Source of the DNA: Fuerstiella sp.
Lineage (GTDB): Bacteria; Planctomycetota; Planctomycetia; Planctomycetales; Planctomycetaceae
DNA: 64,000 nt
Direction: 5' to 3'
NCBI GenBank assembly: GCA_029941865.1
Contig: JAPYTO010000001.1
Coordinates: 1 to 64,000 of the forward strand
Of the stretch, positions 1 to 64,000 are shown one piece after another. The translations under genes were made by a program, and so were the position numbers. A model generated the notes under the pieces. The model was not told where the DNA came from. It ran no database searches and saw only the letters and a list, made by a program, of their open reading frames with translations. How positions within the stretch are numbered: the stretch's first letter is position 1; each line of letters begins with the position of its first letter.

Positions 1-751
1 GACTGTCCAGCATCGTCCGCCGGGTCCTGCGTGAAACTCCGTGAGGGTCGCTGAGATACAACACAGGTTCGCTGCCTGAACGAAACTTGACGCCCTGATA
101 TCGTGACGGCAGGAAACCGGACCCCCAGTAGTATTCGTACAATGGCTGGTCACTGGGCCTCTGCATTTTTGAAACCAGCACGATGTAATCCGGCAGGTTA
201 CGATTTTCGGAACCGAGCCCGTAGCTGGCCCACGCTCCGACGGATGGGCGACCGGGAATCTGATTGCCCGTCAGCATGAACGTCATTGCCGGCGCATGGT
301 TGATGTATTCCGTGTACATCGATTTCACAAAACACAGTTCGTCGGCGACGGCCCCGATATGAGGCAGCCATTCACCGACTGCGGCGCCACTGTGTCCGTA
401 TTGGCGGAACCTTGCCCGGGGCCCCATGACGATCTGTTTTTGGCTGGCCGTCATCGAGGTCAAGCGCTGACCATTGCGAATGGAATCCGGCAGCAGAGTA
501 CCCTCCAGCTTCGCCAGGCCGGGTTTCCAATCGAACAGCTCAATCTGCGACGGCCCACCCGACTGAGTGAGATAAATGACTCGTTTTGCTTTGGCAGGAA
601 AGTGAGTCCCGATCAGACTGTCACGGTCTCCGGACGCCGAGCCTTCGGCATTCAACGCATTCAAAGCGATGGCGCCGAGACCGAAGCCGGTGCCACGTCC
701 AAGAAAGTGACGGCGTGTTGACTGAAGGATGTCGTTTGTTTGATGATGCAT
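1..751 (-). CDS. DUF1501 family protein (N-terminal part; C-terminus runs off the left edge)
   Basis: Reverse translation from the ATG at 751 gives MHHQTNDILQSTRRHFLGRGTGFGLGAIALNALNAE...KRVIYLTQSGGPSQIELFDWKP, with the Tat-like/DUF1501 hallmark; located next to a DUF1549/1553 gene as is typical. Confidence 0.85.
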   Translation of the reverse strand, partial: MHHQTNDILQSTRRHFLGRGTGFGLGAIALNALNAEGSASGDRDSLIGTHFPAKAKRVIYLTQSGGPSQIELFDWKPGLAKLEGTLLPDSIRNGQRLTSMTASQKQIVMGPRARFRQYGHSGAAVGEWLPHIGAVADELCFVKSMYTEYINHAPAMTFMLTGNQIPGRPSVGAWASYGLGSENRNLPDYIVLVSKMQRPSDQPLYEYYWGSGFLPSRYQGVKFRSGSEPVLYLSDPHGVSRRTRRTMLDS

Positions 752-771
752 AGCAGTTCTGCGGATTCGGC

Positions 772-3700
772 TCACTCGTGTGTGATTGCCTCATCAAGAT
801 TCAGGATCGTGCTGGCCAGTATCATATACGCAGCGACTTGACGGGGATCCTTCGTATCCGTATCGACGACTGACTGCCCAACAGAGATCACGGCTTCGGC
901 GGCGTTCAGGTCCTCTTTGTACTCGTCGAGATGTTTGTGTAGTTGGTGAGACAACACCGCAAGCTCATTCGTGGTTGGCTGACGCAACAGCACCCCTTCG
1001 AAAATGTCGCGGATACGATCGTCCATCGCCTTATGCCGGCTGATGGCAGAGTCAGCGAGCATTTTTGCCGCTTCAGCGAACGACTCGTCGTTCATTAGTG
1101 TCAGGGCCTGCAGAGGCGTATTCGTGCGCACGCTGCGGACCTCGCAGACACGCCGCTTGGAGGCGTCAAACATTCCGGTCGGCCCGACAGAGCGTCTCCA
1201 GAATGTGTAGATGCTGCGACGATAAAGATCCGAACCAACGCTGGCTTCGTAGCGAAATCGGCCCATCGTGGCGTCCAACCAGGCTCCGACCGGCTGAAAA
1301 GGAAACACGGGCGGGCCGCCGATTCGTTCTGACAGAAGTCCACTGGACGCCAGTGCTGCGTCGCGGATCATCCAACTGGGCAGTCGAAATCGGGTCGCTC
1401 GCGCCAGTTGCCGATTGTTCGGATCCAGCAACAGCTGTTCCGGCGTTGCGTTCGAACTCTGCCGATAGGTCGCACTGGTGACGATGAGTCGTTGCATATG
1501 TTTGACGTCCCAGCCGGATTCCATGAATTCCGCCGCCAGCCAGTCCAGCAGTTTCGGATGCGTTGGCGGTTCTCCCTGCGTTCCGAAATCACCGGGCGTG
1601 CGCACGAGTCCGTAGCCGAAGTACATTTGCCAATATCGATTCACGGCAACACGCGCCGTCAAAGGATTGTCCCGACTGACAAGCCACTGCGCCAATGCAA
1701 GGCGATTGCCGGGGACGGAATCTGCCACGGAGATCGCAGTCAGTGTGGCGGGCACAACATGGTCCCCCTTATTGTTCCAGACACCGCGAACAAGGATGTG
1801 CATATCGCGAGGACGATCACGTTTCTTCAGCACGGTAACGCTTTGCGCTTTAGTTGCGGCATCGTAGGTCCTTTTGCGTCGCTTCCCTTTTTCCACAGCG
1901 TCTAAAGCCGCACGCATGGAAGGTCGGTCGGCAAGGAATTGAGCTTCCAGCAGTTTGCGCAGATCGGCGGGAACGTCGTTTTTCCGGCTGACAGCAGAAG
2001 TGAATCGATACGTTGCTCGGTGTTTTGAATCGATGGAAACAGTGGCTTGCCATGACGCCAAACGTTCCAGTGGCGTCCTGTCCAGCGCCTTCGCTGCGGG
2101 ACCGGCCTCATCGGTGAATTCCAGCGTGAATCGCTGCAGGTTCGAGTAACCGCGCAACGACCGCTGCCGAAGTTCGACCACCAGACTCTCGCCAGCGGTC
2201 AGGACAATCGGTTCCGCAAAAACGAATGCAGCAATCTTGCGTTCGTCAGCCCTGCTGCCGGTCGTCATCCAGCCACTGCGCGGATCATCGTCCAGGACGG
2301 TGTTGACAGGTCCATAGATGCGACCGCTTTTTGCTGCTTCGTACGTCGCGACGGCTTCGCTGATTGCGACGTCACCTTCCCGAGTCCCGTCGGCTGAACG
2401 CCTGCGGACCTTCAGGTTGGTCAGAATGATGTGCCCGTCCTTAAAACGTGACAGATTTCCGTTGGCACTCGGTGAGGGCAGCACGGTGAGCCGCATACCG
2501 GTCACGCGCCGCAACTGCGGAGCGACGGTGATCAGATAATCGACGTGTCTCGGATCCTGCCCCGAGACGCTGAAAATGAGATCCTGCTGCTGCAGGCTTG
2601 TTCCGCCGGTTGTATTGATGCGAGTTGCGGCAACGGATTTCCACGAAGAGTAGCCTTCCGCTGCTGCGGAAATGCGTCTTTCCTGTTCCGCCAACCATTC
2701 GTCAAAACCCTGCAGCTCTTCTTCGCGAACCCGCTGCAGACGCGATTCAACCTGTTTCAACCAGGCGACGCTGTCTTTGAGACCATCCGCGACGTACGGC
2801 GACTGATACTTCAGGAACGGACCGGCGCCGCCGCCAGCCTTGCCGTTTTCGTCGATGCTGTTGAAGAATGCATTCAACTGATAGTACTCTGTCTGTGAAA
2901 TCGGATCGTACTTGTGGCTGTGGCACTGAGCACACCCCAGCGTTAAACCAAGCCAGACAGTACCGATGGTGTTGACTCGATCAATGACGTATTCCGTGCG
3001 TGATTCTTCCGGGTCGCGACCACCTTCACCGTTGTGCATATGATTGCGATGAAAACAGGTTGCCAGGATCTGTTCCTGTGTGGCGTCCTGCATCAGGTCA
3101 CCGGCAAACTGTTCGACCGTAAACTGGTCGAACGGCATGTTGCTGTTGTAAGCATCAATGACCCAGTCGCGCCATGGCCAGTTCTGACGAGTCGAATCGG
3201 CCTGATAGCCGTCTGAGTCCGCGTACCGAGCGGCGTCCAGCCACCCCATCGCCATGCGCTCACCGTAGTGCTTCGACCGCAGCAACTCAGCGACCAGTTT
3301 TTCGTACGCGTCGGGCGATGTGTCGTCCACAAAACGCCGCACGCGTTCCGGATTTGGCGGGAGGCCCGTCAGGTCGAACGAGACACGTCGCGCCAACGCC
3401 TCTTTACTGGCCGCCGGCGATGGCTGCAACTGTTCGCGTTCCAGCTGTCCCAACACGAAATTGTCGATAGCATTCTTCGGCCATGAGCTGTCGCTGACGG
3501 ATGGTATCGAGGCCTTCACTGGCCGTTCGAACGACCAGTGTTTCTCCCACTCGGCACCACCGTCAATCCAACGTTTGAGTAATTTAATCTGCTCCGGCGT
3601 GACTTCTCTGCCGGAGTCTGGCGGTGGCATCACTTCATCGGGATCGGTTGAAACCAAACGACGAATCAGCTCGCTTTCCGATGAATTGCCCGCAACAATC

Positions 3701-3936
3701 ACACTTTCATTTGCGTTCGATTCCCGGTCCAGTCTCAGATCCGCCTCGCGAGTGCCGGGATCAGGGCCATGGCAGTGAAAGCACTTGTCGGCAAGGATCG
3801 GGCGGATGTCGCGATTGAAGTCGACCGCCTGATCATCACTTGCTCCGGCACTGCCCGTGATCGGGAGACCAAACAGAACGAAGGTGATCAGCAGAACTTC
3901 AGCGAAGTGGCGCAAAAATGAGTCGTGTAAGAACAA
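772..3936 (-). CDS. DUF1549/DUF1553 protein with N-terminal planctomycete-type cytochrome c (PSD1) domain
   Basis: 1054 aa; CFHCHGPD heme motif near the N-terminus; 'RLDRESN', 'GERMAMGWLDAARYADSDGYQAD', 'NRYWQMYFGYGLV' motifs. Confidence 0.9.
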   Translation of the reverse strand: MFLHDSFLRHFAEVLLITFVLFGLPITGSAGASDDQAVDFNRDIRPILADKCFHCHGPDPGTREADLRLDRESNANESVIVAGNSSESELIRRLVSTDPDEVMPPPDSGREVTPEQIKLLKRWIDGGAEWEKHWSFERPVKASIPSVSDSSWPKNAIDNFVLGQLEREQLQPSPAASKEALARRVSFDLTGLPPNPERVRRFVDDTSPDAYEKLVAELLRSKHYGERMAMGWLDAARYADSDGYQADSTRQNWPWRDWVIDAYNSNMPFDQFTVEQFAGDLMQDATQEQILATCFHRNHMHNGEGGRDPEESRTEYVIDRVNTIGTVWLGLTLGCAQCHSHKYDPISQTEYYQLNAFFNSIDENGKAGGGAGPFLKYQSPYVADGLKDSVAWLKQVESRLQRVREEELQGFDEWLAEQERRISAAAEGYSSWKSVAATRINTTGGTSLQQQDLIFSVSGQDPRHVDYLITVAPQLRRVTGMRLTVLPSPSANGNLSRFKDGHIILTNLKVRRRSADGTREGDVAISEAVATYEAAKSGRIYGPVNTVLDDDPRSGWMTTGSRADERKIAAFVFAEPIVLTAGESLVVELRQRSLRGYSNLQRFTLEFTDEAGPAAKALDRTPLERLASWQATVSIDSKHRATYRFTSAVSRKNDVPADLRKLLEAQFLADRPSMRAALDAVEKGKRRKRTYDAATKAQSVTVLKKRDRPRDMHILVRGVWNNKGDHVVPATLTAISVADSVPGNRLALAQWLVSRDNPLTARVAVNRYWQMYFGYGLVRTPGDFGTQGEPPTHPKLLDWLAAEFMESGWDVKHMQRLIVTSATYRQSSNATPEQLLLDPNNRQLARATRFRLPSWMIRDAALASSGLLSERIGGPPVFPFQPVGAWLDATMGRFRYEASVGSDLYRRSIYTFWRRSVGPTGMFDASKRRVCEVRSVRTNTPLQALTLMNDESFAEAAKMLADSAISRHKAMDDRIRDIFEGVLLRQPTTNELAVLSHQLHKHLDEYKEDLNAAEAVISVGQSVVDTDTKDPRQVAAYMILASTILNLDEAITHE

Positions 3937-4205
3937 GGCGGGGGTTTCCAGACGTGAGAGCAGATTCTCTGAATCTTATCCACGTTGGCATGCAGAGAGT
4001 AGCGAACGATCAACGACTGCAGCGTCAACACTGGAAACGGGGGGTTGTGCTTCGTGCGGATTCGTTTAACGGTGACCCGGAGGCGTCAGCTTTTCGGGCC
4101 AAATCGAAGTCGCCTGCGGCTTGCCGTTAAACAAACCATCCCCCGGAACTAAAGCTTGACGAACCAGTACGTTGTTTCCTGTGAATATGTGATCGGCAAG
4201 AAACC

Positions 4206-4886
4206 ATGAAACGCACCAAATCTCACATCATCGTGGCTCCGTTGAAGAAACTGGCAAATGATCTGGAACAGACGTTCTTTCGGATCGAACGGGCCAACAG
4301 CTGGCAGGCCGCCGTTGTCAACGGCGTGATTGCCGGAGCAGCTGTGGCGCTGGTGGCGTGGCTGTTGACGACTCTGGAAGAAGGAGATCTGCTGCTGTTC
4401 GCGTGTCTGGGATCTTCTGCCGCAAGTGTCGTCTTCGCTCCGCTGGCCAAGACGAACAGTCTACGGTCAATCGTCGCCGCCTACATGATCACGTCCGTTG
4501 TCTGCGTGATTCTGTCACCGGTTCACGACCATGAATGGCTGCCATTACCGCTGCAGTGCTTTCTGGCGGTCGCCATTCCGATCACCCTCATGCGACTGAC
4601 CGACACAATGCACCCCGCCGCGATCGGTAGCGCACTGGCATTTATTATTTATGACCGACCACCTCAGCTGCTGGTCATGTTGCTACTGGCGATCGTCGGC
4701 CTGTTGACAGTCGTCAAGATCCTTGCCTATGCATACCTCGAAGAACTGACGTTCAAAACATTTGGACGCGAATTTCGTCGCAGCTACTACGGCCAGGAGA
4801 TGCTGGTCACGATTGTGGAGACGAAATCAGAACCACAGGACGCTGCCGAGTCCCCATCGGCTGCAGGTGGCGACGGTGCGACATAA
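4206..4886 (+). CDS. HPP family integral membrane protein
   Basis: 226 aa, multiple TM helices; 'LFACLGSSAASVVFAP' and 'DTMHPAAIGSAL' resemble the HPP family (HPP motif here HPA). Confidence 0.7.
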   Translation: MKRTKSHIIVAPLKKLANDLEQTFFRIERANSWQAAVVNGVIAGAAVALVAWLLTTLEEGDLLLFACLGSSAASVVFAPLAKTNSLRSIVAAYMITSVVCVILSPVHDHEWLPLPLQCFLAVAIPITLMRLTDTMHPAAIGSALAFIIYDRPPQLLVMLLLAIVGLLTVVKILAYAYLEELTFKTFGREFRRSYYGQEMLVTIVETKSEPQDAAESPSAAGGDGAT

Positions 4887-5033
4887 GATCGCCGTGTGCG
4901 AGGTCAAAGGGGCAAACCGCTCTTAAGGATTGATGGGACACGAATTCTCCGAATTGATGTCCCACCATTTTCTCTTTGCGGTAGATGCAGGAAGTCCGGC
5001 GTTACAAGACAGCCGGGCATGCTTTGCAGCAGA

Positions 5034-6107
5034 CTACGCAGACGGTCGCTCTGGATCTCCAGCCAGAGGCAGACGGACAGTTTGCTTTGTCCATGCGGCC
5101 TGATAAATGGCAAGAATGATTTCGACACTCTTACGACCATCGATGCCGTCGACTCGCGGAGTGCCATTCTGCTGAATGGCCTCGACGAAGTCCTGCAACT
5201 GGTCCTTATGTCCCACGTGTGAAATCGCCTTCGGGTCAGCAGCACCACCCGTATTGGCGGAACCGGGTTTGAATTGGTCCCGAATTTTTGCGTCGTCAGG
5301 GGCTTCGTCTTCGAACTCCCAACGCAACACGTCGTCCTGCTCGACGATGGCCGTCCCTTTGGTACCGTGGATTTCGGTTTTTTTCATCAGCCCGGGCCAG
5401 ACGGCCGTCGTTGCTTCAATAACGCCGATTGCTCCGTTGGCAAATCGTAACGTGGCCACGCCGACGTCTTCCACTTCAATGCGTTCGTGAGCCAGCGTGT
5501 CCGTCATGCCATTGACTTCCACCACATCGCCCATCAGCCAGTACAGCAGGTCGACCTGATGAATAGCCTGATTCATGTAGGCTCCGCCACCGTCCATGCC
5601 CCATGTCCCACGCCATCCGCCGCTGTCGTAATACTCCTGAGTTCGCCACCACTTGACGTAGGTATCGCCCAGCGTCAGTCTGCCAAAACGACCATCTTCG
5701 ACGGCCTTCTTCAGCTCCATGTTCACAGCACTGAACCGTGACGGGAAGATGGCACAAAGTCGAACGTTGTTTTCTTTGCAGGCGTTGATAATGTCGTCGC
5801 AGCGAGCGAGCGTAATCTCTAACGGTTTTTCCACGACAACGTGCTTGCCGGCATTGGCCGCGGCAACGGCAAGATCCCGGTGAGCGCCACTGGGCGTACA
5901 GACGTTGACGATGTGCACGTCTGCATCGGCCAGCATGTCGTCGATATTCGTATAGGCTTTGCAGCCATATTCATCGGCGAAGCTGGTGGCTCGTTCTTCG
6001 ATCGTGTCGCAGCACGCGACAACACTGGCACCGGTAATTTCGGCGATGGCCTTCGCGTGAAAATGCGAAATCATGCCGGTGCCGACAATTCCAAATCCTG
6101 TTGACAT
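5034..6107 (-). CDS. Gfo/Idh/MocA family oxidoreductase
   Basis: N-terminal GIVGTGMISHFHAKAI Rossmann motif; VEKPLEIT (EKP) motif. Confidence 0.92.
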   Translation of the reverse strand: MSTGFGIVGTGMISHFHAKAIAEITGASVVACCDTIEERATSFADEYGCKAYTNIDDMLADADVHIVNVCTPSGAHRDLAVAAANAGKHVVVEKPLEITLARCDDIINACKENNVRLCAIFPSRFSAVNMELKKAVEDGRFGRLTLGDTYVKWWRTQEYYDSGGWRGTWGMDGGGAYMNQAIHQVDLLYWLMGDVVEVNGMTDTLAHERIEVEDVGVATLRFANGAIGVIEATTAVWPGLMKKTEIHGTKGTAIVEQDDVLRWEFEDEAPDDAKIRDQFKPGSANTGGAADPKAISHVGHKDQLQDFVEAIQQNGTPRVDGIDGRKSVEIILAIYQAAWTKQTVRLPLAGDPERPSA

Positions 6108-6260
6108 AGGGTTTCCTTCACAGCGAATTTCGCTGACTCATGGCCGCGATTAACGCGTTTTGATAGCAGAACGGCTGCCCCCACGAGCCAGAACCGGTTC
6201 CGCGAATTTGTAAACTGCTCCTGGGACGCAAAAGTCGTAGACGTCAGCTGTCGTACTGAT

Positions 6261-6324
6261 GTGTGCCACTGGCTCCGCCAGTGCCATGCACCTCATGAAA
6301 ACACTGGCGGAGCCAGTGGCACAC
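6261..6324. repeat. Intergenic inverted repeat with perfect 23-bp arms
   Basis: gtgtgccactggctccgccagtg (6261-6283) is the exact reverse complement of cactggcggagccagtggcacac (6302-6324), with an 18-nt spacer; each arm also contains CACTGGC-TCC/GGA-GCCAGTG. Confidence 0.9.
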
Positions 6325-6374
6325 AATACCTCACTTAAGTCACAGACAAAATGAACTGGCCAGGCACTCGCTGC

Positions 6375-7646
6375 CTACGTCAGGATGACGCGACAGAACC
6401 TTTTTTTGCCGGCCCACACGAGCATACCGTTTTCGATGGTGATTTTCTGGTTAGCGTCACCGATGACTGTTTTTTCTTCGCCAAGTTTTCCACCTCCCTG
6501 AGCAATCAGCCGTCGAGCTTCGCCGTTTGACGACTGCAGCCCGAGTTTCACCAGCAACAGATAGGCCGGCAGGCCGCCGTCGTCCAGCTCACCGGCCGCA
6601 AGTGTGACTTCCGGAATGTCTGCCGGAAGGCCGCCACCTCCAATCTCTTTTTGCCAGCGTTCCGCCGCGGCAACGCCCTGTGCGGCGTCGTGGTATTGCC
6701 CAATGACCGTCTGCGCGAGTTTCACTTTGGCCTCCTTGGGGTGACCCGCCAGCAGTTGATCGGCTTCTTCCATAGGCAGATCGGTCAACAGTTCGAAGTA
6801 CATCTTCATCACGTCATCGGGAAGCTGCATGAACTTCTTCATCATCTCGTACGGCGATTCACTGATACCAATGTAATTGCCGAGACTCTTGCCCATGCGT
6901 TTAACACCGTCCAGGCCGACAAGAATGGGCGACATCATGCCGATTTGCTGATCGATGCCCTGCTGAGCCTGCAGATCACGGGCGAGCATAAAGCTGTACA
7001 ATTGCTCGGTGCCGCCGAGTTCGATATCGGACTTAATTTCAACGCTGTCCCACGCCTGCATGACGGGATACAGACACTCGTGCAGAAAGATGGGCTTCTC
7101 TTCGCGATAACGCTTTGCGAAGTCATCGCGAGTCAGCAACTGAGCGACGGTCACTCGCCCGCACAGATTCAATACTTCGGCAAACGACATTTTTCCGAAC
7201 CAGTCACCGTTGCGATGGATTTCCGCTCGATCCAGATCAATCACTTTGCCAACCTGCGTCAGATAGTCGCGTGCGTTGGCTTCAACCTGATCCTCGGTCA
7301 GTCGTTTGCTGCGAGCTTCATCGCGACCGCTGGGGTCACCGACCATCGCCGTGTAGTTGCCGATAATGATCACGGCCTGGTGGCCGAGTTCCTGAAACTG
7401 GCGTATTTTCCGCAACGGCACGGTGTGCCCAAGATGCACGTCGATGCCGGTGGGGTCGATCCCGTATTTCACTCGCAGCGGCGTTCCCGTGTCGTGACTG
7501 TGCTGCAGCTTCTTCGCCAGCTCTTCTTCAGGAACGATCTTCTCAACACCACGACAAATGATACTGAGTTGTTCCTGGACGGAAGGGAATGAGATGGTCA
7601 ACGGTTTCGCTCGGACGGGCTGAAGAAAACGGGGATCGAAAAACAC
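6375..7646 (-). CDS. tyrS: Tyrosine--tRNA ligase (true start may be the internal TTG of LTISFPS)
   Basis: KYGIDPTGIDVHLGHTVPLRKIRQFQELGHQ; 'KRMGKSLGN' KMSKS-like motif; C-terminal S4 domain. Confidence 0.93.
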   Translation of the reverse strand: MFFDPRFLQPVRAKPLTISFPSVQEQLSIICRGVEKIVPEEELAKKLQHSHDTGTPLRVKYGIDPTGIDVHLGHTVPLRKIRQFQELGHQAVIIIGNYTAMVGDPSGRDEARSKRLTEDQVEANARDYLTQVGKVIDLDRAEIHRNGDWFGKMSFAEVLNLCGRVTVAQLLTRDDFAKRYREEKPIFLHECLYPVMQAWDSVEIKSDIELGGTEQLYSFMLARDLQAQQGIDQQIGMMSPILVGLDGVKRMGKSLGNYIGISESPYEMMKKFMQLPDDVMKMYFELLTDLPMEEADQLLAGHPKEAKVKLAQTVIGQYHDAAQGVAAAERWQKEIGGGGLPADIPEVTLAAGELDDGGLPAYLLLVKLGLQSSNGEARRLIAQGGGKLGEEKTVIGDANQKITIENGMLVWAGKKRFCRVILT

Positions 7647-7712
7647 CTACGGACCGCAGGTTAACAGGCGAACGACCACTGTTCCACCGCCCGAACATCA
7701 GTGCATCTCTGA

Positions 7713-8939
7713 TTACATCAGGGATGCACCTGCAATGACCATATTAAAGCCGTTGAACAGCAGGTGAACCAACATCACCGTTCGATAGCTGCGACGACGC
7801 ATGTAGACATAGCCAATCGCAAATGCCAGCGGCAGCAGCGCGATACTGTCCGGAAAACCGTGAGCAAACCCAAACAACACAGAGGATACGATCCAGCCAG
7901 GAATCAGCCATCCCTGTTGCATCATGCCGCCAAGAATTGTGACGCGGTACAAAAGTTCCTCAACCAGCGGCGCCACGATGACGGCCATGATCGCGATCAG
8001 CGACATTGTTCCCCAGTCCACACCTTCGTTGATCATCTCAAGAAATGGGTGCGAAGGAGCCTCAGGCAGCAGCGACACCATCAGAATTCGAATAGCGGCT
8101 GTTGGCAGATAGGCGACAAGAAACGTCTCGAAAGCAAAACGGAGTTCGCGGCTGAATTTCCAACGTTCCTGTTCCGGCGGCAGTTTCGGACCAGACTGAT
8201 CACTGGGTGTCGTTGTCCCGTCATCTGCGGAATCAGCAAGCGTACCAAATGGCTTAGGCGGAGCGTATGGGCTGTCCAGACTGGCGGAAGGAACTGACAT
8301 CACCACATCAGGCGGCGCATCCAGATCACCAAACGGAGGCACTGATGGTGTCGTTATAGCTTCCTGTTCGGCCGTATAGGTCAGATCGTCCGCCGCCCCC
8401 GGGACACGGGACCATCCCTGTTGAGCCAGGAAAATGGCCGTCCCAAAAATCACAAACATGGTCAGGTTCATCGTCAGTGTCCCAACCAGCAACTCTCGAA
8501 GTTTTGCCGCATTCTTCAAAGCCACGTCTGGTGCCTGTACGACATCGACGGCCGGTTCAGTCTCAGCGACGTCAGCGACAACAACGTCAGCGGTATCCGC
8601 ACCGGTGATTTCCTCGACAGGGGTTTCCTCGGCCGACTCCGGTGACATGACAGCATCCAGCGCCCCATCCGGTGTGTTGGCCACCATCGTCGCCATCGCC
8701 ATCGTCAGCGCCAGGCCACACAACAGCAGCAGCACCGGCACACAAAGTGGTTTTCGCGCTGCGGCTGGCAGGGCTGGGGCGCCCTCCCCCATGCGTTCCG
8801 CCCACACGGCAATCATGGCAAGGCTGCCGACCAATGCCGACAGAACCAGCAGCCCCGAGATAATCTGACCTACTGTGACCTCGATGTCCTGCAGGGCGTC
8901 CGCATTCACCTGAGCAACTAACAAAACATCGGGCGGCAT
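7713..8939 (-). CDS. CPBP family intramembrane glutamic endopeptidase
   Basis: C-terminal 'APLVEELLYRVTILGG...FGFAHG...HLLFNG' motifs; several TM segments. Confidence 0.82.
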   Translation of the reverse strand: MPPDVLLVAQVNADALQDIEVTVGQIISGLLVLSALVGSLAMIAVWAERMGEGAPALPAAARKPLCVPVLLLLCGLALTMAMATMVANTPDGALDAVMSPESAEETPVEEITGADTADVVVADVAETEPAVDVVQAPDVALKNAAKLRELLVGTLTMNLTMFVIFGTAIFLAQQGWSRVPGAADDLTYTAEQEAITTPSVPPFGDLDAPPDVVMSVPSASLDSPYAPPKPFGTLADSADDGTTTPSDQSGPKLPPEQERWKFSRELRFAFETFLVAYLPTAAIRILMVSLLPEAPSHPFLEMINEGVDWGTMSLIAIMAVIVAPLVEELLYRVTILGGMMQQGWLIPGWIVSSVLFGFAHGFPDSIALLPLAFAIGYVYMRRRSYRTVMLVHLLFNGFNMVIAGASLM

Positions 8940-9292
8940 AGGGTGCGAATTCAGATTTGAATGTCATCGAAAGGAATGAGCCCCGGCCTCTACGAGAGAT
9001 CGGAGCCTGAGTTTCAGTATACCACCAGGCGAACCGCCGAAATCCGGCTTGAATTCCATGCCAAACCCTCAGCTCGCCGCCGCCGGCGGTTGCTCACACC
9101 GTCCTCAGACCACCAGTGCCAGCCTGGATGCGGCAGCGGGACGCAACATCGTGACGACTCGATACTAGTGCATTGTCACAGTCAAATGTTTGGGTTGCAG
9201 ATTCGTGGCGTAAGTTTCCAGCTTGCGATTCATCAGGAGAAACACACGGCAAGCAGGATACTTACCCCACTTTTTGACAGTGACAAATCACC

Positions 9293-9395
9293 AGAGCAAT
9301 TTCCTTATTGTCGAAAACACGACTGGCTCGTGGCAGCAACAAAACTACAACCAAAAAGCATCATTCGCGGCCATGAATCAGCGAAATTCGCTGTA
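9293..9395. repeat. Dispersed intergenic repeat, copy A (partner at 44365-44467)
   Basis: Hand alignment to 44365-44467 is gap-free over 103 nt with about 75 identities; both copies end in a CAGCG...CGCTG hairpin. Confidence 0.7.
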
Positions 9396-9504
9396 ACCGC
9401 GTGGCCGTGTTGTATCGCCAAACGTCAAGGATATCATCTGATCCCCGTGCAGATCACAGATTGCTCAGAAAACTCAAAACCGCCAGATACAGCGGAGCCC
9501 GACA

Positions 9505-10296
9505 TTGACAACCGTTCTTGACGAAATCGTCGCACACAAGCAAACCGAAATTGCTGCAGCAAAAAAGCGACTTCCCGCGGATCAACTTGAAGCTCAGCTG
9601 CCGCATGCGCCGCCGGTGCGGTGTTTTCTGACAGCATTGTCGGCCGGCGCACGGCCTGGATTAATCGCGGAAGTGAAGAAAGCCTCGCCGTCGGCCGGAA
9701 TCATCCGGCCGGACTTTTCCCCGGTTCAGATTGCCAGGTGCTACGAAATCGCGGGAGCTCAGTGCCTGAGCGTGCTGACGGACGAAAAGTACTTTCAGGG
9801 CCACCTTGACTTCCTGAAGCAGATCCGGACTCAGGTTCAGATTCCCGTGATGCGAAAAGAATTCATCGTCGATCGCTATCAGATTCTGGAGGCTCGCGTG
9901 GCGGGCGCAGACTGCGTGTTGCTGATTGCGGAATGTCTTGACGACGTCCAGCTACAGGATCTGCACGATTATGCACAGGGACTGGGCATGAAAACTCTGA
10001 TTGAACTCTACGAACCGCAGAATCTTTCGCGAGTTCTGAAAACCGGTGCGCGGTTAATTGGCATCAACAACCGAGACCTGCGAACCTTCGTCACGACACT
10101 GGAACACACCTTCGACCTGAAGAAAGATGTTCCCGATGATGTTGTCCTCGTCAGCGAGAGTGGTATCGGCACTCACGAGGACATCGTCCGGCTTCGCGAA
10201 GCCGGCGTCGGAGGCGTTCTGGTGGGCGAGTCTCTGATGCGACAGCCGGATATTGTTGCGGCTGTGAAGTCGCTGATGCATGGAACCGCCGCGTAG
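9505..10296 (+). CDS. trpC: Indole-3-glycerol phosphate synthase
   Basis: LIAEVKKASPSAGIIRPDFSP, VLTDEKYFQG, LIGINNRDLRTF, VLVSESGI motifs; TTG start. Confidence 0.95.
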   Translation: MTTVLDEIVAHKQTEIAAAKKRLPADQLEAQLPHAPPVRCFLTALSAGARPGLIAEVKKASPSAGIIRPDFSPVQIARCYEIAGAQCLSVLTDEKYFQGHLDFLKQIRTQVQIPVMRKEFIVDRYQILEARVAGADCVLLIAECLDDVQLQDLHDYAQGLGMKTLIELYEPQNLSRVLKTGARLIGINNRDLRTFVTTLEHTFDLKKDVPDDVVLVSESGIGTHEDIVRLREAGVGGVLVGESLMRQPDIVAAVKSLMHGTAA

Positions 10297-10350
10297 TGCC
10301 TCTTTGAGGCCTGATCGACACTCACACATTACTTTGAAGGAGTCAAACTC

Positions 10351-10977
10351 ATGACGGAAACAGCGACCACCAATGCCGTTGATGCGCCTGTGGAACAGGT
10401 GCTCGTAATCCCGACTGCCGTGTTCCACGAGATCGGCCACTTCCAGGGATTCTGCGGCGACATGGATCGGTATCTCGATGTCATTCTCGATCCCATTCAC
10501 GCGAGCTACCGACCTCGCAACGAAATGGAAGAAGATCCTTCTTTCAAACAGCTGATCCCGTATTGCATCTTTCGCAGCGGCGGCAGCGTGTTCAACTATC
10601 GCCGCGGCAACGACCAGGGAGAAGCCCGGTTGCATGCCAAACGGTCGGTCGGTGTGGGCGGTCATGTCTCAACACTGGATTTGAATGGAGTGGGTTCACC
10701 GTATTCTGAAGGAATGAAGCGGGAGATCGAAGAAGAAATCCATCTGGACGCCGAATGGACAGAGCGATGCGTGGGACTGATCAATGACGACGAAACGGAC
10801 GTGGGAAAAGTCCATTTGGGAATTGTTCACATTTTCGACCTGGACTCCCCCAAAGTTGCGCCACGTGAAAAGTCGATGATAGACGCAAGGTTCGCGCAAC
10901 CGGAAGAACTGCTGCGTGAACTGGATGAGTTTGAGACGTGGTCCCAAATCTGCCTTACGGCTCTGTTCGACCAATAG
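10351..10977 (+). CDS. NUDIX-like phosphohydrolase family protein
   Basis: Nudix-box-like [12 protein letters not shown]; 'GVGGHVS' upstream. Confidence 0.75.
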
Positions 10978-11127
10978 TACCAGTGAGTGTCGGCAGGATC
11001 TGCGGAACGCAGCGACCTGACGTCACGATCTGCAGGAAGACAACGTTACAGAATGACCGGGACAACTTCCCGTTCTGTGACGCGAGCGCTGCGGGACAGT
11101 GCTCATCCGCTGGATTAATGCGAAGGA

Positions 11128-11781
11128 GTGCAAACCATGAAATTCACCTCAGCGGTTCTCCTGCCGATTCTGCTGCTTGCCAGCAGTGCGACAGGACAGG
11201 ACGACACAAGCACACTTCTGCCCGGCGCTCTTACCGAAGAGTCACTTGGGCAGGTGCTGATCACCATTGGCCTGAAGCCGATCCGAACCGAGAAACGGTA
11301 CGACTTCGCGTTCAAGACGAAGGTTCGCGGCGAAGAGTGGAAGTTCAGTATGTCGACGGTGCTGAGCCGCAACGGAGAGTCGGTATGGGTGATGGCGTGG
11401 CTGGACCAGATTCCCGAAATGGCAAACGACGTCCCCCGCACGGCCCTGCTGCGTCTGCTTGCTGCCAACGACCGACTCGGCAACGGCAAGTTCTTCGCCT
11501 ACATCCCGAACAATCGACGTTTCGTCTTGCAGCGGGTCCTGCGAAATGAACAGATGAGTAACAAACGCCTGATGGAAAGCCTGCAGGATCTTGCCGTCAG
11601 CGTGGCTGATGAGTATCCGACCTGGTCCGTCGCAAGCTGGGCACCAAAAACGGATGCTCAGAAACCTCAGATCGCTGCAGGCACGTCAGGCAGCCAGAGG
11701 AATACAACAGCGGGCAATCGCAGCCAACCGACGCAAACGTCCGAGACCGCTTCCAAGTTTGGCAATCGTCAGGTTCAATGA
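11128..11781 (+). CDS. Secreted YbjN-like (sensory transduction regulator/T3S chaperone-fold) protein
   Basis: Signal peptide; 'YDFAFKTKVRGEEWKFSMSTVLSRNGESVWVMAWL...LLRLLAANDRLGNGKFFAY' pattern typical of YbjN-like domains. Confidence 0.55.
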   Translation: MQTMKFTSAVLLPILLLASSATGQDDTSTLLPGALTEESLGQVLITIGLKPIRTEKRYDFAFKTKVRGEEWKFSMSTVLSRNGESVWVMAWLDQIPEMANDVPRTALLRLLAANDRLGNGKFFAYIPNNRRFVLQRVLRNEQMSNKRLMESLQDLAVSVADEYPTWSVASWAPKTDAQKPQIAAGTSGSQRNTTAGNRSQPTQTSETASKFGNRQVQ

Positions 11782-12206
11782 CTGAAGATGACGCATCAGG
11801 TTCTCAGACTTCGTTTGAAGAATTAGCGGCCTCTCGTCGACAGTGGATTGACGACGTGCTTCGTCCATGGTGTCGACAGGCAACGCTCAAACAGCTGCGC
11901 CAGGCCGAAGTCGAATGGCTGGACATCGCGGGTCGCGTAGACATCCAGGCAACTCTGTGGACATGGACCTGGGAACGCTTCGATGTCCTGACGCACCCTG
12001 ACATGGCGGGCGTCAATGAATCGCACGAGGTTCAGGTGACTCTGAAGGACGGAACCGTCGTCCAGGGATTTCCCGATTCGCGGGAGAGTCAGCGAGGAAC
12101 GCTGCTGCTCGTGCCTTTCGGCGCTGAATCCGAAGAGCCTCAGATTCTCGGTCCTTACGCCGTGGATGACGTAGCTGCTGTTGTACTGGTCCCGGCCCGG
12201 ACGTAG
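11778..12206 (+). CDS. Hypothetical protein, translationally coupled (ATGA) to the upstream gene
   Basis: 142 aa ORF starting in the ATGA overlap with 11128-11781. Confidence 0.6.
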   Translation: MTEDDASGSQTSFEELAASRRQWIDDVLRPWCRQATLKQLRQAEVEWLDIAGRVDIQATLWTWTWERFDVLTHPDMAGVNESHEVQVTLKDGTVVQGFPDSRESQRGTLLLVPFGAESEEPQILGPYAVDDVAAVVLVPART

Positions 12207-12695
12207 TCAAAGTCACGGAACTTTGGGAAACCAACGTCGCACAGAAGTGGCAGCTGGCAAACGCAACGGTTCGCCCGCACCCACGCAGCACAGGTAGACC
12301 CATGAGATGAACGCTGCGAAGAAAAGAATGGAGCCTGGCCCGCATGTCATTCTTCCACCGTCACTGGGTTGGTGGCGTCCTCGGCACCTTGTGCAACGGG
12401 TTTGTGACGAACAGCGTTGTCGGCCGCGTCGATGAATGCGGTTTGAATTCGGCGAGCCTTAGCGCCCTGATGTGCAGCGACCAGTGGATTCACCACTGAA
12501 AGACTCTCGGAACCTGAACACCATCCGTTACAGTATCCATTCTCATCCGCCGGACGCCTGACAGCCTGACCCCGTTGAGCCGACACAGTACAGGTGCATA
12601 CTTCAGGGACTGGCCCAACATCCTGAATCAAAACCCACTGACGCGTTAGATTTCCCCAATCGTCTGTAGCGGCATATGGTGTGGGAATTATTTCC

Positions 12696-13199
12696 ATGAA
12701 ACTGACGACATTATTGGGCACGCCGACGGTGCTCTGTTTCATGGCGGGCGTCACAGGTCTGATCGCATGGCGAGTTTTATCGACGTCTGCGTCGGATCAG
12801 GCCTGGTCCCCGACGGCGCTCAAGACTCCGATTCAGGTACAGGTCGTTGGGCATGATTTCATCTGGCGATTCCGCTTTCCGGGTCCTGACGGAAAGTTCA
12901 ACACGAAAGACGACGCGAGTGTCGAAAAAGAGCTCCACTTGCCGCTAGAACGAGATGTCGTCTTTTTGGTGACCAGCGACGACTACGTGTACACTATGGC
13001 AATCCCTGATCTTGGCCTGCGTCAGATTGCCGTTCCGGAACTCACATACCTCCTCGAATTCCGAGTCACGGAGGAGCGTTCGATTGATATCATTGCGGAC
13101 CCGTTGTGTGGAGTTCGGATATTTCACGATGAAGACATGGGGAAAGTAATCGTTCAATCCAAAACTGCATTTGACTCCTGGTACAAAGAGATCCAATGA
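12696..13199 (+). CDS. Cytochrome c oxidase subunit II-like cupredoxin with degenerate CuA site
   Basis: 'QVQVVGHDFIWRFRFPGPDGKFNTKDD', 'SDDYVYTMAIPDLGLRQIAVPELTYLLEF' and 'IDIIADPLCGVRIFHDEDMGKVIV' align to the COX2 periplasmic domain. Confidence 0.75.
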   Translation: MKLTTLLGTPTVLCFMAGVTGLIAWRVLSTSASDQAWSPTALKTPIQVQVVGHDFIWRFRFPGPDGKFNTKDDASVEKELHLPLERDVVFLVTSDDYVYTMAIPDLGLRQIAVPELTYLLEFRVTEERSIDIIADPLCGVRIFHDEDMGKVIVQSKTAFDSWYKEIQ

Positions 13200-14374
13200 A
13201 GCTCTCCACCAATGTGGTATTTCAGTGCTCGCTGGGCCTCGCACTTCTTGCTGGTTGTTCCGATGACACGTCGCCCCCTCGTTTTTCTGCCGTGGCTCCG
13301 GGGAACGACGGCGTCTACCACATTCATCCTGGTGAAAACATTCAGTCTGCGATCGAATCGGCAGCGAAGGATCCGGTCAACAAAACTGTTCGCGTTCATG
13401 CCGGAACCTATCGCCCGTCGAGCGAAGGCCAGGCATTGATTTGGTTCAATCGCAAACACGACGGCGTGGTGCTTGAGGCCGAAGGGGACGTGGTTCTGAC
13501 GGCAGCAAACAAAGAGATCGCGGACAAATCCGCGAAGAGTTACCCGGCAGTTGTCAATCACGTCATTTTTTTCGGCGACGGCGTGACCGAAAAAACAATT
13601 ATCCGAGGCTTCAAAGTCACGGGAGCGAACAACTTTGTAGTCACAACAGAAGGGCCGGCCTCCATTGAACCGGACTCCCGGATTCCTGCACTGGAAAAGG
13701 GGTTATTCTTCTACGCGGACGGCGGTGGGATCAAAGTGTTTGGACGGTCGTATCCCACGATACTCAACATGGAGATTTCAGACAATTACACCAGCCCGTG
13801 CGGTGGAGGAATATCGATCGAACAGGTGGGCTTCAACACACATCCGGTAACGATCAGGAATTGCATCTTTCGCAATAACCGTTGTCAGATTACGGGGTCT
13901 GCCGTCGATGTTCTGGTCGGCAGTTCCGCAAAGATAAGCAACTGCCTGTTCACAGGTAATGTGTCGAACACCGGCGTAAACTACATTGGTGGTTCGGATA
14001 ATCCGTACAACGAAGAGCACGGCTGTGGCGCGCTGACCGTATTCCCGAACTCCCGAGTCACCGTCGATCGCTGCACATTCACGGACAACTGGAACGGGGC
14101 TGACGACAAGGGAACCGAAAACACATACATAAACTCCATTTTCTGGATGAACACAAGGAAGGGCGGTATTTCGCGCGAAGACCGGTACGAGCTTGATCTC
14201 CTTGACGGATCAAATGTTCGAGGCTGCTTTCTTGGAGGAAGCACAAGTGATCTGCGCGGGACAATTGACTCGTCAGCCAATACACTCGATGCGTCAGATC
14301 CGGACTTTGATGATTTGTTTGTGCCTCAGTCGGTAGAATATTCAGACGTCGGCTATCGACCGGATTCACTGTAG
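13196..14374 (+). CDS. Right-handed parallel beta-helix repeat lipoprotein
   Basis: Lipobox 'LALLAGCSD'; 'IHPGENIQSAIESAAKDPVNKTVRVHAGTYRP', 'GGGISIEQ..NPVTIRNCIFRNNRC' beta-helix pattern; start overlaps the COX2-like stop (ATGA). Confidence 0.85.
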   Translation: MKLSTNVVFQCSLGLALLAGCSDDTSPPRFSAVAPGNDGVYHIHPGENIQSAIESAAKDPVNKTVRVHAGTYRPSSEGQALIWFNRKHDGVVLEAEGDVVLTAANKEIADKSAKSYPAVVNHVIFFGDGVTEKTIIRGFKVTGANNFVVTTEGPASIEPDSRIPALEKGLFFYADGGGIKVFGRSYPTILNMEISDNYTSPCGGGISIEQVGFNTHPVTIRNCIFRNNRCQITGSAVDVLVGSSAKISNCLFTGNVSNTGVNYIGGSDNPYNEEHGCGALTVFPNSRVTVDRCTFTDNWNGADDKGTENTYINSIFWMNTRKGGISREDRYELDLLDGSNVRGCFLGGSTSDLRGTIDSSANTLDASDPDFDDLFVPQSVEYSDVGYRPDSL

Positions 14375-14460
14375 CGGCAACGTCATTTCGGAGCGACAAC
14401 GGATCGTTTCCGAGCGGTAGCAGGAATTTGGGTCAACGGCCATGCCGTTGAAACCTTCCC

Positions 14461-16962
14461 ATGAGAAAAGTAATCGCAATTTTTTTCTTCGCGCTGCTTA
14501 GCGGCTGCGGTTCCGAGACAGCGCCCGTTTCAACAGAAACGCTAGGCGAGAAGGAAGTCGTTCCCGTGGTGGAAAAACCACCGGTTCTGATGCGTGCCCC
14601 CGACTTTTCTCTGACGGATCAGTCCGGGCAATCGTATGGTTCAGACCAACTGCTGGGCCGTGCGTGCGTTGTGAATTTCATTTTTACGCGATGCCAGGCA
14701 ACCTGCCCCGTGCAGACAGCACGGTTGGCCGAACTTCAGGAGGAATGGAAGAGTCATCCGGCCTGGAACGACATCCGCATGCTCAGCATAACTGTCGATC
14801 CCGAGTATGACACGCCGGAGGTTCTGATGGAATATGCAGTGGCCGCCAAGGCTGACATGCATCACTGGAAATTTCTGACCGGTCCGAAGGACACGATATT
14901 GGCATTAACCAGGCAGGGCTTCAAGCTGCCGGTGGAAGAAGACAAAAATGCCAAAGGAGCTCCGATCACGCACAGTCCTGAATTTGTGTTGATCGACCCG
15001 CAGGGCCACATCCGAGGCTTCTACGACAGCGGTTCTGCGACGGAACTCGAACAGATGAAGCGCGATCTTTACACGGCACTGGAGGAACGCCTTCTGATTC
15101 ATAACGACCTGCTGAATCCAACGTGGGTGGAAAAACGGCGTGAGGCTCAACTCGCCACGGTCGACAAGTTCAATGTGTTTCACGATTTTTCGTTCTTCGA
15201 TCGTCGTCGCGAGAGTGGCATTACGTTCCGAAACCGCATCGTCGACGACGCGGGTCGCGAGCACAAACCATGCCACTACGATCACGGAAACGGTATTGCC
15301 ATCGGTGATGTTGACGGTGACGGATTACACGATGTGTACTTTGTCACACAGGTGGGAGGCAACGAACTGTGGAAGAATCACGGGGACGGAACTTTCGAGA
15401 ACATGACTGAAACCGCTGGCGTTGCGGTCAGTGATCGGATCGGTGTGTCAGCGTCGTTTGCGGATATCGACAACGATGGAGACGCTGACCTGTACGTTAC
15501 GAATGTACGCAGTCCCAACGTTCTTTTCGAGAACGACGGCAAGGGAAACTTCACCGACATTTCTTCGGCGTCCGGTCTCGACTACGACGGGCATTCGTCA
15601 TCCGCCGTGTTCTTCGACTATAACCGTGACGGTCGACTGGATTTGTTCCTGGTGAACGTCGGTAAGTACACAACGGATAAATCGACAACGGTCATTAACG
15701 ATCGGTTCACCGGTCCTGATGACCGTGCATATTCATACAACGTGGCCAACCCGGATGCGTTTGCGGCACACCTGAAGCCCGAGCGTTCTGAAAGCAGCGT
15801 CCTGTTCGAGAATCAGGGGGGCAATCGATTTGTCGATGTTTCCGCCCGAGTCGACCTGCAGGATTCATCGTGGTCGGGTGATGCCAGTCCACTGGACGTT
15901 AACAAAGATGGCTGGCCCGATCTTTACGTGCTGAATATGCAGGGACATGACGAGTACTATGAGAATGAAAAAGGGCAACGATTCGTAAAGAAGAGTCGCG
16001 AGATATTTCCTGCGTCGCCATGGGGGGCAATGGGAATTAAGGTCTTCGACTTCGACAACGATGGTCGGCTCGACATCTATCTGACCGATATGCACACAGA
16101 CATGGGCGATCTTGCCGATCCGAAAAACGAAAAGCTCAAGACACCCAAAGAGCAGTTTGCGCCGGAAATATTAAATTCCGATGGCAATCACGTCATGGGG
16201 AATGCGTTCTTTCAGCAGCAGCAGGACGGCACTTATAAGGAAATCTCCAGTCGCATTGGAGCGGAAACTTACTGGCCGTGGGGCCTGAGCGTTGGCGATC
16301 TGAATGCCGACGGCTTCGAGGACGTGTTTGTAACTGCCAGTATGAATTTCCCATTCCGCTATGCCATCAATTCCGTGTTACTGAACAATGAAGGCCGCGA
16401 GTTTCTGGATGCTGAGTACCTGCTGGGTGTCGAACCGCGACGTGCCGATCGGACGGCCGTCCCTTGGTTCGAATTTGATGTAGCAGGAAAGGACCGCGAG
16501 TTAGCAGAAGCGTATCGAGCCAAGGGTGCAAATGTCACGCGAATCGCCGCATGGGGCGCGCTAGGGACACGTTCGTCCGCTATTTTTGATATAGATAACG
16601 ACGGTGACCTCGACATTATCACTAACGACTTTAATTCCGAGCCCATGGTGCTCGTCAGCAATCTGATGGAGAAAGAACACCGGAATCATTTCCTGAAGAT
16701 TGACCTGACGGGAATATCATCAAATCGTGACGGTTTGGGGGCCACAGTTACCGTCCACACAGCAACGCAACGCTATGTAAAGGTCTACGATGGCAAGTCA
16801 GGGTACCTGTCGCAAAGCAGTTGCCCTCTGTACTTCGGCTTGGGTACGTCCAGCGATGTCGATCGCATCGAGATCCAATGGCCGTCCGGGCAATCACAGA
16901 TCGTGACCGGCCCGGTTACTGTGGATACGGTGCTTGAGATAACGGAACCCAAGGCACCGTAA
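14461..16962 (+). CDS. Fusion lipoprotein: N-terminal SCO1/SenC thioredoxin-fold domain + FG-GAP/VCBS repeats + C-terminal ASPIC/UnbV domain
   Basis: CQATC (CxxxC) plus 'ITHSPEFVLIDPQG' (SCO His); repeated DxDxDG motifs; C-terminal 'GLGTSSDVDRIEIQWPSGQSQ'. Confidence 0.9.
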   Translation: MRKVIAIFFFALLSGCGSETAPVSTETLGEKEVVPVVEKPPVLMRAPDFSLTDQSGQSYGSDQLLGRACVVNFIFTRCQATCPVQTARLAELQEEWKSHPAWNDIRMLSITVDPEYDTPEVLMEYAVAAKADMHHWKFLTGPKDTILALTRQGFKLPVEEDKNAKGAPITHSPEFVLIDPQGHIRGFYDSGSATELEQMKRDLYTALEERLLIHNDLLNPTWVEKRREAQLATVDKFNVFHDFSFFDRRRESGITFRNRIVDDAGREHKPCHYDHGNGIAIGDVDGDGLHDVYFVTQVGGNELWKNHGDGTFENMTETAGVAVSDRIGVSASFADIDNDGDADLYVTNVRSPNVLFENDGKGNFTDISSASGLDYDGHSSSAVFFDYNRDGRLDLFLVNVGKYTTDKSTTVINDRFTGPDDRAYSYNVANPDAFAAHLKPERSESSVLFENQGGNRFVDVSARVDLQDSSWSGDASPLDVNKDGWPDLYVLNMQGHDEYYENEKGQRFVKKSREIFPASPWGAMGIKVFDFDNDGRLDIYLTDMHTDMGDLADPKNEKLKTPKEQFAPEILNSDGNHVMGNAFFQQQQDGTYKEISSRIGAETYWPWGLSVGDLNADGFEDVFVTASMNFPFRYAINSVLLNNEGREFLDAEYLLGVEPRRADRTAVPWFEFDVAGKDRELAEAYRAKGANVTRIAAWGALGTRSSAIFDIDNDGDLDIITNDFNSEPMVLVSNLMEKEHRNHFLKIDLTGISSNRDGLGATVTVHTATQRYVKVYDGKSGYLSQSSCPLYFGLGTSSDVDRIEIQWPSGQSQIVTGPVTVDTVLEITEPKAP

Positions 16963-17124
16963 GAGTTGTATTGTGATCTGGTCGATGGCAGAATAATAAT
17001 CATCGGAGATTTCTGCGACGGGTGACGGGCGTCGCTAACCCGTCAACTCCGTGGAAAAAGCATTTGACCGATCATTTTTGTCGTCGTCTTGCCGTGTCCG
17101 AATAAGTTCTAACTGTGGTGAACC

Positions 17125-17937
17125 ATGTCGGAAGACAAACCAAACAAAAACGACGGGGATGCGGTTGCTGGAGAAACCAGTGCTGAGCAGATATTGCCCG
17201 GTAGCCTGTCGGCTCCGACGCTGGTTGGAGAAAACGCTCTCTTGTTATCGCCGATCCCAGGCTTGATCCTCTCGGGGCTTGTCGCCTGCCTGGTCTGGGG
17301 GGCACTTGAGGTCCTGCCGCCCGTCTTTCAAATCCAAGAGCACTTACGCGACTTAGAGGGAAATCTTACCACAGCTCAGAGTAAGGAAATAGCGGATGCC
17401 TCCGTGGCTGCGAGCAACAAAAATGCTGCGTTTTCGCTCGCGCTGTTGGCATCAACGATGGGACTGTTCCTGACGATCGCCGAAGTAAAGATTCGCCGTC
17501 AGGGGTTGCGAGCGATTTGGGCGGCGCCGCTGGCCGTTTTGATTGCCGGCGTTTTCGCTGTCGGTGGAGGAATCCTCGGTGGCATGCTCACTGCATCTCC
17601 CGCTCTACCTGAAGATCCGCTTACCAGGACAATAATCGTGCAGGGCACCATGTTCGGACTCGTAGGATTGGGTGTCGGGGCAGGAGTTGGGTTGGCAGTT
17701 ACGTTGCCGATGTTTGGACCTCGGCTGTTGTCAACCTGCATTGCCGGCGGGACTCTTGGGGGCCTGCTCGCCGGTTTGATTTTCCCGTTTGCGGCCAGCG
17801 TTTTCCTGCCGAATGCACGAACTGAAGTCTTGATGCCTGACCCGGGAGTCAGTCGATTGCTTTGGCTCGCACTGGCGTCGTGCGCGATTGTCCTGCCCCT
17901 GACCGGCATGGGAAAAGGGGAGAAGACGGGGACATGA
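17125..17937 (+). CDS. Hypothetical polytopic membrane protein (Gly/Ala-rich TM helices)
   Basis: 270 aa with at least 5 hydrophobic segments. Confidence 0.65.
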   Translation: MSEDKPNKNDGDAVAGETSAEQILPGSLSAPTLVGENALLLSPIPGLILSGLVACLVWGALEVLPPVFQIQEHLRDLEGNLTTAQSKEIADASVAASNKNAAFSLALLASTMGLFLTIAEVKIRRQGLRAIWAAPLAVLIAGVFAVGGGILGGMLTASPALPEDPLTRTIIVQGTMFGLVGLGVGAGVGLAVTLPMFGPRLLSTCIAGGTLGGLLAGLIFPFAASVFLPNARTEVLMPDPGVSRLLWLALASCAIVLPLTGMGKGEKTGT

Positions 17938-18197
17938 GGGACGAGAACCGTGTGGTTTATACTCATCCCCCGGGCAACATTGAACGCGTGCACCCTGGAT
18001 AGCACAGAGGAGAAGTTGCTTGAAGTGTCAGAGTTTGTCCATGAGTGTTTGAATCGCCCGATGGAATGAGTTGAATTCGATGTCAGCAGCCGTTCTAATG
18101 ATGTGGCCTAGCCTGAGTTTCTACACCTAAATAGTTCCGCCAATTAGTTCCGCCAATTGTCTACAACACGTTTTTAAGATTTAAGAGGGGCTCTTCG

Positions 18198-18398
18198 ATG
18201 ACTCGTATTTCACTGTTGCTGGTCGCGTTTGTTTGTTTCACATTTGCAGGTTGTGGTGGCGAACCAGGGTCCGGAAATCTCGACGCGCCTGATCCAGCAA
18301 CAGACACGACCCCGATTGAAGACGACTTGGCATCTTCCGGCATGGAAGGCATGACGGACGCAGAATACTTAAGTGGCGGCAAGGCGAAAGAAGAGTAG
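18198..18398 (+). CDS. Small lipoprotein (66 aa)
   Basis: Signal peptide with lipobox 'FTFAGCGG'; acidic C-terminal tail. Confidence 0.55.
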   Translation: MTRISLLLVAFVCFTFAGCGGEPGSGNLDAPDPATDTTPIEDDLASSGMEGMTDAEYLSGGKAKEE

Positions 18399-18532
18399 TG
18401 CGGGCGTCCCGCGAAGTTGAACAGTGATGGAGTCGCTCGATTTCGTCAGCGTCTAATATATCTTCCGTATTGGTCGGCCCTTTTCTATGTGGTTTTGGGC
18501 CAACCCTGTTCAATTCCGAGTCTGTGACAGCG

Positions 18533-19165
18533 ATGACTCAAGTCACTCGACGCGCGCGACCAATCGACCGTTCGGCGCAATTGTTTGTCGTGGGAAATGT
18601 GCTACTCGCCGTGCTTCTTAGTGGAGGAATCGCCCATTCAGTGATCAGCGATGGGCGGCCGCCAAAGATTCGTGTTGGTTTCGCCGACACCCATCGGCAT
18701 CTCATTGACACAAGGAAGCACGCTGAGATCATCCCTGACTTACAGACCGCCGCGTCCATCAATTTTGACGACGGCGTTACTCAACTTCAGTTACTCTCCA
18801 CGGCATACAAAGCTCACGACACGGATAGCATCGTTCTGGGACTTCGTGGACTGCTGAACCATGCGCCTGACGATTCTGAATTACATGGCGAACTCGCCAC
18901 TGTTCTGCTCGGAATTGGACACGCTGAAGACGCACTGCGACACGCTGAAGACGCACTGCGACACTTTGAAGACGCATTGGTCCACAGCAGCGTTGCCGTC
19001 AGACTCAATCCTGACTCTTCCCGGTTGCAGATCACGCAGGGGGCGGTCATGCTGGCGCTGGAGCGGAACCAGGAGGCGGCCGCTTCCTATAGAAAGGCTC
19101 TTGAACTTAACCCAGATTCAGAACCTGCACAACGCGCCCTGAAATATCCCTTAAAAAACTACTGA
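18533..19165 (+). CDS. TPR-repeat protein with N-terminal membrane anchor
   Basis: TM 'LFVVGNVLLAVLLSGGIAHS'; TPR 'AAASYRKALELNPDSEPAQRAL'; internal 21-bp tandem repeat. Confidence 0.7.
   Translation: MTQVTRRARPIDRSAQLFVVGNVLLAVLLSGGIAHSVISDGRPPKIRVGFADTHRHLIDTRKHAEIIPDLQTAASINFDDGVTQLQLLSTAYKAHDTDSIVLGLRGLLNHAPDDSELHGELATVLLGIGHAEDALRHAEDALRHFEDALVHSSVAVRLNPDSSRLQITQGAVMLALERNQEAAASYRKALELNPDSEPAQRALKYPLKNY
18920..18982 (+). repeat. 21-bp intragenic tandem repeat (2 perfect + 1 diverged copy)
   Basis: cacgctgaagacgcactgcga x2, then cactttgaagacgcattggtc; encodes HAEDALR-HAEDALR-HFEDALV. Confidence 0.9.
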
Positions 19166-20286
19166 TGCGTTACCGCGCGAACTCGAACACGTCCGGCGGG
19201 CTGCGGAGAAATTGTCCAATGGCTATCAGTTCCACCTTGCGTTCCATGGGATTGATCGGACGTTGTTTCGTTCATCCAATCTTCGACTATCTTGTGATCG
19301 GAGGTGGCCTGAGCTTAATCGTAATTCCCGCGGTCTACTTACTCGCTGATCCGCCAGTGATGCGCGACTTCACCATGTTGCCGTGGTTCATCCTGTGCAG
19401 CAACAGTGCACATTTTGCCGCGTCGACAGTCCGCCTGTATACGAAACCCGGGTCACGGGACGCCCTACCATTCCTGACGATGGTTTTCCCGACAGTAACC
19501 CTGGGCGTATTGACATTGTGTATGTTTGAGGCGGATGTCATAGGTCGATACGTACAATTGATTTACCTTTCGTGGTCGCCCTACCATTACGCAGCGCAGG
19601 CGTATGGTCTTGCCGTGATGTATTGCGTTCGTTCTGGTTGTGAGCTTACTCAGAATCAAAAACGATTTCTGTGGTGGATCGCAATTCTCCCTTTCTTCAA
19701 GGTGCTGCTTGTCGCGACTTCAAAGCACGTCGTCGCATGGCACATACCCGAACAACTGGTGTGGAGCCAGGTCGACTGGCGCGGAGGGGTGAATCTGGTG
19801 ACCGAAGTCCTGGGAGTTCTGGCAATGGCATTGCCATTGGTGCTGTTCGCGCAGGTGTGGTTGACCAATCGCCGCAGCATGCCGCTGATCAGCCTGCTGG
19901 TAATTATGACGAACGGAGTGTGGTTTGTCGTTTTCCCGCTGATTGATGGATTCGTCTGGACGACCATCTTTCACGGAATCCAGTACCTGGCGATTGTCAT
20001 GATCTTTCATGTGCGCGACCGTGTGGCCCGCCCGGAGAACAAACGGGGCGTGGTGTTTCACACAATTTGTTTCTACGGAATGTGCCTGGTTCTCGGCTAC
20101 GCGTTGTTCAATTGCCTTCCGTACGGCTATCAAATGCTGGGGTTCGGCGCGGCGGAAAGTGTCTTGCTGGTGATCGCCGCAATAAACATCCACCATTTCA
20201 TCGTCGATGGATATATCTGGAAGCTGGGCCGGGGTGACGCTAATCGGCGCGTCGTCGAAACCGTCGCCATAGGGACCGGGGCGTGA
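19165..20286 (+). CDS. Hypothetical polytopic membrane protein with conserved-looking His pairs
   Basis: 373 aa; 'SNSAHFAAS', 'SPYHYAAQAYG', 'IFHGIQYLAI', 'INIHHFIVDGYIWKLGR'; ATG overlaps upstream stop (TGATG). Confidence 0.65.
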   Translation: MRYRANSNTSGGLRRNCPMAISSTLRSMGLIGRCFVHPIFDYLVIGGGLSLIVIPAVYLLADPPVMRDFTMLPWFILCSNSAHFAASTVRLYTKPGSRDALPFLTMVFPTVTLGVLTLCMFEADVIGRYVQLIYLSWSPYHYAAQAYGLAVMYCVRSGCELTQNQKRFLWWIAILPFFKVLLVATSKHVVAWHIPEQLVWSQVDWRGGVNLVTEVLGVLAMALPLVLFAQVWLTNRRSMPLISLLVIMTNGVWFVVFPLIDGFVWTTIFHGIQYLAIVMIFHVRDRVARPENKRGVVFHTICFYGMCLVLGYALFNCLPYGYQMLGFGAAESVLLVIAAINIHHFIVDGYIWKLGRGDANRRVVETVAIGTGA

Positions 20287-20658
20287 CAGTGCGACCGCGT
20301 GGTTCGTCGCCGGTTGCTATCGGACACGACGACTGTCGTTAGCCGCGAAATTTCTTCCGTCGGTTTCACCCACGGCTAAGTGCTTTTGCGGCTCCGCCGC
20401 AGGTTGTTTACATTGTGTGTCAACGTCAGTCCGCCGCTGCTGATAATCACTGGGCGGTTACGTCTGCGAGCCTCAAAGCGAACCTGGACCGACCTGCAAC
20501 GCTCTCACTCCCTGCAGATACCTTCGGCTCAGACTCTTGATTTTTCCTGATCAAACACTTGTGTGGTACAGTGAGCCCCACTCAGCGGATGAACCGTTGC
20601 GGCACCATCGATTCTCCGACGTTTTGTTGTCTAAGTCATAATCTGATAAAATGAACGC

Positions 20659-21837
20659 ATGAAAACGCCCAGATCGTTGATTGCCCGATGGCCGCTGCTT
20701 AGCACTGCCGGAGCGTTGCTGCTCATCAGCATCTGGTGGTTTGCTGGCAAGTCCGCGCCGCCACCTGAACCGCATGGCCCGCCAGATCCGCCTGCGTTAA
20801 TCGCCAGAGAGACCAGATTCCTTGGTTCGGCGAAGTGTGGAGAATGCCACGACAAGCAATTCCAGCACTATTTAACCAGTGGCCATTCAAAAACGTTGTC
20901 GTCCACACGCGATTTTCCGTTCCGTGATCGATTCGAGGGTATGACGTTTGCCGATGCAGAACGCCAAAAGACGTTTCACTATTTCCCGGAAGACGTCGGC
21001 ATGGAAGTGGTGGTTCCAGGGCTGTTTGGTGGAGACCGATTTCCTCTGCAATTCGCGTTTGGATCAGGAGAACACGCAATTACGTTTGTGACGCTGACTC
21101 CGGATGGCACGGAGGTGCCGGCAGGAATTGAACACCGTGTTTCGTGGTTCACTGGCCAGGACCAGGCTGGTCTCACTCCTGGCCAACTCGGCGGGCCGGC
21201 CCATCAGGACATCGAATATTTCGGCCGCGTTATTCGAGGAGAGACTCTGGAGCGTTGCTTCGAATGCCATACCACTTCGGGGAGGATTGAAGGTGACCAT
21301 CTGGTCGACCTCATTCCGAATGTCGGCTGCGAAAGCTGCCATACCGACAGTGCCCCCCACGCGGCTTTGATGCAGGATAGGAATCCGGCTGATGCTGACG
21401 CCGGTTTTGAACAACGACCATGGCGTACCACGGACCAAATACAGATATGTGCTCGATGTCATCGCGGCGAGGACTCAGTCAGGAAGAGTGAGATCACGCG
21501 GGAAAATCCGAAAATCGTACGGTATCAGCCAGTCGGCCTGGGGCAGTCGAAATGCTACGTCCAGTCCGGGCAACGACTGCTGTGTTCTACCTGTCATAAC
21601 CCTCATCAGCATGCAGCCCGACAGGCGACCGTGCAATACGAAAAAAAGTGCCTGCAATGTCATTCCGTGTCGCCGCATTCCGCGCGGTGCTCCGTGTCGC
21701 CGGATTCCGGGTGCATTTCCTGTCACATGCCTCGCGTCGAGATTCATCCGTCAATCTCGTTTCACGATCATTGGATCCGAGTACGGAACGACACCGATCC
21801 TCCTGCCGTCCAGGGTGAGACTGATGTCAGACAATAA
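20659..21837 (+). CDS. Multiheme c-type cytochrome (cytochrome c554-like), 7 CxxCH motifs
   Basis: CGECH, CFECH, CESCH, CARCH, CSTCH, CLQCH, CISCH; N-terminal TM anchor. Confidence 0.92.
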   Translation: MKTPRSLIARWPLLSTAGALLLISIWWFAGKSAPPPEPHGPPDPPALIARETRFLGSAKCGECHDKQFQHYLTSGHSKTLSSTRDFPFRDRFEGMTFADAERQKTFHYFPEDVGMEVVVPGLFGGDRFPLQFAFGSGEHAITFVTLTPDGTEVPAGIEHRVSWFTGQDQAGLTPGQLGGPAHQDIEYFGRVIRGETLERCFECHTTSGRIEGDHLVDLIPNVGCESCHTDSAPHAALMQDRNPADADAGFEQRPWRTTDQIQICARCHRGEDSVRKSEITRENPKIVRYQPVGLGQSKCYVQSGQRLLCSTCHNPHQHAARQATVQYEKKCLQCHSVSPHSARCSVSPDSGCISCHMPRVEIHPSISFHDHWIRVRNDTDPPAVQGETDVRQ

Positions 21838-23683
21838 CCGGAATCGAAAACGCAAGTCCGCGATCGAGTGTCAGGCATCGTCACCAACGCAGCGGCCTGC
21901 CGTTGGGAGGTCGAATCGCCGGATATGGTATTTTCGAATTGGGGCACTGGTGTTGCCGATAGCCCTCATTCTGTTCGTAGAGACACTGCTCGTCTCGTTT
22001 GACATCGGCAACGACCTGGGCCTCTTCGTAAAGGTGCCAGGAGCCCCCAAAATACTTGACTATCAGGTCAATCCGCGGGCGGAGGAGAGCTACTTTTCGG
22101 GGCGCAAACTGGCTGGACCGGAGCCGAAGCGATTCGACCTTCCACGGCCTGATGGCGTTTATCGGATTGTCGTTGTCGGGGGCTCAACAGTGCTGGGATT
22201 CCCCTATCCGCCCGAACTTTCGTTTCCACGGCAAGTGGAGGTCTTGCTGAACCAGCAGAGCTCGCCCGAAAGATTCGAGATCATCAATGTTGGAATGGTC
22301 GCCATCAATAGTTTCAGTGTGGCAGACGTTGTCAAACAGTCCGTTGTGATGCAACCCGATCTGATCATCGTGCACACCGGCCACAACGAGTTTTACGGGC
22401 CGGAGGGAGTTGCGTCCACAACCGCGACAGCGCTAAAGTCTCAGTCTTCGCTGGCTGCAAAGGTCCGGCGACTGCGCCTATTCCAACTGATTGCCTCCGG
22501 ATTTGTCGATGAGCCATCCGACCAGAAAGATTTGATGGCAGAGCTGCCTGCGAGCGTGACCATTCCGCGAGATGGGCCTGCCTTTAAGCGGGCAGAACAG
22601 TACTATCGAGAAAACCTGGAGCGGATCGTCGCCACGGCATCCTCCGCGAAAATTCCGATCGTACTTACGACGGTGGCGTCAAATTTGAGCGGTCATTCTC
22701 CAGTTAGTTTTCATCTACCGGAACAACTCGCTGCCGACGAATTGAAACACTGGAGGGCGTTTTTCGACCGGGGACGGCAGCTCACAGTGGAGAAACTGTG
22801 GCAGGAGGCGCATGACCAACTCAAACAAGCTGAGGCGATTTCGAACGATTCCTCGCTATTGCATTTCCGCATGGGGCAATGCCTGGAAGCATTGGAGCAA
22901 TATCCGGAATCGCGAAAGGAGTTTGAGCTGGCCCGAGACCTTGATGGCTGCCGATTTCGGGCTCCCGGCTCGTTCCGCGGGATCGTTCGCGACGTGGCGA
23001 CGCAGACAGCTCAGTCCAACGTTTTCTTTTTCGATTCCGCCGAACAGTTGGCCGTCGAAGCTGGTCCCGCGGCGCTTGGGTCCAACTTCTTTCTCGAGCA
23101 CGTCCACTACAATCTTGATGGTCACCGGCGGCTGGCCATCATTCTGAGTCGCTTTGTCCAGCAGCAGGTCTTGCAACGACGGTGGAATGTCGCCGCAGTC
23201 CCGACGGACCTGGGACTTGACCAGCTGCTGGGACTGCTGCCGGAAGACCGCGTATCAGGGCAGTCCTATGCGCTAAAGGTAATGAACGTCTTTCCGATGA
23301 CGAAAACATTTGACGTCAACGTACATCGGGACGCGATTGTCGTGAAAATCCAGCGGGAACTCAGCATGTTGGACACGGAACAGCAACAGATCTTTGCGAG
23401 TCTTTCGCTGGATGACATGGCCTCCCGGCTCGCGGCAGCGCTCGCGGACTGTTTTCGCGACAAACGACAATTCACTCGGGAGTTGTTCTATCGCCGCTGC
23501 GATCAAATCCGCCGACCATGGGAGTCCGACGTCGCCTTTCGCCTCGCCCGCTGTCTGGCCGAATCAGACGACCATCTGAATGAGGCAATTGAGCGTTGTC
23601 GGCGGACACTGCAGTTGAACCCGCAACTCGCTGCGGCAGAAAAACTATTGACGCAATTGACGGCAGGCTTGCCACAGGAATGA
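21824..23683 (+). CDS. Membrane-anchored SGNH/GDSL hydrolase-like protein with TPR segments
   Basis: 'YRIVVVGGSTVLGFPYPPELSFPRQVEVLL' and 'PDLIIVHTGHNEFYGP'; TPR-like C-terminal half; start inside the cytochrome ORF (14-bp overlap). The longer ORF from 21392 is out of frame with the cytochrome and not needed. Confidence 0.85.
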   Translation: MSDNNRNRKRKSAIECQASSPTQRPAVGRSNRRIWYFRIGALVLPIALILFVETLLVSFDIGNDLGLFVKVPGAPKILDYQVNPRAEESYFSGRKLAGPEPKRFDLPRPDGVYRIVVVGGSTVLGFPYPPELSFPRQVEVLLNQQSSPERFEIINVGMVAINSFSVADVVKQSVVMQPDLIIVHTGHNEFYGPEGVASTTATALKSQSSLAAKVRRLRLFQLIASGFVDEPSDQKDLMAELPASVTIPRDGPAFKRAEQYYRENLERIVATASSAKIPIVLTTVASNLSGHSPVSFHLPEQLAADELKHWRAFFDRGRQLTVEKLWQEAHDQLKQAEAISNDSSLLHFRMGQCLEALEQYPESRKEFELARDLDGCRFRAPGSFRGIVRDVATQTAQSNVFFFDSAEQLAVEAGPAALGSNFFLEHVHYNLDGHRRLAIILSRFVQQQVLQRRWNVAAVPTDLGLDQLLGLLPEDRVSGQSYALKVMNVFPMTKTFDVNVHRDAIVVKIQRELSMLDTEQQQIFASLSLDDMASRLAAALADCFRDKRQFTRELFYRRCDQIRRPWESDVAFRLARCLAESDDHLNEAIERCRRTLQLNPQLAAAEKLLTQLTAGLPQE

Positions 23684-23861
23684 CATCAGAATGAACGCCT
23701 GTGGAATTCCGTCGCGATCAGAACCTCGTGCCGCCGCTGGCCCACTGAAAGAAGTGGCCGCAGCGAGTTGGTTGCTCTCACCGGCCAATCTACATACAGG
23801 GGGGGGACTGGCCTGATGCACCGCTAAGAAATATGAGACACGGCATTGTTGCGCTGCGGCT

Positions 23862-24037
23862 GGCCTCGGAGAGGCCGAAGCACGTAGCCGTGGGCTTCCA
23901 GCCCAGGGAACGGATACGACATTAACAGGAGGCCGTGAAACGGCCAAAGCCATTCTGTTCCGCAAACGATAACCCCGGTCGCCGTTTCACGGCGAACGAA
24001 TCCATTCCCCACGCAAACCATGGGCCGAAGCCCATGG
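23862..24037. repeat. Cluster of four short perfect hairpins in a non-coding gap
   Basis: GGCCTC-GGA-GAGGCC (23862-23876), GGCCGT-GAA-ACGGCC (23931-23945), CGCCGT-TTC-ACGGCG (23980-23994), CCATGGG-CCGAAG-CCCATGG (24018-24037). Confidence 0.8.
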
Positions 24038-24350
24038 CTATGTGCTGCCGCCACTCCGTGGCGAGTCACAGACTTCTGTCCACAGCGCGCAACAGGTTTC
24101 CGTCTTCCCCGCAAGCCCAATTTTCCCGTTCTTCGCTCTGTGCATCACGCCTGGGGGGGGGGGACCCCTGAGGAATTGTTTCGCCCCCCCCTAGTGTCGT
24201 TTTCTTGTGAGCGTGGTTTTTTTCGGTAGCACGACCGAGGTTTTCCTGAAAAATTCGTATTTGGCTTGATTATCGACGGGTTTCTTAAGAGCATATGTGA
24301 AGCGATAGACCCAGACCGTTTTCTTTACACATGCCAAGGGGAGTCTGCTT

Positions 24351-25415
24351 ATGAACTTTTTTACACTACGTCGTCGTCGTCGTCGGGCCTTTACGCTCAT
24401 CGAACTGCTTGTCGTAATTGCAATTATAGCGATTCTAATTGCGTTACTGCTGCCTGCAGTGCAACAGGCACGTGAGGCAGCTCGACGGACACAATGCAAA
24501 AACAACTTGAAGCAGATCGGCGTGGCCCTGCACAATTACCATGATGTGCATTCTATGTTTCCGCAGGCAAAAGTCGTTGGCGATATGAATTACAACGGAT
24601 GTCCAGGATGGATTGAAGGTTCAGGATTCAGCTGGCGAGTGATGATCCTTCCGATGATCGAACAGGCACCGCTTTTCAATGCAAATACTGACTTTGACGT
24701 GGGCATTTCGACCTGCGGACCGTTTCGCCCTGGTGCCGCCCGACGGCTGACGTTACTCAGAACAACGATGCCCGCTTTTCTCTGCCCAAGCGATGCCACC
24801 CTCTTTTTTCGAACTGAAAAACCAACAAATTACCCCGGTATCGCAGGTTCGAGAGGTGAACGTATTACAGGCCAAAGTGTCAATACAAGCGCCCACCATT
24901 GGAAAGCTCTCCAGGCAAATCAGGGAATGATGTCGTGGCGGGGCACTAGTTTTCGAGACGTCGTGGACGGGACGAGTAACACCGCGATGGTGGGAGAAGT
25001 TCATCGCGGCGTGCTGTTCAACCGTTACAGTGGCGGGCCCAGCAACGTTACCGGTCAGCGATGCAAATGGTGGGCTGCCGAATCCGGCTTCTGCGGTGCC
25101 GACACTTGGCGTTCGCCAAATGCCGCCAACCCCACCAAAGGCAACAACAAAGGTCAGACGGCCCCTCAGAACGGCACGGCCAATGACGATGCCTGTACAG
25201 GCGGCAGCGGTCCTTGCGCCGATCAGGTGTCCTGGGTTGACGACCTGGCAAACAACACGCCTGGGAATCGAGGTGTGTCAAGTGCACATACGGGCGGTGC
25301 TCAGATTTTGTTCGGTGACGGTAGTGTCCACTTCGTTAACGACAGCATGGACACGGGTGTGTGGAGGGGCGCTGGCACCATGAATGGTGGTGAAACCGAC
25401 AATATACAGTTCTAA
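24351..25415 (+). CDS. DUF1559 domain protein with prepilin-type N-terminal cleavage/methylation domain
   Basis: [58 protein letters not shown]-terminal '[15 protein letters not shown]' (H-x9-DG type). Confidence 0.97.
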
Positions 25416-25449
25416 GTAACACTTCAGTTGTTTAGACGCGAGTATTTCG

Positions 25450-25477
25450 AGACCCGGTGTCTGCGGACACTGGGTCT
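25450..25477 (+). terminator. Probable intrinsic terminator after the DUF1559 gene
   Basis: Stem agacccggtgtc/gacactgggtct (one G-U), loop tgcg, followed by T-rich ttgtatttg. Confidence 0.65.
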
Positions 25478-25541
25478 TTGTATTTGACGTGTATTCTCCT
25501 GTTGGTGACATGATAAGAATAAATGGTTTTCGCCCGGTTCC

Positions 25542-27308
25542 ATGCTAATGAGTTTCGTCACACGGGTCCCGGAAACTGGTGTACGGCCCCGACGACTGGG
25601 GGCGATTGGGCACCAAATTATTCTAACCGCCATCGGATTGACTCATTCGACTGCACTTCTTCACCCGGTTGAGGCTGCGCTCCCGGCCACTCAAAACGCT
25701 ACAACGTTTGTAAACGCAACAGACGAATCCCGGATTCAATTCGTCCACAATTCGCCAGCCACTCAGGACCGACATACTCATTTGGCATTCGGCTCCGGCA
25801 TCGGCTGGGTGGACTTCGACCACGACGACCTGCCGGACCTCTATGCTGCCCAGGGAGTTGCGTTCAAGCCAAAACGCTCTCCCAACCCTAACCTGGCATC
25901 AGACTGTCTCTATCGCAATCTGGGGGACGGTCGGTTCGAGGACATCAGCAAAGTCTGCGGACTTAACGACAATGATTATTCAATGGGGCTCTCAGTCGGA
26001 GACTTCGACAACGACGGTTTCCAGGATATTCATGTCACAAACTTCGGACGTAATCGACTCCTCAGCAATAACGGTGACGGAACCTTCACCGAAATTGCCG
26101 CGGCCTCGGGTGTTGCTGACACAGACTTCGGGGCGTCTTGTACGTGGGTCGACCTGAATGACGATGGCAGCCTGGATCTGTTTGTAGTCAACTACGTAAA
26201 ACTCGATGCGAACGACTACGAATTGTGCACACTCGAGTACAAAGGTAAACGTCACGGCATCACCTGTCATCCTCGTTCTCTCTTGCCGACTCGTGACGTT
26301 TTGTTTCGCAGTCACGGTGACGGACAGTTTTCTGATGCGACCTTACAGGCGGGTATGCAGCGGAGTCCGGCGGCACAAGGACTGGGTGTCCTCGCGACCG
26401 ACCTCGATGCTGACGGTGACATCGATGTATATGTCGCCAACGATTCGGTCGCCAACGATCTGTGGATCAACCAGGGGGACGGCCAACTGAGAAACGAAGC
26501 CATGTTGTCGGGGACCGCGTTCAACCGTGCCGGACGACGCGAAGCCGGCATGGGCGCGGTCGTCGGTGACGTCGACGGGGACGGACTCCCGGATCTGTTT
26601 GTGACGAATTACTACGGCGAGACGAACACACTCTACCGGAACGAGGCCGCAGGTCTGTTTCTGGACGTCACCGATGAATTTGGTTTGGGAAGTTCGAGCC
26701 GATTGAAACTGGGCTTTGGTACGTCATTATTCGATTTCGACAATGACGGTTGGCTGGACCTGTTCGTCGCCAATGGACACGTGCATGACCGACGCGAAAT
26801 CAATGGTCGGGATGAGCCGTTCGCGCAACGTCCGCAATTGTTCAAGAATCACGGCGGGCGGCGTTTCACGGACGTCTCAGATTCCGGCGGTTTGTATTTT
26901 CAACGCCACGTTGTGGGTCGAAGCTGTGCAGTAGCGGACTACGACCGCGACGGGTGGCAGGATCTGGCTGTCGGGCACCTCAATTCAAGCTTAGTGCTGT
27001 TGCACAATCAGACGCACGATACGCAGATGAATAGTTTGCGAATAGAACTGGTTGGCGTCCGGTCCAACCGCAGTGCGATTGGTGCGGTCGTCAATGTTCG
27101 CATTGGTGAAAATCAGCTGACACGGTTCCGCGTCGGTTCATCCGGGTATTTATCCTGTGATGAGGGCTGCCTGACAATTGGTGTCGGAACCTTCGGGACA
27201 CCAGTTGACGTCACCGTACGTTGGCCTGGTGGAGAAAGCCAAACCTATCGGTCTTTACAAACCGGACGGCGGCATGTTCTCATTCAGGGTCGCCAGCCCA
27301 TGCAATAG
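25542..27308 (+). CDS. CRTAC1 family protein (FG-GAP/VCBS + ASPIC/UnbV)
   Basis: Repeated 'DFDNDGF/WLDLFV' motifs; 'VGVRSNRSAIGAVVNVRIG...VTVRWPGGESQTY' ASPIC signature. Confidence 0.92.
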   Translation: MLMSFVTRVPETGVRPRRLGAIGHQIILTAIGLTHSTALLHPVEAALPATQNATTFVNATDESRIQFVHNSPATQDRHTHLAFGSGIGWVDFDHDDLPDLYAAQGVAFKPKRSPNPNLASDCLYRNLGDGRFEDISKVCGLNDNDYSMGLSVGDFDNDGFQDIHVTNFGRNRLLSNNGDGTFTEIAAASGVADTDFGASCTWVDLNDDGSLDLFVVNYVKLDANDYELCTLEYKGKRHGITCHPRSLLPTRDVLFRSHGDGQFSDATLQAGMQRSPAAQGLGVLATDLDADGDIDVYVANDSVANDLWINQGDGQLRNEAMLSGTAFNRAGRREAGMGAVVGDVDGDGLPDLFVTNYYGETNTLYRNEAAGLFLDVTDEFGLGSSSRLKLGFGTSLFDFDNDGWLDLFVANGHVHDRREINGRDEPFAQRPQLFKNHGGRRFTDVSDSGGLYFQRHVVGRSCAVADYDRDGWQDLAVGHLNSSLVLLHNQTHDTQMNSLRIELVGVRSNRSAIGAVVNVRIGENQLTRFRVGSSGYLSCDEGCLTIGVGTFGTPVDVTVRWPGGESQTYRSLQTGRRHVLIQGRQPMQ

Positions 27309-27400
27309 AAGCGTGACTTCATCACCGAATCTTCATGTGTTCGCAGCCGGTCAACGCACGCGTGAGTTCCGAAAACGTTCGCTCTTGAATTCGCCCACAA

Positions 27401-30379
27401 ATGTCAAAGATGCATTTCTCGCTTCAATCACTTTTCCGGGGGCGTATTGCGTTTGTCATTACGCTCTCGTCTGTCGCAGCCGGCTTGTTCTGGGTCTGGA
27501 GCCAGCGACCAGACACCGATGCACTAGCAGGCCAGGTGTATGACGCGATTCAGAAAGGAGATTTCGATTCAGCGCGGCAGACACTCCGCGAACTGCATCA
27601 ATACGACCCAGAGGACGCTGACGTAATCGAGTGGCTGGCCGAGGTATGCCTCAATGCCGGAGACGAAGCAGCGGCCATCGATTGGTTGGAGAAGATTCCT
27701 GACACATTCCCGCAAAGAGCGGTCAAAGGGGCCTTTCGCGGCGCTCAACTCTCCATGAAATCGCACCAGGCTGCCAGGACTCGTCTATGTCTTGATCGCT
27801 GTCTGCGATTGGCCCCCGATCACGAACCGGCGCGACGTTTGCTGATTCACCTGGAATTGATTCTGACACGGTGGGAAGCGATGCTTGCTCAGATTGCTGA
27901 GCTGGACCGGCGCGGGCAGGCAACGCCGGCGGATGTGGCTTTGTTTTGTGTCGGAAGGAATTTCTACTGGGAGGACGATTCGCATTTTGAGTGGTTGGAG
28001 GCTTGCGTTGAGAATACACCGGAAGACTGTCTGACTCGCACCGCTCTGGCCTACTACTACAGTTCGCAAGGCCGACGTCACGACGCGTTCGCACTGTTGC
28101 ACAGTTCAGACGTTCCACAAACCGGGTTCGAAAGCTGGCGCATTACCCTGGGAATGATTGAGAACCACATCGATCACGATAACTTATCGACGGCTCACGA
28201 AGGATTATCCCGAATGCCACCGGAAGCGGACACAATCCTGCGAACGTGGCTGGCGTATGCCCGGATCTTCGCCGAACAGAATGAAATCGAACTGGCAATC
28301 GTCGCCTATGACAATGCATCCCTGCTCAGTCCCCTCGATCCCGAACCTGTTTCGGCAATGTCGCGGTTGCTGACGCGCCAAAAAAAACACGACGAAGCAT
28401 CTGAGTGGGCTCTCCGCGCGCAGTTAAACAGCCAATTGTGGCAGATTCTAAGCCATGCAAAACCACTCGCCCCGCAAGGGCCATCCGCAAAAACCGTGAT
28501 GGAGATGGGACGCCTTTTACAGACACTCGGACGGCACAGAGAATCGATCATCTGTTTCGAATCTCTGTTCGGCCATTTTGAATTTGGAGGCGAAGCGAAG
28601 CGACTGGCGGAAATCACGCGCCAGGCCAGCAATCAACAGCGTTATCTCGAAGTTGTGAAGGTGCAGGATCTCGACTGCAGCGTTTCAGTAGCAGGCACAC
28701 GAAGCGAAACAGCCCCGTGGGAGGCAACCGGAGAAAAGTCGGACGGGGCTGGTGCCGAGACAACCATCGAAATGCGGGACATTGCGGCAACGGTGGGGCT
28801 GGACTTCACATTTTTCCGTGGGGATGCCGTGGAAGACTTTCTTGCGGAAACGCTCGGTGGAGGCGTTGGAGTCATCGACTTTGACATGGACGACTGGCCC
28901 GACGTGTTCCTGACGCAGGGGACCTCGCTGCCGGTCTCGCCCCAGAGCATGTATTCCAATCGTTTATTCCGTAATGTCAACGGGACGTTGGCGGTCGATG
29001 TCACCGCCGAAACCGGCGTGACCCATGGCGGCTACGGACAAGGCTGCGCCGTCGCGGACATTAATAATGACGGGTTCCCCGATCTTTTGATATGTAATCA
29101 TGGTGAAAATGTTCTTTATAACAACAACGGGGATGGAACGTTCAGTGATGTGACACGTGAATCCGGACTGCAGGGGCAGCAATGGAGCACAAGTGCGTCG
29201 TTCGCTGATTTTGATGGCGACGGAGACCTGGACTTATACAGTGTGAATTATGTTCGCATCCCGGAGGGAGACCTGAAGCGGTGTCGAACGGGAAACTACG
29301 TTGGACCGTGCCGCGTCATGGATCATCCGGCCGAGCAGGACACCTTTTGGATCAACCAGGGCGCCGGTACGTTTCAGGATCGCACCGATTCCGTGGGAAT
29401 TCAAGCAGCCGACGGCAAGGGGCTGGGAGTCATCTCGGCCGACTTTGACAATGATGGCTGGGTCGATCTGTTCGTCGGTAACGACACCACCGGGAATTTC
29501 CTGTTTAAGAATCTTGGAACCGGGACGGCACCGGCGGAAGTGGCTGAGTCCGAATGGCGTGGTTTCCAGGAGATTGGTGTGCTGGCGGGCGTTGCCTTCA
29601 ATCGCGATGGCAAAGGCGAAGCCTGCATGGGTATTGCCTGCGAAGATCTCAACCATGACGGGCTGTTCGACCTTTTCGTGACAAACTACGAAAAGGAAAC
29701 GAATACGTTCTATGCGAATCTGGGGAACCTGAGCTTTGCGGATCAAACGCATCGCCTGAATCTGGCCGACGCAAGTCGCCCGATGTTGGGCTGGGGAGCC
29801 CAATTCATCGATCTGGACGCCGACGGCAACCGGGACCTGTTCGTCGCCAACGGCCACTTGTACACCATACCGATGCGTTCGCAGTTGTTCCTCAATCGTT
29901 CCGGTCAGTTCACGGAAATATCCGGTCGTGCCGGTAAGTTTTTCGAAGCAAAAAGATTCGGGCGGAGCACTGCAATCTTAGATTGGAACCGCGATCTGGC
30001 GGCCGATTTGACCGTCAGTTTTCTCAAGAGCCCAGTGGCACTGCTTACGAACAACATTCCGAACGGAAACCGGTTGTCTATTCGATTGATCGGTGTCGCA
30101 TCAACTCGGAGCATCCAGGGGGCACGTCTGTCGGTAACTGCAGGTCAGCGCGTGATGCATTTTCGAAACAGTTCAGACGGTGGATACTTTGCATCAAATG
30201 AAAACGATGTGAAAATAGGACTCGGACCGCACAAGCAGATAAAGACGCTTGAAGTGAAGTGGCCATCAGGCAGGGTTCAGACCTGGAATCACCTCCCCGC
30301 CGGCAGGAAATACGCGTTGATAGAAGGCAGACAAAGTCCCCTGGTCTTACAATCGGCTGTTGATGACGCCTTCCCATAA
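27401..30379 (+). CDS. TPR + FG-GAP/VCBS + ASPIC/UnbV multidomain protein
   Basis: N-terminal TM plus TPR; 'VADINNDGFPDLLICNHGENVLYNNNGDGTF'; 'LEVKWPSGRVQTW'. Confidence 0.9.
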   Translation: MSKMHFSLQSLFRGRIAFVITLSSVAAGLFWVWSQRPDTDALAGQVYDAIQKGDFDSARQTLRELHQYDPEDADVIEWLAEVCLNAGDEAAAIDWLEKIPDTFPQRAVKGAFRGAQLSMKSHQAARTRLCLDRCLRLAPDHEPARRLLIHLELILTRWEAMLAQIAELDRRGQATPADVALFCVGRNFYWEDDSHFEWLEACVENTPEDCLTRTALAYYYSSQGRRHDAFALLHSSDVPQTGFESWRITLGMIENHIDHDNLSTAHEGLSRMPPEADTILRTWLAYARIFAEQNEIELAIVAYDNASLLSPLDPEPVSAMSRLLTRQKKHDEASEWALRAQLNSQLWQILSHAKPLAPQGPSAKTVMEMGRLLQTLGRHRESIICFESLFGHFEFGGEAKRLAEITRQASNQQRYLEVVKVQDLDCSVSVAGTRSETAPWEATGEKSDGAGAETTIEMRDIAATVGLDFTFFRGDAVEDFLAETLGGGVGVIDFDMDDWPDVFLTQGTSLPVSPQSMYSNRLFRNVNGTLAVDVTAETGVTHGGYGQGCAVADINNDGFPDLLICNHGENVLYNNNGDGTFSDVTRESGLQGQQWSTSASFADFDGDGDLDLYSVNYVRIPEGDLKRCRTGNYVGPCRVMDHPAEQDTFWINQGAGTFQDRTDSVGIQAADGKGLGVISADFDNDGWVDLFVGNDTTGNFLFKNLGTGTAPAEVAESEWRGFQEIGVLAGVAFNRDGKGEACMGIACEDLNHDGLFDLFVTNYEKETNTFYANLGNLSFADQTHRLNLADASRPMLGWGAQFIDLDADGNRDLFVANGHLYTIPMRSQLFLNRSGQFTEISGRAGKFFEAKRFGRSTAILDWNRDLAADLTVSFLKSPVALLTNNIPNGNRLSIRLIGVASTRSIQGARLSVTAGQRVMHFRNSSDGGYFASNENDVKIGLGPHKQIKTLEVKWPSGRVQTWNHLPAGRKYALIEGRQSPLVLQSAVDDAFP

Positions 30380-31436
30380 ACAACGCAGTTTCCCGATTCG
30401 CGCCGCCATGATTGCATTGGTTGCGGTGTGTGTGGCTTTCGTGGCGTTCCGTTCGCCTGGTTCCAACCGGCTCGAACAGGCCCGGCAGGACGTTGCACGC
30501 GGTACCAGGCACAGTGCAGTTAAGAATTACCTTGGCTACCTGAAAGGTTCCCCTGAAGATCATGGCGTACGCCTCGAACTCGCCGAGTTACTGAAGCCGC
30601 TCGACTCGGAATTTGCACTTGAGCAGTTGCAGCACATTCCTCCTTCAGCCACAGAATATTCCGAAGCCATCTGGCATATCGCACATATTGCGATCATTGG
30701 TAAACAAGACGTCCTGGCCGAAGATGCGCTCCGAAAACTGGATGAGGTCCGCCCGGAAAACGCCGGGGTCGCTTTAAGCCTCGCCGAGCTTTACTACCGC
30801 ACAGAGCGATACTCTCAATCGCTGCCGTGGGTGCAGCAGGCGGCCCGGCTTCAGCCTGACCGAGCACTCACCTGGCTTCTATTGGCCGAAGTTCTGGACC
30901 ACCTCAAACGGCCCGGGGAAATGCTGCAGCCGTTGAGAAAGGCGATTGAACTGAATCCCGATCTTTATCCGGCCCATGCGAATATGGCCTATGCGTTACA
31001 GTTTTCCGGAAACCCCAAAGAGGCCGAAACAGAGGCTCGGTGGTGTTTGGCTCGGCAGCCCGATGATATTCGAGTTCGTCGCTGGTTATCGATGATTCTT
31101 CGAGATCACGGTAAATACGATGAAGCAATGGATCAGATCAGGCTGGCGCTCGCAGGTTCTCCGACGGATGTCGACTGCCGGATGGTTGAAGCCGACCTGC
31201 TCCTGTTTCGGCGAGAAGCTGAAGAAGCCTACAACGCGTTGATGCCATTGTATCGTGTCCATTCGAATCGACGGGATTATCTCAGCAGTCTGGCCCGTGC
31301 GGCAGCAATGTCTGGTCGTCGCGAAGAATCACGCCGTTACCAGCAGGAAATCGTGAATATCATTGAAGGGCAAGCGGCCCGGATGAATCCGACGCCCCCC
31401 GTCCCGGAAGCCCCGCCCATGGGAGTGCATCCCTGA
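30360..31436 (+). CDS. TPR-repeat protein, N-terminally membrane anchored
   Basis: TPR motifs 'PLRKAIELNPDLYPAHANMAYALQFSGNPKEAE'; 20-bp overlap with upstream CDS. Confidence 0.85.
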   Translation: MMTPSHKQRSFPIRAAMIALVAVCVAFVAFRSPGSNRLEQARQDVARGTRHSAVKNYLGYLKGSPEDHGVRLELAELLKPLDSEFALEQLQHIPPSATEYSEAIWHIAHIAIIGKQDVLAEDALRKLDEVRPENAGVALSLAELYYRTERYSQSLPWVQQAARLQPDRALTWLLLAEVLDHLKRPGEMLQPLRKAIELNPDLYPAHANMAYALQFSGNPKEAETEARWCLARQPDDIRVRRWLSMILRDHGKYDEAMDQIRLALAGSPTDVDCRMVEADLLLFRREAEEAYNALMPLYRVHSNRRDYLSSLARAAAMSGRREESRRYQQEIVNIIEGQAARMNPTPPVPEAPPMGVHP

Positions 31437-33857
31437 TTATTCCGATGTCACCGGAGCGAGCAACTCGAACTCCTCTGCTCCCTCAACAATCTTAATGGCG
31501 CAGTCAACCGGCAGGTCCTCGAATACCTGCCGTTTGCCCGTGGGCCAGCGGATTGTCAGCTTGTCGATGCGATCTGCCGTCCCCACGGCAATATTCAGGC
31601 GGGCCGGGCCCTGGCCCATGAATCCATTCGGCGCAAAAAGATCGCGGACGATCGTTTTGCCGTTGGCTTCGGCAATCGCTCGCGCACCGATCGCCCTGTG
31701 GTTGCTTGCGACACCCCTTAATCGAAGTTCGACGCGGTGATTTCCTTCAGGAAACTGATTCAGGAATAGTCGTAACGGCCCACCACCGACGGACCCGACC
31801 AGCAAATCGGGCGCGAGGTCGCCATCGAAGTCCCCGACCATCACGGATCGCGAATCAGAATCAATACTAGCCTGCGATGCAAACGACGCATCCAGAAACC
31901 GTGTGCCGTCAACATTCAGAAACAGACGATTCGTCTCAAAGGCACTCAGGTTGTCTCTCTGCTGTGGCATGGCGAACGGATGCGTCCAAAACTCACCGGC
32001 AGCCGAGTCGATTTTTCCGAGCGGCTCTATCTTGCACGTACGGTCCAAAGGCTGTGACACGACAGCCCTCCACAAGCACGTTCATCCATCCGGTTTGTGA
32101 CGATTAAAGCTCAGGAAACCCGTTGTTGCATACAAGTCCAGCAATCCATCGCCGTCAAAATCCGCGACGGCGGGAGCGTACGCCCAGCCAACGGCGTTGA
32201 CACCAAGCTGTTCACTGAGTTCCTGAAACTGCCGCACATCGCCCTGAGTCGAATACATACGATTGCCTGCGCAGGATCCTACCAACTGCTCGTAGATCCC
32301 CGCAGGATAATCCGGGGCGGAAACCTGCGAAATAATTCTCCGCCCCATTTTTGAATACATGTTTGCGACATATATTTCCGGTACGCCATCTCCGTTTATG
32401 TCTCCGGAAGCGACTCCCATGCTCGTGGCAAAATCACCCACTCCGGAATCGTCGGCAACGTCTTCAAAAGAACCATCACCCTGATTGATCAACAGTGAAT
32501 TCCGGGCAAAGTCATTTGCAACATACAGGTCGGGATAATGATCATCGTTAGCATGCAACCATGTGGCCGCAAAACTGTGCCGTTTGCCGCTGGTGGCCTT
32601 CGCGAAACGCGCCATTTCGATGAATGTCCCGTCACCTCGGTTGCGCCACAGTTGATTGACGGCTCCGGTATCGTCATCGCCGACCCACGCTGGTGGCTTT
32701 CCGTCCCGGATCGCGTCACCGTTTTTGTCTCGCTGGTAGAGCACGTATAAGTCCAGCAAACCATCTCCGTCGTAGTCCGCAACGACGCACCCCATCGGGT
32801 TAAACGCAAATCTGAGGCCGCCATTGTTTGCGACCGGCTCAAAACTTTTACCCTCGACGTTTCGAAATAAAGATTCTCCCAATATCAAATCGACGTCTCC
32901 ATCATTATCAAAGTCAATCCAGCAGGCCAAATAGGCACGCCTGTCCGTCTGGAACGCGTTCGATAGTCCCAGCGTCTCTGCAACGTCCTCGTATTGCCCC
33001 ACTTGTGAGTTCCACTGCAGCACGAATCGCTGCTGATCCGCGGTCGCGAGGGCAATATCCAAAAAACCATCGGAATTGAAGTCCTCGACCGCGGTCTGAA
33101 AACGATACTGTCGCACCATTTCAGACCTGCAAGTCCAGTTGTCCGTGATCGGCAGTCGGTCCAATCCAACGCGGGACGTGGCCTCATGCATCAATGCCTG
33201 TCGGCCGCTCCGGACTGTTTCCGAATCGATACGCCAGGACTCGATGATCCGCCCGGCGACAATGTCGTCGTCATCGGAAAATCGGCAGCGCATACTGCCA
33301 TTTGACATGTATGTAATTGGCTCGCCTGCCGAGTTGGTGCCACTGAAGGTGAGCAACACGTTTAACTGCCACGTGTCCACCGAATCTTCATCCACGACAT
33401 GAGCGATCTGCAATACGCGAAACCGCCCATTTCCATTTTCTGGCACTGCGTGGATGCCCTCGATCAGGAATCGGGAAAAACCATCGGCATCAACGTTTGT
33501 CGAGCCGGTCGTGCCCACAGCGTAGGTGGTCTCGGTAATTGACGATTTTTCGACGGTGGTTGCAGAGGTCCGTTGCGGCACGACGCCGGAAAATCCAGCA
33601 TGGAAAAAACCGGCCAACTGATCTGTGGAGCGTTTCTGAAGTTCGGCCACCAGTTTGCGTCCGACGTGCGTTTCGATTTCAAACGTTACGTGCTCGGCGT
33701 CCCAGATTTCCTTCTGTTTCGCTTCCCCCAAACCGGTGAATCCAGTGGGGATATCAACCTTCAGTGGCGAAAGCCGCCGCCACTGCCTCGACTGCCACCA
33801 ACCTGCGCCAGCGCAAAGAATCAGTAGCGTCAGAATTAGAACTCGATGTTGTTTCAT
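31437..33857 (-). CDS. CRTAC1 family (FG-GAP + ASPIC/UnbV) protein with one in-frame TGA (32082-32084): candidate selenoprotein, otherwise a nonsense-interrupted gene
   Basis: ORFs 32082-33857 and 31437-32075 share one frame (2421 nt = 807 codons) and together form one ASPIC protein: ...DFDGDGLLDLYATTGFLSFNRHKPDG-[TGA]-TCLWRAVVSQPL...VGDFDGDLAPDLLVG...LTIRWPTGKRQVFEDL. Confidence 0.8.
32047..32084 (-). promoter_or_regulatory. Candidate bacterial SECIS element directly 3' of the in-frame TGA
   Basis: Minus strand: TGA-acgtgcttgtg-GAGGGCTGT-CGTGTC-ACAGCCTTT; 9-bp stem (two G-U pairs), 6-nt apical loop starting 20 nt after the TGA with G in loop position 2. Confidence 0.55.
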
Positions 33858-34000
33858 ACGAAAAACGACGCCGGAAAATGGGATGCCTGAGGAGGATCTG
33901 AATCCTGTGTTATTTTCCCTCAGTCACAGGGCTGTGATTCTCGATTTCAGTGTATTTAGACGCGACGGCACGGTCAATGGCGACGGGAGCCTGAACTTGA

Positions 34001-34240
34001 TTGGTCGACAGGCTTAAGACAGGTTCAACTTTGGTGGCACAGGCGGGAGCCCACCCGCTGACTGGCGAGTTGTCTCCGAGCAATTCATTTCATTCTCCAT
34101 CGCATTGCTTCGTCCAGCTCGGGCTCGGCGAACGCGAACAGGTGGATGAATTGACGATCCGCTGGCCGAGCGGACTGATTGAAACGCTGCAGGGAATTTG
34201 GGCTGACCGCCATCTTCTCATCGAGAAAAACCGTAACGAA
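34001..34240 (+). pseudogene. Remnant of an ASPIC/UnbV C-terminal domain
   Basis: 'HCFVQLGLGEREQVDELTIRWPSGLIETLQGIWADRHLLIEKN' with no intact upstream FG-GAP region and stop codons immediately 5'. Confidence 0.7.
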
Positions 34241-34264
34241 GTGAAATCTGTTGTTCGAGGAGAA

Positions 34265-35110
34265 TCAGAAATTCTGTCGTCGGCCAGTGGCGCGCTTGCG
34301 ATCATCATTCAGGTCAGAGGGTGGTTCGTCAAACACCAGAAAGTCGTCTGATCGCCGGTAGGCGAACGTCAGAGTCAGCGCGTCCTGGCCGATGTGCCGT
34401 AACGAAGTGTACTGACCGAAGGCGTCGACGACGACATTGACCCTTGTCGGCAAGGCAGGCAGTTGTCGCTTCAAAAACTCAACGATGAGTTTTTCATCAT
34501 CGATCTTCTCAATAATCTGTTGTACTGAGATGACGGCCTTCGGGTGTCGGGCACGCAGATCCTTGCGAAAGAGGTCTCGCACTTTTGAATAATAGGGATC
34601 ATGGAACCGAACGTACTCGTTTACACAAAACGTTCCGTCGACAATCTGAGTGATTCGCAGATCATGCCCCGCCCCATCTCTGCGCCAAAGTCGAATAGCG
34701 TCGGCGACGGTGGATCGCTCGCACTGCCCGAAGTAGCCCCCCAGACACACAACGTGAGCGACGTGTAAAAATTCGATGTCGAAGTGACCGACGTCTGATG
34801 CCAGAAACGCGGTTGGGTTCCAGTCGTCGTACAGATACATCCAGCCGGGGTTTTTTGAGTTGTATCGATCGTGGAGATAAACGACCGGCAGCCCGGAACG
34901 TTTCATCGTGGCGACAACCTGAACAACACCATTTCGTGTCGTCCCCAGCGGGTCAAAATAACGAGAGCCGTGAGTGACCATCGCCACCGTTGATTCCACG
35001 ATGTGCAGCTCCGACGGTTCGGTGAACTTTGGTTGCCAATTGTACGGTTCAAACGTTTCCGCAATCGGCAAACGCAGCGACAGGACGGCAATGGACAGCA
35101 GTTTCAACAT
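34265..35110 (-). CDS. Hypothetical secreted protein, possibly isochorismatase/cysteine-hydrolase-like fold
   Basis: Signal-like N-terminus; 'VVCLGGYFGQCERSTVADAIRLW' loosely resembles isochorismatase-family core. Confidence 0.55.
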   Translation of the reverse strand: MLKLLSIAVLSLRLPIAETFEPYNWQPKFTEPSELHIVESTVAMVTHGSRYFDPLGTTRNGVVQVVATMKRSGLPVVYLHDRYNSKNPGWMYLYDDWNPTAFLASDVGHFDIEFLHVAHVVCLGGYFGQCERSTVADAIRLWRRDGAGHDLRITQIVDGTFCVNEYVRFHDPYYSKVRDLFRKDLRARHPKAVISVQQIIEKIDDEKLIVEFLKRQLPALPTRVNVVVDAFGQYTSLRHIGQDALTLTFAYRRSDDFLVFDEPPSDLNDDRKRATGRRQNF

Positions 35111-35329
35111 CGAACCACACTCGGACAGGTCGAATTCGTATCAGAGCGAGCGATTACCCGCAGAGGCAACACCATGCACGATGGTGACCAGGGAAACGTA
35201 CACTGTCTGCCTCATGGTGTAGCCGGCACAAAAGTCGTTGGCAGAGGGAGTGACCGGTATCGAGGAACCGTGTTGCATCAGGTACGCGTGAAACCCAATC
35301 GTACACTCAACCGATGTCTGCGGGAAAGC

Positions 35330-36310
35330 TTATCTTTTTCTGCGACACGAGCTGTCCATATTCATGCCCCCCAGAGGTTCGCGGTTGCGAGCACGACGCT
35401 GTCGAACCTTCGCGCTAATCGTCGCCAGGATTCGTTGAGCTCGCTGCGTACCATTCTGCTGCGCACCCTGTAGTGCGGCGTTCATGGACTTCTGCAGATT
35501 CACCATATCGCGCCGATACGTTTCGAATTCACGATGGTACCGGTCCATGTCGTTGTTGGGGACTCGCGGTTCTATGACCTCTTTAAAGACCTGCTCGATC
35601 CAGTTGCGATGGCCGGCCGCACTGGTGGTCCCGATGTCGTACGATTTCAATTCCCGGTGGCATTTGGCCGCCAGATCCCGCATCCACCGTCGCGCGTCGC
35701 GCCAGGCGTCACGGTCCTCTCGGTCTGCTGCCACCCGCTCATCCGGACCAAGGTCGCGATCCAGCTTGCCAAGGCTGGCCAGCATTGCCGAGAGCTTCTG
35801 TCGAGCACCGGCAAGTTGCCGCTCAATCTGAACGCTGGCACGCCAGGCACTTTCAATCCGTTCAAACATTCGCCCGGGCTTTGGGGCTGACGCTCCCGAT
35901 GCCAAAGCCGGTTCCATCACAGCGTCGCCGACGGACTCGCCCGGCGCGGCGACAACCGACATACCGTCGGACAGGAGAATCGAGATCTCCCGGCAACCGT
36001 CAAGTGTCGGCAGCGGGACTGGACAATTCAGATACGCGCCGTAAACCGAAACCTGTTGCCATTCCGTGCCGAACAACGATACCGCCTGGAACTGGTTTGG
36101 GGCGATTGCGGCGGCAGCAAGAATATCAGCCAACGTAAATGGCAGGCCAGCCGGGTAAGCTGCAAGGACCTCGGCCGGTATGCTGACCATAAATCCACTC
36201 GGAAGACTTTCCGGCCGATCCCATGCCCATAGCGCCATGCCGGGAAGTCGCGGCATGGTGAACGGCTCCCACTGCACGGAGGGCGGTCTTTGTGAAAACG
36301 CTGTTTGCAC
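35330..36310 (-). CDS. Hypothetical protein (326 aa, coiled-coil-like C-terminal half)
   Basis: Long ORF with charged, helical C-terminal half; no family recognised. Confidence 0.6.
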   Translation of the reverse strand: MQTAFSQRPPSVQWEPFTMPRLPGMALWAWDRPESLPSGFMVSIPAEVLAAYPAGLPFTLADILAAAAIAPNQFQAVSLFGTEWQQVSVYGAYLNCPVPLPTLDGCREISILLSDGMSVVAAPGESVGDAVMEPALASGASAPKPGRMFERIESAWRASVQIERQLAGARQKLSAMLASLGKLDRDLGPDERVAADREDRDAWRDARRWMRDLAAKCHRELKSYDIGTTSAAGHRNWIEQVFKEVIEPRVPNNDMDRYHREFETYRRDMVNLQKSMNAALQGAQQNGTQRAQRILATISAKVRQRRARNREPLGGMNMDSSCRRKR

Positions 36311-36504
36311 GTGGATTCTCCCGACAGTTCACACTCTTTCAACCAGTACCAAACGCGTGGATTGTCGCTGCCGCGACATTCTATACTATGAGCGGAGCGG
36401 ACGTCCTTTCTGTCTAAGGATTCCGCTGCATCTGCTGGCTTTCCTCGAAAACCTGTGAAGCACGTTCGTTGCTTTATTAATGCCTGAATTTTGCGGAATT
36501 ACAC

Positions 36505-37944
36505 ATGACACCACTTCGACTCGTATGCCTTCTGACGGCAATATCACTGTCATCATCCGTTTCCGCAGAAAAGCCACACAACGTGCTGTTTATCGCGATT
36601 GACGATCTGAATGACTGGGTCGGGTGCCTGGGCGGCCACCCGCAGGTCAGGACACCGCACATCGATTCACTGGCGGCACACGGAGTCAACTTCACCAACG
36701 CGCATTGCCAGGCTCCCATCTGCAATTGTTCGCGAGTCAGCATGCTGCTGGGCAAATTGCCGTCGACGACGGGAATGTATTTTCTGGGGCCAAACTTTCG
36801 GCAGGTTGACGGCACAAAAAATGAAGAAACTTTGTTTCAGTATTTCCGTCGCCACGGTTACTACGCGTCAACTCGCGGAAAGATCTTTCACGGCAAAGTC
36901 GATCAGGAATCGTTTGACCACGTCAAACCAACGAAAGGCTGGCGGCGCAACAAGGAAAAGATCAGCTACAAACTGCCGAAGTCAAATCCTCTGTGGGACT
37001 GGGGACAGGTGGATGTTCCCGATGAAGAACAGCGAGACTATCTCACTGCGGAATGGGCCGCCCGCGAGCTGCCAAAGCTGGCCAAACAGGAGAAACCCTT
37101 CTTTCTGGCGGTCGGCTTTCATCTGCCTCACGTGCCGATCTATGCGTCTAAAAAGTGGTTCGACATGTACCCGCTGGACAACGTGCAGTTGCCGCCGGCA
37201 CTTGCCACTGACCGCGATGATCTCAGCGAATACTCACAGCTGCTGACCCTCAACCCAACCGGCCCGCGGCATTCGTGGATGGTCGAGAACAAGGAATGGA
37301 AGCACGCCGTTCAATCCTATCTGGCCACGAACAGCTTTGTCGACAGCCTTGTGGGCATGGTTTTGGACGGGCTGCAGGACAGCGGAGAGGCAGACAACAC
37401 GATCGTCGTTCTCTGGAGCGACCACGGCTTCCATCTTGGCGAAAAACTACGCTGGGCCAAGCGAACTCTGTGGGAGGAAACCACGCGAGTCCCCCTGATC
37501 TTTGCCGGACCGGGCATCACCAGCGGTATCTGTTCGCGACCGGTTGGACTGCTGGACGTTTTCCCCACACTGGCAGAGCTGTGTGAACTGCCGGCAAAGG
37601 AAGATCTGGAAGGACGGTCACTCACCGCGCTGCTGATCGATCCGGCAAAGAAGTGGAACCGCCCTGCCCTGACCACCTTCGGTCCCAACAATCACACGCT
37701 CCGCACGGACAACTGGCGTTACATTCGCTACAGCGACGGCAGTGAAGAATTGTACGATCACCGCACAGACCCCAACGAATGGCGGAATCTGGCTGACGAT
37801 CCGCAGCACGAGAATCTGATCGCCGGACTTCGACGCTGGCTGCCCAACACGAATGTAGATCCACTTCCAGGTAGCCGAGGCTCGGACTCACCGCTCTACG
37901 GCGAAGGCGGCGACGTCCCAATGCACAAACTGATGAAACGTTGA
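36505..37944 (+). CDS. Sulfatase (iduronate-2-sulfatase-like), active-site motif CNCSR
   Basis: '[66 protein letters not shown]', '[34 protein letters not shown]'. Confidence 0.93.
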
Positions 37945-37997
37945 GGCCCCAACACTTCTGCCAAGCCATTCGAATCCCTTTCCAGTCAGAATCCGCC

Positions 37998-39503
37998 ATG
38001 TTCCGTTCTTCACTATTGTGTCTGCTGTTGTTCACATTCCCGGCCATCGCCGCCGCTGGTCCACGGGCCGCAGACCGCCCCAACATCATTTTCCTGATGG
38101 CAGACGATCAGGCCACCTATTCAATGGGCTGCTACGACACTCCGGGGGCGAAGACGCCAAACCTGGACAAGCTGGCCACTGACGGAATGATCTTCGACGC
38201 TCACTACGACACGACCGCCATTTGCATGGCCAGTCGAGCCAATGTGATGACGGGAATGTTTGAATACAAGTCGGGTTGCAATTTTGATCACGGTGCCCTG
38301 CTAACCGATCATTGGGTGCAAACATATCCCATGCTCTTGCGCGAAGCCGGGTATCGAACGGGGTTCGCCGGCAAGTTTGGATTCGAAGTGACGGACACGC
38401 CAGGAAAGAAAGGCGTACTGCCGGAAGGTGACTTTGACCTATGGGGAGGCGGACCTGGCCAGACGTCGTACGACACCAAAAAGAACAAGTCGATGTCGAA
38501 ATACGCTGACGAGTACCCTCATTCGACATTGTCGTACGGAGCGTTTGGACGGGATTTCGTGACCGAATCGGCCGCCGGGGACAAGCCGTTCTGTCTGTCG
38601 ATCAGCTTCAAAGCACCTCATCAGCCAGTACAGCCGGACCCGAAGTTCGATGACGTTTACCGGGACATGACATTCTCAAAGCCCGGCAACTACGGTCGTG
38701 AATTCGGAGAACACTTCAGCGAACAGAGCCGCCAGGGACGTCAGTACGAACGTTTTCACAGTTGGAAATACAGCACCGAATACAACGAGGTCATGGCGAA
38801 GTACTTCCAGCAGATTTACGCAATCGACGTTGCGGTCGGCATGATTCGCGACGCACTTGATGCGGCAGACGTCACGGAAAACACGGTGATCATTTACACG
38901 TCTGACAACGGCTTCATGAATGGCTCGCACGGCTACGGAAGTAAAGTACTACCGTACGAGGAGTCAACACGAGTTCCACTAATCGTGTTGGACCCACGGC
39001 ACCCGAACAGTGGAAAGCAGCTGCGCTGTGGTGCTCTGACCGGTAATGTGGACTTCGCACCAACGATTCTGAAATTGGCGGGCCTGCCCGTGCCCGGCAG
39101 CATGGACGGCGGAGACCTGATGGCACTCTACGACGCCCCCAATGCCACTATTCATGAATCTCTGCCACTGATCAACGTCTGGGGGCCAAAGGAAGTCCAC
39201 AGCTTTGGCGTCGTCACCAAAGACTGGAAATATGTCTATTGGCCGTACGCCGAAGGCGATTTCGAAGCGACCGAAGAACTTTTTGAGCTGGTCAACGATC
39301 GACTGGAATTGGCCAACGCGGTCGGTGACCCTCAACACAAAAGCACGCTGGCCAAAATGCGGTCGACCTACGACCAGGCTGTCGTTCACTGGGCTGACAC
39401 CGCAGTCGACTATCACAACTACAAACCATACGGCACGATCTTTGATCGAAGTGTCGAGTGGTCGGCCAAGGCCGGGCTGATGCGGAGCAAAAAAAAGAAG
39501 TGA
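37998..39503 (+). CDS. Sulfatase, active-site motif CMASR
   Basis: '[60 protein letters not shown]'; '[17 protein letters not shown]'. Confidence 0.93.
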
Positions 39504-39594
39504 TGTCGCTGGACGCGTTTTCAACGTCCGAGCGATTCACGTTTCGGTGTTTGCGTTCGTAGTTGCAGAACGAAAGTGGCGAGGCCCGAGCTGC

Positions 39595-42519
39595 CTATTG
39601 CTTCGGCGATAGACTACGGATGAATGCGACCAGATCAGCCGCTTCCTGAGCTGTCAGGTCGGTCAGTACACCTTCCGGCATCAGCGACGTTCTGCTCTGC
39701 TGCTGCTCCTCGATGTCCAATTTGCGTACGGTAATCATTTTTCCGTCAGCAGTTCGCAGTGTGACGCTCTCGACGGTTTCTGCCTGCTTCAGTCCGGTCA
39801 GTACTTTGCCGTTACTCGTGACGACAATCCACGTGACATATTTGACGTCCACCTTTTCGGACGGCTTCACGATGTGCTGCAGCAGTTCTGCTCGGCGTGG
39901 ATACTTCTTCGCAACGTCAGTCAATGTCGGCCCGACCGACCGGTCAGCGTGAGTCACATCGTGACAGGCTCTGCATCGTGCGTCGCTCGCAAAGAAAATC
40001 AACTTTCCACGACGAGCATCTCCGTCTCGGGAGAGTACCAGCTGAGGATCAAAGGTGCGGCCCAGAGTCCTTTTGCGTTCGGCTTCGGGAATGAAATGAT
40101 CAAACAAGCCCCGAATATTGCTGTTGGCATTCTTCGCGATGGTAATCGCAGCCGACCGATCTTTAGACGTGAGCTGCCCTGCGTGAAGTCGCGTGATCAG
40201 TGCCAGCGAACCTTCGGTGGAGCGTGCAAGCGTGGCCACGGCCGCATCTCGTTGTGCCTGAACTTTGCTGGCAACAAGAAACGCTAACGCCTTCGCTTCC
40301 GCCGAACGGGCAACCAGCGGCGGAGATGTTTCTGCGGATCTTTCATCGGACAAAGAACGGATCCACTCGGCAATCAATGCAACACCTTTGCTGTCGACCA
40401 CCCGTGAGCCGACATACGGCATTCGCGAATAACCCAGCTTCGCCATGCGATACATCAGGACGGATCGGTACGGGTCGCCAGGGGTGACGATCTTCGCGTT
40501 CTGCATGCCAAACGTGCCGATGCCGGTGCCCTTATTCGTATTGAGTCCTTCAAATGACAGCTCACGATTCAGATAGAAGGAAACAATTGCGTTACCCTTT
40601 TTGTGGTGGCAAATGCCGCAATTTGCGTGCAGGTACGAACGAGCTCGATGGTTCAGGTCCTGCTGCTCGTCGTGCGGATCCACCAGTACAGCAGCTTTAT
40701 CGACTGCACCGGGCGTTTTCAGGATGCCGGCCCGTTGCAGAGCAAGGTGATGTGTTGTCGCGTTCCCGCCACTTCCCATCTTCTTCTGCAGCTGGTTCGG
40801 CCTGAAGCCAAGAACGAACTTTGATCCCGCGTTGTGGCAGAGTCGGCATTCGTTGGTGGCGCTGGCGCGCCATGTTCGATTAGAGCCCGACGCAGCCCCA
40901 CCGTCATCCGGCCAGCTGACAGACTTGTTGGCGCCGATGGATGTCACCAACTGTGCATCCGTGCCATCGTCGCGCCAAAGATAACTGTAGGGATTCCAGA
41001 CGCCGTTGTCGTAGTGCAACACCTGGGTTTCGAGCGGCGTTGGTGGCATTGAGGGAATGACCAGGTGCTTGACCAGCACCGTTCCGTCGGGGTATGCGGG
41101 ATTGCGGCTGTCGACGTCGCCGCCGATCGATTCGAGGCCGGGCACAGCCACCCAACGTTTCGCCACGGCGCCGTCCTGCCAGCGGGGAACAACCACGTCG
41201 TAGTTCACAACTCCGGCGGCAGGCTTCAGCTCTCTGACGGATTCGAACAGCCCGGTCTCGCTTAGCAATCTCGGAAACTGAGCAGACAAATCTTCGACGT
41301 CGTTGGGCAACAGTTCATAGATGCCCCCCGTGTAGTCGTAATCCAACACGAAAAGTTCTCCGTCGCTGCCTTGAGTGAAATCCACGATGCGAAGATCGGT
41401 GTCTACAATATCGCGGTAAACATAGTCGTCACCGTCCGGCTTCAGGCCCCAGATCGTTCCGGTAATGTAGTCGCCATAAACGAAGAAACCGCTCAGGCCA
41501 CTAAGTTTTCCGCCGCGATAAACCGGGCCGCCGATGACCGAGTTGGCTTCCGAATGATGATGATCTCGCGCGGGCGGAACGATAGGCGTGGGGCCGACTT
41601 TGACTTCTGTGCGAAGATGAGCACGTCCCTCCATCACGGGCCAGCCACAGTTTTGACCGTTCTTCACGTGGTGCACCATCTCCCACGTTTCCCAGCCGTT
41701 GTCGGCCACCAACACTTCGCCCGTCTGTGAATCGATACCAAACTTCCAGGGATTGCGAAGACCGTAGGCGAAAATCTCAGCACGGGCGTCGTCGCTTTCG
41801 ACAAACGGGTTGTCGGCGGGAATCGCGTAATTCAAATCTCCCGCGTTTCGATCGACGTCGATTCGCAGAATTGCTCCCAGTAGATCGGTGACGTCCTGGC
41901 CAGTGGTACGCCCGTCCGGAGGATTCGGCCCGGAACCATCGCCGGTGGAAATATACATCAGTCCGTCTGGTCCAAAGCGAAGACATCCCCCGTTGTGTCC
42001 GCCCGATGGCCATTTGATAAGGACCTGTTCGCTGTCTCCGTTCAGCACCAGTCGGCCAGCGGTGTTTCTGGTGGTGGAGTATCGTGACACGCGCGTATGA
42101 CGCCCGCCTTCCGGATGCACGAGACAAACATACAGGTAACCGTTGTCCGCAAAATCGGGGTGCAATGCTGCGCTGAACAGGTTGACACCGCCACCTGCCA
42201 GCCCGGCAAGTTCTGCAACTCGGTGTTTGTCTGCCGAGTCACTTGATTTCGGGATGGTCAGAATGATGCCGTTCATCTGTGTGACCAGCATCTCGCCGCT
42301 CAAGGGTATCTCCTGAATGCTGGTCGGATGATCAAAACTGTGCCTGGCAAAGACACGGCTGGTCCTGTATTCCGATGGCGGCGTTGGCGTACCCTTCAGT
42401 CGGGAGGTGGTCCACGGCTTTCGCGGCTGGGCCTTCGCGTCAGACCCCGCGGCCACTGTCAGAACGATCAGCAAAGTTGTCAGAAAGAAATCGAGACGTA
42501 TCATGACTGTGCAATTCAC
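39595..42519 (-). CDS. PQQ-dependent sugar dehydrogenase-like (glucose/sorbosone dehydrogenase) with C-terminal cytochrome c domain
   Basis: 'HPDFADNGYLYVCLVHPEGG', 'GLRNPWKFGIDSQTGEVLVADNG'; C-terminal 'CRACHDVTHADRSVGPTL' heme site, also CRLCHN and CGICHH. Confidence 0.88.
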   Translation of the reverse strand: MNCTVMIRLDFFLTTLLIVLTVAAGSDAKAQPRKPWTTSRLKGTPTPPSEYRTSRVFARHSFDHPTSIQEIPLSGEMLVTQMNGIILTIPKSSDSADKHRVAELAGLAGGGVNLFSAALHPDFADNGYLYVCLVHPEGGRHTRVSRYSTTRNTAGRLVLNGDSEQVLIKWPSGGHNGGCLRFGPDGLMYISTGDGSGPNPPDGRTTGQDVTDLLGAILRIDVDRNAGDLNYAIPADNPFVESDDARAEIFAYGLRNPWKFGIDSQTGEVLVADNGWETWEMVHHVKNGQNCGWPVMEGRAHLRTEVKVGPTPIVPPARDHHHSEANSVIGGPVYRGGKLSGLSGFFVYGDYITGTIWGLKPDGDDYVYRDIVDTDLRIVDFTQGSDGELFVLDYDYTGGIYELLPNDVEDLSAQFPRLLSETGLFESVRELKPAAGVVNYDVVVPRWQDGAVAKRWVAVPGLESIGGDVDSRNPAYPDGTVLVKHLVIPSMPPTPLETQVLHYDNGVWNPYSYLWRDDGTDAQLVTSIGANKSVSWPDDGGAASGSNRTWRASATNECRLCHNAGSKFVLGFRPNQLQKKMGSGGNATTHHLALQRAGILKTPGAVDKAAVLVDPHDEQQDLNHRARSYLHANCGICHHKKGNAIVSFYLNRELSFEGLNTNKGTGIGTFGMQNAKIVTPGDPYRSVLMYRMAKLGYSRMPYVGSRVVDSKGVALIAEWIRSLSDERSAETSPPLVARSAEAKALAFLVASKVQAQRDAAVATLARSTEGSLALITRLHAGQLTSKDRSAAITIAKNANSNIRGLFDHFIPEAERKRTLGRTFDPQLVLSRDGDARRGKLIFFASDARCRACHDVTHADRSVGPTLTDVAKKYPRRAELLQHIVKPSEKVDVKYVTWIVVTSNGKVLTGLKQAETVESVTLRTADGKMITVRKLDIEEQQQSRTSLMPEGVLTDLTAQEAADLVAFIRSLSPKQ

Positions 42520-43061
42520 TGTGGAAGTCAGAACCCGGACGCCAACGTCAGCATTGCACGATCTAAGCCAGGATAATTCAAGCGACGTGCTAATTCTCGG
42601 CAGTAGACGACCAGAACTGCTGGTGAGTACTCATGAGGCTTTGCCGTTTTTTTGATACAAGCACGCAGCGCAAGCAAGAGTGTTTCACGGGTGTACAAGA
42701 CCCACTCGCTGGCGCTTCGAGCTAGTATTGCGCCCCTTCCTCATGCCACAGGTTCTGCTGGTGGTTCTGATTGTCTGTGATTCACGACGGGGTGTCGTAC
42801 TTCAATCAGACTTGCGTGTCCGGAGTGACTCCGTCACCGCCGCCAGTTCATCCGCACCAGATCCCGGTCCGCTTAGAGGCAGTGGCGAAAACACTTTCCT
42901 GACTGAGAAAATGTTGCTCCGGGGACCGCGAGTGTACACACCCATGAGAAATGTGCGTTAGACTCCGTATGGCCTGGCTGTAACGGCGGGCGCTCTGCAG
43001 GTCGCGCCGAAATCGGCTCGCAGATCCCGACACGTGTCATGAACACGCTCTGTCTGATGAG

Positions 43062-44306
43062 ATGTTCGAAGTTGGAAAAGACTCCTCTATCAATTCTCTA
43101 TACGCCGTGAATTCTTCAACATCACCGATATCGCACTCTGCCGAAAATGCGGACCCTGACGTGCCCGAGCATCGCGAACGCTGTTACGTTTGTTACCGAC
43201 CCAGGACAGCCTGTTTTTGCGACGTGATCCCATCGATCAATAATCGCACGCACATCCTGATTCTGCAGCATGTCAAAGAACGATTCCACGCCTTCAACAC
43301 GGCTCGGATCGTGAAGCAGGCGCTACAGAACAGCGAACTGCGTGTTAACCAGACAGCAAACCTGGCCGCTGCCACGCTGCCACTTCATGAATCGACCGGC
43401 GTACTGTATCCCGGACCGGACGCGAAATTGTTGTCGGACCTTTCGGTCGACGACAGGCCCACTCAACTGATCATTCTGGACGGCACCTGGCACCATGCCA
43501 AAACATTGATGCGAGACATCCCTGCCCTGCACCGGCTGCCTCGTTATTGCCTCGATCCCATTGCGCCCAGCACTTATCGGATTCGCAAAGAACCCACCGA
43601 GTCTGCCTTGTCGACCCTCGAAGCGACCGTGGATGCATTGCGAGTTCTGGAGCCAGAGACCGAGGGGATCGGGCAACTGCTGGGAGCCTTTGAACGGATG
43701 ATTGACGATCAGGTCAAACACCCCAGGCAGATCGGACGACTGCGCCGAGCGACAGGACCACCGCGCCCGACCGTCAATATTCCGTCCGCGCTGATCCACG
43801 ACATTGACAACGTTGTCGTGGCGTACGGTGAAGCTTCTTTCGGGGCAAAAGGGAAACATCGGGCAGATCAATCCCCGGTGTATTGGGTCGCTCAGCGGTT
43901 GGGTACGGGCGAATCATTTGAATGTGCGATTAAGCCGGTGGAACCCTTTGGCATCGGTTTCCTGCAATATCTTCGGCTGAACGAAAAAGACTTTCAGCAG
44001 GCATTGTCTGTCGACGCCTTTCGCCACGCGTGGCAGGACTTCATCAAGCCCACAGACACGCTTTGTGTTTATAATGAAAGCACGGGACGACTGCTTGGTC
44101 ATGTTGGCGCAAGTCCAGTCCCGTCGGTAACGCTAAAGTCGGTCAATGTGCATCCGGGCAGTCGAAAGCTGCACAATGTGATCTCGTCACTCAATCTGAA
44201 ACCGCCGACGGTCCCTCAAAAAGGCCGCGCCGGTGCGCGTCTGGCGAACGCGATTGCATTTGCCCGGTATCTGCACCAGCATTCCCTGGCAGCGAGCTCG
44301 CGGTAG
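43062..44306 (+). CDS. DTW domain protein (tRNA aminocarboxypropyltransferase family) with extra C-terminal domain
   Basis: 'CYVCYRPRTACFCDVIPSINNRTHILILQH' and 'IILDGTWHHAKTL' DTW signature; about 170 aa C-terminal extension 'DIDNVVVAYGEASFGAKGKH...'. Confidence 0.85.
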   Translation: MFEVGKDSSINSLYAVNSSTSPISHSAENADPDVPEHRERCYVCYRPRTACFCDVIPSINNRTHILILQHVKERFHAFNTARIVKQALQNSELRVNQTANLAAATLPLHESTGVLYPGPDAKLLSDLSVDDRPTQLIILDGTWHHAKTLMRDIPALHRLPRYCLDPIAPSTYRIRKEPTESALSTLEATVDALRVLEPETEGIGQLLGAFERMIDDQVKHPRQIGRLRRATGPPRPTVNIPSALIHDIDNVVVAYGEASFGAKGKHRADQSPVYWVAQRLGTGESFECAIKPVEPFGIGFLQYLRLNEKDFQQALSVDAFRHAWQDFIKPTDTLCVYNESTGRLLGHVGASPVPSVTLKSVNVHPGSRKLHNVISSLNLKPPTVPQKGRAGARLANAIAFARYLHQHSLAASSR

Positions 44307-44364
44307 TCAGTTTTTTCCGACCAGAACGCGTTCTCCGCATGCACATCCGAACGGATTCCACATT

Positions 44365-44467
44365 AGAGAAATTTACTTTTTGTCGTGAACGATGCTGGCT
44401 CGCGGGAGTAACGAAACTGCTGTTAAAAAGCGTTCTTCGCGGCCACAAGTCAGCGTGAAACGCTGTA
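44365..44467. repeat. Dispersed intergenic repeat, copy B (partner at 9293-9395)
   Basis: Gap-free 103-nt alignment with copy A. Confidence 0.7.
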
Positions 44468-44519
44468 GAATGGATTCTGTTGAAACGCTGCTGCAGTAAA
44501 TCCTTCCTCCGCTTCCACG

Positions 44520-46688
44520 ATGGCCACTATGAAACGCTCAGTCTCCTGCCCTGCCCTGTTAGTTCTTTCCCTTGCCCTGCACACGGCTGCGGCTGAAGAT
44601 TCCTTTCCGCTGAAGGCGAAGCGGATCCTGTTACTCGGTGATTCGATTACCAACTCCGGCTATTACGTCGCGGACATCGAAACACAGTTGCGTATCCAGG
44701 GCGTCAATCCGATGCCGGAGATCGTCAACATCGGGCTACCGAGCGAAACCTGTAGCGGGCTGTCTGAACCGGATCATCCGTTTCCTCGACCGGACGTACA
44801 CGAACGTCTGGATCGGGCATTGGCAAAAGTTAAGCCGGATGTTGTTGTTGCCTGCTACGGAATGAATGACGGAATCTACTATCCGTTCAGTGCAGACCGC
44901 TTCAAAGCCTATCAGGCCGGAATCAATAAGCTTGTCGACAAGGTGCACGCCGCTGGTGCAAAGATCGTGCTGGTGACGCCGCCTCCGTTCGATCCGACAC
45001 CGCTGCAGAACAAGGAAGGTAAATTGCTGCCCGCCGGATCCGAGAAGTTTGCGTGGTTTGCCATCTATGAAAACTACGACAAGGTATTGCAGCGCTACGG
45101 CAAATGGATTCTGGAACAAGGGGACAAGGCAGAGATGGTCATCGACGTACACGCGCCGGTGACAGAGTTTCTGGCTGAGCAGCGCAGGACAAATCCGAAG
45201 TTTCATGTGGCGGCGGACGGTGTTCATATGAATGAGGCAGGCCATCACATCATGGCGGCAGCGATCCTGAAGGCCTGGGGCGTGGCATCGTGGGAGGAAC
45301 CTGCGGCCGAACTGCAGCAATTGATGAAGCAGAAAGAGAAGGTACTGCACGATTCCTGGTTGTCCTACGTCGGCCACAAGCGGCCGGGAGTGAAAGACGG
45401 ACTGCCGCTGAACGAAGCGACGGCTAAGGCGAATGAGCTGAACACAAAGATTGAGCCGCTGATTAAGGCAGCGCGCCAGCCAACCACTTCGAAGCGACCG
45501 GCAACCGGAGGCACGGTGCACCAGATTCATTACCCTGCCAGTGTGCACGATGGTGAACTGCGGCTGTACGTCGACTACTACCTCTGGATTCCAACCGGTG
45601 TGGACAAACTTCGGGGCATCATCGTACATCAGCACGGTTGCGGCCCGGGAGCATCGATCGGCGGCCAAACCGCCGCCGACGATCTGCACTGGCAGGCCCT
45701 GGCGAAGAATCAAAGTTGCGGGCTGATGGGTTCGTCGTATGAACCTCGCAAGGGGGTCAACTGTCGACTGTGGTGTGATGCTCGCGATGGTTCCGAGCAG
45801 CGTTTTCTGCAGGCGATTGACCATTTTTCGATGGCGACCGGGCGGCAGGAATTGAAGACGGCGCCATGGTGTCTGTGGGGACATTCGGGAGGTGCGTTCT
45901 GGGCATCGCTGATGCAGACGATGCATCCGGACCGCATCGTTGCCATCTGGCTGCAGTCCGGAACGGCCTTTGGATACTGGAAGAATGGTCAGATCGAAAC
46001 GCCGGACATTCCTGCAGCAGCGTTCGGTGTTCCTGTCATGGGCAATCCCGGACTGAAGGAGAAAGACCACGAACGCTTCCGCGTCGCGTACGACGGTACG
46101 AATGCCATGCGAAATGAGTATCTTTCCGCGGGCGCAGCATTCTTCGAATTCGCCCCCGACCCCAGGACGGCACATGAATGTGGTGATTCACGTTATCTGT
46201 CCATTCCGTTCTTCGATTTCTGGCTGACTCACCGGCTGGCTGACGATGGCTCGTGCAAGCTGAAGCCTGTCGACGACGCAGTGCTGGCGGCATGGAAACG
46301 GGATGTCGCTCCTCAGCTGGACGAATTCATCAGGACCGGTGCCGTCAACGACACAACTCCTCCGGATGCGCCCGGAAAGGTCACAGCCAGACGTCTTGAG
46401 AACGGCAGCGTGCAACTCACGTGGACAGCCGAGGCCGACTTCGAAAGCGGGATTCGCAGCTTTTCAATCGAACGCGAAGGACGGCGGGTTGCTCAGATTC
46501 CGGAGAATCCCGTCGGCCGCTTCGGGCGGGCCCTGTTTCAGTCAATGTCTTACCACGACACGCCCGAGCAGCCGTTGCTGAAAATGGAGTATGTCGACAG
46601 GGACGCTCCGTCCGATCGGCTGCCGAAGTACGGTGTACGTACAATTAACAGCGTTGAATTGATTTCGGATGCAACTGTTTCCAAATAG
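44520..46688 (+). CDS. SGNH/GDSL hydrolase domain fused to an alpha/beta-hydrolase domain
   Basis: 'RILLLGDSITNSGYYVADIE', 'DVVVACYGMNDGIY', 'VAADGVHMNEAGH'; later 'GIIVHQHGCGPG...LWGHSGGAFWASLM'. Confidence 0.85.
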   Translation: MATMKRSVSCPALLVLSLALHTAAAEDSFPLKAKRILLLGDSITNSGYYVADIETQLRIQGVNPMPEIVNIGLPSETCSGLSEPDHPFPRPDVHERLDRALAKVKPDVVVACYGMNDGIYYPFSADRFKAYQAGINKLVDKVHAAGAKIVLVTPPPFDPTPLQNKEGKLLPAGSEKFAWFAIYENYDKVLQRYGKWILEQGDKAEMVIDVHAPVTEFLAEQRRTNPKFHVAADGVHMNEAGHHIMAAAILKAWGVASWEEPAAELQQLMKQKEKVLHDSWLSYVGHKRPGVKDGLPLNEATAKANELNTKIEPLIKAARQPTTSKRPATGGTVHQIHYPASVHDGELRLYVDYYLWIPTGVDKLRGIIVHQHGCGPGASIGGQTAADDLHWQALAKNQSCGLMGSSYEPRKGVNCRLWCDARDGSEQRFLQAIDHFSMATGRQELKTAPWCLWGHSGGAFWASLMQTMHPDRIVAIWLQSGTAFGYWKNGQIETPDIPAAAFGVPVMGNPGLKEKDHERFRVAYDGTNAMRNEYLSAGAAFFEFAPDPRTAHECGDSRYLSIPFFDFWLTHRLADDGSCKLKPVDDAVLAAWKRDVAPQLDEFIRTGAVNDTTPPDAPGKVTARRLENGSVQLTWTAEADFESGIRSFSIEREGRRVAQIPENPVGRFGRALFQSMSYHDTPEQPLLKMEYVDRDAPSDRLPKYGVRTINSVELISDATVSK

Positions 46689-49600
46689 TGTTCGCGTTCT
46701 TTGCTTCCATGCCTTTCTGGCGTCTGTTGCCGGCGCAGATGAAGCACAGCTTGATTTTGCGCGCGATGTGGCTCCGATCTTTCAGTCCCATTGTCTGCGC
46801 TGCCATACAAATAGCGACGCCAAAGGTGACTTGTCGCTGCAGACGTCGCGCGGGCTTCGTGACAATGAATACGTAATTCCGGGTAAACCTGCGGAAAGTC
46901 ATCTGCTGGATCTCGTGACTTCACAGGGAAACAAAACACCTGCCATGCCGAAGGAAGGCACACCGTTATCCGACAGGCAGGTGGAGACGTTGCGACGCTG
47001 GATTCAGTCAGGAGCGAACTGGCCCGCGGCCGTCGTTTTGCAGCAACAGTCCAAAGCGGACGCATCGTGGTGGTCGCTGCAACCCTTGCGATCTGTGAAA
47101 GTGCCGGAAGCAGCGACATTCACGGGAGAACATGCGGCCACGTCTGACCACCCCATCGACCGGTTTATTCGAGCGAAACTCGCGGAGAACAATCTCTCAC
47201 CATCGGCGCGGGCTGATCGTCGCACTCTTATTCGCAGGCTGTACTTTGACCTGCTCGGCTTGCCGCCTGAACCGGAGATCGTCGCAGACTTTGTGACGGA
47301 CACTAATCCCCGGTCATACGAAGACCTGGTTAATGAACTGCTGCGGTCACAACATCTGGGTGAACGCTGGACGCAACACTGGCTGGATATCGCCCATTAC
47401 GCGGACACGCACGGTTTTGAACGAGACAAGCTTCGTGACAACGCGTGGCGGTATCGCGATTACGTGATTCGGTCGTTCAACGATGACAAGCCTTACGATC
47501 AGTTTCTGCGAGAACAGATTGCCGGCGACGTGCTTGCTCCGAACAACGACGAATCTGTGATCGCAACCGGATTTCTGGCTGCCGGACCGTGGGACTTTGT
47601 CGGCCAGGTGGAAACGAAGAGCCCCCTGTTGCGCCGAGCGTCCAGAGCTCTCGACCTCGACGACATGGTGACGCAGGTGATGACCGCCACAACGGCGATG
47701 ACCGTCAACTGTGCTCGGTGTCACGACCATAAACTCGACCCAATCACGCAGCGAGAATATTACCAGCTGACTGCGGTCTTTGCGGGTCTGCAACGCAGCG
47801 ATCGCGATCTGGGAAAGAACGCTCGCCTGAAATACGAAACAAAACTCGCACAGCTGGAATCAGAGATCAACGACGTGTCGATGGTGATCGGCCGACTGGA
47901 AGGGCACGCGATTGACCTGGCAGACGTTGTCGGCGGCGGTACGGGCTTCGGGACAGGTCGCAAAGGAGTGGGACTTGATGCCCGCACGGGAAAGACTCAG
48001 GACCGACCGTTTGGAGATCTCGGCAACGTTAAACCGGGCAATTATGCAAAGGTCGATCACTTATACATTGATGGCGTGTTTGTCCCGGCGAACACTGAAA
48101 CACAGATCAGTTCGACCGGATTGATGGCGACGGGACTGCCAACAAACCGCGGTGAAGCATGGGACATGATTCGCAACGGTCCTGTGTCGAGTCAGTTTTC
48201 CACAAAGCTTGGCACGGTGGACTACAACACCGCCGGCCATTCGATGATTGGACTGCACGCCAACGCGGGAATCACATTTGATCTCGTCGCTATCCGCCGG
48301 GCCATTACCGGCAACGATGCCGAAACAAAGTCGGACAAAGTGAAAGCTGCCACGCTGGGGTTCACAGCGGTCGCGGGTTATGGCGGAAGACCGGAAGAGC
48401 CGAGTGCTGAGTTTCATGTTTTTCTGGACGGGACACTTCGGCAACACGGGAGAATCGGCCGCAATGACGCTGTCCCGATTCAACTCTCAATCCCCTCGTC
48501 CGTTCAGTGGCTGACGTTGATCTCAACGGACGGCGGCAACGGCTATGGACATGACCAGATAAGTTTCGGCGATCCGCACATTCACACGGAGTCTGCGGTA
48601 AAACGTACCACGACGCAGGAACAGCAGCTGGCAGAGCTTCGTCGCGACAGGAAACGCCTTGAACAACAGCTTTCAGAATCTGGTGAGCCACCCGTATTCT
48701 TTGGTGTCGTCTCGGAAACGCCGCCAGCCGTACACGTGCTGGACCGCGGCGATCCGGAATCGTCCGGGGCGGTGGTCAACCCGGGATCGTTGGCATGGAA
48801 CGGAACGCCTGTTGAATTTGGCACGACAGAAACGTCGGATGCACAACGTCGAACTGCGCTGGCCAACTGGATCACCAGTGAAACGAATCCATTGACGGCT
48901 CGAGTGATCGTAAATCGTCTGTGGCACTGGCATTTCGGGCAGGGAATCGTGTCGACGCCGAGTGACTTTGGGTACGGTGGCGGTCGGCCTTCTCATCCCG
49001 AGTTGCTGGACTGGCTGGCGACGGAACTGATCACGCACAACTGGAGTCTAAAACACATTCACAGACTTATTGTAACATCAGAAACGTACCAACAGGAAAG
49101 CGTGGAGCGCGCGGCAGGTCGGCAACCCGTTCCAGATTCAGGCAAACGGCAGGCTGAAGATCTGTCCCGCGAAAACGAAAAACGACCGTCAGAAATTGAC
49201 GACGACAATCGGCTTCTTTGGCGAATGAATCCGCATCGGCTGGAAGGGGAAGCCGTGAGAGATTCCGTTCTGGCCGCAGCCGGTAAACTCAATCAACAAA
49301 TGTTCGGCCCGGGCTATCGGGATTTTGACTACAAGGAAGCGTACGCTCCGATTTATACGTACCAAACCGCAGACTCGCCGGAACTATGGCGACGGAGCAT
49401 CTACAGATTCATTGTCCGCACAACACCGCCACAGTTCATGACGACGCTGGACTGTCCCGATCCGGCAAATCTGACTCCAAAGCGAAACGTCACGACAACT
49501 CCCCTGCAGTCTCTGGCGTTATTCAATAACGAGTTCATGCTGAAGCAAGCCGAGTACTTTGCTGAGCGGCTGCAGGCCGAACATCCAAATGACGTCCCGC

Positions 49601-49749
49601 GGCAGGTGGCGCGCGCCTTTGAACTGGCATTTGCACGGCATGCGACAATCAATGAACTTCAGTACGCTGTACAGCTTGTGCAACGAAATGGGCTGCTGCA
49701 CCTGTGCCGCGCATTGTTTAATGCGAATGAGTTTGTGTATGTGGACTGA
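46669..49749 (+). CDS. DUF1549/DUF1553 protein with N-terminal cytochrome c (PSD1) domain
   Basis: 'DVAPIFQSHCLRCHTNSDAKGDLSL', 'GERWTQHWLDIAHYADTHGFERD', 'NRLWHWHFGQGIV'; overlaps upstream stop. Confidence 0.93.
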   Translation: MQLFPNSVRVLCFHAFLASVAGADEAQLDFARDVAPIFQSHCLRCHTNSDAKGDLSLQTSRGLRDNEYVIPGKPAESHLLDLVTSQGNKTPAMPKEGTPLSDRQVETLRRWIQSGANWPAAVVLQQQSKADASWWSLQPLRSVKVPEAATFTGEHAATSDHPIDRFIRAKLAENNLSPSARADRRTLIRRLYFDLLGLPPEPEIVADFVTDTNPRSYEDLVNELLRSQHLGERWTQHWLDIAHYADTHGFERDKLRDNAWRYRDYVIRSFNDDKPYDQFLREQIAGDVLAPNNDESVIATGFLAAGPWDFVGQVETKSPLLRRASRALDLDDMVTQVMTATTAMTVNCARCHDHKLDPITQREYYQLTAVFAGLQRSDRDLGKNARLKYETKLAQLESEINDVSMVIGRLEGHAIDLADVVGGGTGFGTGRKGVGLDARTGKTQDRPFGDLGNVKPGNYAKVDHLYIDGVFVPANTETQISSTGLMATGLPTNRGEAWDMIRNGPVSSQFSTKLGTVDYNTAGHSMIGLHANAGITFDLVAIRRAITGNDAETKSDKVKAATLGFTAVAGYGGRPEEPSAEFHVFLDGTLRQHGRIGRNDAVPIQLSIPSSVQWLTLISTDGGNGYGHDQISFGDPHIHTESAVKRTTTQEQQLAELRRDRKRLEQQLSESGEPPVFFGVVSETPPAVHVLDRGDPESSGAVVNPGSLAWNGTPVEFGTTETSDAQRRTALANWITSETNPLTARVIVNRLWHWHFGQGIVSTPSDFGYGGGRPSHPELLDWLATELITHNWSLKHIHRLIVTSETYQQESVERAAGRQPVPDSGKRQAEDLSRENEKRPSEIDDDNRLLWRMNPHRLEGEAVRDSVLAAAGKLNQQMFGPGYRDFDYKEAYAPIYTYQTADSPELWRRSIYRFIVRTTPPQFMTTLDCPDPANLTPKRNVTTTPLQSLALFNNEFMLKQAEYFAERLQAEHPNDVPRQVARAFELAFARHATINELQYAVQLVQRNGLLHLCRALFNANEFVYVD

Positions 49750-49863
49750 CTTTACGGACGTTGTCGCCGACCGCAGTTTCGTTCTGCTACGTTGCCCAGT
49801 GCGATTCTGTTGCGGGCATTCCTTTGTGAGCATTCAGGTTTCTGAAGACATGGTGACTTCGCT

Positions 49864-51288
49864 ATGAGTGATAGCCCGGGTACAGATGTCCTGTCTCGAC
49901 GAAGAGCACTGCAGCTTGCTGGCGGCGGCTTTGCTGCGACAGCATTTGATTCGATGCTCAGCGCAGGCGAATCGCCGCATCACCAGCCAAAGGCCACTCG
50001 CGTCATTCAGATCTTCTGCCCTGGCGGTATGAGTCAGGTCGACACATTCGACTACAAGCCGGAGTTGCAGCGACGTGCAGGACAGCCCTTCGACCCTGAT
50101 GGCAAACTGCAGTTCTTCGCGTCAAAGCCCGGCAACTGTCAGCCAGGATTCTGGAGATTCCGGCAGCATGGCGAATCCGGTCGATGGATTTCCAGCCTGT
50201 TCCCTGGCCTGGCCAGGCACGTCGACGAAATGGCGTTTATCTATTCGATGCATAGTAAATCGGCGCTGCATGGCCCCGGTTGCTTCATGATGAATACCGG
50301 CTTCACATTGCCGGGGTTTCCCAGCATGGGCTCATGGGTCACGTACGGACTGGGCAGCGAATCCAATGATCTGCCTTCGTTTGTTGTCCTGCCGGATCCC
50401 AGTGGTTTGCCACCGGGCGGGATCATTAACTGGGGTGCCGGATTCCTGCCGGCAGTTCACCAGGCGACAACACTGAACACAAAATCAGGCCAGCAGCCCA
50501 TCGCGGATCTGTTTCCGCCAACCAGCTTTGCCGAAGTCAATCGCGCAGCTGACACGGCGGGACTCAGATTTCTCGAAAGGCTGAATCGTCGGCATCTTGC
50601 CGAGCGAAACGGCAACAGCGATCTGGACGCTCGCATCAAAGCCTACGAACTGGCTGCCAGGTTGCAGCTGAGTGCGCCGGAAGTGACCAACCTGTCATCC
50701 GAACGCGATTCGACTCAGCAGATGTACGCCATTGAAGACAAAGCCGTCGGGCCATTTGGGCGGCAGTGCCTGTTGGCCAGACGACTGATCGAGCGTGGAG
50801 TCCGCTTTGTTCAGATTTACTGCGGTGCGGAAAACACTCAGGCAAAGGAGATTCGACCGAATTGGGATTCACACGAAGACCTCGTTCGCGATCACGGGTA
50901 CTGGGGACGAGTTCTGGACACAGGTGCGTCTGCGTTGCTGGCCGATCTGAAACAACGCGGGTTGCTTGATGAAACGCTGGTCATGTGTACGACGGAATTC
51001 GGTCGTCAGCCAGCAGCTCAGGGGAAACGTGCAGCCGGACGAGACCACAACGCCGGCGCATTTACGTCATGGCTGGCCGGAGGCGGCATCAAGGGCGGCG
51101 TTGGCTACGGAGCAACGGATGACCTTGGCTTCAAAGCGGTCGACCACCCGACGTATAGCTACGATCTACACGCCACGGCACTTCACCTTCTCGGTATCGA
51201 CCACACCAGATTGACGTTCTATCACAATGGAATTGAACGACGTCTCACCGATGTGCACGGTCACGTCATCGACGAAGTGCTGGCGTGA
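49864..51288 (+). CDS. DUF1501 family protein
   Basis: 'SRRRALQLAGGGFAATAFDSML', 'IQIFCPGGMSQVDTFDYKPEL', 'CTTEFGRQPAAQG...GRDHN'. Confidence 0.95.
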   Translation: MSDSPGTDVLSRRRALQLAGGGFAATAFDSMLSAGESPHHQPKATRVIQIFCPGGMSQVDTFDYKPELQRRAGQPFDPDGKLQFFASKPGNCQPGFWRFRQHGESGRWISSLFPGLARHVDEMAFIYSMHSKSALHGPGCFMMNTGFTLPGFPSMGSWVTYGLGSESNDLPSFVVLPDPSGLPPGGIINWGAGFLPAVHQATTLNTKSGQQPIADLFPPTSFAEVNRAADTAGLRFLERLNRRHLAERNGNSDLDARIKAYELAARLQLSAPEVTNLSSERDSTQQMYAIEDKAVGPFGRQCLLARRLIERGVRFVQIYCGAENTQAKEIRPNWDSHEDLVRDHGYWGRVLDTGASALLADLKQRGLLDETLVMCTTEFGRQPAAQGKRAAGRDHNAGAFTSWLAGGGIKGGVGYGATDDLGFKAVDHPTYSYDLHATALHLLGIDHTRLTFYHNGIERRLTDVHGHVIDEVLA

Positions 51289-51367
51289 AACGGCATCACT
51301 TCAGCATCGGCAACATGCCGCAGATGCGGAGAATTGCGACCACAGATGCCGAAGGCCAATGGACAGT

Positions 51368-52912
51368 CTACTTCAGAGCGAACTGCTGCAAGTCGCCCCA
51401 TGTTGTAGGCGTTTCGGCCTCTGACGGCGGCGACGTGATACCCAGTTTTTCACGTCGAAGTTCCTGGATGAGTGACGCCAATTCGAACTCAAAAGCTTCC
51501 AGCCCGCCAATCAAATCACTCATCCATTTACAGATTGAGCCTTCACCGACGGCTCCAGCCACGCGGAGGTGTCCGACTCGCATGCCCTGCACAATTAATG
51601 GAATCTCAGATTTCCATTCCTCGTGTGCTTCAGTTTTTGTCTTCCGTTTCCAGCTCGCATGGTACTCCTCACCAATGAGCGGCAGATTGACCATCAGCTC
51701 TACCGTATCCATCTCGAATCGTTCAGCAAACTGAGTCAACGTTTCCCAAAGTTGCTGCCAGTTGTAGTCTCCGTTAAGACGAATCTCTTCATCGTAAAGC
51801 ACCGTTCGATCGGGAGCAGATCGCCGCAACATCGAACCAGTCAGCCGACGAAGGCGATTGGTCAGCAGGCTCATTTCCGTGTGGCCGAAGGAACGAGTGA
51901 GAACCAACAGCGACAACGAAGTGCCGACGCCCACATACGCGATCGATTCCCGACCAGTGTATGTGGCGACAACGGCACCCATACCGGTGATCGCACACAG
52001 CAACGCCATGAGCACCAACAGCCATACGCCGTCCACTCCTTTTCGTGCCAGGCAATGATGAAGATGACCGCGGTCGGTGGTATAGATACTTCGTCCCGTC
52101 AGCTTTCGTCGAACAATGGCCATCGCAACGTCGAACATCGGAATGGCCCAGATCGCTGTCGGCAGAATCAACGCCATAGCCGCATATTGCTTGATGGAAC
52201 ATTTCAATGCGATCGCTCCAAGGATGAGGCCGATCAGCATGCTGCCGGAATCGCCCAGGAACATTCTGGCGGGAGGAAAATTGAAGATCAGGAATCCTGA
52301 GAGTGCTCCAGCAAGGATTAGCGAGATCATTAAGCCGTCGGGGCGACCACCAAGAATGAAAAGCACGGCAGCGACCGAAAGACTCAACACGATCCCCGTC
52401 GTACTCGCCAGACCATCCACGCCGTCGATTAAGTTCAGCGCGTTGATGGCTCCCACCAGCCATAACAGGGTCATCAGCGGTGCAAGGTCACCAAACGATA
52501 TCGTAACGCCAAAGCCGCTGACTTCGCGGACGATGATCCCGGACGGAAGCAGAACTAACGCCGCTAAGATCTGGCCAGCCAGCTTCTGACGTCCCCGCAG
52601 CCCGTAACGATCGTCGATCATTCCGATCGCCACAATCAATCCACCGGAAACGAAAAGCGAAGCCAGAAACTTCGCATCGTTAACCGTTGGCTTAAGAAGC
52701 CCGGGATACAACCACAGAGTGATGGTGACAGCAACGATCGCTGAAATCAGGATCGTGGGCCCTCCCGTAAGGGGAATGGGACGTTCATGAAGCTTGCGGT
52801 GATCATCTGGCTGGTCGAGCAGGCCAACGCGACGAGCAAACCGAGCCACGAGGGGCGCAAGGATAACACTGGCAACGAACGCCGTGAGAAATGCGGCAGG
52901 GCCAAATGGCAT
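51368..52912 (-). CDS. MraY/WecA-like undecaprenyl-phosphate N-acetylhexosamine-1-phosphate transferase with C-terminal extension
   Basis: 'RKLHERPIPLTGGPTILI', 'GMIDDRYGLRGRQKL', 'NALNLIDGVDGLASTTG', 'FLGDSGSMLIG', 'TTDRGHLHHCLAR'. Confidence 0.95.
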   Translation of the reverse strand: MPFGPAAFLTAFVASVILAPLVARFARRVGLLDQPDDHRKLHERPIPLTGGPTILISAIVAVTITLWLYPGLLKPTVNDAKFLASLFVSGGLIVAIGMIDDRYGLRGRQKLAGQILAALVLLPSGIIVREVSGFGVTISFGDLAPLMTLLWLVGAINALNLIDGVDGLASTTGIVLSLSVAAVLFILGGRPDGLMISLILAGALSGFLIFNFPPARMFLGDSGSMLIGLILGAIALKCSIKQYAAMALILPTAIWAIPMFDVAMAIVRRKLTGRSIYTTDRGHLHHCLARKGVDGVWLLVLMALLCAITGMGAVVATYTGRESIAYVGVGTSLSLLVLTRSFGHTEMSLLTNRLRRLTGSMLRRSAPDRTVLYDEEIRLNGDYNWQQLWETLTQFAERFEMDTVELMVNLPLIGEEYHASWKRKTKTEAHEEWKSEIPLIVQGMRVGHLRVAGAVGEGSICKWMSDLIGGLEAFEFELASLIQELRREKLGITSPPSEAETPTTWGDLQQFALK

Positions 52913-53346
52913 ACTAGGGAAGCCTGAAAGACTAAATTAACCTGAGAGGAATGGGCGACGGCACTTGGCGGTAGGGCAATCACTACTACATTGTCACGCG
53001 GTGACTATGGCGGTTGCAAGCGTGTAATTCGTCAATCCGAAAAACACCCTGGATCTTCACCGACTGTCACAAGCGGCAGAGGGACACGAGTGCAGCATTT
53101 TCTGAGTTGTTGCGAATCGGCATCGCCAGGATCATGCCGTGATTCACATCCTCACCGTCACGTCGACAGACCTTCCCGCTGGGAATGCGAAAGCATCCCC
53201 CGGCAGCTGCAACGACGACCGCTGGCAGCAGCGGTAGAGAACCCGGAGTTGCCGCGAACATGAGCGATGACTCGGGATTCGTCCGCCGAATCTTATCGAC
53301 CGCTCAATGGACGACGACCTACCAGACGCGTTCTGCGCCCCGGAGC

Positions 53347-54138
53347 TTAGATCATGTAATCCGTTGACCGGCCGAGAATTCGGTCGACGAGGTCCTGAGA
53401 AAACTCAACGGTAGGCGACCGTTCGGGGTCGAGGTCCGTAGGATTGATCCCACAATAAACGGACCAAGGCCCCAGGTGCCGCCAGCGTCCGGCTCTCTGC
53501 GGCTCGTTTGGCAGCACAGGAGTGGTGCAGCGATTGCAGCCGATTGACGAGTATCCCTGATCGTGCAGCGGATTTGTGATGACTTTGTTTTCGCTGATAT
53601 ATGCGGCCAGCTGATCGTCATCAAAATTCACAAGCGGATTGATTCTCACGCAGTTCAGACGAGTATCCACCGACAGGATGGGGCAAGCGCCACGGGCACC
53701 TCCATCCGACCGACGTAGACTGCTGATCAATGCATCGTATTGCCCGGCAACGGCGTCCAGCGGAGCGGATTTTCGCAGTTCGCAGCATTCCTTCTGCCCT
53801 TCGGGAGTCAGATACAGGACGCCACGTTCCGCCGACTGTTCTGCCATTGACTGTTCCGGCGCCAATGTTTTGATGGTCAACCCATATTCCGTGGCAAGAC
53901 GATCCCGAGTTTCCAGCGTTTCCGGGAACAGAACGCCCGTATCGACAAACAGAATGGGCATGTCAGCCGATACGGCCTGCAACATGTGGCAGATCGTGTT
54001 GCCGGATTTCTGCATAGAAGACAGCGCAGCAATCCGATTGCCAAACGTACTCTGCGCCCACGAAAGCAATTCCTGAGGCGATCGTTCCTCAAATGTGCGG
54101 TTCACTTCAATCAGGTCTGCCTGACTCAGCCGTGCCAT
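53347..54138 (-). CDS. cysH: Phosphoadenylyl/adenylyl-sulfate reductase, [4Fe-4S] type
   Basis: 'KECCELRK' (CC) and '[10 protein letters not shown]' (CxxC) cluster ligands; '[24 protein letters not shown]'. Confidence 0.92.
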
Positions 54139-54544
54139 TTCAAATATTTCTCGGTAAAAACCTATTGTGCTTCATTAAAGTTTGGTAACCAGCGGCAGCG
54201 GCCCATCTGGTGCCGAGCGTCAGCTCGAATCGGCTTGCGGACGGTCCCGCATCCCTGCCTGCAACATTCCGTGGGCGACTAATTAACCCGCCCATTGACC
54301 GCTTAATGATAACGGTTAGGCCCATATCCGCCAGCACCAGATTCACCAGAGACAAGTCGCGGCGACGGCACAGAAAGCGGCAATTGGTGATTGTCAGTGG
54401 TGCCAATCGTCACGGCCACTACGATACAAATGCCGCACGCGCCGACGACTTGAATACCATATGGCCCGAGCCACGACACGTTTCGAACACCAACAGCACA
54501 CCCGACTGATTGCCGACCAGGCGTCTGAAGAAAAAGGAATTACC

Positions 54545-55717
54545 ATGCAATCAATTGACAAAAGCAAGGCGATCCACCGCGTCATGGAGTTAATGGCCAT
54601 ACCCGGACAGAGTTGCGAAGAGTCGAAGGTTGCCACGTGGCTGCGCGAAGAGCTCATCCGTGCCGGCGTCCCGAAATCCGCAATTTCGTCGGATACGGCT
54701 CACCGCCGGAGTCCCGCTGGCGGACAGGTTGGCAATCTGATCGTAAAACTGAAGGGCAACATTCGGGCCCCCCGCCGATTGCTGATGGCTCATCTGGACA
54801 CCGTTCCACTGGCCGTCGGTTGCAAACCAGTTCGCAAGGGCGATTTGGTCCGTCCCGCCGGCAAAACCGCTCTGGGTGGCGACAACCGCGCTGGCTGCGC
54901 TGTGGTCCTGACTGCGGTTTCCGAGATTCTGCGACGGAAGCTGCCGCATCCGCCGTTAACATTGTTATTTACGGTCCAGGAAGAAATCGGCCTGCGTGGC
55001 GCGCGATTTCTGACAGCAGGCAAGCTTGGCCGCCCGGAACTGTGCTTCAACTGGGATGGCAGTGATCCGGCAAGCCTGATCATCGGTGCCGTTGGAGCGA
55101 CGAACCTGTCGATCACCATTGAAGGGATCGCCAGCCATGCCGGTGCCCACCCGGAAAACGGAGTCAATGCTGCAGTCGTTGCCTCTCTCGCGATCGCGAC
55201 ATTGCAACGTGATGGATGGCACGGGCTTGTCACAAAGTCGAAAAAACGTGGTGCCAGCAACGTTGGCGCGATCAATGGCGGAGCTGCAACCAACGTTGTG
55301 ATGCCCGATGTGGTGATCGAAGCCGAAGCACGCAGCCATCAGCCGGCCTTTCGCAAACGCATCGTGAAGGAGTATCGCAAAGCATTCGAAGCTGCGGTCC
55401 GTTCAGTCACAAACATCACCGGAAAACGTGGCAAATTGACGTTTGAGGAAGACACGCGATACGAAGCATTCAGCATTCCCGAAAGCTCAGCGTGTGTCAA
55501 CGTAGCCAAGGCTGCCGTGCGACAAATGGGGCTGCGACCACTGCCCCGTGATTGTGACGGCGGACTGGACGCCAACTGGATCTCTGCCCACGGTTACCCC
55601 GCAGTGACATTAGGATGCGGTCAGGCGGGAATTCACACCGTCGACGAAACACTGTTTATCCCGCAGTTTCTTGACGCCTGCCGCATCGCTACCGCCATCG
55701 CTGCGAATGTGGCGTGA
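54545..55717 (+). CDS. M20/peptidase T-like metallopeptidase
   Basis: 'LLMAHLDTVP', 'LGGDNRAGCAV', 'FTVQEEIGLRGARF', 'IEGIASHAGAHPENGVNA'. Confidence 0.9.
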   Translation: MQSIDKSKAIHRVMELMAIPGQSCEESKVATWLREELIRAGVPKSAISSDTAHRRSPAGGQVGNLIVKLKGNIRAPRRLLMAHLDTVPLAVGCKPVRKGDLVRPAGKTALGGDNRAGCAVVLTAVSEILRRKLPHPPLTLLFTVQEEIGLRGARFLTAGKLGRPELCFNWDGSDPASLIIGAVGATNLSITIEGIASHAGAHPENGVNAAVVASLAIATLQRDGWHGLVTKSKKRGASNVGAINGGAATNVVMPDVVIEAEARSHQPAFRKRIVKEYRKAFEAAVRSVTNITGKRGKLTFEEDTRYEAFSIPESSACVNVAKAAVRQMGLRPLPRDCDGGLDANWISAHGYPAVTLGCGQAGIHTVDETLFIPQFLDACRIATAIAANVA

Positions 55718-55723
55718 TCGCTA

Positions 55724-56332
55724 TCAGGCGGGCCGCGGGAGGTCGAACCGGTCCTTCGTTCTGCAATAGCTGAGCCCACCCATTCGACCGACAGCGTCCA
55801 GCAAATCGGGATCAACCAGGTCTTTCGCACCAATCACGTTGTCGTCGATGTGTACGTGAACGATACTCCCGACGACAATATTGGCACCACCCGGACCGTC
55901 GCCGATATTCAAAATGTGCATTTTGCAGCATTCGAATTGAACGGGCGATTCCGACACTCGCGGAGCAGTGATTTTCACACTGGACGACGCCGTCAGTCCG
56001 AAAACATCAAATTCGGATTCCTCCGGCGGCAGCGAGGCTGCTGACGCGTTCATGGCTTTCGCAACCGACGACGAAACAATGTTCACCACGAAATCACCGG
56101 TGTCCTGAATATTCCTCAGCGTATCTTTGGGTTCGCCGTCCCTGTTGTTGGCCGGACAGAAAAGCAAACTGGGCGGGCGTGAGCCAACTCCGGTGAAGTA
56201 GCTGAACGGAGCGACGTTCGTGATGCCGTCAATTGAGATCGTCGAGACCCACGCAATCGGTCGGGGCACAATACAATGAATCATCTGCTGATAGAACACG
56301 GACGCACGCACGTCGGCAGGATCGAAATCCAT
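55724..56332 (-). CDS. Flavin reductase-like FMN-binding split-barrel protein
   Basis: 'IVPRPIAWVSTISIDGITNVAPFSYFTGVGSRPPSLLFCPANN'. Confidence 0.9.
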   Translation of the reverse strand: MDFDPADVRASVFYQQMIHCIVPRPIAWVSTISIDGITNVAPFSYFTGVGSRPPSLLFCPANNRDGEPKDTLRNIQDTGDFVVNIVSSSVAKAMNASAASLPPEESEFDVFGLTASSSVKITAPRVSESPVQFECCKMHILNIGDGPGGANIVVGSIVHVHIDDNVIGAKDLVDPDLLDAVGRMGGLSYCRTKDRFDLPRPA

Positions 56333-56351
56333 CGGATTGACTTTCCATCAG

Positions 56352-57035
56352 TTATGCAACGTCGTCCAATGGTATCAGCTTTGGAACAGCGACTCGCAAT
56401 CCGACGACGGGACCACGGGCCTTTCGCAGACCATGAAAATCGTGTTCAAGAAACTTCCGCAGCAGGGCAGGTGCTTTCGTCCGAACGTACTGATTCACGA
56501 ATGTTTCCATCTGACGGTCGTAGTTGGCCTGACTGCCTGTGTGCATATAACAGCCACCTTTAAACCTCCGAATGTCGCCGTCGAACGCGGGACTGATGTG
56601 ATACAACTCGTGAAAGGTTGTGACCAGCTTCTCCGTGTACGTCTGGTTCAGGAAGCGAGGCAGATAGAACGTGAGAATGTAGAGCATCTCCTGGCCATCA
56701 TGGTACAACCGTTGAACGGTCCACTTTCGGCCGTCTCTGCGTTCCGTCAGAGCACCACGTTCAAATCGCATGGGGGTCAGCTTCGCCTGCATGCCCCATT
56801 CCACCGGCGACCGTGTCTGTGCGAATGTCACGGCCACCCGGCTCATGTCAATGTGACGAAACTCCGGATGACGTCGACAAACGTCTTCACAGAGTCGCCT
56901 CATGGCGGCACAAAAATCAAACGCCTTACCGGGCAATTGACTGACCTCGGGCAATCGGGGGGAACGGCTTCCGTGAGTCCGCTCTCCGGACCACTGCAGA
57001 TTCTGAAGGCTATTCGCTTCCTCGTTCTGCGGCAA
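56352..57035 (-). CDS. Putative metallopeptidase-like protein (HELYH motif)
   Basis: 'KLVTTFHELYHISPAFDGDIRRFKGGCYMHTG' HExxH zinc-site motif. Confidence 0.65.
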   Translation of the reverse strand: MPQNEEANSLQNLQWSGERTHGSRSPRLPEVSQLPGKAFDFCAAMRRLCEDVCRRHPEFRHIDMSRVAVTFAQTRSPVEWGMQAKLTPMRFERGALTERRDGRKWTVQRLYHDGQEMLYILTFYLPRFLNQTYTEKLVTTFHELYHISPAFDGDIRRFKGGCYMHTGSQANYDRQMETFVNQYVRTKAPALLRKFLEHDFHGLRKARGPVVGLRVAVPKLIPLDDVA

Positions 57036-57050
57036 TATCGGCTTTCAACG

Positions 57051-57079
57051 AAAACAGGCCGCTCCGATGGAGCGGCCTG
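57051..57079 (-). terminator. Intrinsic terminator of the ribosomal protein/rpoA operon
   Basis: Minus strand CAGGCCGCTCC-ATC-GGAGCGGCCTG followed by TTTT; 11-bp perfect stem just 3' of rplQ. Confidence 0.88.
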
Positions 57080-57114
57080 TCGTGTAATCCGGGCCTACGA
57101 CCTGAATGTCCCTG

Positions 57115-57780
57115 CTATTCAGTAGCTTCTTTTGCCTCAGCATCCGCCGATACGGCCTTTTCAGAATCCGTGACCGGTTCATCCTGCTGCGGAGCAGGCT
57201 CGTCACTGACAGGCTCATCACTGACGACCGGAGCGGTTCGCTTCCTGGACTTCACGCGATCCCGTTCGCCGACGAATTCGATCAAGGCCTGCTGGCCCGC
57301 ATCGCCAAGTCGAACGTTGGGAAGCCGCACGATTCGCGTGTACCCACCGTCGCGATCTGCGAACCGCTCAGCCAGTTCGTCGAACAGAATTGAAACGGCA
57401 TCATTGTCTCGCAGCAGCGAAAATGCCTGCCGACGAAGTGCGACGGCCGGAGAAATGGTCTGCGACCACTTCTGCCATTTGTCAGATGTCCGCCAGTCAC
57501 GCCATGCGTCAGACCCCTTCTCGGCATCTGTCGCAAACTCGGCCGCGGCCTGCTCGTGAGCAACGGCCTTCTTGCCAAGCGTGACCAGTTTTTCAACGAA
57601 CGGGCGAAGCTCTTTAGCCTTCGCAACCGTTGTGACGATGCGTCCGGCCACGCGTGGCCGCAGCGGATCGTCCTCGTCCACGCGCACCGTCTTTATCAGA
57701 CTGGCCGCCATGTTGCGAAACATCGCCTTACGGTGAGATGCATTTCGCCCAAGTTTTCTTCCACGCAGTCGATGTCGCAT
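57115..57780 (-). CDS. rplQ: 50S ribosomal protein L17 with acidic C-terminal extension
   Basis: [29 protein letters not shown]. Confidence 0.97.
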
Positions 57781-57836
57781 GGCGACAAATCTCTCAATCG
57801 TAGTCTAAGGAAATTCTGTAATCTTACTTCCGCGGC

Positions 57837-58850
57837 CTAGCCAATGGCTTGTTGGTTCGGAAGTCGCATGCCCAATGCCAGTTCGATCTCTTCCAGACGT
57901 TCTCGCACTTCGTCGAGCGTCGTTTCACCGAAGTTGCGAACCTGCAGGAGCTCATCTTCCGATCGCACAACAAGATCGCGGACGGTATTGATACCGACGG
58001 ACTCCAGACAGTTTGTCGCCCGTACCGAAAGATTCAGTTCGGCCAGACTCTTGTTCAGCTTCTCTTCCAATTCCATGTCCACCGGCGAGTATCCAGTGGA
58101 TTCCATCATCCCCTTCAGCCCACCATCCTGGTTCGCTTCCGGACCAGGCTCACGGTACGTAATGAAGCAGTTAAGATGCTTCCGTAGGATTTTGGCCGCT
58201 TCGACAAGTGCCATGGATGGAGAAACAGTTCCGTTGGTCCAGATTTCCAGGTTGAGTTTGTCGTAGTTCGTCCGCTGGCCTACACGCGTTTCCTGAATCT
58301 GATGCCGGACACGCGTAATCGGCGAGAACGCTGCGTCCAGGGGAATAAGGCCGACCTCCGGATCGTTCTGATAGTGTTCCGACGCAGGCACATAACCGCG
58401 CCCGTTCTCCACCGTCATCTCGATATTGAAGGGGACATCGTCAGTCATCGTAGCAATCACCAGATCCTTGTTGATGACCTCAACCTGATCATCGCAGATC
58501 ACATCCGCACCAGTGACCACACCCCGAGTGTTCTTCTCAATGCGCACTGTCTTGACAGACGCGCTGTAGTTCTTCAACACCAGTGACTTCAGATTGAGGC
58601 AGATGTCGGTCACATCTTCCACCAGCCCTGGGATCGTAGTGAATTCGTGCTGCACGCCCTGCACCCGCACTTTGGTGATCGCGGCACCTTCGAGGCTGGA
58701 CAGCAGGATTCGCCGCAGACTATTGCCCACAGTCGACCCAAAGCCACGTTCAAACGGCTCGGCCACAAACCTGCCATACTCCGCCGTCAGGGACTCCCGA
58801 ACCGGGAAGACCCGACTGGGAAGTTCCAAACCACGCCATCGAATTCGCAT
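57837..58850 (-). CDS. rpoA: DNA-directed RNA polymerase subunit alpha
   Basis: '[32 protein letters not shown]'; C-terminal '[23 protein letters not shown]'. Confidence 0.98.
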
Positions 58851-58920
58851 TATGTATTCTCCTGAAACCGGGGCTCTTGTTAGTCAGACCGCGTCAACCG
58901 CGTAAAGAAAAAACGTCAAC

Positions 58921-59304
58921 TCAGACGCGACGCTTTTTCGGGGGACGGCAGCCGTTGTGCGGCAGTGGGGTGACATCTTCGATTGACCGCACAGTGATAC
59001 CTGAAGACTGTAGGCCCGTAATGGCGCTTTCGCGTCCCGAACCGGGTCCCTTAACCCGAATCTCGATCTCCTTCACGCCACACTTCGCCGCTCGTTCGGC
59101 AACAGTCTCGGAAGCTCGCTGCGCTGCAAACGGTGTGCTTTTGCGACTCCCCTTGAACCCGACGGTGCCCGCAGTGGCCCAACACAAAACGTCACCATTT
59201 GTGTCGGTCATGGTCACAATAGTGTTGTTGAAGGTTGCTTTGATATAAGCGATGCCCTTCGTTACGTTGCGACGGACTCGCTTTTTTTGCTTTACTTTTG
59301 CCAC
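58921..59304 (-). CDS. rpsK: 30S ribosomal protein S11
   Basis: '[46 protein letters not shown]'. Confidence 0.98.
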
Positions 59305-59358
59305 GATTCAATTTCTCACAGATTAACGGAAGTCAGAGGGCCATTAAGCAACACAGAC

Positions 59359-59745
59359 TTAGTGTTTGGCGTCCTTTACGCCCTTCTTTCCGGCGACGGT
59401 CTTTTTTCGACCCTTTCGAGTCCTCGCGTTGGTCTTCGTCCGCTGTCCACGGACCGGAAGGCCTCGGCGATGCCGCAGCCCTCGATAACACTGAATCTCA
59501 CGCAGCCGACCGATATCCTGCTGAACTTTTCGCCGCAGTGGTCCTTCAACCGTGTAATTCTTGTCCAGATGATTAGTGATTCGACTCACTTCATCTTCGG
59601 TCAACGCACTCGCCCGAATATGCGGAGCGATCCCCAACTCATAGCAGATATTGACCGACAGAACACGACCAACACCGAAGAGATAGGTCAACGCAATATA
59701 CGTTGGCTTATTGTTTGGGATGTCCACACCAAGAATACGAGGCAT
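59359..59745 (-). CDS. rpsM: 30S ribosomal protein S13
   Basis: '[26 protein letters not shown]...[25 protein letters not shown]'. Confidence 0.98.
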
Positions 59746-59881
59746 CGAAGCTCACTCCAACTAACAAAACAATTCTGAGCCGTCACAGACGGACCGCACG
59801 CGAACAACGGGTTCTTTTCCGGATGCAGTCCAAATGCCGCATCGTCGAACAATCACGACCGTCGCCCCTATATTAACTCAA

Positions 59882-59998
59882 TCAACCCTGACGCTGCTTA
59901 TGGCGAGGATTCGCAGTGCAGACAACGTAGGTGCGGCCACGACGACGAACCGTCTTGCAGTGCTCACAAATTCGTTTGACGCTTGACCGAACTTTCAT
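59882..59998 (-). CDS. rpmJ: 50S ribosomal protein L36
   Basis: Hand-translated from reverse complement: [38 protein letters not shown] (absent from the supplied ORF list because of length). Confidence 0.97.
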
Positions 59999-60042
59999 CG
60001 AACCAACTCCCACGGGCAAATATCTAAAACCGTTTTCCGCAG

Positions 60043-61404
60043 CTAATCATCAGTGTCCAACAGACCTGAGTAATTTCGCATGATCAAATGCGAATCAATT
60101 TTCTGCACCAGATCCAAAGCCACGGAAACAATAATCAAAAGACCGGTCCCCCCGAAGAAACTCGCGATCGCGTAGTCTCCCGTAAGGGTTGTGGAAATCA
60201 CCGTTGGTATCACGGCGATAATCGCAAGAAACGCCGCACCCACATAGGTAATTCGCATCATCACCTGTTCCAGATGTGACGCCGTGCGACCTCCCGGTCG
60301 ATAACCGGGAATAAAGCTTCCCATGTCCTTCAGATTCTCCGACATATCTTTGGGATTGAAAGTAATGGCCGTCCAAAAATAGCAGAAGAAGTAGATCAGA
60401 AAGATATAGGTTAGATTATAAACGAATCCCTGACCAGGACTGAACGCACCGCCCAGCACCCTCAGGATCTCGCTGTTTGGCCAGATGTTTGCCAACTGAT
60501 TAAAGACGAAAAACGGCAGCAGAAGCAAACTGGAAGCAAAGATAATCGGCATGACTCCCGCCTGATTCACCCTCAGTGGCAGCCACTGTCGTTGGCCACC
60601 CATCACTTTTCGACCGCGAACATGTTTTGCACTTTGAATCGGGATTTTGCGTTGCCCTTGGGTAATGAACACCACCCAGACAATCACAATCACAAACAGA
60701 GCTGCCAAAACCAATAGAATTTCGACACCCTTTCCGCCGCCCAGCTGCAAACCGTGTTCCAGGATCCCGCTCAGAAAACCACCTGCGGCAGCCGGCATTC
60801 TCGCCAGAATCCCGGCCATGATCAGCAGGCTGATTCCGTTACCGATTCCGTAGGCATCAATCTGCTCGCCAATCCACATCAGAAACACGGTGCCGCATGT
60901 CATCACCACAGTTCCAACCAGGCACCAACCCGTTGTGTTGTAACCGTCCAACAAAACGCTCTGCCCCGTGAGTGCCCCTGCAGCGAGCCCCTTTATCAGG
61001 AAGAAACTCTGCAGAAAACAAATGACCACAGTGGCATAGCGAGTGTATTCGTTCAACCGACGGCGCCCGGACTCGCCTTCTTTCTGCAACTGTTCCAGTG
61101 GTGGGTACACGGTCCCCAACAGCTGAAAAACAATTGATGCCGTGATATACGGCATGATTCCCAGGCCGAATATGGAACCATTGGTGATGCTGGAGGCCGA
61201 GAACATAGACACGACCTGCAACAGGTCGGCGATCCCTTTACCGTCAGAACTACCATTGTCGAACACTTCCTTAAGCGCGGCATGATCCATAAACGGCAAC
61301 GTGATCGAAAACCCCATACGGTAGACCGCTAACAGGAATAATGTCAGCAGGATCTTCTGTCGGAGTTCCGGAACACGGAACACGGTTAATAATTTTGAGA
61401 GCAT
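60043..61404 (-). CDS. secY: Preprotein translocase subunit SecY
   Basis: '[31 protein letters not shown]', '[15 protein letters not shown]', '[18 protein letters not shown]'. Confidence 0.97.
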
Positions 61405-61465
61405 ATATCCTCTCCGAAACTTCAATCCTTAGAAGTTTCTGCGAACGCCACCGTTCGTACGCCTG

Positions 61466-61912
61466 TCAAACTCGTTCAAACTTACCGCCCGCTGCGACAA
61501 TTTTTTCTTCGGCACTGCGAGAAAAACGATGTGCAATGACGGTCAGTTTCTTGTTCAGCTCACCGTCACCGAGCACCTTCAGGGCATCGTGCCGACTCGG
61601 AACGATGCCTTTGGCAACAAGTGTTTCCACGTTGATTTCCGCACCATCTTCGAAGGACTTTTCCAGCTGACCAACGTTGACGATCACCACTGTGTCGGCA
61701 AAGGCCTTATTGTTGAAGCCCCGCTTCGCGACACGCCGGAACAGAGGCGTCTGGCCTCCCTCAAAGCCCGCGCGACGTTTCGAACCCGACCGGCTGAAGT
61801 AGCCGTTATGTCCTCGTCCACTGGTTTTACCGTGGCCGGACCCTGGACCGCGTCCGATGCGTTTCCGAGGTTTTCTTTTCTGTATGCCTGTATGTACGTC
61901 GTTCAAAATCAT
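61466..61912 (-). CDS. rplO: 50S ribosomal protein L15
   Basis: '[28 protein letters not shown]'. Confidence 0.97.
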
Positions 61913-62394
61913 GACAGCGACACTCCTCTCAGACGTGCGACTTCTTCTTTCGTCTGAAGCTGTGACAGAGCATCAAACGTCGCTTTCACCAGGTTGAGCG
62001 GATTGGTTGAGCCGTAGCTTTTTGTAAGGATGTCAGAAATCCCTGCGGCTTCCAGCACCAGTCGCACACACTCGCCGGCGATTACGCCTGTACCGGGTTT
62101 GGCCGGCAACAAAAGTATGCGAGAAGCTCGAAACTCTCCCATGACCTGATGCGGAATCGTTGTTCCCACCAGCGAAAACGGTGTCATCGACCGGTTCGCC
62201 GCCTTTGTGGCCTTTTCAACGGCCAGCGGAACTTCGATCGCTTTACCGTAACCATAGCCGACACGACCGTTTCGATCACCCGTCACCACCAAAGCGGCAA
62301 AGCTGAACCGACGACCGCCCTTGACTACGCACGCGCAACGGCGAATCTGTATGACTGATTCGCCCGCGTCTCTTTGTGTATCTGTTGACGACAC
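61909..62394 (-). CDS. rpsE: 30S ribosomal protein S5
   Basis: '[40 protein letters not shown]'. Confidence 0.97.
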
Positions 62395-62425
62395 ATTTCA
62401 CCTCAAATCTGAAACCGAAGCTGGC

Positions 62426-62806
62426 CTAGAATCGCAGACCCTGTTCGCGAGCGGCATCTGCCAACGCCGCCACACGACCGTGGTAGCGGAAACTGCCACG
62501 GTCAAACACAACGTCTACGATGCCTTTTTCCTTTGCTCGTTCGCCCAGCACTTTGCCGACCGCCTGAGCCATATCACAGTTGCTGGCCACTTTTCCCGCA
62601 CCGGCGATAGACGATTCCACTGTGCTGGCAGCAACCAACGTCTGCCCTGCAACGTCATCGATAATCTGTGCGTACATGTGGCGATTACTTTTGAACACCG
62701 ACAGCCGAGGCCGGCCGTGTGCATCGCGTCGAACACGATTTCCCACACGAAACCGCCGTCGCACTTTTCGCTTTATTAATCGCTTCTGAGCCTTCATTGA
62801 TCTCAA
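62426..62806 (-). CDS. rplR: 50S ribosomal protein L18
   Basis: '[31 protein letters not shown]...[26 protein letters not shown]'. Confidence 0.97.
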
Positions 62807-62834
62807 CCAACCTTAATAGCTACACGGGCCAACA

Positions 62835-63383
62835 CTACTTGGAACCGAATGCTTTACCGGACTTACGCCGAACCTGTTCGTTCTCGTACCGAATACCTTT
62901 GCCCTTATACGGCTCAGGAGGTCGTACCTGACGGACATTCGCCGCAAACTGACCAACAGCCTGTTTATCCGCACTTCGCACAATCACACTGGTGGGAGCA
63001 GGCACTTCAACGTCGACACCAGGCGGAACTTCAAGCACGACGGTGTTCGCGAATCCTACCTGCAACGACAACTTCTTTCCCGCCAGCGACGCATTGTAAC
63101 CGACGCCGACCACCGTGAGACGGCGTTCAAACTGCTTCACCACGCCCTCCACCATATTTTGAATCAGGCTGCGAGTGAGCCCGTGCAAAGCACGATTTTC
63201 GCGAAGATCGTTCGGCCGCGAAACCTTGACGACGCGATCAGCATCGTTCACCTCCAACGACATGTTGGGGTGCACGGTCAGCTTCAGGTCACCCTTTGCT
63301 CCCTTAACACTGATCTCCTGACCAGCGAGAGTCACGGTTACTTCAGCCGGAAAATTGATCGGCTTATTTCCAATTCGAGACAT
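62835..63383 (-). CDS. rplF: 50S ribosomal protein L6
   Basis: 'MSRIGNKPINFPAEVTVTLAGQEISVKGAKGDL...EPYKGKGIRYENEQVRRKSGK'. Confidence 0.97.
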   Translation of the reverse strand: MSRIGNKPINFPAEVTVTLAGQEISVKGAKGDLKLTVHPNMSLEVNDADRVVKVSRPNDLRENRALHGLTRSLIQNMVEGVVKQFERRLTVVGVGYNASLAGKKLSLQVGFANTVVLEVPPGVDVEVPAPTSVIVRSADKQAVGQFAANVRQVRPPEPYKGKGIRYENEQVRRKSGKAFGSK

Positions 63384-63425
63384 TGCCCAAATACCAGTTG
63401 TTGGATTGAATCGTGTGAAGGAGAC

Positions 63426-63824
63426 CTACCAGACCTGACAGAGAAGCTCTCCGCCAACACCTTCTTTTCGCGCCTCACGGTTACTCAAAACGCCCTTGGA
63501 GGTCGACAGAATTGAAATGCCAAGGCCCTGACGGACTTCCTTCATTTCTGACGTTCCAATATATACGCGGCGGCCTGGTTTGCTGATTCGCTCGATGTGC
63601 TGAATCACATGCTCGCCATTCGGCCCGTACTTCAAATTCACCCGCAGAAAAGCAGTCGGAGCACCTTCCACTTCGACGATCTCGTGGTCCCAGACGTAAC
63701 CTTCGCGTTCCAGCGCCTGCACAACCCGGACCTTCTGCCGCGATGTCGGCATATCAACATACGGCCGCTCCACGTGGATGCCATTGCGAATTCGGGTGAG
63801 CAGATCTGCGATCGGATCAGTCAT
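63426..63824 (-). CDS. rpsH: 30S ribosomal protein S8 (start at MTDPIADLL)
   Basis: 'MTDPIADLLTRIRNGIHVERPYVDMPTSR...GLGISILSTSKGVLSNREARKEGVGGELLCQVW'. Confidence 0.96.
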   Translation of the reverse strand: MTDPIADLLTRIRNGIHVERPYVDMPTSRQKVRVVQALEREGYVWDHEIVEVEGAPTAFLRVNLKYGPNGEHVIQHIERISKPGRRVYIGTSEMKEVRQGLGISILSTSKGVLSNREARKEGVGGELLCQVW

Positions 63825-63888
63825 CATGGGACAGGTACTCGTGTGTTCTTGTATTGCTTCTGTCGCCCCTGGACGAGGCAGGACCGTA

Positions 63889-64000
63889 TTACCAACTGGC
63901 CTTCCTGGCCCCTGGAACCAATCCATCCAGACATAGATCGCGAAAACAGATTCGGCAGACCTTAAACTTGCGGTACACGGCGCGAGGACGACCACAAAGA
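63889..64000 (-). CDS. rpsN: 30S ribosomal protein S14, zinc-binding type (partial; runs off the right edge)
   Basis: Hand translation of reverse complement: ...[35 protein letters not shown]. Confidence 0.95.

Follow-up and report, generated by a model that had tools for sequence, protein, structure and literature searches.

A stretch of 64,000 nt from the genome of a Fuerstiella sp. (here called the window) carries, on its minus strand, two open reading frames that share one frame and are separated by a single TGA. The question is whether this codon ends a protein or is read within a longer one. A sequence-only reading had proposed one CRTAC1/ASPIC protein in which the TGA encodes selenocysteine, and comparison with homologues, the decoding genes of the same organism and RNA-level selection on the hairpin that follows the codon all back that proposal. 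The gene very probably encodes a selenoprotein with selenocysteine at UGA592. We refer to this protein and its relatives as Sec-CRTAC.

One reading frame across the TGA

Translated with TGA as U, the frame from 33857 to 31437 (minus strand) encodes 806 residues, contains a single TGA and closes with a TAA stop; the 807 codons counted earlier hold as a length that includes this final stop. FG-GAP repeats lie upstream of the TGA and the UnbV_ASPIC domain downstream, the register is unchanged between them, and the predicted selenocysteine falls in the last third of the FG-GAP region, ahead of the ASPIC domain (Table 1). The Pfam matches (E-values of 7.6e-39 for FG-GAP_3 and 1.1e-14 for UnbV_ASPIC) pass the curated cut-offs, with 132.6 bits against 26.9 for FG-GAP and 54.5 against 23.4 for UnbV_ASPIC. 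Translation and domain content thus agree with the claim that the two minus-strand frames are one protein split by a single TGA. The hydrophobic residues 1-27 are likely a signal peptide or membrane anchor, and the N-terminal domain matches no Pfam family. An Rfam scan of the whole window returned no matches. An AlphaFold model built from six aligned family sequences has a pLDDT of 43, too poor for use in a fold search; by sequence, human CRTAC1 (PDB 9etn) was the sole relative with a solved structure to be found.

Table 1. Positions of the Sec-CRTAC gene, its parts and the related genes in the window
Feature	Position	Strand	Basis or remark
Sec-CRTAC coding sequence	31437..33857	-	Translation; Pfam FG-GAP_3, FG-GAP and UnbV_ASPIC; full-length homologues with TGA at the matching place
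UGA codon 592, predicted selenocysteine	32082..32084	-	Nearly every homologue has TGA or a Cys codon here, TAA/TAG never
N-terminal hydrophobic segment, residues 1-27	33777..33857	-	Sequence inspection
Top-scoring FG-GAP_3 repeat of the propeller, residues 437-497	32367..32549	-	Pfam
UnbV_ASPIC domain, residues 722-785	31503..31694	-	Pfam
Bacterial SECIS hairpin (predicted)	32047..32070	-	Fold; synonymous constraint; compensatory pairs
SECIS core stem, 6 bp	32067-32062 / 32055-32050	-	Fold
SECIS apical loop CGUGUC, 6 nt	32061-32056	-	Fold
Heptaheme cytochrome c, seven CXXCH	20650..21834	+	Possible functional neighbour; homologues near Sec-CRTAC in loci L009, L013, L235, L236 and L241
TPR-like gene homologue	21815..23683	+	74% identical to the gene between cytochrome and Sec-CRTAC in L009
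CRTAC gene, SCO1/SenC fused to FG-GAP and ASPIC	14461-16962	+	

The TGA column across Planctomycetota

A profile of the TGA region was searched against 394 class genomes and 393 phylum genomes, and matches 87 and 103 of them, respectively. The latter amount to roughly one in four of the Planctomycetota genomes sampled, most of them with the TGA, in which taking UGA as a stop would truncate these proteins. Among the 170 distinct homologous stretches read out from the phylum, 125 contain a single TGA, on the conserved column, 44 contain no stop, and one (L229) contains two TGAs beyond that of the column. Neither TAA nor TAG occurs at the column or elsewhere in these stretches. In the 162 stretches scoring over 60 bits, the column codon is TGA in 124, Cys in 23 and another residue in 15, namely Glu (5), Asn (4), Gly (2) and one each of Asp, Gln, His and Ala. 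Full-length close relatives outside the window genome (45-82% identity) all have TGA at the matching codon, as do more distant paralogues, some of them within the window genome, and the Cys homologues run uninterrupted through the position. When 27 diverse members are aligned, 17 columns do not vary, and this is one of them if Sec and Cys are counted together; every one of the 125 TGA stretches also has Asp at position -2. The expectation that homologues would carry TGA or Cys at this place is thus borne out in close and distant relatives.

If UGA592 were a true stop, the product would be a 591-residue protein followed by a separate or vestigial reading frame. Annotation pipelines would call this stop, and TGA ends 12 of the 32 long reading frames in the window in the ordinary way. 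However, the part past the TGA retains the ASPIC domain and stays conserved throughout the family, the Cys homologues have no break at the column, and random stops would not be TGA in every one of 126 stop-bearing stretches; we regard termination as very improbable. A sequencing error or pseudogene might also be suspected, since the genome is a draft and the orthologue in G001:C59 (L076) has a frameshift, either real or a sequencing error, immediately ahead of its TGA (this orthologue is kept among the 125 TGA stretches, and the frameshift shifts its alignment by one codon). That explanation, the least probable of those weighed, is refuted by the presence of the TGA in independently assembled genomes, with identity as low as about 45%, and also in distant paralogues.

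The residues next to the codon differ among subfamilies, whose contexts include PDG-U-xC, DL-U-SFFW, VDL-U-SLWW and DDL-U-LPF. The UxC arrangement first seen in the window protein, and likened to the CxC motif of redox proteins, is conserved among PDGU proteins (58 of 59), occurs in 1 of 66 members of the other Sec subfamilies, and so does not define the family. In L229 (G419:C78), the TGAs lie at codons 345, 366 and 370 of the frame from base 1000; the second and third, 21 and 25 codons past the first, are either additional selenocysteines or sequence errors.

A quick tree of the 162 stretches, from a short alignment and with many weak forks, implies at least seven changes among Sec, Cys and other residues. 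The Cys forms make up essentially a single branch, and the Asp form L214 is nested in a Sec branch, suggesting that selenocysteine was replaced there. Copy number is high: G397 and G510 have ten Sec genes each, five of those in G510 in tandem on one contig, and single genomes thus devote up to ten Sec codons to this family. The window genome itself has at least five Sec-CRTAC genes and one Cys form. A Cys paralogue of the Sec proteins, with the sequence 'KDYCTRFWCHDIY', is retained in that genome (G000:C230, L079:2335-2920), with a run of N in the assembly just past the region. In place of the single candidate selenoprotein first proposed, there is a phylum-wide, multi-copy family, for which the selenocysteine reading itself holds.

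The hairpin and the decoding machinery

In the published model, a bacterial SECIS has an apical loop of 3-9 nt with G at loop position 1 or 2, an upper stem of 4-16 bp, a minimum free energy of at most -7.5 and a loop 16-37 nt from the UGA (PMC13188914). Folding of the 28-nt window hairpin gives a 6-nt loop, a 9-bp stem and -12.1 kcal/mol (z = -3.1, with none of 200 shuffles equally good), all within these limits, and returns the geometry proposed from the sequence, in which the loop starts 20 nt past the UGA and has G at its second position.

The stem is conserved beyond what the encoded protein demands. Counting nucleotides from the U of UGA, nt 18-23 pair with 30-35 around the loop CGUGUC in the PDGU subfamily, and nt 15-20 pair with 26-31 around GGUCG in the SFFW subfamily. 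An intact stem can form in 92% of the 49 PDGU genes against 2% in synonymous shuffles (z 17) and in 92% of the 36 SFFW genes against 4% (z 12), although these z-scores overstate independence, the sequences being related. Flanking synonymous sites vary, however, and common descent alone is therefore insufficient to explain the pattern. Compensatory changes occur between nt 21 and 32 (U-A to C-G; five), between nt 23 and 30 (four), and in SFFW between nt 20 and 26 (A-U to G-C; eight). In addition, codons +5 to +10 of Sec genes are under strong synonymous constraint (GCT in 45 of 49, TCA in 33 of 36), which is absent from most flanking codons and from the same codons of Cys genes; the hairpin itself is missing from Cys genes. 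Over all groups, a 5-bp stem is found in this region in 97% of Sec genes versus 39% of non-Sec genes. Folding energy over 54 nt gives no clear signal against synonymous shuffles (mean z of -0.36 and -0.09) because that span is wider than the hairpin, and the test of the specific stem is decisive. Selection acts at the RNA level on the hairpin that follows the TGA, and the SECIS-like structure noted from the letters alone is more than a chance fold.

The window genome encodes the full set of decoding components that the first proposal called for, namely selA (510 bits), selB (314), selD (260) and a tRNA-Sec with a UCA anticodon. On its contig C9, a span of less than 18 kb holds selA, selD, tRNA-Sec and also another Sec-CRTAC paralogue. 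We note that selD on this contig sits inside a 741-residue reading frame (L065:125-2350, G000:C9), compared with 311 positions in the family model, and is probably a fusion. Across the 394 class genomes, selA is found in 46 of the 49 that carry the TGA versus 182 of the 345 others (p = 3e-9), and in none of the five that hold only the Cys form. The three TGA genomes without selA are G282 (79% complete), G359 (59%) and G360 (99%), in none of which was selB found over the cut-off. The first two are incomplete, but G360, a near-complete draft with a Sec-CRTAC TGA gene and neither selA nor an over-cut-off selB found, speaks against the selenocysteine reading.

A suppressor or an altered code that inserts Trp or Cys at UGA would likewise supply the read-through that is needed, and relatives do have Cys at the column. 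Against this, UGA terminates ordinary genes in the window, each family gene has one UGA that is nearly always followed by a SECIS-like hairpin, none of the relatives seen has Trp at the column, and the Sec system is complete, which makes such decoding highly unlikely. For insertion of selenocysteine, the steps would be those in which SelB binds the hairpin and brings Sec-tRNA-Sec, the ribosome reads through UGA592, and the CRTAC1-like product, 806 residues long, contains one selenocysteine.

Possible roles of the selenocysteine and relation to known systems

To our knowledge, no biochemical activity has been established for bacterial CRTAC1/ASPIC proteins; the conserved selenocysteine marks a likely active residue and makes their function testable. 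Most selenoproteins are redox enzymes (PMC4807772, PMC13188914). A C-terminal TlpA/ResA-like AhpC-TSA/Redoxin domain occurs in each of the five distant Sec proteins that were scanned (SFFW, SGYY, LPF and L229 types) and suggests redox work outside the cytoplasm; this domain is absent from the window protein. The heptaheme cytochrome and the TPR-like gene adjoin Sec-CRTAC in several relatives and lie 8-13 kb from it in the window. A heptaheme cytochrome is near 6 of 23 Sec loci versus 0 of 20 control regions, but most of these loci come from closely related genomes and the window exceeds the other regions in length, so that the neighbourhood link is at most suggestive. Together with the SCO1/SenC fusion in the window, these neighbours and the TlpA-like fusions favour extracytoplasmic redox chemistry. 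Sec-CRTAC would then be exported, with the selenol as the active residue of a redox reaction outside the cytoplasm, probably served by thiol-disulfide partners of the TlpA/ResA type that are separate proteins in the window lineage, where the nearby heptaheme cytochrome may also be linked to it. We consider the chances of such a thiol-redox role to be evenly balanced.

The serious rival is that the propeller uses selenocysteine as a metal or cofactor ligand, or as a polar residue with a structural role, and that other lineages have Cys, Asp, Glu, Asn or His in its place. The Glu, Asn, Asp, Gln and His residues of non-Sec homologues, which are ill-suited to a simple thiol-redox role, keep a ligand in play, as do the invariant Asp at -2 and the lack of a UxC pair in most Sec subfamilies. 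Molybdenum enzymes, in which Sec, Cys, Ser and Asp interchange as metal ligand, offer a parallel. However, the thioredoxin-like domains fused to distant Sec subfamilies and the prevalence of redox enzymes among selenoproteins speak for the thiol-redox role, and the Asp, Glu and Asn forms could be inactive or re-purposed paralogues; we hold the ligand role to be possible, if rather doubtful. Tentatively, and with somewhat less than even confidence, we picture a phylum-wide, repeatedly duplicated set of exported propeller selenoenzymes with a novel chemistry outside the cytoplasm, in which Sec is catalytic or binds a metal or cofactor, Cys, acidic or amide residues substitute for it in lineages that lack Sec, and TlpA-like domains or cytochromes give electrons.

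The window protein matches no NCBIfam model (June 2026 release, including Sec families such as TsoB), and no Pfam family describes a Sec-containing CRTAC. The main text of the selenoproteome reviews consulted has no mention of CRTAC, ASPIC or FG-GAP, and literature of incomplete coverage yielded nothing relevant that joins CRTAC1, UnbV/ASPIC or FG-GAP with selenocysteine. The initial remark that no ASPIC/UnbV selenoprotein family is known therefore stands provisionally, and Sec-CRTAC is apparently a large, undescribed selenoprotein family across Planctomycetota. The TlpA/ResA-like domain of distant relatives has weak, sub-cut-off matches to NF041054 (WAxxUGC ResA-like) and NF045694 (TsoB), whereas the selenocysteine of Sec-CRTAC lies in the CRTAC part and not in a thioredoxin motif. 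Like CRTAC1/UnbV-ASPIC proteins (PF13517, PF01839, PF07593), Sec-CRTAC has FG-GAP repeats followed by UnbV_ASPIC; unlike the known members, which are not described as selenoproteins, it has a UGA late in the FG-GAP region with a predicted SECIS. With decoding of the E. coli formate dehydrogenase type, it shares the UGA, the hairpin 16-37 nt downstream and the small loop with an early G, and its genome shares SelA, SelB, SelD and tRNA-Sec.
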